NCBI RefSeq assembly: GCF_029813115.1
Contig: NZ_JAPZDS010000003.1
Location: 124,001-188,000 of the forward strand
Direction of reading: 5' to 3'
From: Aureimonas sp. SK2
Lineage (GTDB): Bacteria; Pseudomonadota; Alphaproteobacteria; Rhizobiales; Rhizobiaceae
DNA length: 64,000 nucleotides
The position numbers and the translations under genes are program-made. A model generated the notes under the pieces. That model was not told the origin of the DNA. It made no database searches and was given only the letters and a program-made list of their open reading frames with translations. The stretch's first letter is position 1. Each line of letters begins with the position of its first letter. Below, in pieces: positions 1 through 64,000 of this stretch.

Positions 1-74
1 AGGCGCGAGACGTCGCGCATCGTCGGCTTGGTCTGGACATCTGCGGATGGGCCTGCCTTCCTCTGTCGAGCCAT
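1..74 (-). CDS. LacI-family transcriptional regulator, N-terminus only (cut by window edge)
   Basis: From the ATG at 72-74 the minus strand encodes a basic start followed by P-T-M-R-D-V-S-R-L. This matches the first helix of the LacI-family helix-turn-helix (usual form T-I-x-D-V-A-x-L-A). Only 24 codons lie inside the window, so the ligand-binding domain cannot be seen. It begins 40 bases after the stop of the EthD-like gene, so it is probably the last gene of that transcript. LacI-type palindromes at 628-641 and 5828-5841 are its likely operators, which would make it the local sugar repressor. The family call rests on one short motif plus these operators. Confidence 0.6.
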   Translation of the reverse strand, partial: MARQRKAGPSADVQTKPTMRDVSR

Positions 75-114
75 CACTCGGGTCTTTCAACTGGAATCGA
101 ATCGACTGCGGATT

Positions 115-441
115 TTACGCGAGGCGGCGGTAGACGACGTGCCGAAGCGTTCCATCGAATAGGGTCATGAGCCGTGCCATGATCGGCGCGCCTCGTGCGC
201 GGACCGGGGAGGCCTCCGCCTCCGTCACGGCTTCGAGCGAGGGGTAATCGATCTCCTGCACCAGAACGAGCGCGGGGGCCCCTTCCTCCCGGCGTTCCAT
301 GCGCAGAACACGCATGTCGAGCGCGTTCGGCATCGCCTGCCAGACGGGCATGAGCTCGGCCATGACGAGATCGAAGAATGCCTCCTCGCAGCCTGGACGG
401 ATCGACCCTTCGAACAGCGCGCTCCGCGTATGGATCGCCAT
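115..441 (-). CDS. EthD-like dimeric alpha/beta-barrel protein (copy 2)
   Basis: A 108-residue cytoplasmic protein starting M-A-I-H-T-R; a longer GTG start at 471 is possible but less likely. It aligns along its length with the protein at 1603-1941: F-x-G-x-x-x-P-G near the start, L-x-P-x-W in the middle, then V-R-V-L-R, a D/L-Y-P-S strand and a closing F-x-G-x-x-x-H-V-V. The size and pattern fit EthD or antibiotic-monooxygenase-type ferredoxin-like barrels, which usually dimerise. No catalytic residue can be assigned. It has its own promoter region with a LacI-type operator and precedes the repressor gene. Confidence 0.6.
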   Translation of the reverse strand: MAIHTRSALFEGSIRPGCEEAFFDLVMAELMPVWQAMPNALDMRVLRMERREEGAPALVLVQEIDYPSLEAVTEAEASPVRARGAPIMARLMTLFDGTLRHVVYRRLA

Positions 442-627
442 GTCAGATCCGAGCGCTTGCTGCGGCGCCACGTCTTATGCCGCCAGAAGTGCTGAAGCGC
501 CGCGCCAATCCGCTTCCAAACACGCCGGTAGACATGACGTACTTCCAAGGGGAAAGGGGCGCGCGCGCGGCTGGAACTGCGCGTACCGACATGATCTACC
601 CCCTCGACAAATCCTGAATGCGTATTC

Positions 628-641
628 TGTTATCGGTATCA
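628..641 (-). promoter_or_regulatory. LacI-type operator upstream of the EthD-like/LacI genes
   Basis: The imperfect palindrome TGTTATCGGTATCA has half-sites of form TGWTAYC around a central CG. It shares its left half exactly with the operator at 5828-5841. On the minus strand it overlaps a possible -10 (TAACAG), 17 bases from a weak -35-like TTCGCG. It lies in the 239-base gap between the lactonase stop and the EthD-like start, which suggests autoregulation of the repressor transcript. Confidence 0.5.
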
Positions 642-680
642 CATCGATCCGCGAATGAGAAACGCCCGATCACTATCATT

Positions 681-1595
681 TCATTCCCGCCAGCCGCCCC
701 CATGGGCGTTGACGTAGATCGCATAAAGGGACGTCTGGGCGGTGATGTAGAGGCGATTGCGCTTCGGTCCGCCAAAGCAGAGATTGGAAACCATTTCCTC
801 CACCGGGATGGATCCGATATGCGTTCCATCGGGCGCGTAGACGCAAACGGCATCGGCATTGGAAGCCCAAATGTTGCCATTCGCGTCCGAACGAAACCCG
901 TCGAAGAAGCCGTTCGGAGACTTCGCGAAAACCTGCCCCTTTCCGACGATGCGGCCGTCTTGCAGCGGATAGGACCTTATCACCGGCTCGCAGGACGCGT
1001 CATGCGTGCGACCGGTCTCGGAAACGTAGAGAATCGACTCGTCCGGCGAGAAGCACAGGCCGTTGGGCTTCAGCATGTCGGTCACCGCCGCCGTCAGCTC
1101 GCCCGATACGGGATCGAGCCGATAGACGTTCGAGGCACCGATCTCGGAAGGCGCACGGTGACCTTCGTAGTGGCTGTCGATCCCATATGTCGGATCAGAG
1201 AACCAGACCGTGCCGTCGCGCTTGACGACGACGTCATTCGGCGAGTTCAGGCGCTTGCCTTCCCAATGCGACACGAGGCTGCGCCAGACCCCGTCGTGGT
1301 CGAGACGCGAAACGCTTCGCCCGCCATGCTCGCAGGCGACGACGCGGCCCTGCGCATCCAGGGTATGGCCGTTGTGGTAGCCGCAAGGGCCTTCGAAGAC
1401 CGAGACCGAGCCGTCGCATTCGTCGAAGCGCATCAGCCGGTCGTTCGGGATATCCGACCAGAGCACGGACTTGGCTGCCGGCACATGCACCGGCCCTTCC
1501 ACCCAGCGCCCGCCCGTCCAGAGCTTCTCCAGTTTGGCATGGCCGATGATGAGGGAGCGGAACCGGTCGTCATGGACGATGTATGTCTCGGTCAT
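681..1595 (-). CDS. SMP-30/gluconolactonase/LRE-family lactonase
   Basis: A 304-residue six-bladed beta-propeller of the SMP-30 family, which uses one divalent metal to open sugar lactones. Likely metal and substrate ligands are Glu33 (W-V-E-G-P), Asn120 (N-S-P-N-D), Asn178 (K-P-N-G-L) and Asp232 (F-D-G-F), spaced as in known members. There is no signal peptide, so it acts in the cytoplasm. It starts 7 bases after the upstream EthD-like gene, in the same operon as a sugar ABC importer. This suggests that the imported sugar is oxidised to a lactone and then hydrolysed here, but the sugar is not identifiable. No sugar dehydrogenase lies in the window. Confidence 0.85.
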   Translation of the reverse strand: MTETYIVHDDRFRSLIIGHAKLEKLWTGGRWVEGPVHVPAAKSVLWSDIPNDRLMRFDECDGSVSVFEGPCGYHNGHTLDAQGRVVACEHGGRSVSRLDHDGVWRSLVSHWEGKRLNSPNDVVVKRDGTVWFSDPTYGIDSHYEGHRAPSEIGASNVYRLDPVSGELTAAVTDMLKPNGLCFSPDESILYVSETGRTHDASCEPVIRSYPLQDGRIVGKGQVFAKSPNGFFDGFRSDANGNIWASNADAVCVYAPDGTHIGSIPVEEMVSNLCFGGPKRNRLYITAQTSLYAIYVNAHGGGWRE

Positions 1596-1602
1596 GTCGC
1601 TC

Positions 1603-1941
1603 TCAGTCCGTGGGCAGGGCGTAGTCGTCGGCGCGGAAAACGGTGTGGAAGATGTCGCCCTCGTAGAATTCCAGAAGCCCTTTGGTCACCTCTCGCGACT
1701 CGTAGCGCACGTCGGAGGCAAGCGCCGTCTCGATCGCCTCGCGGGAGGGGTAGAGGACCTGCAGAACCATCTCGAAACGCGGGTCCGGAACGTCCGCTTC
1801 CTCCTGCCGGAGGACCCGCACTTCCTCGATGCCGGGAAACCGCGTCCAGAGCGGCACGAGCTTCTCGCGGACATAGCTGGTGAATTCGGCTTCGAAGCCG
1901 GGCTTGGCGCGGCCGCGGAAGAAAGCGCAGCGGATGAACAT
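1603..1941 (-). CDS. EthD-like dimeric alpha/beta-barrel protein (copy 1)
   Basis: A 112-residue protein related to the one at 115-441 and lying on the other side of the lactonase. Shared features are an opening R-x-x-F-F/L strand, K/R-P-G-x-E/C-x-x-F, L-x-P-x-W, V-R-V-L-R-x-E and Y-P-S-x-E-A. It is predicted to be a soluble ferredoxin-like barrel. Members of this superfamily include monooxygenases, mutarotases and proteins of unknown role; none of these can be chosen from sequence. Its place between the sugar-binding protein and the lactonase argues for a step on the same sugar or lactone. Confidence 0.6.
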   Translation of the reverse strand: MFIRCAFFRGRAKPGFEAEFTSYVREKLVPLWTRFPGIEEVRVLRQEEADVPDPRFEMVLQVLYPSREAIETALASDVRYESREVTKGLLEFYEGDIFHTVFRADDYALPTD

Positions 1942-2066
1942 GGGAAGATCCGATCGGTGGGATTCAGGAGGCCGGTGCGGTCAAGGCGCAAGGGCGGGGC
2001 GATTTGGAACCAGGGACAAGCGCCCGCGGCAGCGGCCTGCGGGCGATCGTCCTGTGCGCGTCGCGG

Positions 2067-3167
2067 CTATTTCACGCCCCAGATCGTCTTGTAGGCTTCA
2101 CGGTATCCGTTCTCAGGATCGAAAGCGTTCTTCGGGCCACCGTCGAACTCGACATTCTCCTTGGTGACGACGTGAAGCGGCGAGACATACCTCGACCATT
2201 TCTCGCCAGCGAAAGCGCGGTTCAACTCGTCCACGAGCTGCCAGCCTTGGAGCTGCAGGGGTTCGGCGACGGTGACCGCCTGATACTGTCCCGACCGAAT
2301 GCGTTGGTAAGCCGATTCCGAGCCGTCGCCCGCCGCGACATTGACGGGCCTGCCGTCGCCGGCGATCCCCGCCGCGCTGAGCGAGGGGCCCATGAAGTCG
2401 AAGTAGAGGTCGTTGATGGCGAGCGAGTGCGTCCAGGCGTCGCCATGACGCTGTAGGAGCGACGTGGTGAGCTGAGGCATACGGGTGGAAGTCTCCGCGA
2501 TCGGCGTATCGACATACTCGACCACGCTACCGCCAAGCTTCTCGATCTCGGCCTTCATAGCGTCCGCCTTGGCGATGGCGACGGCGTAGGTCGAGTCCGT
2601 GAAGATCACGACGCCCGGCTTGCCCTCCGCGTCGACGAAAGCCCAATCCGCGGCGGCTTTGGCCACCTGCATCGGGTCGGTCGTCACGTTGGCGAAGACG
2701 CCAGCGGACTCCACCGGTCCGACTTCCGGCGCGGTGTGCCAAGCGACGATGGGAATTTTTGCGTTCTTTGCCTGTTCCAGACCCGCCTGCTGCTCCACCG
2801 CGTCGAAGCCGGCGACAACGATGCCATCGGGATTGAGCGCGATACCCTGGCCGACTGCGGCGGTACGGCCGGAGATCGATCCTGCGCCGTCGATCGTGCG
2901 CACCGTCCAGCCGGCGGCCTTGGCCGCCTCCTCGATGCCCGAGACGACGCCGAGGATTCCACCGTTCTTCATGTCGCCGGCCAACACCACGATCGTCTTG
3001 TCTGCGGCGATCTTCGGACCGGTGGTCGGTCCGTCCCAGGTCGTGACCTTCGACGCATACTTGTCGACCGTCGCCTTGGCATCGGCCATCGCGTCGGCCC
3101 TGGCGCCGGGTGCTGCCGCGATGATGAGGGCACCGCCGAGGAGCAGCGCGGAAAGTAGCGTCTTCAT
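2067..3167 (-). CDS. Sugar ABC transporter periplasmic substrate-binding protein
   Basis: A 366-residue binding protein of the RbsB-like (type I periplasmic) class. The ATG at 3167 is chosen because GGAGGAA lies just upstream and a signal peptide follows (basic M-K-T, hydrophobic stretch to about residue 20, A-R-A-D-A cleavage region). The body shows V-V-L-A-G-D, I-V-A-G-F-D-A-V and I-P-I-V-A-W strands typical of sugar-binding lobes. It is the third gene of the leftward importer operon after the ATPase and permease. The substrate cannot be named; the neighbouring lactonase suggests an aldose or a lactone. Confidence 0.85.
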   Translation of the reverse strand: MKTLLSALLLGGALIIAAAPGARADAMADAKATVDKYASKVTTWDGPTTGPKIAADKTIVVLAGDMKNGGILGVVSGIEEAAKAAGWTVRTIDGAGSISGRTAAVGQGIALNPDGIVVAGFDAVEQQAGLEQAKNAKIPIVAWHTAPEVGPVESAGVFANVTTDPMQVAKAAADWAFVDAEGKPGVVIFTDSTYAVAIAKADAMKAEIEKLGGSVVEYVDTPIAETSTRMPQLTTSLLQRHGDAWTHSLAINDLYFDFMGPSLSAAGIAGDGRPVNVAAGDGSESAYQRIRSGQYQAVTVAEPLQLQGWQLVDELNRAFAGEKWSRYVSPLHVVTKENVEFDGGPKNAFDPENGYREAYKTIWGVK

Positions 3168-3228
3168 GGTGGGTTCCTCCCAGAGTGTCAGGACCGCCCG
3201 CGTGGTTCCTCCCGGCGGGCGCATTGGG

Positions 3229-4245
3229 TTACGTCGTGCCGCGGCGGCGCTGGGCGTAGGCAGCGATGCCGATGGCGACAAGCAGCGTCATGCCGTTGAA
3301 GAGGGGCTCGACATAGAAGGAGCCGCCGAACTGCTGGATGCCGGAGATGCCGACGGCGAGAACGATCACGCCGATCACCGTGCCCCAGACATTGACCCGT
3401 CCGGGCTTGATGGTGGTCGAGCCGAGAAATGCGCCGACCAGGGCGGGAAGAAGATATTCGAGGCCGACACTCGCCTGACCAATCCGAAGCTTGGACGCGA
3501 GAAGCACACCGGTCAGTGCAGTCAGGAGGCCGGACACGACGAACGTCGCCATGGTGAAGCGGCGCACGAGAATGCCGTTGAGAGCCGCAGCTTTTGGGTT
3601 CGCGCCGATGGCATAGAGATAGCGGCCGACGGGCGTGTATTCGAGGACAAGCCACAGGAAAACGGCGAGACCGAGCACGTAGAAGCCCCCGATCGGAAGT
3701 CCGAAGACCATCGTCCCATTGAGCGACAGGAACCCGTCGGGCAATGGCGCCACGACCTGTCGTCCGCCCGTGTACCAGAGTGCGAGCGCGTAGAGCACCG
3801 TTCCCATGCCGAGCGTCGCAATGAAGCTGTCGATCTGCGCGACCTCCACCAGCAGGCCGTTCAGGAACCCGACGAGGGCGCCAAGGACAAGCACGATCAG
3901 CACCGCGACCGGCCAGGGAATGCCGAAGGCCGTCTGCAGGGAGATGGCCAGGATATGCCAGAGGACGATGCCGTAGCCGACGGTCAGATCGATCTTGCCG
4001 GCCGTCATCGGGATCATCGCCGCAAGCGCCAACAGCGCGATGATCGACTTGTCCGAAACGATGGAGCGCAGGTTCAGGAGCGTCGGGAAGGTACGTGGCA
4101 GAAGGACGGCAAAGAGGAGGATCAACGCCAGCGTCAGGATCGGCAGACCATAGACCGGCAGGAGGCGGAGGGTTGCCTGACCCGGTGAGAGACCACGCAG
4201 CTCGGCGCGCGTCGGCTCCAGCGCATTGGACTTGATGGAGTTCAT
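3229..4245 (-). CDS. Sugar ABC transporter permease (RbsC/BPD_transp_2 family)
   Basis: A 338-residue integral membrane protein with about eight to ten hydrophobic segments from residue 31 to 330. It carries the family region with M-T-A-G-K-I-D-L-T-V-G near residue 80 (usually G-G-x-D-L-S-V-G) and A-I-G-A-N-P-K-A-A in the cytoplasmic loop that contacts the ATPase. It would form the inner-membrane channel of the importer with the ATPase at 4295-5800 and the binding protein at 2067-3167. The 49-base gap to the ATPase gene and shared direction indicate one operon. Confidence 0.87.
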   Translation of the reverse strand: MNSIKSNALEPTRAELRGLSPGQATLRLLPVYGLPILTLALILLFAVLLPRTFPTLLNLRSIVSDKSIIALLALAAMIPMTAGKIDLTVGYGIVLWHILAISLQTAFGIPWPVAVLIVLVLGALVGFLNGLLVEVAQIDSFIATLGMGTVLYALALWYTGGRQVVAPLPDGFLSLNGTMVFGLPIGGFYVLGLAVFLWLVLEYTPVGRYLYAIGANPKAAALNGILVRRFTMATFVVSGLLTALTGVLLASKLRIGQASVGLEYLLPALVGAFLGSTTIKPGRVNVWGTVIGVIVLAVGISGIQQFGGSFYVEPLFNGMTLLVAIGIAAYAQRRRGTT

Positions 4246-4294
4246 GGCATGGATCTCCCGAGCTCGCTGGAGCGGCGGCCTTGCGGTGAGGACG

Positions 4295-5800
4295 TTAGGC
4301 GGCTTCCGAGGCGCTGGCTGCGGCGATGACGCGCTCGGTCGTGACCATCGGCCCGTCGAGTTCCGCTATGACGACGCCGCGATTGAAGACGAGGGCGCGG
4401 TGGCACAGCATGGCCACCTCTTCGAAGTCCGTTGAGACGACGAGCACGGCGAGACCGTCGGCCACGGCCGCTTCGACCAGCCGATAGATCTCGGCCTTTG
4501 CTCCGACATCGACACCTGCCGTCGGGTCTTCGAGGATCAGCAACCGACGTCCCGTTTCCAGCCAGCGGCCGACGATGACCTTCTGCTGATTGCCGCCAGA
4601 CAGAGCCTCGATCGCAAGGTCCGGGTCGTTGGGCCGTAGACCGATACGGCTTCCAAGTGTTCGCGCTGCTTTGCGCTCGCTTGCCGGCGTGCGGAACGAC
4701 AGGAGCTTGCGGCCGAAGGCGCCCGGGTTGAGAAAGGCGTTCTCCCGCACCGAGAGGGCAGCGGCGACGGATTCTTCCGCGCGGTCTCGCGCGACGAGGC
4801 CGATACCGCTCCGGAGCGCCGCCCGCATGGAAGAAAGGTCGGGCGCGGCGCCGTCGATCGTGACCGAGCCCGAATGCACCCGCGCCCCGAAGAGCGCCCG
4901 TCCGATGGCCTCCTGGCCCGCGCCGCGAAGTCCGACGAGACCAAGTATTTCGCCCTGACTAATGTCGAAGTCGACCGGCCCTGCCCCCGACGTCACGAGC
5001 CCGCGCACGGAAATGCGAGCCGCGCTCCGGGTCGCCGCAGGCGCCTTCTCGTAGAGTTTGAGGGCGCCCGTGCCGACGATCTGGGCGATCAGGTCGGCAG
5101 GCGACAGGTCAGCTACGCGCCCCTCCCCGGCCAGCGATCCATCTCGCAACACGACGGCGCGATCGGCGACGCGAAAGATCTCGTCAAGTCGATGCGAAAC
5201 GTAGATGACCCCGACGCCATTGCGCGCGAGCCGGCGCACCGCCGCCATCAGCTTCTCCACCTCGTCGGCGGGAAGGCTCGCGGTCGGCTCGTCCAGAACC
5301 AGGAACTCGCAGTCGGTGGCGAGCGCACGTGCGATGGCCACCAGGGATTTTTCGGTTCGCGATAGAGATGCGATGCGGCTGTCGGGATCGAAGTCGCATC
5401 CAAGACGCGCCACCGCGTCGACCGCCTGGGCTCTTACCCGTCTCCAGTCCACGAGGCCGCGCTTGGCCCCGCCCCGCCGAGGGTAGCCGTTCCCCATGGC
5501 GACGTTCTCCGCGATCGTCATCCATTCGATCAGGCCGAGATCCTGATGAACGAAGGCGACCTTGCGCCCGCCACCTGCCGTCCCCTTGTTCTGGTGGGCG
5601 TAGGGAACGCCATCGATCGTCACCTGCCCGGCATCGGCCTTGTGGATGCCGCCCAAGATCTTGATGATCGTGGACTTGCCCGCACCGTTCTCGCCAAGCA
5701 AGGCCACGACCTCTCCTGAACGGACGGAAAAGCTGACGCCCTTCAGCGCTTGCGTGCCCCCGAAGCGCTTCGCCACGCCTTCGAACAGCAGCTCCCCCAT
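4295..5800 (-). CDS. Sugar ABC transporter ATP-binding protein, two fused ATPase domains (RbsA/MglA class)
   Basis: A 501-residue protein with two ABC domains in tandem, the standard form for ribose and galactose-type importers. The first has a full Walker A (G-E-N-G-A-G-K-S-T, residues 37-45) and an L-V-L-D-E-P-T Walker B, but its signature is degenerate (L-S-R-T-E-K-S). The second has a degenerate Walker A (G-L-R-G-A-G-Q-E) with an intact L-S-G-G-N-Q-Q-K signature, as usual in this class. It is the first gene of the leftward operon and is preceded by a promoter with an embedded LacI-type operator. Confidence 0.9.
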   Translation of the reverse strand: MGELLFEGVAKRFGGTQALKGVSFSVRSGEVVALLGENGAGKSTIIKILGGIHKADAGQVTIDGVPYAHQNKGTAGGGRKVAFVHQDLGLIEWMTIAENVAMGNGYPRRGGAKRGLVDWRRVRAQAVDAVARLGCDFDPDSRIASLSRTEKSLVAIARALATDCEFLVLDEPTASLPADEVEKLMAAVRRLARNGVGVIYVSHRLDEIFRVADRAVVLRDGSLAGEGRVADLSPADLIAQIVGTGALKLYEKAPAATRSAARISVRGLVTSGAGPVDFDISQGEILGLVGLRGAGQEAIGRALFGARVHSGSVTIDGAAPDLSSMRAALRSGIGLVARDRAEESVAAALSVRENAFLNPGAFGRKLLSFRTPASERKAARTLGSRIGLRPNDPDLAIEALSGGNQQKVIVGRWLETGRRLLILEDPTAGVDVGAKAEIYRLVEAAVADGLAVLVVSTDFEEVAMLCHRALVFNRGVVIAELDGPMVTTERVIAAASASEAA

Positions 5801-5826
5801 GACAACCTCCCAATCATCATGGCTTG

Positions 5827-5854
5827 ATGTTATCGATAACTACTTAGCTGTCAA
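5827..5854 (-). promoter_or_regulatory. Promoter of the sugar importer operon with embedded LacI-type operator
   Basis: On the minus strand a perfect -35 TTGACA (5849-5854) is followed after 16 bases by a -10-like TAACAT (5827-5832), 27 bases before the ATPase start. The 12-base perfect palindrome GTTATCGATAAC (5829-5840; extended 14-mer 5828-5841) occupies the spacer and the -10. A bound repressor would therefore block RNA polymerase. The site resembles the one at 628-641, and a LacI-family gene lies at the end of the cluster. Confidence 0.7.
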
Positions 5855-5884
5855 TCGGGCGTAATCGCTTTTGGTGTCGTAATT

Positions 5885-6080
5885 CTAGGTAGCGTCGAAA
5901 AGGCGAAGTGTTCTCGCGCCAAAGCCGCCTAGCCCAAACCGGAGGATGTCGGTTGCGCGCTCAGGGCCTATCGGCGGCTCGAACAACAGCGAAAGCTGCG
6001 ACGGCTCGACCTTGAGCCCCAAACGGAACCGCCGCTCGCTCCGGCATGGAACAAGCGGCGGCCAAATCCGTGCGGACGGT
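5885..6080 (-). other. Unassigned spacer with an unrecognised open frame, possible gene remnant
   Basis: Between the importer promoter and the dehydrogenase gene there are about 230 bases without a recognised gene. One minus-strand frame stays open for about 65 codons after a TGA near 6081 and ends at the TAG at 5885-5887. It reads plausibly (a stretch like L-K-V-E-P-S-Q-L, later R-F-G-L-G-G-F-G) but has no ATG or GTG start and no clear ribosome site. It may be the 3' remnant of a lost gene or chance. Confidence 0.2.
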
Positions 6081-6085
6081 CAGCG

Positions 6086-8647
6086 TCAGCTGCGCGGCTT
6101 CGCGTTCTCGGGGTCGTAAAGCGGCTTGTAGCCGACGGCCGCGATCTCGGCGGGGAACGTGTCGCCGAAATATTCGAGGTTCACCTTGCGGCCGACCTCG
6201 CAGTGGCTCTTCGGAATGTAGGCCAGTGCGATGTTCTTGCCGATCGTCGGACCGAAGGCGACCGACGTGGTGAAGGAGCGGCGGCCGAGTTCGTCCACCA
6301 GGGTCTCGCCCGTCGCGGGATCGATCACCGGCATGGTGCCGACGGGATAGCGCGCGACGCCCTTCGCATCCTTGTTGTCGGTCATCACCAAGGTGCAGAG
6401 CATGGCCGGCTGGTGGTCGCGCGCCTTGTACTCCAGATGCTTGGCCTTGCCGCGGAAGTCCGCCTCCTTGACCTTCGGGCGAGCCAGGTCCGCCTCCAGG
6501 AGGTTGTATTCCGTCAGGAGGTCGGCGTTCTGGAGCCGCAGGCTCTTCTCCATGCGACGCGTGTTGGCATAGGTCTCGACGCCGACGGCGATGACGCCGG
6601 TCGAGCGCAGCGCGTCCCACACGGCGAGGCCGTCCTCGTAGGCCATGTGCAGTTCCCAGCCCTGCTCACCGACATAGGAGATGCGGAAAGCGGCGACCGA
6701 CTTGCCGGCGATCGTCAGGGGCTTGATCGCGGCGAAGGGAAAGTTCTCCGGCGCGAGCACGGACGGGTCGTCCAGGAGCTTGCCGAGATTCTCGCGCGCG
6801 TTCGGTCCCCAGATGCCGATCGTGATGTACTTCTCGGTGACATCGGTGATCGTCACGTCGAGGCCGCGGTCCTGCGCCGTGCGGCGCATGTAGTGGAAGT
6901 CGCGCGGGCCGGCGTCGGCGCCGTTGATCATGCGGATGCGGTCGGCCATGCGGATGACCGTGAAGTCGGCCCGCACCATGCCCTCGTCGTCGAGGAAGTG
7001 GGTGTAGATGCCCTTTCCGATATTGGCATCGCCGCCGATCTTGGCCGCGCAAAGCCATTCCATCAGCTCGACATGGTCCGGCCCCTCGATGTCGATGATG
7101 GCGAAATGCGAGAGGTTGATGATGCCGCAGTTCTCGGTCAGCTCGAGATGCTCGGCGTTGGACACGCGCCAGAAATGGCGGTTGTCCCACTCGTTCTCGC
7201 GCACCGGAATCCGGTCGCCGTACTTCTCCAGGAGGTGCTCGTTCGCGGCGTAGCCATGGGCGCGCTCCCAGCCGCCGAGCTCCATGAAGTAGCCGCCGAG
7301 CTCCTTCTCGCGCTCGTGGAAGGGCGAGCGGCGGATGCCGCGCCCGCCGGCGAAGGGCTCACGCGGGTGGACCGGCGGGTTGTAGATCTTCTTCGCCGTC
7401 TCGGTACAGCGCTCCTCGATGAAGCCCTCTTCGAGCTGGAAGGGGCTGAAGCGCGCGAAGTCGACGCGGTTGTGGTCGATCGAGGTGCGACCGTCCGTCA
7501 TCCAGTCGGCGATCAGCTTGCCCATGCCCGGGCCGTCCTTGACCCAGATGCCGACGCAGTACCAGAGGCCGCGCACCTTCTGGCTCTCGCCCATGGACGG
7601 GCCGCCGTCGGTGGTGGTCTGAAGCAGGCCGTTGAAGGAGTGGCCCTCGTTGTAGCCGAGCTCGGCCAGGATCGGCGTCAGCTCCATGGCGCGCTCGAGC
7701 GGCTCGATCACCTGCTCCATGTCGAGGTCGCGCTGCGAAGGCGACAGGCGCGCCTCGTGCTTCTCCAGGAGTTCGCGCGGGTGGACGAGGCGCACGTTGT
7801 GCTCCTCGTAGTAGCCCCACTCGATCTGGCCGCCCTCGGCGGTCTTCGGGTCGCCCGTGTCGCGCAGGTAGGCCGAGTTGCCCTGGTCGCGCAGAAGCGG
7901 ATAGCCGATCTCCTTGCCGGTGCCGGCGAACTCCGTATAGGGGCCGAAGAAGGTGAGCGGGTGGTCCACCGGCATGACGGGAAGGTCCTCGCCCGCCATC
8001 TCGGCGATGAGGCGGCCCCAAAGTCCCGCGCAGACCACGACATGGTCGGCCATGATCGTGCCGCGGTCGGTCACGACGCCCTTGATCCGCCCGTCCTCGA
8101 TGACGAGCGACTTGGCGGAGGTGTTGGCGAAGGCCTGGAGCTTGCCGGCGTTGACCGCCCGATCCACCAGCTTGCCGGCCACCGTCTGGGAGCGCGGAAT
8201 GACGAGACCGGCGTCCGGATCCCAGAGGCCGCCCTGGACCATGCTCTCCTCGATCAGCGGCATCTTGGCCTTGATCTCGGCGGGCTCGATCAGACGGGCG
8301 CGCGTGCCGAAGGCCTTGGCCGATGCGACCTTGCGCTTGATCTCGTCCATGCGCTCAACGTCGCCGACGCGGGCCACTTCGAGGCCGCCGACGCGGGCGT
8401 AGTGACCCATCTTCTCGAAGAAGTCGATGGAATAAAGCGTCGTCCAGCAGCTCAGGAAGTCGTGGCTGGTCGTGTAGCAGAAGTCCGACGCATGGGCGGT
8501 CGAGCCGATGTCGGTGGGAATGCCCGACTTGTCGAGGCCGACGATGTCGTCCCAGCCGCGCTCCACCAGATGATGGGCGATGGAGGCACCCACGATTCCG
8601 CCCAGACCGATGATGACGACCCGCGCCTTCTCGGGAAATGCAGCCAT
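6086..8647 (-). CDS. FAD-dependent dimethylglycine/sarcosine dehydrogenase-like protein with C-terminal folate-binding (GcvT) domain
   Basis: An 853-residue cytoplasmic enzyme of the DMGDH family. The ATG at 8645-8647 has GGAG about 9 bases upstream, so it is preferred to the TTG at 8662. Residues 9-24 hold the FAD motif (I-G-L-G-G-I-V-G). His52 in G-S-T-A-H-A-S sits where mammalian DMGDH has the FAD-linked histidine in T-W-H-A. The DAO domain is followed by an aminomethyltransferase-like half from about residue 470 with Y-V-G-E-Q-G-W-E-L. It would oxidatively demethylate dimethylglycine, give the one-carbon unit to tetrahydrofolate and pass electrons to the ETF encoded next door. Its exact substrate (dimethylglycine or sarcosine) is inferred from GbcAB nearby. 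Confidence 0.82.
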   Translation of the reverse strand: MAAFPEKARVVIIGLGGIVGASIAHHLVERGWDDIVGLDKSGIPTDIGSTAHASDFCYTTSHDFLSCWTTLYSIDFFEKMGHYARVGGLEVARVGDVERMDEIKRKVASAKAFGTRARLIEPAEIKAKMPLIEESMVQGGLWDPDAGLVIPRSQTVAGKLVDRAVNAGKLQAFANTSAKSLVIEDGRIKGVVTDRGTIMADHVVVCAGLWGRLIAEMAGEDLPVMPVDHPLTFFGPYTEFAGTGKEIGYPLLRDQGNSAYLRDTGDPKTAEGGQIEWGYYEEHNVRLVHPRELLEKHEARLSPSQRDLDMEQVIEPLERAMELTPILAELGYNEGHSFNGLLQTTTDGGPSMGESQKVRGLWYCVGIWVKDGPGMGKLIADWMTDGRTSIDHNRVDFARFSPFQLEEGFIEERCTETAKKIYNPPVHPREPFAGGRGIRRSPFHEREKELGGYFMELGGWERAHGYAANEHLLEKYGDRIPVRENEWDNRHFWRVSNAEHLELTENCGIINLSHFAIIDIEGPDHVELMEWLCAAKIGGDANIGKGIYTHFLDDEGMVRADFTVIRMADRIRMINGADAGPRDFHYMRRTAQDRGLDVTITDVTEKYITIGIWGPNARENLGKLLDDPSVLAPENFPFAAIKPLTIAGKSVAAFRISYVGEQGWELHMAYEDGLAVWDALRSTGVIAVGVETYANTRRMEKSLRLQNADLLTEYNLLEADLARPKVKEADFRGKAKHLEYKARDHQPAMLCTLVMTDNKDAKGVARYPVGTMPVIDPATGETLVDELGRRSFTTSVAFGPTIGKNIALAYIPKSHCEVGRKVNLEYFGDTFPAEIAAVGYKPLYDPENAKPRS

Positions 8648-8734
8648 TCTAGTCGTCTCCAATCCGGGAAGCCTGATGTGGGAAGCGGCGGTCCCGAGCC
8701 TGGGACCGACCCTAGCAGATGTCCAGCGCCGCGC

Positions 8735-9664
8735 TCAGAGCTGGCGCTGCAGTTCGGGAACCAGTTCGAAGAGATCGCCGACGAGGCCGTAATCGGCGAC
8801 CTGGAAGATCGGGGCGTCCTCGTCCTTATTGATGGCGACGATGACCTTGGCGTCCTTCATGCCGGCGAGGTGCTGGATCGCGCCCGAGATGCCGACCGCG
8901 ACATAAAGGTCGGGCGCGACGATCTTGCCGGTCTGGCCGACCTGCCAGTCGTTCGGAGCATAGCCCGCATCCACTGCCGCGCGGGAGGCGCCGACGGCCG
9001 CGCCGAGCTTGTCGGCGACGGGGATGATCGTCTCGCGGAATCGCTCTTCGGACCCCAGCGCCCGGCCGCCGGACACCACGATCTTGGCGGCGCCGAGATC
9101 GGGGCGCTCCGACTTGACGATCCGGTTTTCGCGGATGGACGAGAGTTGCGAAGCCGCGGTCGGCGGCAGGGTCTCGATCGGCGCGGAGGCGCCGGTGCGC
9201 GCCGGAGCGAAGCCGGCGGTGCGCACGGTGAGCACGATCTTCGGATCGGTGGCCTGCACGGTCTGGATTGCGTTACCGGCGTAGATCGGGCGCTTGAACG
9301 TGTCGGCCGAGACGACCTCGACGACATCCGAGACCTGCATCACGTCGAGCAGCGCGGCGACGCGCGGGAATACGTTCTTGCCGGTCGTGGTAGCGGGAGC
9401 GACCAGCGCGTCGTAGTCGCCCGCAAGGGACACCACGAGGTCGGCCAGAGGCTCGGCCAGGCCGTGCGCCAGGGTATCGCCTTCGACCAGCAGCACCCGG
9501 CGGATGTCGGCGAGCGCGGCGGCGCTCTCGGCAGCGGCTCGCGCGCCCTGCCCGGCGACCAGGATGTCGATGTCGCCGCCGATCCGCCGGGCGGCGGTCA
9601 GGGCGCGCGCCGTCAGCTCCGAAAGGGAGGCGTTGTCGTGTTCGGCGAGAAGAAGGATGGCCAT
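8735..9664 (-). CDS. etfA: Electron transfer flavoprotein alpha subunit
   Basis: A 309-residue FixB/EtfA protein that starts with the usual M-A-I-L-L-L-A-E-H. The C-terminal FAD domain shows [20 protein letters not shown] and the family signature [12 protein letters not shown] leading to [10 protein letters not shown]. It pairs with the beta subunit encoded 21 bases upstream. In this cluster it most likely takes electrons from the dehydrogenase encoded at 6086-8647. No ETF-quinone oxidoreductase gene is in the window. A housekeeping ETF may exist elsewhere in the genome. Confidence 0.93.
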
Positions 9665-9685
9665 GGCTCTCGTCTCCCTGCGGCT

Positions 9686-10435
9686 TCAGATGACGCGGGC
9701 TTCGTTGCGCAGCTTGTCGATGAGTTCGGCCGGGCTGGCGACCTTGATGCCCGCCTTGCGGGTGCCCGGCTCCTCGGTCGCCAGCACCTTGAGGCGCGGC
9801 GCGACGGAGACGCCGTAGTCGGCGGCCGACTTCTCCTCCAGCGGCTTCTTCTTCGCCTTCATGATGTTGGGCAGCGAGGCGAAGCGAGGTTCGTTGAGGC
9901 GCAGGTCCGCCGTCACCACGGTCGGCAGCGTCACCTCGATCGACTGGAGCCCGCCGTCGACCTCGCGCTCCACGACCGCCTTTCCGTCGCCCAGCTCGAT
10001 CTTCGAGGCGAAGGTCGCCTGCGACCAGCCGAGAAGCGCGGCCAGCATCTGGCCGGTCTGGTTGCAGTCGTCGTCGATCGCCTGCTTGCCGAGGATCACG
10101 AGATCGGCCGCCTCGGCCTCGACCACGCCCTTCAGGACCTTGGCGACGGCCAGCGGCTCGACGGCACCCTCGACATTCACGAGAATGGCGCGGTCGGCGC
10201 CCATCGCGAGGCCGGTGCGCAGCGTTTCCTGCGCCTGCGCCGGACCGACCGAGACGACTACCACTTCGCTCGCCTTGCCCTTTTCCTTCAGACGGATCGC
10301 CTCTTCCACGGCGATCTCGCAGAACGGGTTCATCGACATCTTCACGTTGGCCAGCTCGACCCCCTCGCCGCCGGCCTTGACGCGGATCTTCACGTTGGGA
10401 TCGACCACACGCTTCACGGGCACCAGAACTTTCAT
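9686..10435 (-). CDS. etfB: Electron transfer flavoprotein beta subunit
   Basis: A 249-residue FixA/EtfB protein starting [12 protein letters not shown] at the ATG of 10433-10435, with a GAGGTGGA element upstream. It carries the AMP-binding region with [16 protein letters not shown] and the loop region E-V-T-L-P-T-V-V-T. It is the first gene of the leftward etfB-etfA-dehydrogenase operon. Minus-strand TGTCGC-type motifs at 10532-10545 and 10586-10599 lie upstream and may activate it in response to a betaine-type signal. Confidence 0.93.
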
Positions 10436-10531
10436 GGCGGGTCCACCTCGATGCATGGCGACAGGGCGAGCGGGGCGACGTCGGGCGGTGCCGACGCTCG
10501 GCGGGTCGAGGGCTGATCTCGATCACGGAGG

Positions 10532-10599
10532 GTAGCATTGCGACAGCGAATGGGCCTGGAACAGAATGTTTGCGTCAAACACGGATTAGCACTACGACA
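10532..10599 (-). promoter_or_regulatory. Two TGTCGY-ARTGCTA motifs upstream of etfB, candidate GlxA/GbdR-type activator sites
   Basis: On the minus strand TGTCGTAGTGCTAA (10586-10599) and TGTCGCAATGCTAC (10532-10545) match at 11 of the first 13 bases. They also resemble TGTCGCAACGCTTC in front of gbcA. GlxA-type AraC regulators such as pseudomonad ArgR bind TGTCGC-containing half-sites, and two such regulators are encoded in this cluster. The spacing of 54 bases differs from the 21-base repeat at gbcA, so the assignment is tentative. Confidence 0.4.
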
Positions 10600-10632
10600 G
10601 GAGATCCGGAGCGGGCGCCGCAGGGGAGTGCG

Positions 10633-11700
10633 ATGGACCTGAGGAATGGCGAGGGGCGCGCGAGCGCGATGCCGTCGGCGGCCTTCAAGGTCCGCCGGAA
10701 CGGAACGCGGCTGTCCGTCGGCTTCATCCTCGCCAAACGCTTCACGCTCTGCGCCTTCGCCAATTTCGTCGACGTCCTGCGTCTCGCCGCCGACGAGGGC
10801 GACCGCAGCCGGCCGATCATGTGCTCCTGGAGCGTCCTTTCCGACACGATGAGCGCGGTTCCCGCGAGCTGCGGCGTCTCGGTCCACCCGAACGAGCGCC
10901 TGGGGGACCCGACGAAGTTCGACTACATCGTCGTGGTCGGCGGCGTGATGGAGGATCTCGTCGGGCTGGAGGCGAGCTATGTCGCCTATCTCAACAAGGC
11001 CGCCGCCGCGGGCGTCAAGCTGATCGGCGTCTGCACGGGCGGCTTCTTGCTGCACAAGGCCGGGCTGATGAACGGCTACCGCTGCTGCGTGAGCTGGTTC
11101 CACCATGCCGACTTCTTGGAGCAGTTCGACGGGCTCAACCCGGTCTCGGACCAGATCTTCATCGACGACGGCGACCGGCTGACCTGTTCGGGCGGTGCCA
11201 TCTCGGCGCATCTTGCGGCCTATCTGGTCGAGCGCCATGTCGGGCGCGCGCAGGCGAGCAAGAGCCTCCACATCATGATCATCGACAACGCCATGCGGCC
11301 GGAAAAGCCGCAGCCAGGCGTCTCGATGGACATTTCCACCCGCGACCCGATGGTGATGCGGGCTCTTCTGCTGATGCAGCAGAATATCGACACGCCCCTG
11401 TCGGTGGCGGAGCTGGCCCGCCGGATGGGTCACAGCAAGCGTCAGTTGGAGCGGCATTTCCGGTCTGCGCTGGGCGCCTCCCCCCAGGCGGCCTTCCTTC
11501 AGATCCGCCTCACCTTCGCGCGGCACCTGATCGAGAGCACCGACAAGCTGATCGCGACCGTCGCCGTGGAGTGCGGCTTCTGCGACTCCTCCCATCTCAG
11601 CCGCATGTTCCGCCAGAAGTTCGGCAGCACGCCGCAGGAGATTCGTCGGCAGGCCCAACTGGAGGCGGGCGACCAGGCCTTCGAGACGCAGGCGGCCTGA
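10633..11700 (+). CDS. GlxA-family (DJ-1/PfpI plus AraC HTH) transcriptional regulator
   Basis: A 355-residue regulator; ATG 10633 is preferred because GGGGAG lies 4 bases upstream. An N-terminal DJ-1-like domain (about residues 25-190) shows Y-I-V-V-V-G-G and I-G-V-C-T-G-G-F (Cys134 at the nucleophile elbow). The C-terminal AraC domain has L-S-V-A-E-L-A-R-R-M-G and the closing G-F-C-D-S-S-H-L-S-R-M-F-R. It is divergent from the etfB operon and lies upstream of the betaine importer. GbdR and CdhR, which sense dimethylglycine and carnitine, belong to this class, so it probably controls this island. The effector is unknown. Confidence 0.88.
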   Translation: MDLRNGEGRASAMPSAAFKVRRNGTRLSVGFILAKRFTLCAFANFVDVLRLAADEGDRSRPIMCSWSVLSDTMSAVPASCGVSVHPNERLGDPTKFDYIVVVGGVMEDLVGLEASYVAYLNKAAAAGVKLIGVCTGGFLLHKAGLMNGYRCCVSWFHHADFLEQFDGLNPVSDQIFIDDGDRLTCSGGAISAHLAAYLVERHVGRAQASKSLHIMIIDNAMRPEKPQPGVSMDISTRDPMVMRALLLMQQNIDTPLSVAELARRMGHSKRQLERHFRSALGASPQAAFLQIRLTFARHLIESTDKLIATVAVECGFCDSSHLSRMFRQKFGSTPQEIRRQAQLEAGDQAFETQAA

Positions 11701-12141
11701 CGCTCGGAGCCCAGCAGTTCCGCAACGCAGCAAGCTGGGAAGATCGCGCGTGCGCCGCACCTTCGCGCAAGTGTCGCACCCGTGCCTATTCTTTCGGCAG
11801 GCATCTTGCCATGCCCATCACCGATGCTTCGATGTCGCGAAACGTCATGCCATGCGTCGCACTGGTCCTATTTCAATGGCCCCCCGCCGATAATCTTTCC
11901 AAACTGGCAGGCTCGGCGCTTGGGGGCGGAACAGCCGCATTCACCCCCTATCCGCCCGCCCCGCTGTTCGCGTCCCCGCCGGGTACGCCCCGATCGCATG
12001 CCGGGCTCGATCCGTTGGGCTCTTGATACCGACCGAGGAGCATGGGACGAAATCAGCGCTCGCCCGAGCTCTTACAAGGGGAAATCCGGCAAACGGCGCC
12101 GCCGGATGGTCCTCGTTCTCGCGCCGTGGGAGACAAGCCTC
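11701..12141 (+). promoter_or_regulatory. 441-base leader region before the betaine importer, with TGTCGC hexamers
   Basis: No convincing gene is seen here. TGTCGC occurs on the plus strand at 11772-11777 and 11833-11838, and CGTCGC at 11855-11860. The last two are 22 bases apart, close to the 21-base repeat found at gbcA. The region probably holds the promoter of the importer operon. The 3' end has GGGAGA 9 bases before the importer's first ATG. Confidence 0.35.
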
Positions 12142-13155
12142 ATGAATCGCATCGTGAAGACGACGTGCATCGCACTCGGACTTACGTCCCTCGGCTCCGT
12201 CGCAGCCTATGCTCAGGCTCAGGGCGACTGCAGCGAAGTCACCGTCGCCGCCATGAACTGGCAGAGCGCCGAGGTCCTCGCCAGCCTCGACAAGTTCATT
12301 CTGGAGAACGGCTACGGCTGCAAGGTCTCCATCATCTCCGGCGACACCGTCCCGACATTGACCTCCATGGCCGAACGCGGCCAGCCCGATATCGCTCCCG
12401 AGGGTTGGGTTGATCTGGTGCCGGAGGTCATCAACCGCGGTCTCTCGGAGAAGACCCTCGTGGCCGTCGGTCCGGCGCTGTCGGACGGTGCTCAGCAGGG
12501 CTGGTGGATCCCGCAATACGTCGCCGACGCCCACCCTGACATCAAGACCATCGCCGACGCCCTGAAGCATCCTGAGCTGTTTCCCAACCCGGAGGACAAG
12601 AGCAAGGGCGCCGTCTTCAACGGCCCGCAGGGCTGGGGCGGCACGGTCGTGACCGCGCAGTTCTTCAAGGCCTACGACGCCGCCAGCAAGGGCTTCGACC
12701 TCGTGGACACCGGCTCCTCCGCCGGCCTCGACGGCTCCATCGCCCGCGCCTACGAGAACAAGCAGGGCTGGCTCGGCTACTACTGGGCTCCGACCGCCAT
12801 TCTCGGCCGGTATCCCATGGTGAAGCTCAACATCGACGCGCCGCACGACGCCGCCGAGTGGAAGCGCTGCAACTCCAACGCCGACTGCCCGGACCCGAAG
12901 ATCAACGACTGGGTCGCCGACAAGGTGGCGACGGTCACGACCGCCAAGTTCGCCGAGCGCGCAGGCGAGCCGGTCATGACCTATCTCGGCAAGCGGTCCT
13001 GGTCCAACGCCACCGTCAACGAGCTTCTGTCCTGGATGACCGACAACCAGGCGAATGGCGACGACGGCGCCAAGCACTTCCTCGAGACCAAGAAGGACGT
13101 CTGGGGCGCCTGGGTGACCCCGGAGGCCGCCGCCAAGATCGAAGCCGCCCTCTAA
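12142..13155 (+). CDS. proX: Glycine betaine/choline-type ABC transporter substrate-binding protein (ProX/OpuAC family)
   Basis: A 337-residue OpuAC-family binding protein. ATG 12142 is chosen because GGGAGA precedes it and a signal peptide follows (M-N-R-I-V-K, hydrophobic core, A-Y-A-Q-A near residue 24). Aromatic residues that could form the quaternary-ammonium box are visible: M-N-W near 40, G-W-W-I-P, G-W-G-G and G-Y-Y-W-A-P. It is the first gene of a three-gene importer operon. Its location between dimethylglycine dehydrogenase and GbcAB genes suggests betaine, but choline, carnitine or proline betaine are possible. Confidence 0.87.
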   Translation: MNRIVKTTCIALGLTSLGSVAAYAQAQGDCSEVTVAAMNWQSAEVLASLDKFILENGYGCKVSIISGDTVPTLTSMAERGQPDIAPEGWVDLVPEVINRGLSEKTLVAVGPALSDGAQQGWWIPQYVADAHPDIKTIADALKHPELFPNPEDKSKGAVFNGPQGWGGTVVTAQFFKAYDAASKGFDLVDTGSSAGLDGSIARAYENKQGWLGYYWAPTAILGRYPMVKLNIDAPHDAAEWKRCNSNADCPDPKINDWVADKVATVTTAKFAERAGEPVMTYLGKRSWSNATVNELLSWMTDNQANGDDGAKHFLETKKDVWGAWVTPEAAAKIEAAL

Positions 13156-13253
13156 GCGCAGTCGAAGACTTCGGTTCCCTCCTGCGCGCCCCTTCCGGGA
13201 CGGCGCGCAGGGGCGACCGAGCGCTAGCGAGCCACTCGGACAGGGGAAGCGCA

Positions 13254-14141
13254 ATGGACTGGCTGTGGACGTTTCCACACATGGACGACAACCGCCTGCG
13301 AATGCTTCGCGGGACGATCGACGACGCGTTCCGCAGCTTCACGAGAGCCTGGGGTGATCCGATCCAGGCCTTGTTCGAGCCGCTGCGGCTGCTCCTCGTT
13401 TGGGCGGAATGGGTGATGCTCAGCGCCCCCTGGCCGCTGGTCATCCTGGCGGTCGCGGCGCTCGCCTGGGTCGCCAGCCGCCGCTGGCCCATCGTGATAG
13501 GCTCGGTCGTGGTGCTCCTGCTGATCGGCTATTTCGACATGTGGGAAGACACGATGCGGACGATCTCCATGATCCTCGTCTGCACCCTGATCTCGCTGGT
13601 GGTCGGAATTCCCATCGGCATCGCGATGGCGCGCTCCAACCGCGTCCGCAACGTCATCAGCCCCATCCTCGACGTGATGCAGACGCTGCCGAGCTTCGTC
13701 TACCTCATCCCTGTGGTCATGCTCATGGGCATCGGCCGCGTGCCCGGCCTGATCGCCGTGGTGATCTACGCCATTCCGCCGATCATCCGCCTCACCGACC
13801 TCGGCATCCGCCTCGTCAACAAGGAGGTGCTCGAAGCCTCGGACGCCTTCGGCTCGTCGTCCTGGCAGAAGCTCGTCAACGTGCAGCTGCCGCTGGCCAT
13901 GCCGACCATCATGACCGGCATCAACCAGACCATCATGATGGCGCTCGCCATGGTCGTCATCGCCTCCATGATCGGCGTCCAGGGCCTCGGCCAGCCGGTT
14001 CTGCGCGCCATCAACAACCAGTACTTCACGATGGGCATCTTCAACGGCTTGGCCATCGTCGGCATCGCGATCATCTTCGACCGGATCAGCCAGGCCTTCG
14101 GCCAGCGCCTGCAACGGCACAAGGAGCACGGGCATGCTTGA
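13254..14141 (+). CDS. proW: Betaine/choline-type ABC transporter permease (ProW/OpuAB family)
   Basis: A 295-residue membrane protein. ATG 13254 has AGGGGAAG just upstream. About seven membrane segments lie between residues 45 and 280. The cytoplasmic coupling loop is visible as V-L-E-A-S-D-A-F-G-S-S-S-W-Q-K-L. G-V-Q-G-L-G-Q-P-V-L, typical of ProW, comes near the end. It follows the binding-protein gene by 98 bases and overlaps the ATPase gene by 8 bases, so translation of the pair is likely coupled. Confidence 0.88.
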   Translation: MDWLWTFPHMDDNRLRMLRGTIDDAFRSFTRAWGDPIQALFEPLRLLLVWAEWVMLSAPWPLVILAVAALAWVASRRWPIVIGSVVVLLLIGYFDMWEDTMRTISMILVCTLISLVVGIPIGIAMARSNRVRNVISPILDVMQTLPSFVYLIPVVMLMGIGRVPGLIAVVIYAIPPIIRLTDLGIRLVNKEVLEASDAFGSSSWQKLVNVQLPLAMPTIMTGINQTIMMALAMVVIASMIGVQGLGQPVLRAINNQYFTMGIFNGLAIVGIAIIFDRISQAFGQRLQRHKEHGHA

Positions 14142-15216
14142 CACCACGTCCCAGTTCCGACGCCCGGCGCCGGCCGCGAGCGCGAAGGTCGCCGAGCCCG
14201 GCATCGAGATCCGCGGCCTGTCCAAGATCTTCGGCAAGAACCCGGAAAAGATCGTCCCCCTCCTGAAGGGCGGCGTCAGCAAGAAGGAGATCATGGACGT
14301 CCACCGGCACGTCCTCGGTCTCAACGACATCAACATGTCGATGCCCGCCGGCGGCATCCAGGTCATCATGGGACTGTCCGGATCCGGCAAGTCGACGCTG
14401 ATCCGCCACATCAACCGGCTGATCGATCCGAGCATCGGCGAGGTTCTCGTCGGCGGCGTCGACGTCTGCAAGATGTCGCCGAAGGAACTGCGCGAATTCC
14501 GCCGCCACCAGACGGCGATGGTGTTCCAGCAGTTCGGCCTCCTGCCGCACCGAACCGTCCTCGACAACGCGGTCTACGGCCTGGAACTGCAGGGCGTGCC
14601 GCGCGCCAAGCAGGTCGAGGCGGCCATGCACTGGCTGGCGCGCGTCGGCCTGTCGGGCTTTGAGCAGCACTATCCGCACCAGCTCTCCGGCGGTATGCAG
14701 CAGCGCGTCGGCCTCGCCCGCGCGCTCGTCAACGACGCGCCGATCCTTCTGATGGACGAGGCCTTCTCGGCGCTCGACCCGCTGATCCGCGTCGACATGC
14801 AGTCGATCCTTCTGGACCTTCAGAAGGAGATCAAGAAGACCATCGTCTTCATCACCCACGACCTGGACGAGGCGCTGCGCCTCGGCGACCGGATCGCCAT
14901 CCTGCGGGATGGCGAGATCGTGCAGCAGGGCACCGGTCAGGAGATCGTCCTGTCGCCCGCCGACGACTACATCGTCGAGTTCGTGCGCCATGTGAACCGC
15001 GGCAAGGTGCTCCAGCTTTCCTCGGTCATGTGGCCGAGTTCTGTGGTGCCGAGCGATGCCGACGGCATCGAGCTGCCCGCCAACACGCTCCTCGAGACCG
15101 CCGTTTCCACCCTCCTCGAGTCCGGAAAGAACCTGATCGTGGTCACCGACGACCGCGGCGCGCGTCTCGGCACGCTGACCCTTGCCGAGGCCGTCGCCGC
15201 GATGGTCTCGCCCTGA
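14134..15216 (+). CDS. proV: Betaine/choline-type ABC transporter ATP-binding protein (ProV/OpuAA family)
   Basis: A 360-residue ATPase with the long N-terminus and insertion typical of ProV. Walker A is G-L-S-G-S-G-K-S-T (about residues 83-91), the signature is L-S-G-G-M-Q-Q-R-V, and Walker B is [11 protein letters not shown]. After about residue 285 there is a shortened tail in place of a full tandem CBS pair, ending in a strand [10 protein letters not shown] like half of one CBS unit. It would power the importer with the two preceding genes. A terminator follows at 15247-15285. Confidence 0.9.
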
Positions 15217-15246
15217 GGGCGCAAAGCCGACTTCTCCCCATTGTTC

Positions 15247-15285
15247 CGCCGGGCGGCACAGGGTGCGCGCCCGGCGCCTTTTTTT
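15247..15285 (+). terminator. Intrinsic terminator after the betaine importer operon
   Basis: A perfect 9-base-pair stem (CGCCGGGCG at 15247-15255 with CGCCCGGCG at 15268-15276) encloses a 12-base loop. It is followed by CC and seven T. It ends only 8 bases before the next start codon, which is unusual. Confidence 0.85.
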
Positions 15286-15293
15286 GGTGACCC

Positions 15294-15800
15294 ATGGCAG
15301 ACGCCCGCGCAGACCTCGACGCTTTGTTCGCCCGGCTCGGCATTCAGCCGTTTTCGATTGACCACCCGCCCGTGCACACCGTGGAGGAGGCCCTGCCCTT
15401 CTGGGAGAAGCTGGAGGGCGTCCACACCAAGAACCTTCTTCTGAAAGGCGCCAAGGGCGGGTTGTGGCTGGTCTGCGTTCCAACCGATCGCCGGATCGAC
15501 CTGAAGGCCCTGGCAGCCCATGTCGGCGCGAAGAAATTCTCCTTCGCCAGCGGCGAGACACTTCTGGACGCGCTCGGCGTTCAGCAGGGTTCGGTGAGCC
15601 CGCTGGCGCTGGTCGCCGACAAGGCGCAAGCCGTGCAGCTCGTCCTGGCGAAGGACATGCTGGCGCAACCGCGCATCACGGTTCATCCGCTCGTCAACAC
15701 GTCCACCCTGTCGCTGACGAGCAAGGAACTCCTGAAGGTGGTCGAGGCCACGGGCCACCGTCCCGAGATCGTGGACTTCGACGCGCTCGGGGCCGAATAG
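15294..15800 (+). CDS. YbaK/EbsC (ProXp/PrdX)-type prolyl-tRNA editing deacylase domain protein
   Basis: A 168-residue free-standing editing domain of the kind that hydrolyses mischarged Ala- or Cys-tRNA(Pro). Family features are V-H-T-V-E-E-A near residue 30, K-N-L-L-L-K around residue 48, G-S-V-S-P-L-A-L near 100, and a closing H-P-L-V-N-T-S-T-L-S. It is cytoplasmic. The start lies immediately behind the importer terminator with only a weak GGTGA ribosome site, so expression must come from read-through or a promoter inside the terminator region. It is convergent with the next regulator, with a 3-base gap. A link to betaine metabolism is not obvious. Confidence 0.85.
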   Translation: MADARADLDALFARLGIQPFSIDHPPVHTVEEALPFWEKLEGVHTKNLLLKGAKGGLWLVCVPTDRRIDLKALAAHVGAKKFSFASGETLLDALGVQQGSVSPLALVADKAQAVQLVLAKDMLAQPRITVHPLVNTSTLSLTSKELLKVVEATGHRPEIVDFDALGAE

Positions 15801-15803
15801 GCT

Positions 15804-16766
15804 TCAGGCCGCCGGTGCCTTCCGCTCGGCCCGCGGACTGTGGCCGTAGCGGTCGAGATAGCTCTGCGAGAAATAGGACGCGGAGTTGAAGCCGCTGGCC
15901 ATGGCGACGTCGAGGACCGACAGCCGCGTCTGCTTCAGGAGCTGGCGCGCGTGCTCCAGCCGAATGTTGACGTAGTGACGGCTCGGCGAAACGCCGAGAT
16001 GCTCGGTGAAGAGCCGTTCCAGTTGACGCGGCGAGAGAGCGACCGCGCGCGCGAATTCGTCGATCCCCGCCGGCCGGTCGATGGACGCCTCCATCATCTC
16101 CACGACGCGCAGAAGCTTTGGATGCGCGATTCCCGACCGCTCGCCGACATCCGGTCGCTGGCGCTCGCCCGCTTCGCGAATGCGCTGGTGGATGAGCTGT
16201 GCGGTAACGGCCCGCGAGATCGCCTCCCCGTGCTCGCGCCGGATCAGGGACAGCATCATGTCGGCCGCGGCGACGCCGCCCGCGCAGGTGAAGCGGTCGC
16301 GGTCGATCTCGAACAGGTCGTCGCCGACCTGAAGGTCGGGGAAGTCGGCGCGCAGTCCCGGCCGGTTTTCCCAGTGGATCGTGCAGCGGTAGCCGTCGAG
16401 CAGCCCGCCCTTGGCCAGCACGTAGGCGCCGGTGCAGACGGCTCCGGCCGATGCTCCGCAGGAAATCTGCCGGCGCAACACCGAGATCAGGTCGTGATGG
16501 TCGATCCGCTGCACGTCGACGCCCGCGCACACCACGACCGCATCGACGGATGCAGCGTCGCGGAAGGCGCCGTCCACCCGCACACGTACGCCGTTGGACG
16601 CCTCCGCCTCGTGGCCGCCGGACGAATACAGCCGCCAGGCATAGAGATGGCGGCCCGCCGCCCGGTTGGCAAGGCGCAGGGGCTCCAGCGCCGCCGTGAA
16701 GGCGATCATCGAGAAGTGCTCGGTGAGCAGGAAGCCGAAGACGTAGGGATCGAAGTTGCTGTGCAC
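15804..16766 (-). CDS. GlxA-family AraC-type regulator, GbdR-like, divergent from gbcA
   Basis: A 320-residue regulator read from the GTG at 16764-16766, which gives M-H-S-N-F-D-P-Y-V-F-G-F-L-L; a TTG at 16787 would add seven residues. The DJ-1-like domain has V-C-T-G-A-Y-V-L-A-K-G-G-L-L at the elbow and T-C-A-G-G-V-A-A-A-D. The AraC domain closes with A-S-G-F-N-S-A-S-Y-F-S-Q-S-Y. It is divergent from gbcA, the arrangement expected for an activator like GbdR, which responds to betaine and dimethylglycine in pseudomonads. It shares the 136-base intergenic region with the TGTCGC direct repeat. Confidence 0.87.
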   Translation of the reverse strand: MHSNFDPYVFGFLLTEHFSMIAFTAALEPLRLANRAAGRHLYAWRLYSSGGHEAEASNGVRVRVDGAFRDAASVDAVVVCAGVDVQRIDHHDLISVLRRQISCGASAGAVCTGAYVLAKGGLLDGYRCTIHWENRPGLRADFPDLQVGDDLFEIDRDRFTCAGGVAAADMMLSLIRREHGEAISRAVTAQLIHQRIREAGERQRPDVGERSGIAHPKLLRVVEMMEASIDRPAGIDEFARAVALSPRQLERLFTEHLGVSPSRHYVNIRLEHARQLLKQTRLSVLDVAMASGFNSASYFSQSYLDRYGHSPRAERKAPAA

Positions 16767-16787
16767 AGCGGCGCCTGTCCGAAACAA

Positions 16788-16824
16788 TGTCGGAAAATCT
16801 AAAATAGCTGTCGCAACGCTTCAA
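16788..16824 (+). promoter_or_regulatory. TGTCGS direct repeat (21-base spacing) upstream of gbcA
   Basis: TGTCGG starts at 16788 and TGTCGC at 16809, exactly 21 bases apart. Each is followed after eight bases by AA, the form TGTCGC-N8-AA-N5 reported for the GlxA-type ArgR of pseudomonads. A weak promoter (TTCAAG at 16820-16825, AAGAAT at 16843-16848, 17-base spacer) lies just downstream, which suits an activator. A GlxA-type regulator is encoded on the other side. Confidence 0.55.
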
Positions 16825-16902
16825 GACAGGCGATCGCTAAACAAGAATCCTTCCAGTCTACAGGGGTTCTCAAGAGCCCCGTTTGCGGAGGCGCGATCGG
16901 TC

Positions 16903-18159
16903 ATGCTGAACACGTTGAATTCGCTGGAAGCGCTGGTTCACGGACGCAAGCCCGGCCATAGCCTGGACGCGCCCTTCTACACGTCGCCGGAGATTTTCCA
17001 GGCCGACATGGAAGCCATCTTCTATCGTCACTGGATCTATGTCGGCGTCGAGCCGGACGTGCCCGAGCCCGGCGACGTGATGACCGTGGAGATCGGCAAG
17101 GCGTCGATCCTGATCATCCGCGACGACGACAACGAGGTCCGCGCCTTCTTCAACGTCTGCCGACACCGCGGCGCGCGGCTGATCGACGACGAAAAGGCCA
17201 CCGTCGGCAATCTCGTCTGCCGCTACCACTCCTGGACCTACGGCCTCGACGGGCGTCTCGTCCACGCGCCCCACATGGGCGCCGACTTCGACCCGTCCTG
17301 CAAGGGCCTGAAGCCGGTCAACCTCCGGTCGCTGGAAGGTCTGCTCTTCGTCTGCCTCGCCGACGAGCCGCCGGAAGACTTCGACCAGCTCGCCGCCCGC
17401 ATGGGTCCCTATATCGCGCCCCACAACGTTCGCGGCACCAAGATCGCCTACCAGAGCGATCTGATCGAGGCGGGCAACTGGAAGCTGACCCTGGAAAACA
17501 ACCGGGAATGCTACCACTGCGAGGCCAACCACCCCGAGCTGACGGTCCCGCTCTTCGCCTACGGCTTCGGCTTCTCGCCGGAGGAGATGGACCCGATCGA
17601 CCTCGAGAACGCAAGGCGCTACGAAGCCCTGCGCCAGAAGAGCCACGCCGAGTGGGAGGAGATGGGCCTGCCCTCGCGAGAGATCGAGGAGCTCGACACG
17701 CGCGTCAGCGGCTTCCGCACCGAGCGTCTGCCGCTGGACGGCGACGGCGAAAGCCACACGATGGACACGCGCGCCGCGTGCCGCGTTCCACTAGGCCGGA
17801 TCAGCAACGCCAAGCTCGGCGGTCTGTCCTTCTGGACGCAGCCGAACTCCTGGCACCATTTCCTTGGCGACCACATCGTCACCTTCTCGGTGTTGCCGCT
17901 GGACGAGGGTCGCACGCTGGTGCGCACCAAGTGGCTGGTCAACAAGGACGCGGTCGAGGGCGTCGACTACGAGATCGACCGACTGATCGAGGTCTGGACC
18001 GCGACCAACGCCCAGGACGCGGCGCTCGTCGAAATGTGCCAGCAGGGCGCGCTGAGCCCCGCTTACGAACCCGGCCCCTACTCGCCTAACACCGAGATGC
18101 TCGTCGAGAAGTTCATTCGCTGGTACATCGCCCGCATGTCGGACCATCTCGCCAAATGA
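16903..18159 (+). CDS. gbcA: Glycine betaine demethylase, Rieske oxygenase subunit GbcA
   Basis: A 418-residue Rieske non-heme iron oxygenase. The Rieske cluster ligands are Cys86 and His88 (C-R-H-R-G) and Cys106 and His109 (C-R-Y-H-S-W). The mononuclear iron site shows N-N-R-E-C-Y-H-C-E-A-N-H with His205 and His210. GbcA oxidises a methyl group of glycine betaine, releasing formaldehyde and dimethylglycine, with electrons from GbcB. ATG 16903 has GGAGG upstream. It overlaps gbcB by 4 bases. Stachydrine demethylases are close relatives, so the substrate rests on the surrounding betaine genes. Confidence 0.88.
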   Translation: MLNTLNSLEALVHGRKPGHSLDAPFYTSPEIFQADMEAIFYRHWIYVGVEPDVPEPGDVMTVEIGKASILIIRDDDNEVRAFFNVCRHRGARLIDDEKATVGNLVCRYHSWTYGLDGRLVHAPHMGADFDPSCKGLKPVNLRSLEGLLFVCLADEPPEDFDQLAARMGPYIAPHNVRGTKIAYQSDLIEAGNWKLTLENNRECYHCEANHPELTVPLFAYGFGFSPEEMDPIDLENARRYEALRQKSHAEWEEMGLPSREIEELDTRVSGFRTERLPLDGDGESHTMDTRAACRVPLGRISNAKLGGLSFWTQPNSWHHFLGDHIVTFSVLPLDEGRTLVRTKWLVNKDAVEGVDYEIDRLIEVWTATNAQDAALVEMCQQGALSPAYEPGPYSPNTEMLVEKFIRWYIARMSDHLAK

Positions 18160-19298
18160 GCGCTACGGCTACCGACGGGGCCGGCACGAACGGACCCCCC
18201 CCCTCCGCCTTCGAGCCGGCCGAGGCCATCTGGACCGGCGAGACGGACGACATCCTGATTTGCCAGGCGGTTCGGGACGAGACCCACGACGTGAAGACGT
18301 TCGTGCTCGCCCCCGCCGAGCCGGGCCGGTTCCGATACCAGCCGGGCCAGTTCATGACCTACGCCTTCGAGATCGGCGGCGAGACGATCTATCGCTGCTA
18401 CACGATCTCCTCGGCGCCGACGCGGCCCGACCGCATCGCGCTGACCGTCAAGCGCGTGCCGGGCGGGCCGGTCTCCAACTGGCTGCACGACAGCTTCAAG
18501 CCCGGCATGCGACTTCGCGCCGCCGGGCCGATGGGCGACTTCACCTCCAGCGCGCATCCCGCCGCCAAGTATCTGTTCCTCTCGGGCGGGAGCGGCATCA
18601 CGCCGGTCATGTCCATGGCGCGGACCTTCCACGACCTCGGCCGCGAAGAGGACGTGACCTTCATCCATTCGGCGCGCTCGCCGGCGGACATCATCTTCCG
18701 CGAGGAGCTGGAGGCCATGGCCCGGGTGAACCCGGCGTTCCGCTTCGTGCCGATCGTCCAGAACGTCGGGCCGCTCGCGCCGTCCACCGGTCTGCGCGGC
18801 TTCCTGACGCGCGAGATCCTCGATCTCGTGGCGCCGGACTTCCGGGAGCGGGAGGTCTTCGTCTGCGGTCCCACCCCCTACATGGCGGCGGTGCGCGAGA
18901 TGCTGGCCGCGGCGGGCTACGACATGGCCCGCTACCACGACGAGAGCTTCAACTTCGAGACCCTGTCCGCAAGCGAACAGAGCGAGGCGGTCGAGGCGGA
19001 GGAACAGCTCGAGTCCGAGGCCGAGGCGCCGGTCAAGACCTACAAGGTGGAGTTCTCGAAGACCCGCCGGACCATCGACGTGCCCGCCGACATGACCGTC
19101 CTCGAAGCGGCCAAGCGGGCGGGCATGCGGCTGCCCTCCTCCTGCTCGCAGGGCCTGTGCGGCACCTGCAAATCTAAGAAGGTTTCCGGCACGGTGGAGA
19201 TGGACCACAAGGGCGGCATCCGCCAGCGCGAGATCGACGCCGGCATGGTGCTCCTTTGTTGCTCCAAGCCGACCAGCGACCTCGTCGTGGAGCGCTGA
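18156..19298 (+). CDS. gbcB: Glycine betaine demethylase, flavin/[2Fe-2S] reductase subunit GbcB
   Basis: A 380-residue NAD(P)H reductase in the order FAD domain, NAD domain, plant-type ferredoxin. R-C-Y-T-I-S-S (80-86) binds the flavin, G-S-G-I-T-P (145-150) and C-G-P (237-239) belong to the nucleotide domain, and Cys330, Cys335, Cys338 and Cys368 or Cys369 hold the [2Fe-2S] cluster. An acidic linker of about 25 residues precedes the ferredoxin. It delivers electrons to GbcA. A run of nine C (18195-18203) near codon 14 is a potential slippage site. Confidence 0.9.
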   Translation: MSATATDGAGTNGPPPSAFEPAEAIWTGETDDILICQAVRDETHDVKTFVLAPAEPGRFRYQPGQFMTYAFEIGGETIYRCYTISSAPTRPDRIALTVKRVPGGPVSNWLHDSFKPGMRLRAAGPMGDFTSSAHPAAKYLFLSGGSGITPVMSMARTFHDLGREEDVTFIHSARSPADIIFREELEAMARVNPAFRFVPIVQNVGPLAPSTGLRGFLTREILDLVAPDFREREVFVCGPTPYMAAVREMLAAAGYDMARYHDESFNFETLSASEQSEAVEAEEQLESEAEAPVKTYKVEFSKTRRTIDVPADMTVLEAAKRAGMRLPSSCSQGLCGTCKSKKVSGTVEMDHKGGIRQREIDAGMVLLCCSKPTSDLVVER

Positions 19299-19316
19299 TC
19301 CGGCGATCGTCGGATC
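19297..19316. repeat. Inverted repeat between convergent genes
   Basis: GATCCGG and TCGGATC arms flank CGATCG at the 3' ends of gbcB and the convergent ROK gene. The last pair of each arm is a G-T wobble. No T tract follows on either strand, so a terminator role is possible but unproven. Confidence 0.3.
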
Positions 19317-19331
19317 CCGGTAACGGCGGCG

Positions 19332-20429
19332 TCAAGCGTCTGCCACGCCGGACTTGAGGTCGCCCGGGACGTTGCGGAAGCTGCAGTTCCCGAGACCCGT
19401 GCCGAGCGTCACGGCGGCCCAGCGTTCGACGTCCCGCATCCGCGGAACGTCGCTGAGCGCCTGGATCACCGCGTCGTTGTGCAGCATCACCAGTGGCTCG
19501 CGCGCCTCAATCGGTTCCAGTCGCGCGGCAACCTCGTGGGGCAGGTCGAACCCGCTCTCGCTCCAGTCGCCCGGCAGATTCTGGCCTCCGCTCTCCAGCC
19601 GACCCTCGGGCCGGATGACGCCCGGACAGGACAGGCCGACGAAGGGCGCCAGCCGGATGCCGTCCGCCGCGGCCAGGGCGCGCATCGATCCGACACCGTC
19701 CGCGATCCGCCCCACCATGTGCTCGCGATCGACATCCTCGTCGGCGTGGCACCACTTCTCGTGATGCGCGACGGTCAGCCTGTCGCGCTCCGCCGGTGTG
19801 CGATCGATCCGGACGATGCCCCAGCGCACGTTGGTCCCGCCGATATCGACAGCCACGAACCCGTCGCCCTGTGCCAGGGCGTCGCGCGGTGCGGCATAGG
19901 CCCACCCGACCATCCCGGCGACATCGGGCGGATGGTGAAGCCTTCGCATCTCAAGGTCGGGATGGTGTCGACGCATACGCTCGTCCGCCCGCCGCAGCAG
20001 TTCGGCGCCGAGTTCGCCCTCCATCAAGCCCCCGCCGCAGACGATCCGGCGCGTGCCCTTCCAGGAATCCGTCACCAAGAAACGCAGGAGCACCGAGGCG
20101 AAATGGTCGGTGAAGGCGTCCAGCGCACGCTCGATCACGACCGCCTCGGCCTCGCCGTCTCGGGCCGTCAGCGCAGCCTCGAGATCGTTTCCGTCGATGT
20201 CCTTGGTGCGCTGCCAGCCGAAGGGCGGCTCGTCCTCCGCCGGGACCTTCTTGCGTTCGCGGCTGAGGATCCGCCGGAACTCCGATCCACTGGCAAGATC
20301 GCCGATAAAGGCTTCGCCTTGGCGCAATGGCAGGCTGTAGCTCCGGACCTCGACCAGCGGCAGCCGACATCGGCCGTGCTCGACCCGACCATGCGCCGAC
20401 TTCCGCGAAAAATCGATTTTCCCGTGCAT
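19332..20429 (-). CDS. ROK-like sugar kinase-fold protein with circularly permuted domain order
   Basis: A 365-residue protein with ROK/hexokinase-fold motifs in the wrong order. The ROK C-terminal half comes first: an A-S-G helix (residues 46-48), then R-R-I-V-C-G-G-G-L (127-135, adenosine motif) and A-G-M-V-G-W-A (171-177). The N-terminal half follows: V-D-I-G-G-T-N (194-200, phosphate 1), C-P-G, the catalytic N-D pair (318-319) and T-L-G-T-G-L-G-N (341-348, phosphate 2), and the protein ends 17 residues later. The usual ROK zinc cysteines are absent. All ATP-site motifs are present, so it could be active; the substrate is unknown. The start is uncertain (GTG at 20471 possible). Confidence 0.75.
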   Translation of the reverse strand: MHGKIDFSRKSAHGRVEHGRCRLPLVEVRSYSLPLRQGEAFIGDLASGSEFRRILSRERKKVPAEDEPPFGWQRTKDIDGNDLEAALTARDGEAEAVVIERALDAFTDHFASVLLRFLVTDSWKGTRRIVCGGGLMEGELGAELLRRADERMRRHHPDLEMRRLHHPPDVAGMVGWAYAAPRDALAQGDGFVAVDIGGTNVRWGIVRIDRTPAERDRLTVAHHEKWCHADEDVDREHMVGRIADGVGSMRALAAADGIRLAPFVGLSCPGVIRPEGRLESGGQNLPGDWSESGFDLPHEVAARLEPIEAREPLVMLHNDAVIQALSDVPRMRDVERWAAVTLGTGLGNCSFRNVPGDLKSGVADA

Positions 20430-20531
20430 GGAGGGAGAATCAAGGCGGCTACGCGCCGGTTCCCCTTGCACCGGTCACAGCCGCGTGTAGTGCGGCTCTC
20501 ATCGCGCGCTGCGCTCGGTGAGGAGGCGGAA

Positions 20532-20607
20532 TGGCGACCCCGGCAGGATTCGAACCTGCGACCATCGGCTTAGAAGGCCGGTGCTCTATCCACTGAGCTA
20601 CGGGGCC
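20532..20607 (-). tRNA. tRNA-Arg (anticodon UCU)
   Basis: A 76-base cloverleaf including an encoded CCA. The acceptor stem is GGCCCCG with CGGGGTC (one G-U), the anticodon loop is CTTCTAA with TCT as anticodon, and the T arm is GCAGG-TTCGAAT-CCTGC. The anticodon stem has one C-A mismatch at its outer pair. It reads AGA codons and lies 18 bases after the NDUFS4-type gene. Confidence 0.95.
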
Positions 20608-20625
20608 AACGCGGTGATGGCGCGG

Positions 20626-20931
20626 TCAGTGCGTCCAGGGCTGGGCGCGGTCGTAGCGGAAGTTATCGGAATAGGACACTTTCGGGCGACCGGCGATGTG
20701 CTGCTCTTCGACGCGATACGGAATGCCGTTGCGCTCGGCATATTCGATCGCGAGTTCCTTGGTCTCGAAGGACAGACGGATCTGCGAGCGCATGTCGCGC
20801 GACGAGGTGTAGCCCATCAGCGGCTCGACCGTCTTGGGATCCGCCGGCTCATACAGGAAGAGCCATTCGCGGGTGCGTCCTTTGCCCGACTGCATGGCCG
20901 TGCGGGCCGGACGATAGATGCGGGCCACCAT
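20626..20931 (-). CDS. ETC complex I subunit, NDUFS4-like (18 kDa) protein
   Basis: A 101-residue accessory subunit of respiratory complex I, homologous to the mitochondrial 18-kDa subunit. Typical features are A-R-I-Y-R-P-A-R-T-A-M-Q-S-G at the start, W-x-L/F-x-Y/F-E, D-P-L/K-M-G-Y-T-S-S-x-D near the middle, and the ending N-F-R-Y-D-R-x-x-P-W-T-H. It would bind the peripheral arm of NADH dehydrogenase on the cytoplasmic face. The gene stands alone between tRNA-Pro upstream and tRNA-Arg downstream, all on the minus strand, so the three may share a transcript that must be processed. Confidence 0.92.
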   Translation of the reverse strand: MVARIYRPARTAMQSGKGRTREWLFLYEPADPKTVEPLMGYTSSRDMRSQIRLSFETKELAIEYAERNGIPYRVEEQHIAGRPKVSYSDNFRYDRAQPWTH

Positions 20932-20975
20932 GTTCGCGCCGTCTCCGAGTTCGATGTTGGTCGATCGTCCCGAGA

Positions 20976-21052
<77 letters not shown>

Positions 21053-21164
21053 ACATATCGGAAACAACCGAAACAGGAGGGCTTCTAGACCATGCCCCCG
21101 TGCGGCGCAATGCGGCCGCGACCACACGGGGCGCGCTTTCGCCGGGCATGGCGAAGGTTTGCTT

Positions 21165-21617
21165 TCACCGTCCGATCGCCGGATGTTCCAGCTTGTCGCC
21201 GGCCTTGGCGCCGTAGCCGGCCGCCGCGCCACCGTTGATTTCCAACACGTAGCGGACGGGCTTGCCCGAGGAGATCGTCTCCAGCGAATGCGGCTGCGCG
21301 TTGCGCGCGATGCGCACCACCGTGCCCGACTTGTCGATGAACAGCATGTCGAGGGGGATGAGCGTGTTCTTCATCCACATGCTGACAGGACGTGTCTCGT
21401 GGAAGTCGAACAGCATGCCCGAATCGGCAGCGAGTTCCTCGCGGTGCATGAGGCCGATCTCTCGCGCCTTCGGCGTGTCGGCGATCTCCACCGCGATCGG
21501 ATGTCGGCCGGACGCCGTCACAAGTGTGGCCGTCTCCGCTTCGGCCCAGGCCGCCGTCGCTACGAAAGCCGCGGCCGCGGCCGCGAGGCCGAGGATTCTG
21601 AATACCGGACGCTTCAT
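21165..21617 (-). CDS. DUF192-domain exported protein
   Basis: A 150-residue protein with a signal peptide (M-K-R-P-V, alanine-rich core, A-W-A-E near residue 26), then a DUF192 domain: G-L-M-H-R-E near residue 63, M-L-F-D-F, M-W-M-K-N-T-L-I-P-L-D-M-L-F-I-D and V-L-E-I-N-G-G. It is predicted to be periplasmic; the family function is not established. Its ATG overlaps the stop of the cold-shock gene by one base (TGATG), so translation is coupled. This CspA-DUF192 pairing is common in the order. Confidence 0.88.
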   Translation of the reverse strand: MKRPVFRILGLAAAAAAFVATAAWAEAETATLVTASGRHPIAVEIADTPKAREIGLMHREELAADSGMLFDFHETRPVSMWMKNTLIPLDMLFIDKSGTVVRIARNAQPHSLETISSGKPVRYVLEINGGAAAGYGAKAGDKLEHPAIGR

Positions 21618-22192
21618 CAATGCGTTCCCAGCCGGATCGGACCGGACAGGGGGTGGATTTCCGCCGCCATCAGCCCCTTCTCGCCTTGACCAAACCGAAC
21701 CAGCACTTCCTGGCCCGGACGCAGTTCCGCCATGCCGAAGCGCCGCAGCGTTTCCATGTGCACGAAGATGTCCTCCGTCTCCTCGCCGCGCGAGATGAAG
21801 CCGTAACCCTTGCTGCGGTTGAACCATTTGACAGAAGCGCGCTCGAGGTCGCTGGTCGGCACAACCTGCACATGGGTCCGGCCGGACGAACTCTGCGTCG
21901 GCGCGACGGCGGTGGTCGTGTCCATGCTGAGGACCCGAAACGCCTGGAGGCCACGCTCTCCGCGCTGCACTTCGCAGACCACGGTCGCACCTTCCAGAGC
22001 CGTCGAGAAGCCATCGCGGCGCAGGCAGGTCACGTGCAGGAGAACGTCCTCGCCTCCGCCTTCCGGAACGATGAAGCCGAAACCCTTGGCGACATCGAAC
22101 CATTTGATGCGGCCGGTGATCGTCTCGAGGTCCAGGCTCCGAGACGTGCCGTCCGCCTCCGGGGCGGGCATGATGGGAGCACGAGCTGTCAT
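21617..22192 (-). CDS. Cold-shock protein with two CspA domains
   Basis: A 191-residue protein with two cold-shock domains. Each has its RNA-binding motifs: K-G-F-G-F (36-40) with V-L-L-H-V (50-54), and K-G-Y-G-F (128-132) with I-F-V-H-M (142-146). A low-complexity linker of about 25 residues joins them. Single CspA domains are about 70 residues, so this is the long two-domain form seen in Hyphomicrobiales. ATG 22192 has GGCGGAA upstream; a GTG at 22273 would add 27 residues. It probably acts as an RNA chaperone. DUF192 is translated from the same message. Confidence 0.88.
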
Positions 22193-22522
22193 CGAACGTT
22201 CCGCCTTGCCGGCCACCGTGTCCCGCGCCGCGACCGGCACCGAACCGATCGCTCCGTATTTCCTGCGAGACACATCAGCATTCGCGATCCGATGCCATTC
22301 GTCAAACGATCACCTGAGGTTTCAGAATAGTTTGAATGGTGAGTTTGGGAATCCTCGAAGGCTCGGAATTTCGCGTTCCGCGAAAAAAAAGCGCGCCTGG
22401 CGCGATTGACGTAAGGCTGGCGAAAATTCGGCGCGCTACTCGGCATTGGGAAACCCTAGCCGTATTGGCAGACCGACGCCGGCCCCTAGTTCGCCTCCAA
22501 ACCCTGTTCGGAGCAGTTTTCC
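22193..22522. other. 330-base divergent intergenic region between the cold-shock gene and gloA
   Basis: No gene is supported. It contains a short inverted repeat (TTTCGCG at 22369-22375, CGCGAAA at 22379-22385, loop TTC) next to a run of eight A. This is not a terminator in either direction as the T tract would precede the stem. A long untranslated leader for the cold-shock message is possible but not demonstrable. Confidence 0.4.
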
Positions 22523-22963
22523 ATGCGTTATCTCCATACGATGGCCCGCATCACGGACATCGACCAGTCGCTCGACTTCTATTGCAACAAGATGGGCATG
22601 GTGGAGGTCCGACGCACGGAGAGCCAGGGCGGCCGCTTCACGCTGATCTTCCTGGCCGCGCGCGACGACGAGGGAACCGGCCGCTCCGAGGCCGCCCCCC
22701 TCCTCGAACTCACCTACAACTGGGACCCGGAGGAGTATTCGGGCGGGCGCAACTTCGGCCATCTCGCCTACGAGGTGGACGACATCTACGAGACGTGCCA
22801 GCGCCTCATGGAGCGGGGCGTCACGATCAACCGGCCGCCGCGCGACGGGCGCATGGCTTTCGTGAAGTCGCCGGACAACATCTCCATCGAACTCCTCCAG
22901 CGCGGCGAGGCGAAGGCTTCCGCCGAGCCGTGGGCCTCGATGCCCAATACCGGTTCATGGTGA
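22523..22963 (+). CDS. gloA: Lactoylglutathione lyase (glyoxalase I)
   Basis: A 146-residue VOC-fold enzyme that converts the hemithioacetal of methylglyoxal and glutathione to lactoylglutathione. Metal ligands are His5 (Y-L-H-T-M), Glu62 (L-E-L-T-Y-N-W), His80 (F-G-H-L-A-Y) and Glu123 (I-E-L-L). Length and motifs are standard for the nickel-type class. It is monocistronic and divergent from the cold-shock operon. Confidence 0.95.
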
Positions 22964-23150
22964 CCGCAGACCGGACTCGCCTCGGAAACGACACAGTGGT
23001 AACGAGTTAGTCACTTTTCGCGGATCGGCCTCCACGGAGGCTCTCGCTCTGGGGAAGCGGGCGCGAACAGGACGGCAGTCTGCCGAACGCCCATGCATGG
23101 GCGCTCGGTCATGACTTGGACGGCAGGCATTTCGCCTCGTCGTCGAGAGG

Positions 23151-24257
23151 GTGGACGACCGATTGACGCTAGATCTCTTCTCCATTCGCCGCGCCGCCGC
23201 GCGCAGGGGCCTCCTGGCCGCGACCGTCATATCGCTGCCGCTGGCCCTCGCGGGTTGCGTATCGGCGGTGGACGACACCAACGCCTTCGGCTTCGCCCAG
23301 GCGCCAGAGCCCAGTTCGGTCGAGGATGCGATCGAACAGGATGCGGCGCTCGCCAAGGCCGGTAAGGCGGACGGCGAAGGCGCGGAGACCGAGACCGCCG
23401 AAGCTTCCGTCGCCGATGGCAAGGACACGGGCAGCGAGGCGAAGGCCGTGGCGGCCCTGCCGGACGCTGCCGTCGCGGCGCGCGTGGCCGAGGCGGACAG
23501 CGCCGCGAAGCCCGGCCAGGCGAGCGCTCAGACGGCCCTGACCGGCGAGTCCGCCGGCGGCATCAAGGCGGGAAGCTTCCTGACCCGCGCGTCCAACCCG
23601 AGCGTCGCCGCCTTCGCGGAATCGAAAAGGCCTGTGGAGGCGGATCATTCCCTCTACGCCTCGCTCTACAACCAGTCCCAGGCGAAGACGCCCCTGCGCA
23701 ATGCCGAGGCCGGCAAGAGCGGACGCGTCGTCGTCCACCAGCGGTCCGACGAGACGGGCACCAGCGACAACGCTCTCCCCGGCGTCGATCCGAAGTCGCT
23801 CTTCGAAATCGGGCAGCGGGCCTCCGTCGATTCGGAGCTGATGGACGACATCGGCAGCAGCTACCAGCTCGCCTCGCTGTCGGGCATCGCGCGCCTGGCG
23901 CCGAGCGGCCTGATGATCCAGCGCGAGGACGTCGTCACCAACTGCTTCGACAGCAGTCTGATGAACCTGATCGGGCAGATCGAGCGGCGGTTCAAGCAGC
24001 GCGTCGTGATCACGTCCGGCTTCCGCTCGCCCGCGCACAATCGCCGCGTGAACGGCGCCAAGGCCTCGATGCACATGGCCTGCAAGGCGGCCGATCTCCA
24101 CGTGCCGGGCGTCGATGGCCAGGAGGTCGCCCGGTTCGTGCGCGCCCTGCCCGGCCGCGGCGGTGTCGGCACCTATTGCCACACGGCGGCCATCCACATC
24201 GACGTCGGCAAGATGCGCGACTGGAACTGGCCCTGCCGCCGCCGGCAGTCCACCTGA
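23151..24257 (+). CDS. Lipoprotein with C-terminal peptidase M15A-type (DUF882-like) domain
   Basis: A 368-residue exported protein. L-A-L-A-G-C with Cys36 is a lipobox, so the mature protein is probably anchored in a membrane. An alanine- and glutamate-rich, low-complexity stretch covers residues 37-150. The C-terminal domain has the zinc pattern S-M-H-M-A-C-K-A-A-D (His308, Asp315) and I-H-I-D-V-G (His349), with G-F-R-S-P-A-H-N in front. It fits D-Ala-D-Ala carboxypeptidase-like murein enzymes. The GTG start at 23151 is uncertain; the TTG at 23163 has better spacing from GAGAGGG. Confidence 0.82.
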   Translation: MDDRLTLDLFSIRRAAARRGLLAATVISLPLALAGCVSAVDDTNAFGFAQAPEPSSVEDAIEQDAALAKAGKADGEGAETETAEASVADGKDTGSEAKAVAALPDAAVAARVAEADSAAKPGQASAQTALTGESAGGIKAGSFLTRASNPSVAAFAESKRPVEADHSLYASLYNQSQAKTPLRNAEAGKSGRVVVHQRSDETGTSDNALPGVDPKSLFEIGQRASVDSELMDDIGSSYQLASLSGIARLAPSGLMIQREDVVTNCFDSSLMNLIGQIERRFKQRVVITSGFRSPAHNRRVNGAKASMHMACKAADLHVPGVDGQEVARFVRALPGRGGVGTYCHTAAIHIDVGKMRDWNWPCRRRQST

Positions 24258-24314
24258 CGGATCCGCAGGGTCACCGAACCCCGCCCGAAACCATCGAGCC
24301 CGGCCGTTTTCGGG

Positions 24315-24343
24315 TTGCGCAACCGGCCGACTCACCGTATAGA
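24315..24343 (+). promoter_or_regulatory. Promoter of tRNA-Glu
   Basis: TTGCGC (24315-24320) and TATAGA (24338-24343) are separated by 17 bases. The predicted start of transcription is about 5 bases before the mature tRNA at 24355. Confidence 0.6.
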
Positions 24344-24354
24344 CCCACTCGTCC

Positions 24355-24429
24355 GCGCCCGTCGTCTATCGGTTAGGACGCCACCCTTTCACGGTGGAGA
24401 GAGGGGTTCGATTCCCCTCGGGCGTACCA
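24355..24429 (+). tRNA. tRNA-Glu (anticodon UUC)
   Basis: A 75-base cloverleaf including CCA. The anticodon arm is CCACC-CTTTCAC-GGTGG with TTC as anticodon, and the T arm is GGGG-TTCGATT-CCCC. The acceptor GCGCCCG pairs with CGGGCGT (outer G-U). Confidence 0.95.
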
Positions 24430-24498
24430 CTTCCCTTTCGAATCCATACGCACTAGACCGACCGCAACGGTTGCCGTTCGTGGGCGAATCCTGCGATC

Positions 24499-24951
24499 TC
24501 AAAGCGGATCGAGCGCCCCGCCGTCCGTCAGCATGGCCGTGGCCCGAGCGTACTTCTCCAGTCGCTTTTCCTCGCGCTCGCCGATTTCGCCAAGCCGCGT
24601 TCGGTCCGAGTTGTCGGAAAGGTCCGCCAGCTTGACGATGCGTGCGATCGGGTGCGCACCGGCCCGGCGCACCGCGTCAAAATAGTCCTCGCCCTCGCGA
24701 TGGGTCAGCGCGTCGACGGCTGCAACGACCTCGTCCGGGAAGCCCTCGACCTTCAGCCGATCCAGCGTCCAGCCCGGTCCATCCTCCACCACGTCGTGGA
24801 GCAGCGCCACGACCTTGGCGGTCGTTCCGTTCACCGTGGCCGAGACGCGGCGCGGATGGGATATGTAAGGGGCGCCCGCCTTGTCGATCTGGCCGGCATG
24901 AGCCTCGGCTGCGATGCGGTCGGCGCGCTCGATCATTTCGTCGTCGGTCAT
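24499..24951 (-). CDS. HD-domain phosphohydrolase, SpoT-like
   Basis: A 150-residue small HD-domain protein. A-H-A-G-Q-I-D-K-A-G-A-P-Y-I-S-H-P near residue 20 and L-L-H-D-V-V-E-D around residue 53 match the (p)ppGpp hydrolase half of RelA/SpoT. I-V-K-L-A-D-L-S-D-N near residue 105 supplies the last metal-binding aspartate. There is no synthetase, TGS or ACT domain, so it resembles small alarmone or nucleotide hydrolases (MESH1-like). ATG 24951 has GGAG 8 bases upstream. The substrate is not known. Confidence 0.82.
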   Translation of the reverse strand: MTDDEMIERADRIAAEAHAGQIDKAGAPYISHPRRVSATVNGTTAKVVALLHDVVEDGPGWTLDRLKVEGFPDEVVAAVDALTHREGEDYFDAVRRAGAHPIARIVKLADLSDNSDRTRLGEIGEREEKRLEKYARATAMLTDGGALDPL

Positions 24952-25024
24952 GTGAAGAACTCCGCGATGCCGGGCCCCGATCACCGGCTGGTTTCTTCCC
25001 AACCGTCGCGGCGCCGGTCCGGTT

Positions 25025-26821
25025 TCACATCCCGGGAATCGCGAGGTCGATGATGCGGAAGGTCACCTTCTCGCTGCCCTGGTAGCGGTCGATCGACACG
25101 CTGCCGGCGACATGCACGTCCGCTCCCCGCCGTCCCAGCAAGGCGTCGCCGAGCGGCGTCTCCGCAGCGCGGAAGGCAATCGCCGACGTCGTGGCGCCGT
25201 CCGCCGAACGCAGCGTCGCGCGGATGTGGCCGCCGGTTCCGACCGGGGCGGAGGACAGGAGCCTGTGTCTCGGCATCGCGAAGACGGGTGCGGGGTGGCC
25301 CGAACCGTATGGCCCGGCGCGCTCGATCGTCCGGACCAGATCCACCGTCAGGCCGCGCGCGCCGAGAGCGCCGTCGAGGGCCAGCGCCTCGTCGGCGCGC
25401 AGGGCGTCGATGCTGGCACGGGCCTGCGTCTCGGCGCGCAGACGGAAGTCGGCGAGCCTGTCGCGGTCGATTGTCAGGCCCGCCGCCATGGCGTGCCCGC
25501 CGCCGCGGATCAGCGTCCCGTCGGCCACCGCCTCGCGCACGAAGCGGCCGATGTCGAAGCCGGATATGGAGCGGCCCGAACCGGTGCCGCGTCCGCCCGC
25601 GTCGAAGGCGATGGCGAAGGCCGGGCGGCCGAAGCGTTCCTTGAGCCGCGCGGCGATCAGCCCGACAATTCCGGGATGCCATGTCGAGCGCCCGGCGACG
25701 AGGATCGGCGGGCCGTCCCCCTCGCCGATCTCGGCGCGGATTTCCTGCTCCGCCTCGGCCAGCATCTCGCGCTCCATGGCCTGCCGCTCGGCGTTGAGGA
25801 GTTCGAGCTCGTCGGCGATCTCCTTGGCGCTCGCTTCGTCGCGTAGCGTCAGGAGGCGGCTGCCGAGCGCGGCGTCGCCGATGCGTCCGCCCGCGTTGAT
25901 GCGCGGCCCGAGCAGGAAGCCGAGGTGGAACGCCTCGACGGGTCCTTGCAGGCGCGCCGTCTCGGCCAGGGCGCGCAAGCCGGGATTGCGTCGGGCGCGC
26001 AGGATTTCCAGACCGCGGACCACGAGCGCGCGGTTGAACCCGACGAGCGGCACGACGTCGCAGACAGTCGCCAGAGCCACGAGATCGAGGTCGCCGAGAA
26101 GATCGGGCAGTTCGGACGCGCCTCGCCCCCGCCGCCGCAACTCGCGGGACGTGGCCACCAGCGTCAGGAACACCACGCCGGCCGCGCAGAGATGGCCCTG
26201 GCCGGACAGGTCGTCCTGGCGGTTGGGGTTGACCACCGCCTTGGCCGGCGGCAGCTCGGCCCCGACCTGATGGTGGTCGAGGACCACGATGTCGACACCC
26301 TGTGTGGCGGCATCGGCGAGCGCCTCGCGGCTTGTCGAGCCGCAGTCGACGGTCAGGATCAGGGACGCGCCACGGTCGGCCAGCTCGCGCAGCGCCTTCG
26401 GGTTGGGTCCGTAGCCTTCCGTGATGCGATCGGGGATGCGGATCTCGCAGGCCATGCCGAAATGGGCGAAGTAGCGGTGGACGAGCGCGGCCGACGCCGC
26501 GCCGTCGACGTCGTAGTCGCCGAACACGGCGACCCGCTCGCGCCTTTCCACGGCGTCGGCGAGGCGCGAAGCCGCCGCGTCCATGTCGGTCAGGGTCGAG
26601 GGGTCGGGCATCAGCTCGCGGATCGTCGGCGCGAGGAAGGCCTCCGCCGCGTCCGGCGCAACGCCGCGCGCTGCCATCACGCGGCCGACGATATCAGGCA
26701 GGCCGGAGAGCTGGGCCATGCGCGCGGCCGCGGCCTCCGCGCGCGGATCCAGCGCATGGACCCAGCGCCGCCCGCTCACCGAACGGTCGACGCCGAGAAA
26801 GGTCCGCTTCACGTCGGTCAT
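25025..26821 (-). CDS. recJ: Single-stranded-DNA-specific exonuclease RecJ
   Basis: A 598-residue DHH-family 5'-3' exonuclease for recombination and mismatch repair. D-Y-D-V-D-G (102-107) and D-H-H (182-184) give the manganese site. The DHHA1 domain shows G-G-R-G-T-G-S-G-R-S-I-S and G-G-G-H-A-M-A-A-G. A C-terminal OB-fold follows. It lies 19 bases downstream of glpX in the leftward aminotransferase-hom-glpX-recJ series, a conserved order in Hyphomicrobiales. Confidence 0.95.
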   Translation of the reverse strand: MTDVKRTFLGVDRSVSGRRWVHALDPRAEAAAARMAQLSGLPDIVGRVMAARGVAPDAAEAFLAPTIRELMPDPSTLTDMDAAASRLADAVERRERVAVFGDYDVDGAASAALVHRYFAHFGMACEIRIPDRITEGYGPNPKALRELADRGASLILTVDCGSTSREALADAATQGVDIVVLDHHQVGAELPPAKAVVNPNRQDDLSGQGHLCAAGVVFLTLVATSRELRRRGRGASELPDLLGDLDLVALATVCDVVPLVGFNRALVVRGLEILRARRNPGLRALAETARLQGPVEAFHLGFLLGPRINAGGRIGDAALGSRLLTLRDEASAKEIADELELLNAERQAMEREMLAEAEQEIRAEIGEGDGPPILVAGRSTWHPGIVGLIAARLKERFGRPAFAIAFDAGGRGTGSGRSISGFDIGRFVREAVADGTLIRGGGHAMAAGLTIDRDRLADFRLRAETQARASIDALRADEALALDGALGARGLTVDLVRTIERAGPYGSGHPAPVFAMPRHRLLSSAPVGTGGHIRATLRSADGATTSAIAFRAAETPLGDALLGRRGADVHVAGSVSIDRYQGSEKVTFRIIDLAIPGM

Positions 26822-26840
26822 GCGAAAGATCGTATGCCCG

Positions 26841-27833
26841 TCAGCGGGCGAAGAAGCTGGAGCCGAGGTGGCGCGTGCGCATGTCGCGAACCGTGCCGGT
26901 GCGCGAGTGCATGACCAGGGAGTGCGTCTCGACGCGGTTGGCGTAGAAGCGCACGCCTTCGAGCAGGTTGCCGTCGGTGACGCCCGATGCGGCGAAGATC
27001 ACGTCGCCGGAGACCATGTCGGACAGGTCGTAGATCTTCTCGGGGTCGTGCAGCCCGAGCTTGTCGGCGCGATTGCGCTTCTCGCCGGTGTTGAGCTGGA
27101 GACGCCCCTGGATCTGCCCGCCGGTGCAGCGAAGCGCGGCGGCGGCAAGAACGCCCTCCGGCGCGCCGCCGATGCCCATATAGATGTCGATGCCGGTGCT
27201 TTCCGGATCGGTCGTATGGATCACGCCCGCCACGTCGCCGTCGCCGATGAGGCGGATCGCGGCGCCCGTCGCCCGGATCTCCTCGATCAGCTTGGCGTGG
27301 CGAGGACGGTCGAGAATGCAGGCGGTGATGCGGTCCACGGGCACGCCCTTGGCGGCGGCCAGCGACGAGATGTTGTCCCGCGCGCTCCGGTCGAGCCCGA
27401 CGACGCCCTCGGCATAGCCCGGCCCGATCGCGATCTTTTCCATGTAGACGTCGGGTACGACGAGCAGCGAGCCGCGCGCGGCCACCGCCACGACGGTGAT
27501 CGCGTTGGGTAGGCTCTTGGCGCAGATCGTGGTGCCTTCGAGCGGGTCGAGCGCCAGATCGACGGCCGCCCCGCCCCGCCCCAGCCGTTCGCCGACGTAG
27601 AGCGACGGCGCATCGTCGCGCTCGCCCTCGCCGACCACCACCACGCCGTCGACCGGCAGCGCATCGAGTTCGACGCGCATCGCGTCGACCGCCGCCTGGT
27701 CGGCCGCGCGTTCGTCGCCCCGGCCGCGCAGCATGGCGGCGGCAACCGCCGCCTTCTCCGTCACGCGGGCGATCTCGACCGAGAGGATCCGCTCGAGCGG
27801 ATCGGCATCCCTGAAAACGTCGCTGCCCATCAT
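26841..27833 (-). CDS. glpX: Class II fructose-1,6-bisphosphatase
   Basis: A 330-residue GlpX-type phosphatase of gluconeogenesis. G-E-G-E (68-71) with nearby D-D and D-P-L-E-G-T-T (96-102) form the metal and phosphate site. G-I-G-G-A-P-E-G-V-L-A-A-A-A and D-L-S-D-M-V-S-G-D-V-I-F-A-A-S-G are characteristic of the class. Initiation may be at either of the first two methionines. It sits between hom and recJ on one strand. Confidence 0.94.
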   Translation of the reverse strand: MMGSDVFRDADPLERILSVEIARVTEKAAVAAAMLRGRGDERAADQAAVDAMRVELDALPVDGVVVVGEGERDDAPSLYVGERLGRGGAAVDLALDPLEGTTICAKSLPNAITVVAVAARGSLLVVPDVYMEKIAIGPGYAEGVVGLDRSARDNISSLAAAKGVPVDRITACILDRPRHAKLIEEIRATGAAIRLIGDGDVAGVIHTTDPESTGIDIYMGIGGAPEGVLAAAALRCTGGQIQGRLQLNTGEKRNRADKLGLHDPEKIYDLSDMVSGDVIFAASGVTDGNLLEGVRFYANRVETHSLVMHSRTGTVRDMRTRHLGSSFFAR

Positions 27834-27897
27834 GCCGTCGCCTTCCCTGTCGCCGTGACCGCACGCCTGCCGCGCGACCGCCGACGCCTTTCCGTTG

Positions 27898-29202
27898 TCA
27901 GTCGAGCGCCTCGATGCGGATCATGCGCGGGGCCTCCTTGAGGTGCCCGTCCTTGGAAACGGCGTCGAGAGCCTTTTTCACAGCCGCCTCGGTGGTCTCG
28001 TGCGTGATCAGGATGACCGGCGCGGTGTCGCTCGCGTCGTCGTCCGCGCGCTTGCGCTGGACGATGGATTCCAGCGAAATCTCGTTCTCGGCCATGCGCC
28101 GCGCGATGGACGCGAAGGCGCCCACGCGGTCGAGCACGCTGAGGCGGATGTAGTAGCCGCCCTCGTGCGCCCGCATCCGGGCGCGCTTGTAGGGGGTGAG
28201 CTGCTTGGCCTCCACCGCGAAGGTCGGCAGTCGCACGCCCTGTGCCATGTCGAGCACGTCCGACAGGACGGCCGAAGCCGTGGCGTTGCCGCCGGCACCG
28301 GGACCCACCAGGAGGATCGAACCGAGGAGATCGGTATCCACCGCCACCGCGTTGGTCACGCCGTCCACCTGCGCGAGCGCCGAGTGGGCCGGGATCATGG
28401 TCGGGTGGACCCGCTGCTCGATGCCGCTCTCGGTGCGCTGGGCGACCGCCAGGAGCTTGATGCGATAGCCGAGCTCGGCCGCCGCCTCGATGTCGGCATT
28501 GGTGACCGTCGAGATGCCCTCGATGAAGATCGATTCGAGGTCGATCTCGCAGCCGAAGGCGAGCGACGTGAGGAGTGCCAGCTTGTGCGCGGCGTCGAAG
28601 CCGCCGATGTCGAAGGTCGGGTCGGCTTCGGCGTAGCCGAGGCGCTGTGCGTCCCTGAGGCAGTCCTCGAAGGCGATGCCCTCCTTCTCCATGCGCGTCA
28701 GCATGTAGTTGCAGGTGCCGTTGAGGATGCCGTAGACGCGGCTCACTGCGTTGCCCCGCAGGGCCTCGCGCATGGTCTTGATGATCGGGATACCGCCGGC
28801 GGCGGCCGCCTCGTAGAAGATGGTGGCGCCCTTCTTCTGCGCGAGCTTGGCGAGTTCCACGCCGTGATGGGCAAGCAGCGCCTTGTTGGCGGTCACCACC
28901 GGGATGCCCCGATTCAGCGCCGCCTTGACGCTGGCGAGCGCGGCACCTTCGGCGCCGCCCACGAGCTCCACGAAGAGGTCGATTTCGGCCTTGGATGCCA
29001 GTTCCACCGGATCGTCGAACCAGGCCATGGCCGAGACGTCGAACCCGCGATCGCGCGTGCGGTCGCGGGCCGAGACGGCGACGATCTCGATCGGCCGCCC
29101 GGCGCGCAGGGCGTAGGTTTCCCCACGGCTCGAAACGAGGCGGGCGAGCGAGGCACCGACCGTTCCCAATCCGGCAAGGCCGATCCGCAGCGGGCTATTC
29201 AT
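27898..29202 (-). CDS. hom: Homoserine dehydrogenase
   Basis: A 434-residue enzyme that reduces aspartate semialdehyde to homoserine for threonine and methionine. The NAD(P) site is G-L-A-G-L-G-T-V-G-A-S (8-18), the catalytic domain has N-G-T-C-N-Y-M-L-T-R-M and F-D-I-G-G-F-D-A-A-H-K-L-A, and an ACT domain from about residue 350 could sense threonine. The 57-base gap to the aminotransferase gene suggests one operon. Confidence 0.95.
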   Translation of the reverse strand: MNSPLRIGLAGLGTVGASLARLVSSRGETYALRAGRPIEIVAVSARDRTRDRGFDVSAMAWFDDPVELASKAEIDLFVELVGGAEGAALASVKAALNRGIPVVTANKALLAHHGVELAKLAQKKGATIFYEAAAAGGIPIIKTMREALRGNAVSRVYGILNGTCNYMLTRMEKEGIAFEDCLRDAQRLGYAEADPTFDIGGFDAAHKLALLTSLAFGCEIDLESIFIEGISTVTNADIEAAAELGYRIKLLAVAQRTESGIEQRVHPTMIPAHSALAQVDGVTNAVAVDTDLLGSILLVGPGAGGNATASAVLSDVLDMAQGVRLPTFAVEAKQLTPYKRARMRAHEGGYYIRLSVLDRVGAFASIARRMAENEISLESIVQRKRADDDASDTAPVILITHETTEAAVKKALDAVSKDGHLKEAPRMIRIEALD

Positions 29203-29259
29203 GGCTGTTCCTGAACCCTGATCGTCTTGAAGCCTGGCGCGCGGCGAACCGGCCGCGTC

Positions 29260-30468
<1,209 letters not shown>

Positions 30469-30592
30469 GGGGGCTAGCCTTCGGCTGGACGCATAGATTG
30501 GGCTGACGGCATGGGCCGACAGCCGAACGGGCTCAGGCGCTGAGCGTCCGCTGGAGCCGGGCGCATCGACCGATTTCGCGGTCGGCGGCGCT

Positions 30593-31000
30593 CTATTGCG
30601 CCCGGCTGCTGGCTGCGTCGGCCGTGGGCGCCGGCGCGAGCACCCTCGCCGCTTCGGCCTGCTGGCGCGCGGCCAGGGCTTCGAGTTCGGCCACGTCGCG
30701 ACGGTAGGCGGCCTCCGGGTTGCCCCAGCTTCTCGATTCGGCGCGCGAAAAGCGCTGCTGGGTCTGGGCGACGGCATCGTCGGCGGCCTGCTCGCGCGCG
30801 GCGCGCGGCATGCGCCCGATGATCGGATACCCTGCTTCGTCCAGCTTCTGGCCGGAGGAGGCCACGCCGGGTGCGGCCGCGAGCGGCGGCAGGGTCGTCG
30901 GCGTCTCGTCGCGCGGCAGGAAGGACTGGCAGGCCGACAGGGGCAGGCCGAGCGACACGCACATCGCCGTCATCCGAACCGCTCGCATCGCCATGTCCAT
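30593..31000 (-). CDS. Hypothetical lipoprotein
   Basis: A 135-residue secreted protein of unknown function. ATG 31000 has GGGGAAGG 5 bases upstream. The signal ends at a lipobox L-S-A-C. The mature part has P-x-x-G-x-P-I-I-G-R-M-P and an alanine/arginine-rich helical tail with repeated A-x-E-A-x-A spacing, probably a coiled coil. It lies 124 bases upstream of the aminotransferase and divergently from phaC. No family is recognised. Confidence 0.65.
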   Translation of the reverse strand: MDMAMRAVRMTAMCVSLGLPLSACQSFLPRDETPTTLPPLAAAPGVASSGQKLDEAGYPIIGRMPRAAREQAADDAVAQTQQRFSRAESRSWGNPEAAYRRDVAELEALAARQQAEAARVLAPAPTADAASSRAQ

Positions 31001-31340
31001 CAAGGCCTTCCCCAAAACGCGATCTTCCCGGAGCGCGGGACTGAACCTCGCGGGGTCGGCCGGCCGGATCCTTCCGCCGCTCGCTTCGTCGCGAATGCTC
31101 GCCGATGCCACCGGCATCGACTGCGCATCGCTCCTCGCCAGCGGTCGAAAGTCTCTCGCCCCTCCTCCGCCCGGAGGTCCTGTCCCACGCTCTTAACCGA
31201 ACCGGCATGGCTTGGGAATGGCGCAGCGCGGCGCACGGGGATGCTGCGTCGCCGCGACGAAAGTCCCATGCAAGGCGCTACTCGCGGCTGCCCCCTGCGC
31301 GACATTGTGCTTTACAGGGGAACGAAGAGGAGGCCCGGCC
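31001..31340. other. 340-base divergent region between the lipoprotein gene and phaC
   Basis: No gene is supported; open frames here have no credible start or composition. It should hold the promoters of both flanking genes, but no clear -35/-10 pair was identified. GAGGAGG at 31327-31333 is the phaC ribosome site. Confidence 0.4.
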
Positions 31341-33164
31341 ATGGCGGATTCGCGATCCACGACCGAACCCCCCGCCGGGGAGGTTCCACCGTTCGCCGAC
31401 TATGCGGTTCGAGATCCCGAGGCCTTCGCCCGCAATATGGCGCGGATGCTGGAGCAGGTCGGCAAGGCGGCCTCCGCCTGGGTCGAGCCGCGCGAACGGG
31501 GCGAAGTGAAGGACGGACCCCTCAGCTACGCCGACATGGTCGCCACGCTTTCGCGCGTCGGCGAGTACTGGCTGACCGACCCGTCGCGCTCCCTCGAAGC
31601 GCAGAGCGCACTCATGATCCGCTTCATGGGTCTGTGGGCCGATTCGATCCGCAAGGCGTCTGGCGCGCCGCCGGCCGAGGCGCCGAAGGGCGCGCCCGAC
31701 AAACGCTTCACCCACGAGGACTGGAACCGCAACCTCTTCTTCGGTTTCCTGAAGGAGGCCTACGTCATCGCTTCCGACTGGGCCAACATGCTGGTCGAAC
31801 GCTCCGAAGGGCTCGATCCGCACACGCGCCAGAAGGCCGCCTTCTACGTGAAGCAGATCGCCAATGCGGTCTCGCCGTCGAACTTCGTCCTGACCAATCC
31901 GGAGCTCTATCGCGAAACCGTGGAGCAGAACGGCGAGAACCTCGTGCGCGGCATGCGCATGTTCGCCGAGGACATGATGAAGGGCAAAGGCCAGCTCAAG
32001 CTGCGCCAGTCCGACCCGACGAAGTTCGCGGTCGGCGAGAACCTCGCCATGACGCCGGGCAAGGTCGTGGCCGAGAACGAGGTCTGCCAGATCATCCAGT
32101 ACGTCCCGGCGACCGAGACCGTGTTTCGCCGGCCGATCCTGATCTCGCCGCCCTGGATCAACCGATTTTACATCCTCGACCTCAACCCGGAGAAGTCCTT
32201 CATCCGCTGGATGGTGGAGCAGGGGCATACGGTGTTCGTCATCTCCTGGGTCAACCCGGACGAGCGCCACGCCGACAAGAACTGGCAGGACTATATCGAC
32301 CAGGGGATCGCCTTCGGCCTCGATATCGTGGAGCAGGCGACAGGCGAGCGGGAGGTCAACGCCGTCGGCTACTGCGTCGGCGGCACGCTTCTCGCGGCCT
32401 CCCTGCCCTATCTCAAGGCTCGGGGCGACGAGCGCATCGCCTCCGTCACGTTCCTCACCACGCAGATCGACTTCAAGCATTCCGGCGACCTGAAGGTCTT
32501 CGTCGACGAGGGCCAGCTCGCCGAGATCGAGCGCACCATGGAGAAGGGCTATCTCGATGGCTCGAACATGGCGACCGCCTTCAATCTCCTGCGCTCGGGC
32601 GACCTGATCTGGCCTTACTTCGTCAACAACTACCTGAAGGGCAAGGAGCCGCTGCCCTTCGACCTCCTGTTCTGGAACGCCGACGCCACGCGCATGGCGA
32701 AGGCCAACCACCTCTTTTACCTCCGCAACTGCTACCTCGAAAACCGCCTGTCGCGTGGCATGATGGAGATCGGCGGGGTCCAGCTCGACCTCTCGCAGAT
32801 CACCTTGCCGGTCTACAATCTCGCCACCAAGGAAGACCACATCGCACCCGCCCTCAGCGTCTACGAGGGCAGCCGGGCGCTCGGTGCGCCGGTAACCTAC
32901 GTCGTGTCGGGCTCGGGCCATATCGCGGGCGTCGTCAATCCGCCGGCCAAGAACAAGTACCAGTTCTGGGTCGGCCCTGCGCCGTCGGGCGAGATCGCCT
33001 TCGAGGACTGGTGGAGCCATGCGCGCGAGACCAAGGGCTCGTGGTGGCCGCACTGGCAGGCCTGGATCGAGGCGCAATCGGGCGATCGGGTGCCGGCGCG
33101 CGAGCCGGGCTCGGGCGGGCTGCCCGTCATCGAGGACGCGCCGGGCCGCTACGTGCGCCAATGA
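31341..33164 (+). CDS. phaC: Class I poly(3-hydroxyalkanoate) synthase
   Basis: A 607-residue synthase that polymerises hydroxyacyl-CoA into storage polyester. The lipase-like box is G-Y-C-V-G-G-T with nucleophile Cys345; the other triad members are Asp499 (K-E-D-H) and His527 (S-G-H-I-A-G). P-P-W-I-N-R-F-Y-I-L-D-L near 270 is typical of class I. GAGGAGG lies 7 bases before the ATG. There is no phaA, phaB or phaR in the window, so the pathway is completed elsewhere. Confidence 0.95.
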   Translation: MADSRSTTEPPAGEVPPFADYAVRDPEAFARNMARMLEQVGKAASAWVEPRERGEVKDGPLSYADMVATLSRVGEYWLTDPSRSLEAQSALMIRFMGLWADSIRKASGAPPAEAPKGAPDKRFTHEDWNRNLFFGFLKEAYVIASDWANMLVERSEGLDPHTRQKAAFYVKQIANAVSPSNFVLTNPELYRETVEQNGENLVRGMRMFAEDMMKGKGQLKLRQSDPTKFAVGENLAMTPGKVVAENEVCQIIQYVPATETVFRRPILISPPWINRFYILDLNPEKSFIRWMVEQGHTVFVISWVNPDERHADKNWQDYIDQGIAFGLDIVEQATGEREVNAVGYCVGGTLLAASLPYLKARGDERIASVTFLTTQIDFKHSGDLKVFVDEGQLAEIERTMEKGYLDGSNMATAFNLLRSGDLIWPYFVNNYLKGKEPLPFDLLFWNADATRMAKANHLFYLRNCYLENRLSRGMMEIGGVQLDLSQITLPVYNLATKEDHIAPALSVYEGSRALGAPVTYVVSGSGHIAGVVNPPAKNKYQFWVGPAPSGEIAFEDWWSHARETKGSWWPHWQAWIEAQSGDRVPAREPGSGGLPVIEDAPGRYVRQ

Positions 33165-33246
33165 CCGCGCGGGCTTGAAGCGCCGGCCCATCGGTGCGAC
33201 ATCACGGCCAAGACATTCTCCCGTTCGGGCAAGCGCCGCTGCATCC

Positions 33247-34098
33247 ATGACAGTCTACCTCGAAGCCGAAGCCAATCCCCTGCGCAACACCGGGTCGATC
33301 CGCCTCTACGACGCGGAAGCCTTCGAGGGCATGCGGCGGGTCAGCCGCCTGTCGGCGACGGTTCTCGACCAGCTCGCCGACATCGTGAAGCCGGGCGTGA
33401 CGACCAACGAGATCGACCGCTTCGTCTTCGAGTTCACGCGCGACAACGGCGCCCTGCCCGCCCAGCTCAACTATCGCGGCTACACCAAGAACGTCTGCAC
33501 CTCGATCAACCACGTCGTGTGCCACGGCATTCCCAACGACAAGCCGCTGCGCGAAGGGGACATCGTCAACATCGACGTGACGCTGATCCTCGACGGCTAC
33601 TATGGCGACACGTCGCGCATGTACCCGGTCGGCCCGATCAAGCGCGCGGCCGAGCGCCTGTGCGAGATCACCTACCGCTCGCTCCTGATCGGCATCGACG
33701 CCGTGAAGCCGGGCGGCCACGTCGGCGACATCGGCGCGGCCATCCAGGCCTATGCCGAAGGCGAACGCTGCTCGGTGGTGCGCGACTTCTGCGGGCACGG
33801 GATCGGCCGCCTGTTCCACGACGCGCCCAACATCCTCCACTACGGTCGACGCGGCGAAGGCGTCGAGATTCGGCCCGGCATGATCTTCACCATCGAGCCC
33901 ATGATCAATCTCGGCCGCCCGCACGTGAAGGTGCTGGCCGACGGCTGGACGGCTGTGACGCGCGACCGCTCGCTGTCTGCGCAATACGAGCATACGGTCG
34001 GGGTGACGGAGACTGGCTGTGAGGTCTTCACCCTGTCGCGCAACGGCCAGGACATGCCGGGCTTCCCGCCGTCGGCCTGGGCGCCCGCGGTGGCCTGA
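33247..34098 (+). CDS. map: Type I methionine aminopeptidase
   Basis: A 283-residue metallopeptidase that removes the initiator methionine. Metal ligands are Asp110, Asp121, His184, Glu217 and Glu248, with the conserved V-C-H-G-I-P around His93 and C-G-H-G-I-G around His184. The N-terminal extension of about 30 residues is usual for alphaproteobacterial copies. It is followed after 5 bases by radC, suggesting an operon. Confidence 0.95.
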
Positions 34099-34103
34099 AG
34101 GCC

Positions 34104-34865
34104 ATGGGCGGCGGCGCGGACGGCTGGGACGACGGGTCGCTCCCCTTCTGGGAGCGAGAGAACGCGACGCCGCCGGCCAAGCCACGTACCCCGCCCAAGG
34201 ACCACGACGGTCATCGCGACCGCCTGCGCGAGCGCTTCGCCTCCGCGGGGCCGGATGCGCTGGCGGACTACGAGCTTCTCGAGCTCCTGCTGTTCCGCTT
34301 CATTCCCCGCCGCGACACCAAGCCTATCGCCAAGGCACTTCTGGCGCGCTTCGGCACATTGGAGGACGTCCTCAACGCCCCCGCCGACCTCCTGACCGAA
34401 GTGGACGGGATCGGTGACGCCACGGCGCTGGACATCAGGGTCGTCACCGCCGTCAACCAGCGTGCCTTTCGTGCCTCGCTGCGTTCGCGCGAGATCCTGT
34501 CGTCATGGTCGGCCGTCGTCGACTACTGCCATGCCTCCATGGCGCACGAGACGCGCGAGCAGTTCCGCATCCTGTTCCTGGACCGCCGGAACGCGCTGAT
34601 CGCCGACGAGGTGCAGCAGGTCGGGACGGTGAACCACACGCCGGTCTACCCCCGCGAGGTCATGGGCCGCGCGCTGGCGCTGTCGGCCAGCGCGCTCGTG
34701 CTGGTCCACAACCACCCGTCGGGCGACCCGAACCCGTCGCGCGCCGACATCGAGATGACCAAGACGCTGGTCGGCGTCGCCGAGGCGCTGGGCATCCAGA
34801 TCCACGACCACCTGATCATCGGCCGCAACGGCCATTTCAGCTTCCGCGCCCAGCAGCTGCTCTGA
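34104..34865 (+). CDS. radC: RadC-family JAB/MPN domain protein
   Basis: A 253-residue UPF0758 protein. An N-terminal helix-hairpin-helix region has D-G-I-G-D-A-T-A around residue 101. The JAMM motif [15 protein letters not shown] gives His202, His204 and Asp215 as metal ligands. The family was once linked to DNA repair, but its biochemical role is unsettled. It is convergent with usg, with a 4-base gap. Confidence 0.92.
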
Positions 34866-34869
34866 CCGG

Positions 34870-35154
34870 TCAGTTGAGGTAGCCGACGTCGCGCACCAAC
34901 TGGATCTCGCGCGGCTGGATCAGACCCTGGTGCATGACCCGGACGGAATGGATCGTCGCCTCCACGTTCCGCTCCCAATGCGCCAGGAAGCGACGCAGGC
35001 GCGGATAGTCCGGCGCGAGGTCGTCGAACTGCCAGGAGAAGGTCTGGAGAAAGGTCGGATGGTCGGGCATCCGGTAGAGCACTTCGGCAAAGGTCAGGCC
35101 ATAGCCGGAGAGCATCTTCAGGAACTGCGGATCGGGCGTACGTGCGGCAGGCAT
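34870..35154 (-). CDS. Usg-family protein
   Basis: A 94-residue soluble protein of the Usg family (named for a gene near the trp operon in Caulobacter). Conserved blocks are G-Y-G-L-T-F-A-E-V-L-Y-R-M-P-D-H-P, L-Q-T-F-S-W-Q-x-D-D-L-A-P-D-Y-P-R and W-E-R-N-V-E-A-x-I-H-S-V-R-V-x-H. Its function is not known. A perfect CtrA-type box lies 65-80 bases upstream, which hints at cell-cycle control. Confidence 0.85.
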   Translation of the reverse strand: MPAARTPDPQFLKMLSGYGLTFAEVLYRMPDHPTFLQTFSWQFDDLAPDYPRLRRFLAHWERNVEATIHSVRVMHQGLIQPREIQLVRDVGYLN

Positions 35155-35218
35155 GTCGGCTCCTTCTGCATCCGGGGCCGAGGATACGGCCCTCGACCAT
35201 CAGGCTGCGCCCGCAGGA

Positions 35219-35234
35219 TTAACGAGCGGTTAAC
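35219..35234 (-). promoter_or_regulatory. CtrA-type box upstream of the Usg-family gene
   Basis: TTAACGAGCGGTTAAC matches the alphaproteobacterial CtrA consensus TTAA-N7-TTAA exactly. TTAA-rich words are rare in this GC-rich sequence. The only gene it can control nearby is the Usg-family gene starting at 35154. Confidence 0.5.
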
Positions 35235-35294
35235 CCGAGCGGGACGCCTGATACAAAAGACGCCATCGCATTGCGCCGCAACAAACTTGTGCAG

Positions 35295-36908
35295 CTAGTC
35301 GGCGTCGAACCGACCGCCCGCCTCCAGCATCAGGTCCGGCGTGTCCACGTCGAAGGACGCCGCTCGTCCGATTTCTACCTCGCGGAGAAGGTCCGTGTTG
35401 GACTGCACGATGGATCGCGCGCCGATGTCACCTTCGAGCCGCGCCACCAGAGGCGCGAACGCTGTCGAGAGGATCACCGGGTTCCCGCGCCGACCCTGAT
35501 CGGTCGCCATCACGATCGAACCGGGACCGGACGGTTCGAAAGCCGCGATCATCCGGTCGAGATCGCCGGCCGTCAGCAGCGGTTGGTCGGCCAGAAGGAC
35601 CAGCACCCCGTCGCAGTTGGCTGGGATGGCGGCGAAGCCGGCGATGAGCGAGGCCGACAGTCCCTCCCCATAACGGGGATTCTGGAGGAGCGCGACGTCG
35701 AGGCCCGCCAGAGCGGCGGCGACGGCATCGGCCATGTGTCCGGTGACCACCGAGACCCCGGACGCTCCGCTCGCCAGCGCGGTTTCCACCGTGCGGCGGA
35801 CGAGCGGCGTGCCGTCGAAGCGGGCGAGCAGCTTGTTCGGGCCGCCCATCCGGCTCGACCGCCCGGCGGCCAGGACCAGCGCATGGACGCGCTTGTGCGG
35901 TGCGCTTGCCGGCGCCTCGCGCAGATGGGGTCGAGACGCGATCTCCATCAGAAGTCCTCCGACGCCCAGACCGACGATGTCTTCCCGTCCGACATGAAGA
36001 TCGGCGAGGATGCGATTGAGAATCCAGTCGAAACCGTTCTCGGCGGGGCTGCGTGCGCAGCCGGGCGCGCCGAGGATCGTGCGTTCTCCGATCCACCCGA
36101 GCAGAAGCAGGTTGCCGGGGTCCACGGGCATCCCGAGATGGACGATTTCGCCGCCCGCGCGCCGGATCGCCGCCGGCACGACGTCCGCCTCGTCGATCAC
36201 GGCGGAGGCGCCGAACACGATCGTCAGGTCCTCGCCCGCCGGCGCCCGGGCGAGCCGCTTGGTCAGGTCCGCCTCGTCGTGCGCGCACCGCTCCTCGCGG
36301 CCGAGCGTCGAGCCGGACGGCTCGAGCCGCCGTTCGAGGACGCGCCGGGTCTTGTCGAGCGTCGCGGACTTTAGGCCGGGGAGCCGCGTCTGCACCAGTC
36401 CGACGCTCCGCGCGCGAAACGGCGCGAGGCGGAACGCCAAGCCCGACGACAGGACGCTTACGGCCGCATCGACGGCCTCGCCGGGCACCGCGAGCGGAAC
36501 GATCTTCACCGTGGCGACCATGCGTCCCTCGCCGACCGGCGCGTGTTCGCCGAGCGTCGCGAGGGTGATGCCGGGATCGATTCCGTTCACCGCATCGACC
36601 AGCCTGCGGTCGGGCAGGAAGAGGCCGGACCGCGTGGCATGGAGGTTGGCGCGGCCGGTTCCCGGCGGCGCCATCTCCACCCCGGTTGAAACCAGTGCGC
36701 GGGCGATCCGCTCGGCTGCGAGGTTCTCTTCGATGTCGCCGGGGTCGAGGCGCGCGACGGTGATCTCGCGAACTCCGTCCGCGACGAGCGCTCGAACGTC
36801 GTCCTCCGTGAGCCGGCGCCCTTTCGGCAGGCGCCGCCCGCCGGCCGTCGCGGCATGCGCCAGGAGGGCGCCTTCCGCCTCCTCCGTCGGCACGGGGCCG
36901 AACCTCAT
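35295..36908 (-). CDS. Molybdopterin-binding plus MobA-like nucleotidyltransferase fusion
   Basis: A 537-residue two-domain protein. The first 330 residues form a MoaB/MoeA-like molybdopterin-binding region, with V-F-G-A-S-A-V-I-D-E-A-D-V-V-P near residue 230. The C-terminal 200 residues are a MobA/MocA-type NTP transferase with A-A-G-R-S-S-R-M-G-G-P-N-K-L-L, G-E-G-L-S-A-S-L and L-A-D-Q-P-L-L. Such fusions make molybdopterin cytosine dinucleotide for xanthine or CO dehydrogenase-type enzymes. Its start overlaps the XdhC gene by 4 bases. Confidence 0.85.
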   Translation of the reverse strand: MRFGPVPTEEAEGALLAHAATAGGRRLPKGRRLTEDDVRALVADGVREITVARLDPGDIEENLAAERIARALVSTGVEMAPPGTGRANLHATRSGLFLPDRRLVDAVNGIDPGITLATLGEHAPVGEGRMVATVKIVPLAVPGEAVDAAVSVLSSGLAFRLAPFRARSVGLVQTRLPGLKSATLDKTRRVLERRLEPSGSTLGREERCAHDEADLTKRLARAPAGEDLTIVFGASAVIDEADVVPAAIRRAGGEIVHLGMPVDPGNLLLLGWIGERTILGAPGCARSPAENGFDWILNRILADLHVGREDIVGLGVGGLLMEIASRPHLREAPASAPHKRVHALVLAAGRSSRMGGPNKLLARFDGTPLVRRTVETALASGASGVSVVTGHMADAVAAALAGLDVALLQNPRYGEGLSASLIAGFAAIPANCDGVLVLLADQPLLTAGDLDRMIAAFEPSGPGSIVMATDQGRRGNPVILSTAFAPLVARLEGDIGARSIVQSNTDLLREVEIGRAASFDVDTPDLMLEAGGRFDAD

Positions 36909-37609
36909 GCGCCCGGCGCCTCTCCCCGGCGTTCGGCGTGCATCTTGCGTCCACGGAAGGCGGATATGACCGAGGCGAGGATCGCGACGGCGATCTCGGC
37001 AGGCGTCGCCGCGCCGATATCGACGCCGATCGGCGCCTCGATCCGATCGATCCGATGCTGCGGCACGCCGGCTGCCAGAAGCCGTTCGACCCGTCGCGCA
37101 TGCGTCTTCCTGCTGCCCAGCGCGCCGACATAGAAGCAGCCCGTCCGCAGCGCCTCGATCAGCGGATGGTCGTCGATCTTCGGATCATGCGTCACGGCGA
37201 CCAGTGCCGTGTAGGCGTCGAGCGGGCGCTCGCGCAGGACGTCTTCCGGCCATTCGGCCGAGAGATCGACGCCCGGAAAGCGCTCGGGTGTCGCGAAGGC
37301 GGTGCGCGGATCGATGATGGCGAGGTCGAAGCCGGCCAGACGCGCCATCGGGGCGAGGCTCTGGCTGATGTGGACGGCGCCGATCACCAGGATACGGGGC
37401 GGCGGCAGATAGGCGTTGAGAAAGGTCCGCGTGCCCTCGACCAGCCCCGAGCGCCCGCTCCGCAGCGCCCGCGCGATCGCCTCGTCCTCGCCTTCGATGT
37501 ACGCCTCGCGCACCAGCCGCTGCGCGCCGCTGTCGAGATCGGTCACGACCACGCAGCCGCGCCGCGCCGCCCGCTCGGCGTTGAGCTCACGCAGGAGGTC
37601 CGCCCGCAT
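36905..37609 (-). CDS. XdhC-family protein with C-terminal Rossmann domain
   Basis: A 234-residue XdhC/CoxF-type maturation factor, which handles the sulfurated molybdenum cofactor for insertion into molybdenum hydroxylases. R-I-L-V-I-G-A-V-H-I-S-Q near residue 72 is a Rossmann nucleotide loop, followed by V-A-V-T-H-D-P-K-I-D-D and Y-V-G-A-L-G-S-R-K-T-H. It begins one base inside the stop of the XdhC N-terminal-domain gene (TGATG). Confidence 0.85.
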   Translation of the reverse strand: MRADLLRELNAERAARRGCVVVTDLDSGAQRLVREAYIEGEDEAIARALRSGRSGLVEGTRTFLNAYLPPPRILVIGAVHISQSLAPMARLAGFDLAIIDPRTAFATPERFPGVDLSAEWPEDVLRERPLDAYTALVAVTHDPKIDDHPLIEALRTGCFYVGALGSRKTHARRVERLLAAGVPQHRIDRIEAPIGVDIGAATPAEIAVAILASVISAFRGRKMHAERRGEAPGA

Positions 37610-37929
37610 CAGGCCACTCGTTCGAGGAAGACGCGGATGCGGCCGCCGCAGGAGAGGCCGACGCGCCAGGCCGTTTCGTCCGCGACGCCGAACTCCAGGA
37701 TACGCGGCGCGCCGCTTTCGATCACCTCCAGGCTTTCAGCGATCACCGCGCCCTCGACGCAGCCGCCGGACACGGAGCCCTCGAAGCCGCCCTCCGCGTC
37801 GATCACGAGATGGCTGCCGACGGGGCGCGGTGCCGAGCCCCAAGTCTCGATCACGGTCGCCAGCGCCAGCCGGCGCCCCTCGCCGGCCCAGCGCTCGGCG
37901 ACGCTCAGGATATCCGTCGTCTCGCTCAT
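37609..37929 (-). CDS. XdhC N-terminal-domain (CoxI-type) protein
   Basis: A 106-residue protein consisting only of the XdhC_CoxI domain. T-V-I-E-T-W-G-S-A-P-R-P-V-G and the glycine/cysteine motif G-S-V-S-G-G-C-V-E-G-A-V are diagnostic, and a second cysteine lies in L-S-C-G-G. The ATG at 37929 has GAGGAG upstream. It is the companion of the longer XdhC protein encoded next; in many genomes the two are one protein. It overlaps that gene by one base. Confidence 0.87.
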   Translation of the reverse strand: MSETTDILSVAERWAGEGRRLALATVIETWGSAPRPVGSHLVIDAEGGFEGSVSGGCVEGAVIAESLEVIESGAPRILEFGVADETAWRVGLSCGGRIRVFLERVA

Positions 37930-37940
37930 CGCCTGGCTCC

Positions 37941-39152
37941 TCATGCCGCCGCGCCGGCTCGCAGCCAGGCGCGCGGGTCGTTGTCGCGTCCGCCCCCTTC
38001 GCGCGACAGCGCGGCGCAGAGGTCGGACAGGGTGTTCAGGGAATGGGCCGAGCGGAACTCGTCGACATGCGGAAGAAGAGCCCGCACGCCACGGGCGCGC
38101 GCCGAGAAACCGTCGAAACGCAGAAGTGGGTTCAGCCAGATCAGTCGGCGGCAGGAGCGATGGAGGCGGTCCGCCTCGCGCGACAGGCGCTCCATGTCGT
38201 CGCGCTCCAGCCCGTCGGTCACGAGGAGCACGATTGGCCCGCCCGAGAGGACGCGCCGTGACCAGCGCCGATTGAACTCCTCCAGCGCCGCGCCGATGCG
38301 CGTGCCGCCGGACCAGTCCTGCACCAGCGCGCTGCAGGCGGCCACCGCCTCGTCCGGATCGCGCTGCGCGAGCTGGCGCGACACCGGCGTCAGCCGCGTG
38401 CCGAACAGGAAGGCACGCACCCGGCGGCGCGCCGACATGGCGTGCATGAAGTGCAGCATGAGGCGGCTGTACTGGCTCATGGAGCCTGAAATGTCGGCGA
38501 TCACCACGAGCGGCGGGTGGACCGTCCGCGCTTCGCGAAAGCGCGGCAGGATCAGGTCGCCGCCGGTACGCAGCGAAGCCTGCAGCGTGCGGCGTGGATC
38601 GAAGCGGCGGCCCCGGTTCCGCGCCCGGAACCGACGCGCGGCCACCCGGTCGTCCGGCATCGCCATGCGGGCGATGGCGGCGCGAGCCTCTGCGAGTTCG
38701 GCCGCCGTCATCTGCGCGAAGTCCTTGGCGCGGAACACCTCCTCGGCCGAGACGGTCAGCCGCGCGTCAATCTCCAGCACGGGCCGCTCCTCGACCCGCC
38801 TCGCGCCACCCGCAGCCTCCAGGGCGTTGGCCACGCGCCGCGCCCCCGGCTTAGGTTCGGGCGGCGGCTTGCGGGCGGGGGTCTGCGCCGAGAACATCGC
38901 GAGCATCCGCTCCACAAGCTGGCGCGAGCGCCAGAACAGGCTGAATGCCTCGGCAAAGACGGCAGTGTCCTCGCGGCGCGATACGAAGACCGCATGCAGC
39001 GTCCAGAAGAAGTCCTCGCGCGAGCCGATGCCGCCCGCGCGCACCGCCTCGATGGCGGCCAGCGTATCCGCCGGGCCGACGCGCATACCGGCGCGGCGGA
39101 GCGTTCGCGCGAAATGCGCGACGTTGTCGGCGAGATGACCGCCGCCCGTCAT
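37941..39152 (-). CDS. CoxE-like von Willebrand factor A domain protein
   Basis: A 403-residue VWA protein. A MIDAS metal site D-I-S-G-S-M-S starts at Asp220, and L-V-T-D-G-L-E supplies the later acidic residue. The N-terminal 190 residues are helical and arginine-rich. With MoxR AAA ATPases, CoxE proteins help mature CO dehydrogenase-type molybdenum enzymes. The start overlaps the stop of the MoxR gene by 4 bases. A frame extension upstream to 39470 lies within the MoxR gene and is not credible. Confidence 0.85.
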   Translation of the reverse strand: MTGGGHLADNVAHFARTLRRAGMRVGPADTLAAIEAVRAGGIGSREDFFWTLHAVFVSRREDTAVFAEAFSLFWRSRQLVERMLAMFSAQTPARKPPPEPKPGARRVANALEAAGGARRVEERPVLEIDARLTVSAEEVFRAKDFAQMTAAELAEARAAIARMAMPDDRVAARRFRARNRGRRFDPRRTLQASLRTGGDLILPRFREARTVHPPLVVIADISGSMSQYSRLMLHFMHAMSARRRVRAFLFGTRLTPVSRQLAQRDPDEAVAACSALVQDWSGGTRIGAALEEFNRRWSRRVLSGGPIVLLVTDGLERDDMERLSREADRLHRSCRRLIWLNPLLRFDGFSARARGVRALLPHVDEFRSAHSLNTLSDLCAALSREGGGRDNDPRAWLRAGAAA

Positions 39153-40075
39153 GCGCTCGCGTGCTCGCGGCGGATGGCGCGCAGCATCTCGTCCGCCTCG
39201 CTCCGACCGATGCGCGCGATGTCGTCCTGATACTTGAGGAGGACGCCGAGCGTGTCCGTCACCAGCTCGGGGTCGAGCGCCACCGCATCGAGTTCCGTGA
39301 GCGCGGTCGCCCAGTCGAGGGTTTCGGCGACGCCCGGCGCCTTGAAGAGGTCCGCCCCGCGCAGCCGCTGGACGAAGGCGACCAGTTCGGCCGAAAGGTC
39401 GGCATGGGCCGTCGGCACCTTTCGTCGGACAATCTCCAGCTCGCGCTCCGCCGTCGGATAGTCCAGCCAATGGTAGAGGCAGCGCCGCTTCAGGGCGTCG
39501 TGGATCTCTCGGGTGCGGTTGGTGGTCACGACGACGATCGGGGGCTCGGCCGCCCGAATGGTGCCGAGTTCGGGAATCGTCACTTGGAAGTCAGATAGCA
39601 CTTCGAGGAGAAACGCCTCGAAGGCTTCGTCCGCGCGGTCCAGCTCGTCGATCAGGAGAACCGGCGCCCGGCCGGCCTCGCCTTCCAGCGCCTGGAGCAC
39701 CGGGCGGCGGATCAGGAAGCGCTCGGAGAAGATGTCGGAGCGCATGGCGTCGCGCGCCGTGTCGCCGCTCGCCTCGCGCAGCCGGATCTCGATCATCTGG
39801 GCGGCATGGTTCCACTCGTAGAGCGAGGTGGAGACATCCAGCCCCTCGTAGCACTGGAGGCGGATCAGCGGACGACCGAGCCGCTCGGCCAGGACCTTGG
39901 CCACCTCCGTCTTGCCGACGCCCGCCTCGCCTTCGAGGAAGATCGGCCGCCGCATGCGCAAGGCCAGGAACAGGACCGTGGCGAGAGAGCGGTCGGCGAC
40001 GTAGCCGCCGACTCCTAGAAGCGCCTGCGTCTCGTCGATGCTGTGGGGAAATTGGGTCACCGACTCGGGGTCCAT
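39149..40075 (-). CDS. MoxR-family AAA+ ATPase, CoxD-like
   Basis: A 308-residue ATPase. Walker A is G-E-A-G-V-G-K-T (49-56), Walker B is L-L-I-D-E-L-D-R-A-D, and the sensor region reads V-V-T-T-N-R-T-R-E. It would act as a chaperone with the VWA protein encoded immediately downstream. It is the first gene of the leftward maturation operon (MoxR, CoxE, two XdhC parts, MobA-like). Confidence 0.88.
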   Translation of the reverse strand: MDPESVTQFPHSIDETQALLGVGGYVADRSLATVLFLALRMRRPIFLEGEAGVGKTEVAKVLAERLGRPLIRLQCYEGLDVSTSLYEWNHAAQMIEIRLREASGDTARDAMRSDIFSERFLIRRPVLQALEGEAGRAPVLLIDELDRADEAFEAFLLEVLSDFQVTIPELGTIRAAEPPIVVVTTNRTREIHDALKRRCLYHWLDYPTAERELEIVRRKVPTAHADLSAELVAFVQRLRGADLFKAPGVAETLDWATALTELDAVALDPELVTDTLGVLLKYQDDIARIGRSEADEMLRAIRREHASA

Positions 40076-40124
40076 GCGAAGGGTCGACCCGAAGATAGTT
40101 CATGCGCGCGACGTCACAACCGCG

Positions 40125-40640
40125 TCACTCGGCCTCCGGGTGCTGCAGCGCATGGTAGCGGCGCGCGCGGTACAGGAGGCTGTGCCCGGCACGCGGAACG
40201 GACAGGCCGACGACTTGGCCGATCGTAACCTGGTGGGTCGCCACAGTCCGGCTTTCCAGACTGCGGCAGTCGAAGGCGACGATCGCATCCTCCAGAATGG
40301 GCGCGCCGCTTTCCAGCGTGGTCCAGCGGCCGGAGGCGAACCGCGCTTCCAGATCGAGCTTTCCCTCGCCGGAAAAGACTCGCGCCACCGACTCGCTCCG
40401 GTCGGCCAGGACATTCACCGCGAAAACGCCGTTCTCGGCGAAGCGCGCATTGGCCTCGTGCGAGCGGTTGAGGCAGACGAGCAGCGTCGCCGGGTCGTCC
40501 GAGACGGAGCAGACGGAGGTCACGGTCACGCCCCGACGCCCGGCCGGCCCGTCGGTCGTGACGAGGCACACGGCGGCTGCGAAATGGCTCATGGCCTCGC
40601 GGAAGGCCGCTCGGTCGATCTCGGCGCGGGTCACTAGCAA
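40125..40640 (-). CDS. Flavin reductase-like FMN-binding protein (RutF class)
   Basis: A protein of about 171 residues of the flavin reductase domain family, which supplies reduced FMN or FAD to two-component monooxygenases. The core shows H-F-A-A-A-V-C-L-V-T-T, G-V-T-V-T-S-V-C-S-V-S-D-D-P-A-T-L-L-V-C-L-N-R and F-A-V-N-V-L. No ATG is available; a TTG at 40640 lies 5 bases behind AAGGAG and is preferred to the GTG at 40634. The oxygenase partner is not in the window. Confidence 0.82.
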   Translation of the reverse strand: MLVTRAEIDRAAFREAMSHFAAAVCLVTTDGPAGRRGVTVTSVCSVSDDPATLLVCLNRSHEANARFAENGVFAVNVLADRSESVARVFSGEGKLDLEARFASGRWTTLESGAPILEDAIVAFDCRSLESRTVATHQVTIGQVVGLSVPRAGHSLLYRARRYHALQHPEAE

Positions 40641-40823
40641 GGCGACTCCTTCGGGCTGGCGCAACGCATCCCAACATGGGGCGCGCCTTCGGATGGCGCA
40701 CCCTGCGCCACGAATCTTTTCAAGTTCGTGAGCGACGTAAAGGTCAATGCGTTTGACATCGCGGCCCGGAGGCTTCAGGACGTGCCCGCTTCGGAATATT
40801 TTTCAATACGATAGGAAGTCGCT

Positions 40824-41627
40824 ATGGCGCCGATCCTAGAGATCAGGGATGTGTCGCGCCGGTTCGGCGGCTTCGTTGCCGTGAACCGCTGCTCGCTGTC
40901 CGTCGAACAGGGCGGCATCACGGGCCTGATCGGTCCGAACGGCGCCGGCAAGTCCACGCTGTTCAACATGGTGGCCGGCAATCTGGCGCCGTCCTCCGGC
41001 AAGATCCTGTTCGAAGGGCGCGAGATCCAGGGCCTCAGGCCGCATCAGCTCTTCGGACGCGGCCTCCTGCGTACGTTCCAGATCGCGCACGAGTTCTCCC
41101 GCCTGTCGGTCATCGAGAACCTGATGATGGTGCCGGGCGGCCAGCCGGGCGAGAACGTCCTGGAGGCTTGGTTCCGGGGACGCAAGGTGCGCGAGTTCGA
41201 GAGACGCGTGCGCGAGCGCGCGGAGGACGTGATCGACTTCCTCAAGATCGGACACGTCGCACACGAGCTCGCCGGCAACCTTTCGGGCGGCCAGAAGAAG
41301 CTAGTCGAGCTCGGCCGGACCATGATGGTGGACGCCAAGATCGTGCTGCTCGACGAGATCGCGGCCGGCGTGAACCGGACGCTTCTCAACGACATCGCCG
41401 CCAACATCGAGCGCCTCAACCGGGAACGCGGCTACACGTTCTTCGTCATCGAGCACGACATGGACCTGATCGGCCGCCTCTGCGACCCCGTGATCGTGAT
41501 GGCGGCGGGCGAGGTCATGCGCACCGGCACGCTCGCCGAGATCCAGGCCGACGAGGCGGTGGTGGAAGCCTATTTCGGCGGCTCGCCGACCGGCCACGCG
41601 ACCGCCAAGACGGGAGCGACGGCATGA
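40824..41627 (+). CDS. livG: Branched-chain amino acid-type ABC transporter ATP-binding protein LivG
   Basis: A 267-residue ATPase. Walker A is G-P-N-G-A-G-K-S-T (about 37-45), the signature is L-S-G-G-Q-K-K-L-V-E, and Walker B is I-V-L-L-D-E with the LivG-like A-A-G-V-N. AGGAAG lies upstream of the ATG. It overlaps livF by 4 bases and opens the livG-livF-livH-livM operon. The transported compound could be a branched-chain amino acid, an amide or urea. Confidence 0.9.
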   Translation: MAPILEIRDVSRRFGGFVAVNRCSLSVEQGGITGLIGPNGAGKSTLFNMVAGNLAPSSGKILFEGREIQGLRPHQLFGRGLLRTFQIAHEFSRLSVIENLMMVPGGQPGENVLEAWFRGRKVREFERRVRERAEDVIDFLKIGHVAHELAGNLSGGQKKLVELGRTMMVDAKIVLLDEIAAGVNRTLLNDIAANIERLNRERGYTFFVIEHDMDLIGRLCDPVIVMAAGEVMRTGTLAEIQADEAVVEAYFGGSPTGHATAKTGATA

Positions 41628-42328
41628 GCCTCCTGAAGGTCGAGAACGTCGTCGCCGGCTACGGCGAGGCGACCATCCTCAACGGCGTGAACCTCGAACT
41701 CGAAGCCGGCGAGATCGGCGTGATCGTCGGGCCGAACGGGGCAGGAAAATCGACGACGCTCAAGGCGATCTTCGGCCTTCTGCGCGTTTCCTCGGGTCGG
41801 GTCCTGTTCGACGGCCAGGATATCACCAACCGGCCGACGGACTCCTTGAGCGCCCTGCGCATGGCCTTCGTGCCGCAGGAGCACAACGTCTTCAAGACGC
41901 TCTCGGTCCATGAGAACCTGGAGATGGGAGCCTATGTCCGTCGCGACGACGTCTCCGGCCTTCTGGAGCGCGTCTACGACATCTTCCCGCCGTTGAAGGA
42001 CAAGCGGCGCCAGCCGGCGGGCGAATTGTCGGGCGGCCAGCGCCAGATGGTAGCGGTCGGTCGGGCGCTGATGATCGACCCGAAGCTGATCCTCCTCGAC
42101 GAGCCGACCGCCGGCCTGTCGCCCCGCTACATGAGCGAGATCTTCGACCGCATCCTCGCGGTCAACGCGGCGGGCGTGACGGTCGCGATGGTCGAGCAGA
42201 ACGCCAAGCAGGCCCTCGGCATCGCCCACAAGGGCTTCGTCCTGGCTTCGGGCCGCAACCGCTTCACCGACACGGGCGCCGCGCTGCTGGCCGACCCGGA
42301 TGTCGCAAAATCCTTCCTCGGCGGCTGA
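41624..42328 (+). CDS. livF: Branched-chain amino acid-type ABC transporter ATP-binding protein LivF
   Basis: A 234-residue ATPase with Walker A G-P-N-G-A-G-K-S-T, signature L-S-G-G-Q-R-Q-M and Walker B L-I-L-L-D-E-P-T-A-G-L-S-P. The start ATG overlaps the livG stop (ATGA), indicating coupled translation. V-A-M-V-E-Q-N-A-K-Q-A-L is typical of LivF. It forms the second ATPase of the importer. Confidence 0.92.
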   Translation: MSLLKVENVVAGYGEATILNGVNLELEAGEIGVIVGPNGAGKSTTLKAIFGLLRVSSGRVLFDGQDITNRPTDSLSALRMAFVPQEHNVFKTLSVHENLEMGAYVRRDDVSGLLERVYDIFPPLKDKRRQPAGELSGGQRQMVAVGRALMIDPKLILLDEPTAGLSPRYMSEIFDRILAVNAAGVTVAMVEQNAKQALGIAHKGFVLASGRNRFTDTGAALLADPDVAKSFLGG

Positions 42329-42372
42329 AGCCCTCCGCTTCGCCTTTCGATCGAACATTTCGAGATAGACAT

Positions 42373-43365
42373 TTGGACGAGCTAGTCTTCTTCATCAACC
42401 GCGGCCTGATGGGCGGACTCATCATCGGCTCGATCTACGCGCTCGGGGCGGTCGGTGTGACGCTGATTTTCGGAATCCTGCGCTTTGCCCATTTCGCGCA
42501 TGGCGACATGATGACGGCGGCGGCGTTCTTCGCCTTCATGCTGGCGAGCCTCCTCTCGGCTCTCGGCGTCTCGCTGCCGATCCCGCTCGCGCTCGCGCTT
42601 CTGCCGGTGGTCATGCTGCTGACCTCGGTCTTCGCGATCGGGCTCGACAAGGCCTTCTACAAGCCGCTGCGCGACCGGGGCGCGCGGCCCGTCGTCATGG
42701 TCATGGCGTCGATCGGCGTTGCGCTCATGCTGCAGGGCCTGATCCGCCTCTTCGCTGGCACGGGCTCGCGCGAGATGTATCTCGACGCGCCCAAGCAGAT
42801 CTTCCGTATCCCCACCGGCGGCCGCCCGATCGTCATCACCGAGCCGCAGGTGGCGCTGATCCTCCTCACCGTCGTCTCGGTGATCGTGCTGCACCTCTTC
42901 CTTACCCGTTCGCGCCTCGGCAAGGCGATGCGCGCCGTGTCCGACAATCCGGACCTCGCGCGCGTGACCGGCATTCCGCTGGACACCGTGGTCAAGGCGA
43001 CATGGGTCATCGGCGGCTCGCTCGCCGCCATCGCCGGCACGATGCTGGCCATGGACGTCCAGCTCAAGCCCGACCTCGCCTACAACATCCTGCTGCCGAT
43101 CTTCGCCGCCACGATCGTCGGCGGCATCGGCCAGCCTTACGGCGCGATCGCCGGCGGCTATCTCATCGGCTTCGCCGAGACGCTGTCAGTCTTCAACCTT
43201 TCGGTGCTCTTGCGCCCGTTCCAGGGCTGGATGCCGGCCTGGGTCGAGATTCCGGCGAACCTCGCCTTCGTGCCGACGGAGTACCGGCTCGTGGTGCCGT
43301 TCTTCATCCTCGTCGTCGTGCTGATCTATCGGCCGACCGGCATCTTCAAGGGACGGGTGTTCTGA
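42373..43365 (+). CDS. livH: Branched-chain amino acid-type ABC transporter permease LivH
   Basis: A 330-residue inner-membrane permease with about eight segments. Family features are G-S-I-Y-A-L-G-A-V-G-V-T-L-I-F-G near residue 20, F-A-H-F-A-H-G-D and A-V-S-D-N-P-D-L-A-R-V-T-G-I in the ATPase-contact loop. The start is a TTG with only a weak ribosome site. It ends one base inside livM (TGATG). Confidence 0.9.
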   Translation: MDELVFFINRGLMGGLIIGSIYALGAVGVTLIFGILRFAHFAHGDMMTAAAFFAFMLASLLSALGVSLPIPLALALLPVVMLLTSVFAIGLDKAFYKPLRDRGARPVVMVMASIGVALMLQGLIRLFAGTGSREMYLDAPKQIFRIPTGGRPIVITEPQVALILLTVVSVIVLHLFLTRSRLGKAMRAVSDNPDLARVTGIPLDTVVKATWVIGGSLAAIAGTMLAMDVQLKPDLAYNILLPIFAATIVGGIGQPYGAIAGGYLIGFAETLSVFNLSVLLRPFQGWMPAWVEIPANLAFVPTEYRLVVPFFILVVVLIYRPTGIFKGRVF

Positions 43366-44645
43366 TGGCGGCGGCATCCACGGCTACCAACCGCCTGCGC
43401 GAGCCGCTCCTGCCGCTGGCGCTCGTCGCCCTCGTCGGCCTGATCTTCTGGCTCCAGGGATCGGCCTACGCGACCCGCATGCTGGTCGAGGCCGCGGCCT
43501 ATGCGATCATCGCGATCGGCCTGAACATTCAATGGGGTTACGCCGGTCTCTTCAACGTCGGCATCATGGGCTTCATCATCGCCGGCGCCTTCGCCTCCGT
43601 GCTCATGACCTTCCCGGTGAACGAGGCGTTCTGGGCCTCCAGCGGAGCGCCGCTCCTCGGGGTGGCCCTGCTCTGGCTGATCGGCGCCGTCGTCGTCGTC
43701 GGGCTGGTCTCGCAACTCCATCGCGTCGGCCTGCCCAAGGGGCTGGTCACGGCGCTGACGGTGATTTCGGGCGCCGTCGCCTTCATGGCGGTGACCGCGA
43801 AATTCGATCCGGCCACGGTCGCGATCGAGGCGGAGGCCGGCTTCATCGGCGGCTTCGGCCTCCCGGTCGGCGTCGGCTGGGCCATGGCGGGCGTCGTCGC
43901 CGGCGCCATCGCCTTTGTGATCGGCAAAATCTGCCTCGGGCTGCGGGCTGACTATCTCGCCATCGCGACGCTCGGCATCGCTCAGATCATCAAGACCTTC
44001 CTGCGCAACGCCGACTGGCTGACGCGCGGCACGCTGACCGTCTCGCCGCTGCCCTGGCCGGTGCCGACTCCGGCCGAGGTCGGCTTCCTGTGGGGGCGCA
44101 GCCTGTATCTGGCCGTCACCGCCGTCCTCCTCCTCCTCGTCTATCTCCTGATGGAGCGGGCCTACCGGGCGCCGTGGGGCCGCATGATGCGCGCCATCCG
44201 CGACAACGAGGCGGCGGCCGCATCGATGGGCAAGAACGTCGACGGTCGGCGCCTCGAGATCTTCGTGCTCGGCGCCATGCTGATGGGGCTCGGCGGTGCC
44301 ATTCTCGTCCACTTCACCTCGATCTTTGACCCGTCCGGCTTCGTCGACCTCAACCACACGTTCCTGATCTGGGTGATGGTGATCCTCGGCGGCGCCGGCA
44401 ACAATCGCGGCGCGATCTTCGGCGCCGTCTTCGTCTACATCGTCTGGACCATGTCGGAGCCCGCGGCGCTGACGCTCTTCTCGCTGGCGCGCGACTGGGG
44501 GCAGTCCTTGTTCGGCTGGGTCGCCCCGCCGGACCTCGATTCTCGCGCGCTTCAGATGCGGGTCTTCGTCATCGGGCTGACCATCACCCTCGTCCTGCGC
44601 TTCGCGCCGCACGGGGTCCTGCCGGAACGGCGGCGGGCGGACTAG
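43365..44645 (+). CDS. livM: Branched-chain amino acid-type ABC transporter permease LivM
   Basis: A 426-residue membrane permease, with N-I-Q-W-G-Y-A-G-L-F-N-V-G near residue 60, L-R-A-D-Y-L-A-I-A-T-L-G and A-I-R-D-N-E-A-A-A-A-S-M-G in the coupling loop. It is longer than the usual 310-360 residues because of extra hydrophobic segments around residues 90-190. Its ATG overlaps the livH stop by one base. It is the last gene of the operon. Confidence 0.9.
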   Translation: MAAASTATNRLREPLLPLALVALVGLIFWLQGSAYATRMLVEAAAYAIIAIGLNIQWGYAGLFNVGIMGFIIAGAFASVLMTFPVNEAFWASSGAPLLGVALLWLIGAVVVVGLVSQLHRVGLPKGLVTALTVISGAVAFMAVTAKFDPATVAIEAEAGFIGGFGLPVGVGWAMAGVVAGAIAFVIGKICLGLRADYLAIATLGIAQIIKTFLRNADWLTRGTLTVSPLPWPVPTPAEVGFLWGRSLYLAVTAVLLLLVYLLMERAYRAPWGRMMRAIRDNEAAAASMGKNVDGRRLEIFVLGAMLMGLGGAILVHFTSIFDPSGFVDLNHTFLIWVMVILGGAGNNRGAIFGAVFVYIVWTMSEPAALTLFSLARDWGQSLFGWVAPPDLDSRALQMRVFVIGLTITLVLRFAPHGVLPERRRAD

Positions 44646-44702
44646 AGGAACCGTCCACAAGGAGGAGTCGTTGGGCGCGCAACCATGAATTGGGAGCGCC
44701 CC

Positions 44703-44996
44703 ATGAACGACGACAAGCGAGCCGAGGTCTATGCCGAGTTCAAGGACCTCGTGAACATGACGCCCAAGCAGATCGAGCACTGGCTCGAGACAGACGAGTC
44801 CAAACAAGTCGGCTTCAAGTCAGGCGGCAAGGGCGAGTCGGTCGGCCACAAGTCGGGCCGCGAGATCATCGAGATCAAGGGCATGAAGAAGTCCGACCTG
44901 ACCGATGCCGAGTACGAGCACATGCAGAAGGTCGTCGGCTACATCAAGCGCCACATGAAGCAGAAGCCGAAGGGCGAGATCGAGGACACGCCCTGA
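44703..44996 (+). pseudogene. DUF3140-family protein, apparently truncated by an in-frame TGA
   Basis: The 97-residue frame begins at ATG 44703 (GGGAG upstream) and has the DUF3140 blocks M-T-P-K-Q-I-E-H-W-L-x-T-D-E-S, G-E-S-V-G-H-K-S-G-R and M-Q-K-V-V-G-Y-I-K-R-H. It stops at TGA 44994-44996. The same frame then continues R-Y-S-L-M-N-W-G-H-D-P-M-K-K-H to a second TGA at 45042-45044. From memory, relatives end with W-R-Y-S-L-M-N-W-G-H-D-P, so the TGA sits where a TGG tryptophan codon is expected. The short protein may still be made. The family is of unknown or putative DNA-binding function. Confidence 0.7.
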
Positions 44997-45052
44997 CGCT
45001 ACTCGCTGATGAACTGGGGCCACGACCCCATGAAGAAGCACTGACGACAACG

Positions 45053-45081
45053 AAAAACCCCGGAGCCAACGCTCCGGGGTT
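45053..45081 (-). terminator. Intrinsic terminator, mainly for livK
   Basis: An 11-base-pair stem (45056-45066 with 45071-45081) encloses a 4-base loop. On the minus strand it ends in five T (45053-45057), as expected for the leftward livK gene. The plus-strand side has only two T, so the termination of the DUF3140 transcript would be weaker. Confidence 0.8.
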
Positions 45082-45200
45082 CATGTGGCGTCGAGCGCGG
45101 ACCCAAGGGCAACGGCGGCGGGAGCGGCGCGGTTGCGCAGCACGGTTGGCCCCGAAAACCAGAACCACCATGGTATCGCCGCGCGTCGCGCCGGTCCGTC

Positions 45201-46412
45201 TTACATCGCCGGGCCGACCACCACGATCGCACCGTCGCGAATGGTCACTTCGTCGTAGGAGCCGGGAACGTCGCCCTTGGCGTCGAACTCCAGCGCGCCC
45301 GACGCGCCCTCGTAGTTGATGTCGGTTCCGGCGGCGATGAGCTGCTTGGCTTTGGCCCACTCGCCCGGCAGGATCACCTCGCCCGGCGCGCTCGACACGT
45401 CGCGAAGCGCCTGGCTGAGGCCCTCACGCGAACCGCCGGTCTTCTCCAGAGCCAGCATCAGAGCGAAGGCCGCGTCGTAGGAGGTGGACGTGTAGGTCGC
45501 GGCGGGATCGAGATTGGCGGCGCGCGCCGCGGTCGCGAAGGCCTCGGCGCCGACGGCGGCCGTGCCGCCCGGACGCGTGAGGATCAGCTTCTCATCGCCG
45601 CCCGCCACGTTGGTGAGGTTGCCGCCGACCATGCCGTCACCGCCGATGAAGGTCGAGAAGTCGCCCGTCTCGCGTGCCTGGGAGACGATGCGGCCGCCCG
45701 AGCCGTCGACATAGGCCAGCACGACCAGCGCGTCGGCGCCGGACGAGGCGAGCGAGCCGATCTCCGCGCGGTAGTCGGCCTTGCCGTCTTCGTGCGCCTG
45801 CGACACGGTCACGGTGCCACCGTCGGCCTCGAAGGCCTTCTGGAAGGCCTGCGCGAAGCCGGTGCCGTAGTCGTTGTTCACATAGGTGATGGCGACGTTG
45901 TCGATGCCGTTCTTCTTCACGACGCGCGCCAGCACCTCGCCCTGGTAGGCGTCCGACGGGGCGGTGCGGAAGACGAGGTCCTTGTCGTCGAGATCGCTCA
46001 CGGCCGGCGAGGTCGAGGCCGGCGAGACCATGACGACGCCGCCGGGGATGGCGGCCGAATTCGCGGCAGCGATGGTGGCGCCCGAGCACATGGCACCGAC
46101 GATGCCGGCCACCTTCTCGGAGTTGACCTGACGGTCGGCGGCGTCCGAGGCGCGGGCAGCGTCGACGCAGCCGTCGTCGCCGATCACCATCTCGACCTTC
46201 GAGCCGTTGGGGCCGATGCCGCCGGCCTCGTTCACCTGGGCGACGGCGAGGCGAGCCGCATCGGCGATCGGCGGCATGAGGCTCTCGATCGGTCCCGTGA
46301 TGCCGCCGATCATGCCGATCTTGAGCGCTGCATCCTGCGCCGACGCGGCGGAAACGCCGAGCGCGAGGAGAGAGGCCGTGAGGCCGAGAATGGCTGTCTT
46401 TCCGCCGATCAT
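45201..46412 (-). CDS. livK: Branched-chain amino acid-type periplasmic binding protein (LivK-like)
   Basis: A 403-residue type I binding protein. A signal peptide ends at A-S-A-Q near residue 26. The Peripl_BP_6 fold shows I-G-M-I-G-G-I-T-G-P near the start and V-S-P-A-S-T-S-P-A-V-S-D at the ligand loop. GGGAG lies 7 bases before the ATG. It faces livGFHM across the DUF3140 gene and is probably its receptor. Ligand residues do not allow a substrate to be chosen. Confidence 0.87.
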   Translation of the reverse strand: MIGGKTAILGLTASLLALGVSAASAQDAALKIGMIGGITGPIESLMPPIADAARLAVAQVNEAGGIGPNGSKVEMVIGDDGCVDAARASDAADRQVNSEKVAGIVGAMCSGATIAAANSAAIPGGVVMVSPASTSPAVSDLDDKDLVFRTAPSDAYQGEVLARVVKKNGIDNVAITYVNNDYGTGFAQAFQKAFEADGGTVTVSQAHEDGKADYRAEIGSLASSGADALVVLAYVDGSGGRIVSQARETGDFSTFIGGDGMVGGNLTNVAGGDEKLILTRPGGTAAVGAEAFATAARAANLDPAATYTSTSYDAAFALMLALEKTGGSREGLSQALRDVSSAPGEVILPGEWAKAKQLIAAGTDINYEGASGALEFDAKGDVPGSYDEVTIRDGAIVVVGPAM

Positions 46413-46572
46413 GCGCGAACTCCCGAAATGGTTGTGGGCCAGAGGCTTGTAGCTCCGGCCTCAAGTTGGCCGCGCGCTTTTTGAGCGGCTCGGTTCGACT
46501 TAAGCGGGGCTTACCGAAAGGGTCAAGCGAAGCCGCCTCGCATACCAAACGCGAAGACGTTAGAACGGACGC

Positions 46573-47640
46573 ATGATGCGTTTCCCGGCCCGGCTTCTCG
46601 TTGGAACCTTGCTCGCCGCCGCCCCTCCGCTCGGCGTCTTCGCCCAGCCGTCGGGACCGGTCGTGCTCGGCGTCGCGGCGCCCCTCTCTGGGCCGAGCGA
46701 CATCCTCGGACGGCAGGCCGTGGCGGGTGCAACGCGGGCGGCGGGTGACGCCGGGGCGACGGTCGTCGAGGCGGATACGGGCTGCACCGCAGATGGCGGA
46801 CGCAAGGCAGCGGACGACTTCATCGCGGCGAAAGCGTCGGTCGCAGTCGGCTTCCTCTGCGCCGTCGCGCTCGAGGCCGCGCTGCCGAAGCTGACCGAGG
46901 CCGGCATTCCGGTGATCGACGTCGGCGTGCGCGCGGCGCGCATCCTGCGTCAGCGCGAAAAGGACGGCGCGCTCGTCTGGCGCCTCGCTCCCGGCTCGAC
47001 GGCCGAGGCCGAAGCGCTCGCCCGCACCGTCCGCGAGCGCTGGTCGACCGCTCCGTTCGCCCTCGTAGACGATGGAACGCCGTTCTCGCGCGACCTTGCG
47101 GACAACGTGCGCCGGCTATTGGAGGAAAGCGGACTGCGCCCGGCCCTGACGGAAACCTATCGCCCCGCCGAGGAGAAGCAGTTTCCCCTCGCCCGCAGGA
47201 TCCAGCAGAGCGGCGTCACGCGCGTCCTGTTTCTGGGCGCCCGCAGCGATGTCGCGATCATCCTGCGCGATGCGGCCGAACTCGGCCTGACGATCGAGGC
47301 CATGGGCGGCGAATCCCTCCTCGACGCGGCGGACGCCGTGCCCCTTGCGCCCGGCACGACAGCTGTCGTCTCGGGCTTCGACGTCGACTGGGCGCCCTCC
47401 GAGACCGCGCCGGAGGACGAGGGCTATGCCCGGGTCGCGCGCACCGGGGCCGAGATCGCGATCGGGGCCGCCCGCCGGGCGACGCAGGAGGGTCGGGCTC
47501 TCCCCGACGTCCTGAACGCCGAGACCTTCGTCACCACGTCCGGCCTCGTCCGCTTCCAGGGCGACGGCACCACCGACGTCGTGCCCTTCCGGGCCTACCG
47601 GTGGGACGGAGCACGGTTCGTAGCGGAGCCGGAAGGTTGA
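46573..47640 (+). CDS. Periplasmic ABC transporter substrate-binding protein, second Peripl_BP_6-type
   Basis: A 355-residue exported protein with a signal peptide (M-M-R-F, hydrophobic core, V-F-A-Q near residue 24). V-L-G-V-A-A-P-L-S-G-P and two cysteines (C-T-A-D and F-L-C-A-V-A) lie in the first lobe. It is shorter and only distantly like LivK, from which it is divergent. A P1 peptidase gene follows after 2 bases, so the two are co-translated. It might bind a peptide-like or amino acid-like ligand, but this is inference. Confidence 0.78.
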   Translation: MMRFPARLLVGTLLAAAPPLGVFAQPSGPVVLGVAAPLSGPSDILGRQAVAGATRAAGDAGATVVEADTGCTADGGRKAADDFIAAKASVAVGFLCAVALEAALPKLTEAGIPVIDVGVRAARILRQREKDGALVWRLAPGSTAEAEALARTVRERWSTAPFALVDDGTPFSRDLADNVRRLLEESGLRPALTETYRPAEEKQFPLARRIQQSGVTRVLFLGARSDVAIILRDAAELGLTIEAMGGESLLDAADAVPLAPGTTAVVSGFDVDWAPSETAPEDEGYARVARTGAEIAIGAARRATQEGRALPDVLNAETFVTTSGLVRFQGDGTTDVVPFRAYRWDGARFVAEPEG

Positions 47641-47642
47641 GC

Positions 47643-48656
47643 GTGTCCTCCGTCTGGCGGCCGGGGCCGCGAAACCTCCTGACCGACGTTTCCGGCCTTC
47701 GCGTCGGCAACGCGCAGGACGAGAGACTGAAGAGCGGAACCACCGCCATCCTCTTCGACGCCCCGTGCGTCGCCGCCGTCGAAATCCTCGGTGGCGCACC
47801 GGGCACGCGCGAGACCGAACTGCTGGCGCCGGACAAGCTGGTCTTCGGCATCGACGCCCTGGTCCTTTCCGGCGGCTCGGCCTTCGGGCTCGACGCGGCC
47901 TCCGGCGTCCAGGCCTACCTGCGCTCGGTCGGGCGCGGATTCGAGGTGGCGGGGCACCGGGTGCCGCTCGTGCCGGCGGCGATCCTGTTCGATCTCGCCA
48001 ATGGCGGCGACAAGAACTGGGGCCTCCAAGCGCCCTATCGCGACCTCGGGTTCCAGGCGGCAACTGCCGCCGGCCCCGACTTCGGCCTCGGCAGCCAAGG
48101 TGCGGGGACCGGAGCGTCCACGGCACGCGTCAAGGGCGGGCTGGGTTCGGCTTCCACTCTGCTCCCGTCCGGCGCGACGGTGGCGGCGCTCGTGGCGGTC
48201 AACGCGCTGGGCTCGCCGCTGGTCGGCACGACGCTCCATTTCCACGCCGCCCCCTTCGAGATGGCCGCCGAGTTCGGCGGCCTCGGCCTGCCCCATCCGC
48301 ATCCTTCCCTGTCGATGTCGCCTCCGTCCAAGCTCTCGCCCCAGCCGGGCGGCGCCACGACGATCGCGGTGATCGCTACCGACGCCGTCCTCGACAAGGG
48401 CGGCGCGAGGCGGCTCGCCGTGGCCGCCCATGACGGCTTCGCCCACGCCCTGTGGCCGACCCATACCGATTTCGACGGCGACCTCGTGTTCGCCGCCGCC
48501 ACCGGCGGGAGTGGCTGGCGGCCCGACGGCGCGGAGCGGGTCGAGCTGGCCGCCGCCGCCGCCGCGACCATGGCGCGGGCGATCGCGCGCGGCGTGCATG
48601 CCGCAACGCCGGCTCCCGGCGATCTGCGCCCCTGCTGGCGAGACCTGGAAGCATGA
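47643..48656 (+). CDS. P1-family (DmpA/S58) peptidase
   Basis: A 337-residue self-processing aminopeptidase-like protein. The GTG at 47643 has GGAAGG upstream. Family motifs are N-L-L-T-D-V-S-G-L-R-V-G-N, L-S-G-G-S-A-F-G-L-D-A-A and V-K-G-G-L-G-S-A-S, where cleavage before a serine or threonine creates the nucleophile. There is no signal peptide. Its link to the preceding binding-protein gene suggests processing of an imported beta-peptide or amide. Confidence 0.85.
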   Translation: MSSVWRPGPRNLLTDVSGLRVGNAQDERLKSGTTAILFDAPCVAAVEILGGAPGTRETELLAPDKLVFGIDALVLSGGSAFGLDAASGVQAYLRSVGRGFEVAGHRVPLVPAAILFDLANGGDKNWGLQAPYRDLGFQAATAAGPDFGLGSQGAGTGASTARVKGGLGSASTLLPSGATVAALVAVNALGSPLVGTTLHFHAAPFEMAAEFGGLGLPHPHPSLSMSPPSKLSPQPGGATTIAVIATDAVLDKGGARRLAVAAHDGFAHALWPTHTDFDGDLVFAAATGGSGWRPDGAERVELAAAAAATMARAIARGVHAATPAPGDLRPCWRDLEA

Positions 48657-48740
48657 AGCCGCGCCCTTGATTGAGGCGCGGGCGGGGGTCTGTTACAGCG
48701 CGGCGAACATATCGAACGCCGCTCGCGAAAGGCCCCGCCG

Positions 48741-50048
48741 ATGATCCCCCGCTATTCCCGCCCCGAGATGGTGTCCGTCTGGTCGCAGGAGACCAAGTTC
48801 CGGATCTGGTTCGAGATCGAGGCGCACGCCTGCGACGCGCTGGCCGAGATCGGCGTGATCCCGAAGGAAGCCGCCCGGACGATCTGGGAAAAGGGTGGCG
48901 CCGCCACGTTCGACGTCGAGAAGATCGACGAGATCGAGCGCGTCACCAAGCACGACGTGATCGCCTTCCTGACGCATCTCGCCGAGTTCGTCGGGCCGGA
49001 CTCGCGCTTCATCCACCAGGGTATGACCTCGTCCGACGTGCTCGACACCTGCTTCAACGTCCAGCTCGTTCGCGCGACCGACATCCTGCTCGCCGACATG
49101 GACGCGCTGCTGGTGGCGCTGAAGCGCCGCGCCTTCGAGCACAAGGACACGGTCACGATCGGCCGCAGTCACGGCATCCACGCCGAGCCGACGACCTTCG
49201 GCGTCAAGCTCGCCCTCGCCTATGCCGAGTTCGACCGCTGCCGCAGCCGCCTTCTGGCGGCGCGCGAGGAAGTGGCGACCTGCGCCATCTCCGGCGCCGT
49301 CGGCACCTTCGCCAACATCGACCCGCGCGTCGAGGAGCATGTCGCCAAGGCGCTCGGGCTCAAGCCCGAGCCGGTCTCGACCCAGGTCATCCCGCGCGAC
49401 CGCCACGCGATGTATTTCGCGACGCTGGGCGTCATCGCCTCCTCCATCGAGCGCCTCGCCACCGAGATCCGCCATCTCCAGCGCACGGAGGTGCTGGAGG
49501 CCGAGGAGTATTTCTCGCCGGGCCAGAAGGGTTCGTCGGCCATGCCGCACAAGCGCAACCCTGTGCTCACCGAGAACCTCACGGGTCTCGCCCGCATGGT
49601 GCGGTCCTTCGCGATGCCTGCCATGGAGAACGTCGCGCTCTGGCATGAGCGGGACATCTCGCACTCCTCGGTCGAACGCTACATCGGCCCGGACGCCACG
49701 GTGACGCTCGACTTCGCCCTCGCCCGCCTCACGGGCGTGATCGACAAGCTGCTCGTCTACCCCGAGCGGATGGACCGCAACCTCAACCAGTTCAAGGGTC
49801 TGGTCCATTCGCAGCGCGTGCTGCTCGCCCTCACCCAGGCGGGCGTCAGCCGCGAGGACGCCTATCGCCTCGTGCAGCGCAACGCGATGAAGGTCTGGGA
49901 GCACGGCGCGGACTTCCTCACCGAGTTGCTGGCCGACGCGGAAGTGACCGCGGCGCTGTCGGAGGCCGACATCCGCGAGAAGTTCGACATCGGCTACCAC
50001 ACCAAGCATGTCGACACGATCTTCGGTCGCGTCTTCGGCGCGGCCTGA
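48741..50048 (+). CDS. purB: Adenylosuccinate lyase
   Basis: A 435-residue fumarase-superfamily lyase acting twice in purine synthesis. The signature loop is S-S-A-M-P-H-K-R-N-P, with T-S-S-D-V-L-D-T and G-R-S-H-G-I-H-A-E-P at the active site. It precedes the purCSQL block by about 4 kb. It is convergent with the EEP-family gene. Confidence 0.96.
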   Translation: MIPRYSRPEMVSVWSQETKFRIWFEIEAHACDALAEIGVIPKEAARTIWEKGGAATFDVEKIDEIERVTKHDVIAFLTHLAEFVGPDSRFIHQGMTSSDVLDTCFNVQLVRATDILLADMDALLVALKRRAFEHKDTVTIGRSHGIHAEPTTFGVKLALAYAEFDRCRSRLLAAREEVATCAISGAVGTFANIDPRVEEHVAKALGLKPEPVSTQVIPRDRHAMYFATLGVIASSIERLATEIRHLQRTEVLEAEEYFSPGQKGSSAMPHKRNPVLTENLTGLARMVRSFAMPAMENVALWHERDISHSSVERYIGPDATVTLDFALARLTGVIDKLLVYPERMDRNLNQFKGLVHSQRVLLALTQAGVSREDAYRLVQRNAMKVWEHGADFLTELLADAEVTAALSEADIREKFDIGYHTKHVDTIFGRVFGAA

Positions 50049-50060
50049 TCGAACGGACCT

Positions 50061-50873
50061 CTAGGCGGCCTCGGCGTCCGCCGCGACGAGGACTGGCGTT
50101 TCCAGCATCTCACCACCCGGCTCGGCATCGGCGATGTCGAGCTGGATCATCTGGTGGTCGGAATAGGGCTGGTCGAGGATCGTGACCTGGCAGCGGTCGC
50201 GGAGGTCCTGCGACAGGAGGCAGATGTCGAGCGCGGCGCGATAGGGGCCGAGCCGGAAGGTCGGGCCGGAATGAGCGTTGGCGTGGACGAGCCGCCCGTC
50301 GGCCAGGAGCGGGCGCAACTCGCCGACGCCCCGGAACAGGTTGAAGTCGCCGATCACGACGGTGGGCTTGTCGCTCTCGGCCACCCATCGCGCGAGTTCG
50401 GCGAGTTGCAGGCCGCGGATGCGGTAGCGCAACGAAAGATGCGCCATCAGCACCCGGATTCCCGAGATGTCGATGTCGTAGACCAGCCGCTTCTTGCCCC
50501 AGGACAGATAGCGCGCGACGTAGGTCAGCGGCCGGGAGGCCAGAAACGCGTTGGACTTTCCGCGCGAGACGGAAAGGCGCCGGAAGCGCCGTCCGGCGCC
50601 GTACTTGTTGTCGATGCGCACGGTCGTGTGATGCGCCTCGGCCAGCGCGCCGACTTGGTCGAAGAACCCGTTGTTAAGCGAGCCCTTGTCGATCTCGGCG
50701 AAGCAGGACAGGTCCGGCTTCAGCTCGCGCAGGCGCTCGCGCACCAGGCCGAGGCTCCTCAGCTGCACCCGGCGCGTGGTGAAGACGTGGTGGTGCACGC
50801 GCCGCACATGATGCCCGATCGAGCCGTCGATGTCGCGGCTGTAACCCAGGTTGGCGTAGACGATCCGCAACAT
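50061..50873 (-). CDS. Endonuclease/exonuclease/phosphatase (EEP) family protein
   Basis: A 270-residue metal-dependent phosphodiesterase-fold protein. Catalytic motifs are Y-A-N-L-G at the start, C-F-A-E-I-D, V-I-G-D-F-N-L-F and the closing Y-S-D-H-Q-M-I. There is no signal peptide. It is divergent from a cardiolipin synthase-like gene, like the ybhP-ybhO neighbourhood of E. coli, where an EEP gene accompanies clsB. It may act on lipid or nucleic-acid phosphodiesters. Confidence 0.82.
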   Translation of the reverse strand: MLRIVYANLGYSRDIDGSIGHHVRRVHHHVFTTRRVQLRSLGLVRERLRELKPDLSCFAEIDKGSLNNGFFDQVGALAEAHHTTVRIDNKYGAGRRFRRLSVSRGKSNAFLASRPLTYVARYLSWGKKRLVYDIDISGIRVLMAHLSLRYRIRGLQLAELARWVAESDKPTVVIGDFNLFRGVGELRPLLADGRLVHANAHSGPTFRLGPYRAALDICLLSQDLRDRCQVTILDQPYSDHQMIQLDIADAEPGGEMLETPVLVAADAEAA

Positions 50874-51051
50874 GCCCTCACCGCTCCGCCCCTGGGGAGA
50901 CCGAAGCGCCTAACGCGGGTCGAACCCGCGCGTTCCCGCCACGATCTTGGCCCGCGCTCTCTCGTCCGCGGCGCGCCGACGCCCATATCGGTGGTTGGGC
51001 GGCAGCGCAAGGCGAGCCCGACGGCGGGACGATCGAGGTCGAGACACACGG

Positions 51052-52497
51052 ATGGTCGAATTCTTCGACGGCACGATCCTGCCCATGGTGCTGGCGTTCA
51101 TGAGCTGGGCCATCCTGATCGGCGCTGTCATCTACATCCCGTTCCGCCGCAGCCCCGTGGCGGCGCAGGCGTGGCTTCTCCTGTTCTTCTTTCTGCCCTG
51201 GGCGGCTCTCGTCGTGTATCTGGCGGTGGGCAACGCGCGCCACCCGAAGTGGCGGCAGGACCGGCTGGCCAAGGTCCCCGACATCATTCGCCGCGCCATC
51301 GCGCACATGACGCTGGAAGGCACGGGCGGAATGCGCACCCTTCGTCCGCACCACCGCATGACGGCTCATCTCGTCCACCGGATCGGCCGCTTCCCGTGCC
51401 TCGCCGACAACCGCATCGTGCTCGACGCCGACTACAACCGGGTGGTGGACCGCATCGCCGCCGACATCGACTCCGCACGGCACCACGCGCATGTCATGGT
51501 CTATATCCTCCAGAACGACCAGGCCGGAAACAAGGTGCTGAGCGCGCTGGAGCGGGCTGCCAAACGCGGCGTGAAGTGTCGCCTCCTGATCGACGCGGTC
51601 GGCTCCTCGCGCGACCGGAAGGCCATCGCCAAGCGCCTGAAGAACACGGGGGTCGAGCTGCGCCTCATCCTGCCGCTACGCTTCTGGAACCAGGCGACGC
51701 GGATGGATCTGCGCAACCATCGCAAGATCGTGGTCGTGGACGGCAAGATCGGCTGGGTCGGCTCGCAGAACATGCATCGCATCGAATACGAGCCGAAGAC
51801 CTTCTATCGCGAGCTGATGGCGCGCGTCGAAGGCCCCGTCGTCCTGGAGCTGCAAGCGATCTTCATCGGCGACTGGTATCTGGAGACCGCCGAGGACATC
51901 GGCTCGCCCGAGCTGATGCCGGCGCCCGAGCCCCCCTCCGCCGAGCGCACGGCGACGGCCCAGGTCCTCCCGTCGGGGCCGGACTATCCCGAATCCGGCG
52001 TCGACATTCTCTTCACCGACCTGATCTACAGCGCCCGCCAGCGCGTGGTGCTCGCCACGCCCTATTTCATCCCCAACGAGCCGCTGCTCCTCGCCATGCG
52101 CACGGCCGTATCGAAGGGTGTGCGGGTGACGCTCTTCGTCACCTCGACCACCAACAGCCTCCTCATCGACCGGGCTCAGCAGTCCTACTACGATGAGCTT
52201 CTGGAAGCGGGCGTCGAGGTCATGCTCTATCGCGAGCGCTTCCTGCACGCCAAGCATCTGTCGATCGACGACGACATCGCCATCATCGGTTCGGCCAACA
52301 TGGACCGTCGCTCCTTCGAGCTGAACTCGGAGGTGACCCTGATCAGCTACAGCGAGGACGTGGTGCGCGACCTGCGGGCCATCGAGGACGACTACCGCAC
52401 CAAGAGCCACAGGCTGAACCTCGAGGACTGGAACAAGCGCGGTTTCCTGATCCAGCTCGGCGAGAACGTCACCCGCCTGATCAGCCCGCTCCTCTGA
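51052..52497 (+). CDS. Cardiolipin synthase-like phospholipase D family protein
   Basis: A 481-residue membrane-linked enzyme. Two N-terminal membrane segments (about 8-29 and 38-60) precede two HKD motifs: H223-x-K225-x4-D230 (N-H-R-K-I-V-V-V-D) and H399-x-K401-x4-D406 (L-H-A-K-H-L-S-I-D). The layout matches ClsA-type synthases, which condense two phosphatidylglycerols or use phosphatidylethanolamine. ATG 51052 is preferred to upstream starts, which lack membrane topology. Confidence 0.9.
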   Translation: MVEFFDGTILPMVLAFMSWAILIGAVIYIPFRRSPVAAQAWLLLFFFLPWAALVVYLAVGNARHPKWRQDRLAKVPDIIRRAIAHMTLEGTGGMRTLRPHHRMTAHLVHRIGRFPCLADNRIVLDADYNRVVDRIAADIDSARHHAHVMVYILQNDQAGNKVLSALERAAKRGVKCRLLIDAVGSSRDRKAIAKRLKNTGVELRLILPLRFWNQATRMDLRNHRKIVVVDGKIGWVGSQNMHRIEYEPKTFYRELMARVEGPVVLELQAIFIGDWYLETAEDIGSPELMPAPEPPSAERTATAQVLPSGPDYPESGVDILFTDLIYSARQRVVLATPYFIPNEPLLLAMRTAVSKGVRVTLFVTSTTNSLLIDRAQQSYYDELLEAGVEVMLYRERFLHAKHLSIDDDIAIIGSANMDRRSFELNSEVTLISYSEDVVRDLRAIEDDYRTKSHRLNLEDWNKRGFLIQLGENVTRLISPLL

Positions 52498-52511
52498 CCC
52501 GCCGGCTTGAC

Positions 52512-53081
52512 ATGCGGTTCCATGCTTCGCATCTGCGAGGGATGCGAGTTTCCGACGTCGACATCCTGATCGTGCCCGGCCTTTCCGGCGCTTCCGAGCA
52601 GCATTGGCAGTCCCGCTGGGAGGCCAAGCTTTCCACCGCCAGCCGCGTGGTTCCGCCCGCCGCCGATCCGCACGATGCGAAGGCCTGGATCGGCGCGGTG
52701 GCCGAGGCCGTGTCGCGCTCGACCCGGCCGCCCGTGATCGTGGCCCATGCGCTGGGCGTCGCCGCCGCCGTGGCGGCCGTGCCGATGTTCGGGGGAAAGG
52801 TGGCCGGCGCCTTCTTCGTCGCCCCGGCGGATCTCGGCGAGGGCGCGTCGGGTTTCGCCGCCTATTCTCGAGACCCGCTGCCCTTTCCGTCCATCGTCGT
52901 TGCCAGCCGGGGCGGGCCGGACCATTCCTTCGACGCGATCGAGGACGTGGCCGCCGCCTGGGGCTCCCTCTTCGTGGATGCGGGCGAATCGGGGCGTCTG
53001 GACGAGGCCAGCGGCCACGGCCCCTGGCCCGAAGGCCTGCTGACCTTCGGAAAGTTCCTGTCCCGCCTGCCCGCGCCCTGA
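52512..53081 (+). CDS. RBBP9/YdeN-like alpha/beta hydrolase lacking the serine nucleophile
   Basis: A 189-residue small alpha/beta hydrolase-fold protein. I-L-I-V-P-G-L-S-G-A-S-E-Q-H-W matches the RBBP9/YdeN group. The nucleophile elbow reads V-A-H-A-L-G where relatives have V-A-H-S-L-G, so residue 80 is Ala (GCG at 52749-52751), and the acid position reads S-R-G-G-P. A C-terminal His in S-G-H-G-P-W is kept. It may be a non-catalytic homologue. A start at 52542 is also possible. Confidence 0.78.
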   Translation: MRFHASHLRGMRVSDVDILIVPGLSGASEQHWQSRWEAKLSTASRVVPPAADPHDAKAWIGAVAEAVSRSTRPPVIVAHALGVAAAVAAVPMFGGKVAGAFFVAPADLGEGASGFAAYSRDPLPFPSIVVASRGGPDHSFDAIEDVAAAWGSLFVDAGESGRLDEASGHGPWPEGLLTFGKFLSRLPAP

Positions 53082-53085
53082 GTTC

Positions 53086-53847
53086 CTAACCGCGGAACTC
53101 CGCGACGAGCCGCGCGCAACCGGCCTTCAGGATCGCGACGTCCGATGCGATCCCGATCAGCTGGCAGCCCATTTCGGCGTAGCGCCGTGCGTCGGCCGAA
53201 TCGAGCGCGTAGATCGCGATGGCCTTGCCCGCCGCGCGACCACGAGCCGCGATATCGTCGATGGCGCGGTCGGTCGCCTCGCCCTTCGGGTCGAGCACGC
53301 CACCGCCGAGCGCCATCGACAGGTCCGACGGTCCGATGAACACGCCGCCGAGTTCTGGGACGGCAAGGATGGCGTCGAGATCGGCATAGGCATTCGCCGT
53401 CTCGATCATCGCGAAGGACAGGACGGCGTCGTCGGCGGCCGCGAGATAGTCGCGCGGCGCCATCTTGAAGAGATCCGCCGCGCGGGTCGGGCCGAAGGAT
53501 CGCATTCCGCCGGGCATGTAGCGCAGCGCCTTGGCGAAACGCCGCGCGTCGTCGGCATTGTCCACCATCGGCAGGATTACCCCGGACGCCCCGAAATCCA
53601 CCGCGCGGCCCGCCAGCGCGAGGTCGCCAGGCGCCACGCGGACGATGGCAGGCTTGCCGAGCAGGGCTGCCCGCGCACAACCTTCGCGCAGATCGGCCGC
53701 GCCCTGGAGCCCGTGCTGGCCGTCGAGGATCAGCGCGTCGAAGCCGCCGAGCAGGATTTCGTGGACCACGGGGTCGGCCAGGCTCGACCAGCCGCAGAGC
53801 GTGGGCTCGGAACGGGACAGAAGCTCCCGCAGGCGGCCGAGGCTCAT
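53086..53847 (-). CDS. HpcH/HpaI-family aldolase
   Basis: A 253-residue class II aldolase-like barrel. L-I-L-D-G-Q-H-G near residue 40, R-V-A-P-G-D near 70, M-I-E-T-A-N-A with metal Glu, and G-V-F-I-G-P-S-D-L-S-M-A-L-G match the family, which cleaves 2-keto-3-deoxy acids or 4-hydroxy-2-ketoacids. The usual E-x-x-x-A-L-x-N-I-D is kept as A-N-A-Y-A-D-L-D. It starts 1 base after the DUF1476 stop. The substrate is not determined. Confidence 0.85.
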   Translation of the reverse strand: MSLGRLRELLSRSEPTLCGWSSLADPVVHEILLGGFDALILDGQHGLQGAADLREGCARAALLGKPAIVRVAPGDLALAGRAVDFGASGVILPMVDNADDARRFAKALRYMPGGMRSFGPTRAADLFKMAPRDYLAAADDAVLSFAMIETANAYADLDAILAVPELGGVFIGPSDLSMALGGGVLDPKGEATDRAIDDIAARGRAAGKAIAIYALDSADARRYAEMGCQLIGIASDVAILKAGCARLVAEFRG

Positions 53848-53848
53848 G

Positions 53849-54166
53849 TCAGGACGCTGCGATCTGCTTTTCGGCCTCGGCCATGCACTCGGCGTGGTGG
53901 CGCTCGATCTGATGGTCCGACTGCTGCACGCCGGCAGCGTCGAAATCGGTCCGGAGCTTGGCGAACACGTCCTGCACCCCCTTGGCGCCGAGGTCGAGCT
54001 GGACCAGCGCCGTGGCATAGGCGTCCGCATCGGCGCCGCTCTTCCCGAGCTTCTCCGCGGCCCAGAGGCCCAGAAGCTTGGTCGCGCGGGCTTCGATGCG
54101 GAACTTGCGCTCCTCGTCGTGCGCGTAGCGGGCTTCGAAGTCCTGGCCCCGATCGTTCAGTGACAT
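53849..54166 (-). CDS. DUF1476 protein, ATP synthase F1 zeta-type inhibitor
   Basis: A 105-residue helical protein. [24 protein letters not shown] near the start is diagnostic of DUF1476; in Paracoccus denitrificans this family is the zeta subunit that inhibits F1 ATPase. The N-terminal segment would insert in the enzyme. AAGGAG is well spaced for ATG 54166. Divergent from purC. Confidence 0.88.
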
Positions 54167-54379
54167 TCCCATCTCCTTCTGGTCGGCTTTCGTCGTTGTG
54201 CGGTGGATGCTAGCGGCCGGGTCCGTCTTGTCCAGCGACGCTCACGCTCCTGTTCCCGGCGCGAGATCTCCCGTTTGCGATTGTTTAGGCCCGACGTTTG
54301 GTCTATTCACCCGGCGGAGACATATGGTTTTTTCGCGGGTCGGCACTCGACTCGCCTCTATCGCGATCAGGCATCATCC

Positions 54380-55144
54380 ATGACACGTCGCCGCCGTATC
54401 TACGAGGGCAAGGGCAAGATCCTTTACGAAGGTCCCGAGCCCGGCACGCTGGTCCAGTTCTTCAAGGACGACGCGACCGCCTTCAACAAGAAGAAGCACG
54501 AGGTCGTGGACGGCAAGGGTGTCCTGAACAACCGCATCTCGGAATACATCTTCAGTCATCTGAACCGGATCGGCATCCCGACGCACTTCATCCGGCGGCT
54601 CAACATGCGCGAGCAGCTGATCAAGGAAGTCGAGATCATCCCGCTCGAGGTCGTGGTGCGCAACGTGGCGGCGGGTTCGCTCGCCAAGCGCCTCGGCATC
54701 GAGGAAGGCACGGTGCTGCCCCGCTCGATCATCGAGTTCTACTACAAGGCCGACCAGCTCGACGACCCGATGGTCTCGGAAGAGCACATCACGGCCTTCG
54801 GCTGGGCGACGCCGCAGGAAATCGACGACATCATGGCGCTCGCCATCCGCGTCAACGACTTCCTGTCCGGCCTCTTCCTCGGCGTCGGCATCCAGCTCGT
54901 GGACTTCAAGATCGAGACCGGCCGCCTCTTCGAGGGCGACATGATGCGCATCATCGTGGCCGACGAGATCTCTCCCGATAGCTGCCGCCTGTGGGACACC
55001 CAGACCCAGGACAAGCTCGACAAGGACCGCTTCCGTCGCGACATGGGCGGCCTCGTCGAGGCCTATCAGGAAGTGGCCCGCCGGCTCGGCATCATGAACG
55101 AGAACGAGCCGCCCCGCCCTTCCGGGCCGGTGTTGGTCAAGTAG
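54380..55144 (+). CDS. purC: SAICAR synthase
   Basis: A 254-residue enzyme that joins aspartate to CAIR in purine synthesis. [13 protein letters not shown] at the start, F-K-D-D-A-T-A-F-N and [12 protein letters not shown] are family markers. No clear ribosome site precedes the ATG, so the message may be leaderless or poorly initiated. It heads the purC-purS-purQ-purL series. Confidence 0.95.
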
Positions 55145-55211
55145 CACGGCGTCCCGTGTCGCAGCCGGCTCCGGCTCTCCGTTTGGTTCATTCGCAAGGC
55201 AGGCAGATACC

Positions 55212-55454
55212 GTGATCAAGGCGCGCATCGTCGTCACCCTCAAGAACGGCGTCCTGGATCCCCAGGGCAAGGCGATCGAAGGGGCGCTCGGCACGCTGGG
55301 CTTTTCCGGCGTCTCGGGCGTGCGCCAGGGCAAGGTCTTCGACGTCGAGATCGACGGCACCGACCGCGCCAAGGCGGAGGGAGACCTCAAGGCGATGTGC
55401 GAGAAGCTCCTCGCCAACACGGTGATCGAGAACTACGCGATCGAGCTCGCCTGA
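55212..55454 (+). CDS. purS: FGAM synthase subunit PurS
   Basis: An 80-residue subunit that links PurQ and PurL in the three-part FGAM synthase. V-T-L-K-N-G-V-L-D-P-Q-G-K-A-I and V-R-Q-G-K-V-F-D-V-E-I match the family. It lies 67 bases after purC and 12 before purQ. Confidence 0.95.
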   Translation: MIKARIVVTLKNGVLDPQGKAIEGALGTLGFSGVSGVRQGKVFDVEIDGTDRAKAEGDLKAMCEKLLANTVIENYAIELA

Positions 55455-55466
55455 GGAGCCCTCACC

Positions 55467-56150
55467 ATGAAGTCCGCCGTCGTTCTGCTGCCCGGCCTCA
55501 ACCGCGACCGCGACATGATCGCGGCACTGACCAAGATTTCCGGCCAGGCCCCGGTCACGGTCTGGCAGACCGAGACCGCCATTCCCGACGTTGACCTGAT
55601 CGTCGTGCCGGGCGGCTTCTCCTACGGCGACTATCTGCGCTGCGGCGCGATCGCCGCGCGCTCGCCGGTGATGCAGGCGGTGGCCGAGAAGGCCGCGAGC
55701 GGCGTGCCGGTGCTCGGCGTCTGCAACGGCTTCCAGATCCTCTGCGAGGCCGGCCTCCTGCCCGGCGCCTTGATGCGCAACACGAGCCTCAAGTTCGTGT
55801 GCCGCGAGGTGAAGCTGAAGGTCACCAACGCGCAGACCATGTTCACCTCGGGCTATGCCCAGGATCAGGTGATCCGCTGCCCCGTCGCCCATCACGACGG
55901 CAACTACTTCGCCGAAAGCGAAACCCTGGCTCGTATCGAAGGCGAAGGCCGCGTCGTGTTCCGCTATGCCGAGGGCACCAACCCGAACGGCGCGATCAAC
56001 GACATCGCCGGGATCGTCAACGACCGCGGCAACGTGCTCGGCATGATGCCGCATCCCGAGAACCTGATCGAGCTGGAGCATGGCGGCACGGACGGTCGTC
56101 CGCTGTTCGAGGGCGCGCTCGGGCTCCTCGGCCGGGGCTTGGCCGCTTGA
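55467..56150 (+). CDS. purQ: FGAM synthase glutaminase subunit PurQ
   Basis: A 227-residue class I glutamine amidotransferase that supplies ammonia to PurL. The nucleophile is Cys86 in L-G-V-C-N-G-F-Q, and M-M-P-H-P-E provides the His and Glu. It ends TTGA, and the next lipoprotein gene appears to start on the overlapping TTG. Confidence 0.95.
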
Positions 56151-56560
56151 GCCGGAGCCGCCTGCCGGGACTGGGTCTCGCGCTCGTCGCCATCGTTGCG
56201 ATATCCGGCTGTGCCTCCCGCGCGCCCTCGCCGGAGCGGGCTCCCGCCAAGCGGGCCGATACCGGTCTCGACCGGATGGAGCGGCTGACGCTGACGGCCA
56301 ACCGCTGCTGGTTCAAGTCGCGCGATCCCGCCTTCGCGCCCTACAGCATCGCCCCCGAACTTTCCTCGTTCTCCGGGCGCCCGCGATTCCTCCTCGTGCC
56401 CAAGGGCCGTCTGGAGGCTCGTCCGCTCCTAGTGGTGGAGGGCGCCGCCGGCTCGACCGACGTGGCAACCTACGGGCCGCTTCTCGACACGCCGCTTCGA
56501 TCTCGCCTGGAGGCCGATCTCGACCGCTGGCGTGCAGGCTCGACGAGCTGCGATGCCTGA
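56147..56560 (+). CDS. Small hypothetical lipoprotein A between purQ and purL
   Basis: A 137-residue protein read from a TTG overlapping the purQ stop. S-R-S-R-L, a hydrophobic core and I-S-G-C form a lipoprotein signal. The mature region has N-R-C-W-F-K-S and F[13 protein letters not shown], with cysteines at both ends that could pair in the periplasm. No family is recognised. Overlap with purQ and the next gene implies co-expression with purine genes. Confidence 0.65.
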
Positions 56561-56957
56561 CCGGGCGACGATGGGCGGGCGGTCCGGCTTCGCTTCTCTC
56601 GTGCTCGCGCTGGTCGCGCTGGGCGGTTGTCGCACGGATGCCGCCCCTTTGGCCGCCGCGGCCGGCCCCGCGCCCAACCCGGCCGAAGTCCGCTACATCC
56701 GCGACACGGGCGCCGCGATCTATCGCCGCCAGTCGTTCGAACGAACGCGCGCCTTCGTGTTCGCCGATCCTTCGCGCGGCTTCGCCGTCTGCCTACGCGG
56801 GCGGCTTCGCGACGGTCGCCCCGATCACACGCTCCTGATCCTCCAGCGCCGGATCGAGGGCGCGGTGAGTCAGGTCGAGGACGACGCGACGATCCTGCGG
56901 GCGAGCGCCGATGTCGGCCCTTGCCGCAGCCGGTCGGATTGGGTACCCGCCAGATAA
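56553..56957 (+). CDS. Small hypothetical lipoprotein B between purQ and purL
   Basis: A 134-residue protein overlapping lipoprotein A by 8 bases. The signal ends L-G-G-C, and the mature part carries R-Y-I-R-D-T-G-A-A-I-Y and a C-L-R-G-R-L-R-D-G-R strand. Two further cysteines could form a disulfide. It shares size and export with protein A but no clear sequence similarity. A second start at 56571 is possible. Function unknown. Confidence 0.6.
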   Translation: MPDRATMGGRSGFASLVLALVALGGCRTDAAPLAAAAGPAPNPAEVRYIRDTGAAIYRRQSFERTRAFVFADPSRGFAVCLRGRLRDGRPDHTLLILQRRIEGAVSQVEDDATILRASADVGPCRSRSDWVPAR

Positions 56958-57026
56958 CACGCAGCTTTCCCGTCGACCCGGCGGCGAGGGCCTTTCGCCA
57001 TTCCTGAAGACGGTTTCGGAGTCTCC

Positions 57027-59243
57027 ATGGCCGACATCCAGATCACCCCGGAGCTCATCGCCAGCCACGGATTGAAGCCGGACGAGTACCAGCGCATCCT
57101 CGATCTGATCGGGCGCGAGCCGAGCATCACCGAGCTTGGCATCTTCTCGGCCATGTGGAACGAGCACTGCTCCTACAAGTCGTCCAAGCGCTGGCTGCGG
57201 ACGCTGCCGACCAAGGGCGAGCGCGTCATCCAGGGGCCGGGCGAGAACGCGGGCGTGGTCGATATCGGTGACGGCGACTGCGTCGTCTTCAAGATGGAGA
57301 GCCACAACCACCCGTCCTATATCGAGCCCTATCAGGGCGCCGCTACGGGCGTCGGCGGCATCCTGCGCGACGTGTTCACCATGGGCGCGCGGCCGATCGC
57401 CGCCATGAACGCCCTGCGATTCGGCGCCCCGGACCACCCGAAGACGCGGCACCTCGTGTCCGGCGTCGTCGCGGGTGTCGGCGGCTACGGCAATTCCTTC
57501 GGCGTGCCGACGGTCGGCGGCGAGGTGAACTTCCACCCGCGCTACAACGGCAACTGCCTCGTCAACGCCTTCGCGGCGGGTCTCGCGAAGTCGAACGCGA
57601 TCTTCCTGTCCAAGGCCGAGGGCGTCGGCCTGCCCGTCGTCTATCTCGGCGCCAAGACCGGCCGAGACGGCGTCGGCGGCGCGACCATGGCCTCGGCCGA
57701 GTTCGACGAGACGATCGAGGAGAAGCGCCCGACCGTTCAGGTCGGCGATCCGTTCACCGAGAAGTGCCTGCTGGAAGCCTGCCTCGAGCTGATGCAGACC
57801 GGAGCCGTGATCGCGATCCAGGACATGGGCGCGGCGGGCCTCACCTGTTCGGCCGTCGAGATGGGCGCGAAGGGCGACCTCGGCATCGAGCTCGACCTCA
57901 ACAAGGTGCCCGTGCGCGAGGCGCGCATGACGCCCTACGAGATGATGCTCTCGGAAAGCCAGGAGCGCATGCTCATGGTGCTCCGTCCCGAGAAGCACGA
58001 GGAGGCCGAGGCCATCTTCGTGAAGTGGGGCTTGGATTTCGCCGTCGTCGGCAAGACGACGGACGACCTGCGCTTCCGCATCCTGTTCGATGGCAAGGAG
58101 GTCGCGAACCTTCCCATCAAGGAACTCGGCGACGAGGCGCCGGAATACGACCGCCCGTGGGTCGAGCCCAAGGCCGCGGCGCCCGTTTCGGCGGCTGACG
58201 TCGCCGAGCCCGAGGACTACGGCGCCGCCCTCCTCCGGATCATGGGCTCGCCCGACATCGCTTCGCGCCGCTGGGTCTTCGAGCAGTACGACACGCTGAT
58301 CCAGGGCAATTCGATGCAGCGTCCCGGCGGCGACGCGGGCGTCGTGCGCGTCGACGGCCATCCGACCAAGGCGCTCGCCTTCTCGTCGGACGTGACGCCG
58401 CGCTATTGCGAGGCCGACCCCTACCAGGGCGGCGCACAGGCCGTCGCCGAATGCTGGCGCAACCTGACGGCCGTCGGCGCCGAGCCGCTGGCCGCGACCG
58501 ATAACCTGAATTTCGGCAATCCCGAAAAGCCCGAGATCATGGGCCAGCTCGTGAAGGCCATCCAGGGGATCGGCGCCGCCTGCGAGGCGCTCGGCTTCCC
58601 GATCGTGTCCGGCAACGTCTCGCTCTACAACGAGACGCTGGGCCAGGCGATCTTGCCGACGCCCACCATCGGCGGCGTCGGCCTGATCGAGGACCGCTCC
58701 AAGACGGCGACGATCGGCGGCTGGCAGGAAGGCGACACGCTCTTTCTCGTCGGCGCAGATGGCAAGCATCTTGGCTCGTCCATCTTCCTGCGCGAGATCG
58801 CGGGCCGCGAAGATGGCGGCGCGCCGGTCGTGGATCTCGCGGCCGAGCGCCGGCACGGCGACGTGGTGCGCGGGCTGATCCGCTCTGGTCGCGTATCGGC
58901 CTGCCACGACCTGTCGGACGGCGGCCTGGCTGTCGCGCTCGCCGAAATGTGCATCGCCGCGAACCTTGGCGCCGAGGTTTCCGTCGGCGACGGCGCACGC
59001 CATGCGGCGCTTTTCGGCGAGGACCAGGCGCGCTACGTGATCGCGGTGCCCGCCAGCGCCGCCGAGGCGGTCGCTTCGGAGCTTTCCTCCCTGCCCCATC
59101 GCCGTCTCGGCACGGCCGGCGGTTCGGCACTGAGGATCGACGGCGTTCTTTCCGTCGCCGTATCCGACCTCACGGTGGCGCACGAGAGCTGGTTCCCGGC
59201 CTTCATGTCCGGCACTCTGCCTGTCGAGGCGGCCGCCGCCTGA
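57027..59243 (+). CDS. purL: FGAM synthase subunit PurL (small form)
   Basis: A 738-residue ATP-dependent synthase. [11 protein letters not shown] near residue 45, [12 protein letters not shown] and G-V-G-G-I-L-R-D are substrate and ATP motifs. The size fits the form that needs separate PurS and PurQ, both encoded just upstream. Two lipoprotein genes break the purQ-purL junction. Confidence 0.96.
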
Positions 59244-59343
59244 CACCGCCGAGCCCGGTTCGATTGCCGAGACTCGGCATTGGCCCTATCCTCCTGACGA
59301 CGGTCGCGAGTCTCCTATCGCGCCGCCGGCAGGAGATCACCGC

Positions 59344-59577
59344 ATGCCCATGAACGCCCACGACATCGAAAAGATGATCAAGGACGCGATTCCCGACGCC
59401 ACCGTGACCATTCGCGATCTGGCCGGCGACGGCGACCACTACGCCGCCGAGGTCGTGGCCGAGAGCTTCCGGGGCAAGTCGCGCGTCCAGCAGCACCAGA
59501 TGGTCTATCAGGCGCTCCAGGGTAACATGGGCGGCATCCTGCACGCCCTCGCCCTCCAAACCAGCGCGCCGAAGTAG
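59344..59577 (+). CDS. BolA-family protein (IbaG-like)
   Basis: A 77-residue BolA-like protein with D-G-D-H-Y-A-A-E-V-V-A-E-S-F-R-G-K-S-R-V-type core and Q-x-H-Q-M-V-Y-Q-A-L. The conserved His in H-Q-M-V can share an iron-sulfur cluster with the monothiol glutaredoxin encoded 104 bases downstream. This bolA-grxD pairing is well known and points to iron-sulfur or iron-status roles. Confidence 0.92.
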   Translation: MPMNAHDIEKMIKDAIPDATVTIRDLAGDGDHYAAEVVAESFRGKSRVQQHQMVYQALQGNMGGILHALALQTSAPK

Positions 59578-59681
59578 GCGTCGGGGATCCACGGCCTTTA
59601 AAGCCGAGCCCGGACATCGTATGTGAGCCGGGACGTATCGTTGCCCGCGACTGAGGCGGGCCTGACAAACAGGATTGCGCC

Positions 59682-60026
59682 ATGGCCGGCATCATCGACT
59701 GGATCGACAACGAGGTGAAGACGAACGACGTGATCGTCTTCATGAAGGGCACGCCGGACTTCCCGCAGTGCGGCTTCTCCGGTCAGGTCGTCCAGATTCT
59801 CAACTACCTCGGCGTCCCCTACAAGGGCGTCAACGTTCTCACGTCGGACGAGCTGCGCAACGGCATCAAGGAATACGGCGGCTGGCCGACCATTCCGCAG
59901 GTCTACGTGAAGGGCGAATTCGTCGGCGGCTGCGACATCCTGCGCGAGATGTTCCAGGCGGGCGAGCTGCAGGACTTCATGGGCGACAAGGGCATCGCTC
60001 TCAACGCTCCGTCGCCGGCGGCCTGA
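59682..60026 (+). CDS. grxD: Monothiol glutaredoxin, Grx4 family
   Basis: A 114-residue CGFS-type glutaredoxin. Cys30 in P-Q-C-G-F-S binds a bridging [2Fe-2S] cluster with glutathione. M-K-G-T-P near 21, W-P-T-I-P-Q-V-Y and G-G-C-D-I-L complete the glutathione site. It is a partner of BolA and ends in a strong terminator. Confidence 0.96.
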
Positions 60027-60049
60027 GGCCCCGGACGACGCTCTCCAAG

Positions 60050-60082
60050 CGGCCCGCTCCTCCGAGCGGGCCGTTTTCGTTT
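60050..60082 (+). terminator. Intrinsic terminator after grxD
   Basis: A perfect 10-base-pair stem (60050-60059 with 60064-60073) has a CTCC loop and is followed by TTTTCGTTT. It closes the purL-bolA-grxD side before the separately expressed efflux gene. Confidence 0.88.
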
Positions 60083-60168
60083 CGGGCTGGCGGGCGCGTT
60101 CGTCAGCCCGCCTTGCTTTTTGTACCGCCCGGCTTAGAACGATCTCGACCAACGAAAGACCGGACCCC

Positions 60169-61443
60169 ATGTCGAGCGCGCCCAACACCGTGCGCGGGAT
60201 TCCCTATTGGGAACTCGTGACCCTGATCGCCTGCATCATGGCGTTGAACGCCGCGGCGATCGACATCTTCATTCCGGCGCTCACCAACATCACGCAGACG
60301 CTGGAACTGGCGAATCCAAACCACGCGCAGTTCGTCATCACCGCCTATGTGATGGGTTTCGGGATCTCGCAGATCTTCTACGGCACGCTGTCCGACCGGT
60401 TCGGGCGTCGGCCGGTGCTGCTCTTCGGCCTCGGCGTCTACGTGCTCGCCTCCGTCGCGGCCGTGTTCTCGACGACCTTCGGCATGCTCTTGGCGCTTCG
60501 CGCGATCCAGGGCATCGGTGCGGCTGCGACGCGCGTCATCGCCGTGTCCGTGGTGCGCGACTGCTTCGGCGGGGCGCGCATGGCAAGTGTTATGTCGCTC
60601 GTCATGATGATCTTCATGGCCATCCCGGTGATCGCGCCCAACCTCGGACAGGTCGTGCTCTTCTTCGGCGACTGGCACGAGATCTTCATCGCGGTGGCCG
60701 TCTTCGGGGCTTTCGTGATGCTCTGGACCTATGTCCGGCTGCCGGAGACGCAGCACCCCGAGGATCGGCTGCCGCTGACCGTGAGCCGCGTCGCACAGGC
60801 CTTCCGGGTGGTCGTGACCAACCGCACGGCCTTCGCATACACGCTCTCGACGGCGCTCACCTTCGGCGTGCTATTCGCCTTCATCAATCAGGCCGAGCAG
60901 ATCTATGTCTCGGTCTACGGCCTCGGACCCGAGTTCACGCTCTACTTTTCGGCCGGCGCCATCTTCATGGCGGTGGCCTCGTTCTCGAACTCGCGGCTGG
61001 TGGAGCGCTTCGGCATGCGGCACCTGTCGCACGGCGCGCTGTGCATCTTTCTGGCGCTGAACGTCCTGCACCTTGCGATTGCGCTGCTCTATGGCGGCGT
61101 TCCGCCCTTCGCCGTCTATCTGCCGATGACGATCCTGTCGCTTTGCATGTTCGGCTTCATCGGCACCAACTTCAACGCATTGGCGATGGATCCGCTCGGC
61201 CATGTCGCCGGGACGGCCTCTTCCGTGCTTGGCTTCATGCAGACCTTCGGCGGCGGTGTCCTTGGTGCCATCGTTGGCTACATGTACGACGGCACGCTGA
61301 TCCCGCTCCTGGTGGGTTACGTGCTTCTGTCGATCGGTGCCTTCGGCTGCGCCATCGTGGCCGAGAACGGCAAGCTCTTCAACGAGCGGCCGAGCCCGCG
61401 CGACGGCGGCCCCCGTGTCGTGGAGCCGGCGGCGGCCGAATAG
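60169..61443 (+). CDS. Bcr/CflA-family multidrug efflux MFS transporter
   Basis: A 424-residue protein with 12 predicted membrane segments. M-A-L-N-A-A-A-I-D-I-F-I-P-A-L in segment 1, G-x-x-x-D-R-F-G-R-R-P in the first loop and [12 protein letters not shown] in segment 4-5 match the drug:proton antiporter-1 Bcr/CflA branch. It likely exports drugs or metabolites such as cysteine. Convergent with the inositol monophosphatase gene. Confidence 0.88.
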   Translation: MSSAPNTVRGIPYWELVTLIACIMALNAAAIDIFIPALTNITQTLELANPNHAQFVITAYVMGFGISQIFYGTLSDRFGRRPVLLFGLGVYVLASVAAVFSTTFGMLLALRAIQGIGAAATRVIAVSVVRDCFGGARMASVMSLVMMIFMAIPVIAPNLGQVVLFFGDWHEIFIAVAVFGAFVMLWTYVRLPETQHPEDRLPLTVSRVAQAFRVVVTNRTAFAYTLSTALTFGVLFAFINQAEQIYVSVYGLGPEFTLYFSAGAIFMAVASFSNSRLVERFGMRHLSHGALCIFLALNVLHLAIALLYGGVPPFAVYLPMTILSLCMFGFIGTNFNALAMDPLGHVAGTASSVLGFMQTFGGGVLGAIVGYMYDGTLIPLLVGYVLLSIGAFGCAIVAENGKLFNERPSPRDGGPRVVEPAAAE

Positions 61444-61461
61444 GCCGCCGCGTCTGCATCG

Positions 61462-62289
61462 TCAGGCGGTGATCTCGGGACCGACGAGGTCGCGCACGGC
61501 CCGCCACGTCTCCGCGTCCGGCGCCGTCAGCAAGCCCCCGCCGATATCGGTCGGCAGATAGGGCGAGCCGTCGAGCTTGCGTACGGTGCCGCCCGCCTCC
61601 TCGATGAGCAGCGAGCCGGCGAGATGGTCCCAGGGCATCAGCTTCAGGTAGAACTGAAAGTGCACATGCCCGGAGGCCATGAGGCGATATTCGTGGGCCG
61701 CCGTGCGGTAGTTGGCGAAGACGCGGATGTCGGCGAGCCGCTGGAGGAGCAGACGGCGCTGCTCGCGTGGCAGGAAGCTGGACGAGGCGACGCCGAACAG
61801 TTCGTCGATCGGCGCGGGAGCGGCGACTTGAAGGCGCTGGCGCTCGCCGTTCGGGCGAACGAGGAACGAACCGGCGCCGCGCTCGGCGATCATGAAATCG
61901 TCGCCAAGCGGATCGTAGATGATGCCGCCGATCGTCTGGCCCTTCGAGACGACGGCCGCCATCACGCCGAAGAGCGGCGCGCCCATCGCAAAGTTCGCGG
62001 TTCCGTCGATGGGATCGACGATGATGGAGAGGTCGGCCTCGCCGATCTTGGCGAGGAGCGCCGGATCGGCGGCGACGCTCTCCTCGCCGACGAAGAGCGC
62101 ATCCGGAAAGGCCCCACCGCAAGCCGCCTTGATGAAGCGCTCGGCGCTCTCGTCGGCTTCCGTCACGAGGTCGATCGCGGACGTCTTCTCGCGGATGTCG
62201 CCTTCGCCGAGCCGGCGGAAGCGCGGCATGACCTCCGCCTTGGCGGCGTCGCGCAGGATGGTGGCAAGCGTATCGATGTCGAAGGTCAC
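61462..62289 (-). CDS. Inositol monophosphatase-family protein
   Basis: A 275-residue magnesium-dependent phosphatase. G-E-E near 69, D-P-I-D-G-T-A-N-F (92-100) and the C-terminal [15 protein letters not shown] form the metal site. Substrate could be inositol phosphate, histidinol phosphate or PAP. It overlaps ttcA by 4 bases, so the two are translated together. Confidence 0.9.
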
Positions 62290-63167
62290 GGTGTCTCGTC
62301 CGATCGGGGCTGGAGGCTGGCGAAGTCGAAGAGCGCAGGGTCGAGGAGATGGCTCGGCCGCACGTTGGCGAGCGCCCGGCCGATCGTCTCGCGGCGGCCG
62401 GGGAAGCGCGATTCCATATCCGATAGGAACGCCTTCATGGCGTTGCGCTGGAGCCCATCCTGGCTGCCGCAGAGGTCGCAGGGGATGATGGGAAAGCGCA
62501 TGGCGCTCGCAAAGCGCGCGAGGTCGTCCTCGGCCGAGCGGATCAGCGGACGCAGCACGAGGAGGTCGCCCTCGTCGTTGAGGAGCTTACCCGGCATGGC
62601 CGAGAGCTTGCCGCCGTGGAACAGGTTGAGGAAGAAGGTCTCGAGGCTATCGTCGCGGTGGCGGCCGAGCACCAGAGCCTCGCAGCCCTCCTCCCGCGCG
62701 ATGCGGTAGAGGTTGCCCCGGCGCAGGCGCGAGCAGAGCGAGCAGTAGGTGGCGCCCGTCGGCACCTTTTCCTTCACGATCGAATAGGTGTCCCGGTACT
62801 CGATCCGGTGCGCGATGCCGTTGGCGGTGAGCCAGTCGGGGAGGACGTGCTTGGGGAAGTTCGGCTGGCCTTGGTCGAGGTTGCAGGCCAGGAGATCGAC
62901 CGGCAGCAGGCCGCGCCACTGGAGGTCAAGAAGCAGCGCCAGCAGCGAATAGGAATCCTTGCCGCCCGAGATCGCCACCAGCCAGCGCGCGCCGGGCCGG
63001 ACCATGGCGTGCGTCTCGATGGTCTCGCGCATCTCGCGCAGGAGCCGCTTGCGCAGCTTCTTGAAGGAGACCGAGTCCGGCACCTCGCGGAACAGCGGGT
63101 GCGCCCCGCCGCTGTCGGCGGTCTCGGCCGCCTCGTCGAGAGGCTGGTTCGGCGCGTCGTCCAGCAT
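62286..63167 (-). CDS. ttcA: tRNA 2-thiocytidine synthetase TtcA
   Basis: A 293-residue PP-loop ATPase that thiolates C32 of some tRNAs using an iron-sulfur cluster. The PP-loop is S-G-G-K-D-S (67-72), and Cys142 and Cys145 ([10 protein letters not shown]) bind the cluster with a later cysteine in P-C-D-L-C-G. Tandem ttcA and phosphatase genes follow rpsD. Confidence 0.95.
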
Positions 63168-63211
63168 GGGTTCCGGTCCTCGTTTCGGGCTTCGCTTAAC
63201 AAGCGGGGCCG

Positions 63212-63241
63212 AAAAACAAAAGGCCGCCCGGAGGCGGCCTT
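63212..63241 (-). terminator. Intrinsic terminator after rpsD
   Basis: A perfect 9-base-pair stem (63220-63228 with 63233-63241) and a 4-base loop are followed on the minus strand by TTTTGTTTTT. It lies 28 bases after the rpsD stop. Confidence 0.9.
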
Positions 63242-63269
63242 CTCGTCCGTTTCGCAGATGGCGAACCGA

Positions 63270-63887
63270 TCAGCGCGAGTAGAACTCGACGACCAGGTTC
63301 GGCTCCATCACGACCGGGTACGGCACGTCGCCGAGGCCCGGAACGCGCTGGAACGTCGCGACCATCTTGGAGTGATCCGCCTCGATGTAGTCCGGCACGT
63401 CGCGCTCGGCGAGCTGGGTCGCCTCGATGAGGACGGTGAGCTGCTTCGACTTCTGGCGAACCTCGATCACGTCGCCGGCCTTGCAGCGGTACGAACCGAT
63501 GTTGGTGCGAACGCCGTTGACGTTGACGTGGCCATGGTTGACGAACTGGCGGGCGGCCCAAATCGTCGGCACGAACTTCGCGCGGTAGACGATCGCGTCG
63601 AGACGCGACTCGAGCAGGCCGACCAGGTTCTCCGAGGTGTCGCCACGACGACGGGCGGCTTCCTCGTAGGTCTTGCGGAACTGCTTCTCGGAGATGTCGC
63701 CGTAGTAGCCCTTGAGCTTCTGCTTGGCGCGCAGCTGCGTGCCGAAGTCGGACATCTTGCCCTTGCGGCGCTGGCCGTGCTGGCCCGGGCCGTACTGGCG
63801 GCGGTTCACCGGGGACTTCGGACGGCCCCAGATGTTCTCGCCCATGCGGCGATCGATTTTGTACTTGGAAGACTCGCGCTTTGACAT
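63270..63887 (-). CDS. rpsD: 30S ribosomal protein S4
   Basis: A 205-residue primary 16S rRNA-binding protein. [21 protein letters not shown] at the start and the S4 domain [11 protein letters not shown] with V-N-H-G-H-V-x-V-N-G are standard. It stands alone, as is usual in alphaproteobacteria, and ends at a strong terminator. ATG 63887 has GGGAA upstream. Confidence 0.97.
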
Positions 63888-63949
63888 CGCATTTCCCATA
63901 GGATGAGGCGCGCGGACCACCCGCGACGCCAGGAAACGCGCCCTCCTTT

Positions 63950-63969
63950 GTCCGGCCTCTCGGCCGGAC
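63950..63969 (-). promoter_or_regulatory. Hairpin with GNRA-type loop upstream of rpsD
   Basis: An 8-base-pair perfect stem (GTCCGGCC with GGCCGGAC) closes a loop reading GAGA on the minus strand, 63-82 bases before the rpsD start. No T tract follows, so it is not a typical terminator. It may be part of an rpsD leader that S4 could bind. Confidence 0.3.
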
Positions 63970-64000
63970 CGACAGGGCCGCCGAACGAAGCGCACGGCAT

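Follow-up and report, generated by a model that had tools for sequence, protein, structure and literature searches.

Evidence for a circularly permuted family of ROK-type sugar kinases in Alphaproteobacteria

A gene in the window (the whole 64,000-nucleotide stretch of Aureimonas sp. SK2 DNA analysed here) encodes a protein in which the two halves of a ROK-type sugar kinase appear in exchanged order. Profile comparisons make it nearly certain that the ROK/hexokinase-type sugar-kinase fold has truly been circularly permuted here. The permuted form recurs as a stable family across many genome and plasmid records, including those of nitrogen-fixing symbionts, and the family probably goes back to a ROK gene that was duplicated in tandem, fused, and trimmed at either end. 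As the best overall explanation of its function, we favour a permuted, stress-linked glucokinase-like enzyme that would act in trehalose turnover.

The permuted gene and its homology to canonical ROK kinases

The coding sequence (19332–20429, minus strand) runs from an ATG to a stop codon and translates into 365 amino acids; a GTG 14 codons upstream is a possible alternative start, and no clear ribosome-binding site was seen by eye. Re-translation reproduced the frame, coordinates, and motif residue numbers of a first-pass annotation made from the sequence alone. A plus-strand open reading frame (19479–20573) overlaps the gene, and conservation tracks the minus-strand frame.

The segment that forms the C-terminal part of canonical ROK kinases, from the ASG helix to the C-terminal helix, now stands at the N terminus (residues 18–187 by profile homology, 19869–20378, minus strand like all features that follow); its first ~60 residues match canonical ROK weakly. 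Within it lie the ASG motif A46-S47-G48 (20286–20294; GDxAS in most relatives), the GGG adenosine motif (residues 132–134, 20028–20036), and AGMVGWA (residues 171–177, 19899–19919), the old C-terminal strand/helix, whose counterpart in E. coli NanK is AGLLGAA. A short join (residues 178–190, 19860–19898) connects the old C terminus to the old N terminus, which bears out the earlier proposal that AGMVGWA runs almost directly into the old N-terminal strand. Beyond the join come the DIGGTN phosphate-1 motif that marks the canonical N terminus (residues 195–200, with D195; 19830–19847), QNLPGDW (residues 283–289, 19563–19583), which corresponds to PNLP in canonical relatives, HND with the presumed catalytic aspartate (H317-N318-D319, 19473–19481), and, near the end of the chain, the GTGLGN phosphate-2 motif (residues 343–348, 19386–19403). 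The ATP and catalytic motifs DxGGT, ND, and GTGxG are thus all present. Across 128 pattern-fitting loci, 6–45 residues (median 14) follow GTGLGN.

We compared an alignment of 68 family proteins with one of 31 canonical ROK proteins using hhalign (27 of the 30 fetched genome loci, without L126, L132, and L134, plus four E. coli K-12 proteins; 315 profile positions). In native order, the family aligned through its C-terminal half only (score 72.7, 136 columns, canonical positions 3–142). A rotation scan peaked at columns 165–173, where the old termini meet: the peak cuts scored 112.7 and 110.1 over 284 and 282 columns (positions 3–302 and 8–305), and a cut at column 167 scored 113.8 over 285 columns. 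Cut points away from the peak gave 58.8–102.1, and a reversed profile 16.6. A doubled family alignment found the rotated path unaided (score 112.9, columns 171–509 to positions 3–306). Taken alone, the N-terminal half matched canonical positions 206–302 (score 57.2, with 30 column shuffles at or below 23.8) and the C-terminal half positions 3–142 (score 72.6). Both halves together cover positions 3–306 of 315 once each, in rotated order and without repeat. Circular permutation is the reading we draw because the rotated score peaks at the join of the old termini and the reversed profile reaches only 16.6. The first-pass annotation had proposed this motif order and suggested a permutation-aware alignment; the scan supports the order (110–114 rotated vs. 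72.7 native and 16.6 reversed), and rotation at the join recovers 282–285 columns of canonical ROK. The canonical linear motif order is absent from the family, and full-length ROK homology emerges after rotation alone.

Library models locate the halves in the same way. In the Bradyrhizobium BTAi1 homologue (L085), positions 206–286 of the NanK model (PRK05082) match residues 78–167, and positions 2–148 of the ROK model (PF00480) match residues 179–348. Once L085 is rotated, the BglK model spans 3–282 of its 291 positions in one stretch at a nearly unchanged score (24.2 to 24.7 bits); for one protein compared both ways, NCBIfam scores stayed about the same and only the BglK span grew. PF00480 detects L085 above its cut-off (30.9 bits) through the C-terminal half only, and scores the window protein at 12.9 bits, below the gathering cut-off of 22.9 (residues 192–348 to model positions 2–136). 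Rotation changed the PF00480 scores from 12.9 to 17.0 for the window protein, from 30.9 to 33.2 for L085, from 27.9 to 30.1 for L036, and from 30.5 to 30.3 for L033, with no extension of the alignment into the second half in the rotated proteins.

Other comparisons were less sensitive to order. HMMER models of the native and rotated family performed alike (the rotated one scored higher in 40 of 66, with a median difference of 0.1). Against a nearer canonical set (10 of 12 fetched loci), rotation lengthened the alignment from 140 to 289 columns but brought a small gain in score (120.6 to 125.7), and the N-terminal half by itself fell short of significance (22.5). Searched against PDB sequences, the rotated profile gave three short collinear stretches in 5nck and no long single alignment to it. 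The pattern for the usual motif order is a strict one: it recognises 35 of 49 canonical ROK loci and passes over E. coli NanK and AlsK.

Conservation and distribution

By an ordered-motif pattern, the rotated order is found in one frame in 128 of 132 fetched loci, a set that includes repeat fetches of single genes, so the orthologues with shared order that the annotation had recommended looking for exist in many relatives. Two of the loci missed, L054 (GGTS for GGTN) and L160 (ASG serine absent), depart by one motif letter each, and L024 is a 93-residue fragment. In L022 (genome G182), an in-frame TAG stands shortly before GTGLGN, possibly the sign of a broken gene or of misassembly.

In 46 homologues inspected, no stop interrupts the matched region and the frame ends 0–39 residues beyond it; dN/dS was 0.07–0.19 in six of eight homologue pairs, the other two being out of register and dropped. 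Given the conserved order, the open frames, and these dN/dS values, the permuted kinase gene is functional and under purifying selection and is not a joined fragment. Over 47 aligned proteins, 54 columns are invariant, including DIGG, HND, GTGLGN, GGG, and QNLPG-W. Alignment A1 left out L022 and L024, and alignments A2 and A3 took in 46 and 37 of the best 80 GTDB loci, with mainly Bradyrhizobium thinned.

Same-order homologues occur in 12 of 61 related genomes (those outside the own genome 35–61% identical) and in 12 of 289 genomes sampled class-wide, the own genome counted in each; the class-wide search scored at most six candidates per genome and may have missed some. Among 398 genomes sampled phylum-wide, 61 gave a match, which was full length in 22 (E below 1e-100). 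The remaining 39 matches are weak and partial (E 3e-7 or worse), and all seven that were aligned proved to be ordinary ROK proteins with canonical motif order. Scanning GTDB r220 contigs with a profile yielded at least 593 pattern stretches, of which at least 523 encode a relative. The best 80 of these relatives are largely from Bradyrhizobium and also from Rhodoplanes, Roseomonas, Hyphomicrobium, Reyranella, the gammaproteobacterium Peristeroidobacter, and some metagenome bins that carry other labels. Plasmid records contributed 207 matches, 204 of them across at least 80% of the query, chiefly from Rhizobium (111) and Sinorhizobium (79). The statement in the first-pass annotation that similar sequences are annotated simply as ROK holds for 36 of the 40 plasmid records among the matches listed, which are labelled ‘ROK family protein’; one record, in a listing spread over the matches, is labelled ‘hypothetical protein’. 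A phage origin was rejected: no match was found in phages, and the single PHROGs match (E 0.014) was taken as chance.

Sugar site, trehalose genes, and proposed role

ATP binding and base catalysis look intact, because DIGG, HND, GTGLGN, and GGG are invariant in the 47 aligned proteins, in agreement with the earlier view that no ATP-site motif is lost. The annotation also placed the ASG helix at the front of the protein. The helix is indeed there; the zinc motif CxCGxxGC, which stands before it in ROK proteins, has not moved along with it and is missing (0 of 128 loci), as it is from some ROK subgroups. The chain breaks between the phosphate-2 hairpin (GTGLGN..F.NR) and the ROK region bearing ExGH and the zinc motif. 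Because GFIGDRAS aligns with canonical GCxExxAS, the canonical GCxE glutamate is replaced by glycine, with an invariant aspartate adjoining. The ExGH glutamate of canonical ROK was not found in the family alignments, and the ExGH histidine may have its replacement in an invariant one near the new N terminus. The zinc/sugar-site region appears remodelled and the sugar pocket partly rebuilt.

No conserved operon was found, and no neighbour is common to most of the 43 lineages (the neighbourhood set has 126 loci; in 10 the main gene was not picked, so the lineages come from 116). The widest neighbour clusters, with families assigned by eye, are short-chain dehydrogenases (11 lineages) and ABC ATPases (10), and no other exceeds 7 of 43. 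The trehalose gene otsB lies near the permuted kinase gene (~1–6 kb between midpoints) in 10 of 126 loci and 5 of 43 lineages, and in none of 40 control windows taken around genes for ordinary Glk and ROK proteins (Fisher p=0.058 by locus and 0.033 by lineage); chance at one copy per genome would give about 0.10–0.16 lineages. Three loci (L203, L204, and L206) were added once L200 had shown otsB next to the kinase gene. Of these, L204 and L206 belong to the same lineage as L200 and the genome-search locus L221, and without the plasmid picks the otsB lineages number four, not five. In L086, the kinase, a GH15 protein with a trehalase-like N domain, OtsA, and OtsB are encoded on a single strand, while otsB, GH15, and otsA are divergent from the kinase in L207 and L066, otsB is divergent from it on Rhizobium and Shinella plasmids, and otsB lies ~4 kb upstream in Hyphomicrobium. 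The Hyphomicrobium trehalose cluster also holds a PfkB-family kinase gene between OtsA and OtsB (L058:2260–3351). No otsB neighbour lies within 7 kb of the permuted kinase on Sinorhizobium meliloti pSymB, and none is near the window’s own locus.

Upstream of the window gene, on the same strand, are tRNA-Arg(tct) and tRNA-Pro(tgg) (20532–20607 and 20976–21052, minus strand), an arrangement retained in four of seven same-genus loci (L002–L005; not L007–L009). The neighbours at 12858–19298 are, as judged by eye, presumably a choline/betaine ABC transporter, a GlxA-type regulator, and a Rieske/ferredoxin-reductase pair for glycine-betaine demethylation; they are common to the same-genus loci L230–L233 and are not listed for L234–L236.

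At the genome level, one OtsB match each was found in 40 of 42 known carriers and likewise in the other two (G018 and G019). In the class sample of 289, OtsB (PF02358; 67 of 69 matches above cut-off) is present in 12 of 12 carriers vs. 57 of 277 others (p 1.6e-8 by genome and 2.3e-6 by genus, uncorrected for genome size and ancestry). In the relatives sample outside the own genus, it is present in 3 of 3 carriers vs. 12 of 37 (p 0.046); the own genus is uninformative here because OtsB is universal there in the sample.

The sigma-EcfG general stress promoter is printed as GGAAC-N16-CGTT for Rhizobium etli in the part of PMC3892343 available to us, and we searched with a looser pattern (spacers 15–18, C or T before GTT). 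EcfG-like sites stand upstream of the permuted kinase in 17 of 115 loci (10 of 42 lineages) and upstream of 25 of 1450 other genes in the same loci (1.7%). Two wrong spacings and a reversed motif gave 0 lineages, and two scrambled motifs 2 each. In the loci printed, the sites fall 95–131 bases before the end of the scanned stretch, with a second match in L220. Bradyrhizobium has such a site in only 2 of 50 loci, and none was found at the window’s own gene. Several of the sites of other genes precede ferritin-like stress genes, by eye. In three lineages, the permuted kinase gene has beside it a gene for a ferritin-like stress protein that carries its own EcfG-like site (L058:9111–9653, L201:4174–4689, and L224:11259–11771; annotated in L201, by eye in the others). 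Trehalose and ROK go unmentioned in the available main text of PMC3892343, no open-access paper linking ROK with otsB was found, and the literature on ROK and EcfG led to PMC11387232, whose accessible portion names the ROK regulator SMa2004.

The chain ends just past the canonical phosphate-2 hairpin and starts with what canonically comes next, and the canonical C-terminal helix continues through a ~10-residue join into the canonical N-terminal strand. The old termini are close together in ROK-type folds, and in the mechanism we propose the halves would fold together as in other ROK kinases. ATP would be bound between DIGGTN, GTGLGN, and GGG, and the HND aspartate would activate a sugar hydroxyl. 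Glucose, released for example from trehalose by a GH15-type trehalase, would be converted to glucose-6-phosphate, the OtsA substrate, and the trehalose cycle would so be closed; this reaction fits because GH15, OtsA, and OtsB surround the kinase in some lineages. The permuted protein is likely an active sugar kinase. A role in stress or trehalose metabolism is probable, and glucose as the main substrate is a tentative assignment.

Ordinary Glk (PF02685) is also present in 21 of 30 carriers and in 11 of 12 in the relatives sample, own genome included, so the permuted enzyme is generally not the only glucokinase, and the need for a second one is not obvious. Replacement of an absent glucokinase was rejected as a rule, PF02685 being missing in just 9 of the 30. 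Two single-contig genomes, G543 (with two permuted copies) and G610, match neither PF02685 nor canonical ROK. The polyphosphate glucokinase model gives 110.6 and 104.5 bits to the canonical ROK genes L180 (G126) and L181 (G425), well over the next in the sample (71.2) and under the model cut-off of 250.

The main rival reading is a disaccharide substrate. A permuted kinase whose zinc-free pocket phosphorylates a disaccharide or other stress sugar and not glucose, for example trehalose to trehalose-6-phosphate (the OtsB substrate), would suit the loss of the zinc motif and of recognisable ExGH/GCxE residues, the presence of OtsB in every carrier examined, and the fact that BglK, the model for ROK beta-glucoside kinases, ranks with the top library matches in 34 of 38 members. 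However, the QNLP sugar loop and HND are ordinary, the BglK matches fall far under the model cut-off, and we know of no trehalose kinase of such kind; we consider this reading improbable. A separate family with a rebuilt zinc-free pocket and a non-glucose substrate (possibly trehalose), serving the general stress response of Alphaproteobacteria, is conceivable but doubtful.

Many ROK proteins are repressors, and a non-catalytic sensor or regulator that retains the nucleotide-binding ROK fold would accord with the altered sugar-site residues and with the lack of a neighbour common to most lineages. The invariance of DIGG, HND, and GTGLGN and the absence of a DNA-binding domain from the Pfam matches speak against such a protein, which we would not expect to find. 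Domain shuffling, in which an independent ROK-like C-terminal part was fused before the N-terminal part, might explain the weak match of the first ~60 residues, but it is very unlikely given that the halves tile the canonical profile once each in rotated order, and in outcome it equals permutation. An assembly or annotation artefact, including the rearrangement of two fragments that the first-pass annotation had allowed for, is refuted by full-length open frames in many independent genomes, single-contig ones among them, and in plasmid records.

The permuted, stress-linked glucokinase-like enzyme would point to a kinase step in trehalose metabolism or the general stress response of Alphaproteobacteria. 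To our knowledge, natural circular permutations are uncommon, and this family offers a natural experiment on the tolerance of a two-domain, hinge-closing kinase for new termini.

Comparison with known kinases

No circular permutation in the ROK/hexokinase (ASKHA, glucokinase, sugar kinase) group was found described in the open-access literature, consistent with the annotation’s statement that none was known; since only open-access papers were covered, this is not proof of absence. The accessible parts of PMC1079889 and PMC2876114 treat permutation within kinase fold groups in general, and glutathione synthetase.

Group A Glk (PF02685) is in the same superfamily as the ROK kinases, and E. coli Glk has a C-terminal PGLLG motif. 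Its profile matches the permuted family weakly (hhalign 32.9 native and 34.1 rotated), PF02685 matches 11 of 38 members at E up to 0.1 (best E 0.0091), rotated L036 scores 13.3 bits, under the cut-off of 22.1, and the own genome carries a separate Glk gene. Polyphosphate/ATP glucokinases (NF045942; 1woq) are also ROK-type and zinc-free, and their model matches 30 of 38 members at E up to 0.1, but they have the canonical order, and L085 reaches 24.7 bits, far under the 250-bit cut-off.

With the ROK kinases proper (PF00480; NanK, BglK, and ROK glucokinases), the permuted family shares the phosphate-1, HND, and phosphate-2 motifs, an ASG-like helix, GGG, a C-terminal AGLIGA motif, and near full-length profile homology once rotated. 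Unlike them, it has a rotated motif order, no zinc motif, and an unrecognisable ExGH/GCxE region, and it is ~40–60 residues longer than E. coli NanK, Mak, and AlsK (291–309 aa). The family has stayed hidden under the ‘ROK family protein’ label, with Pfam detecting one half, and no mention of permutation occurs in the plasmid annotations examined. The Rhizobium and Sinorhizobium plasmid entries of that name are the same permuted family and differ in label alone.
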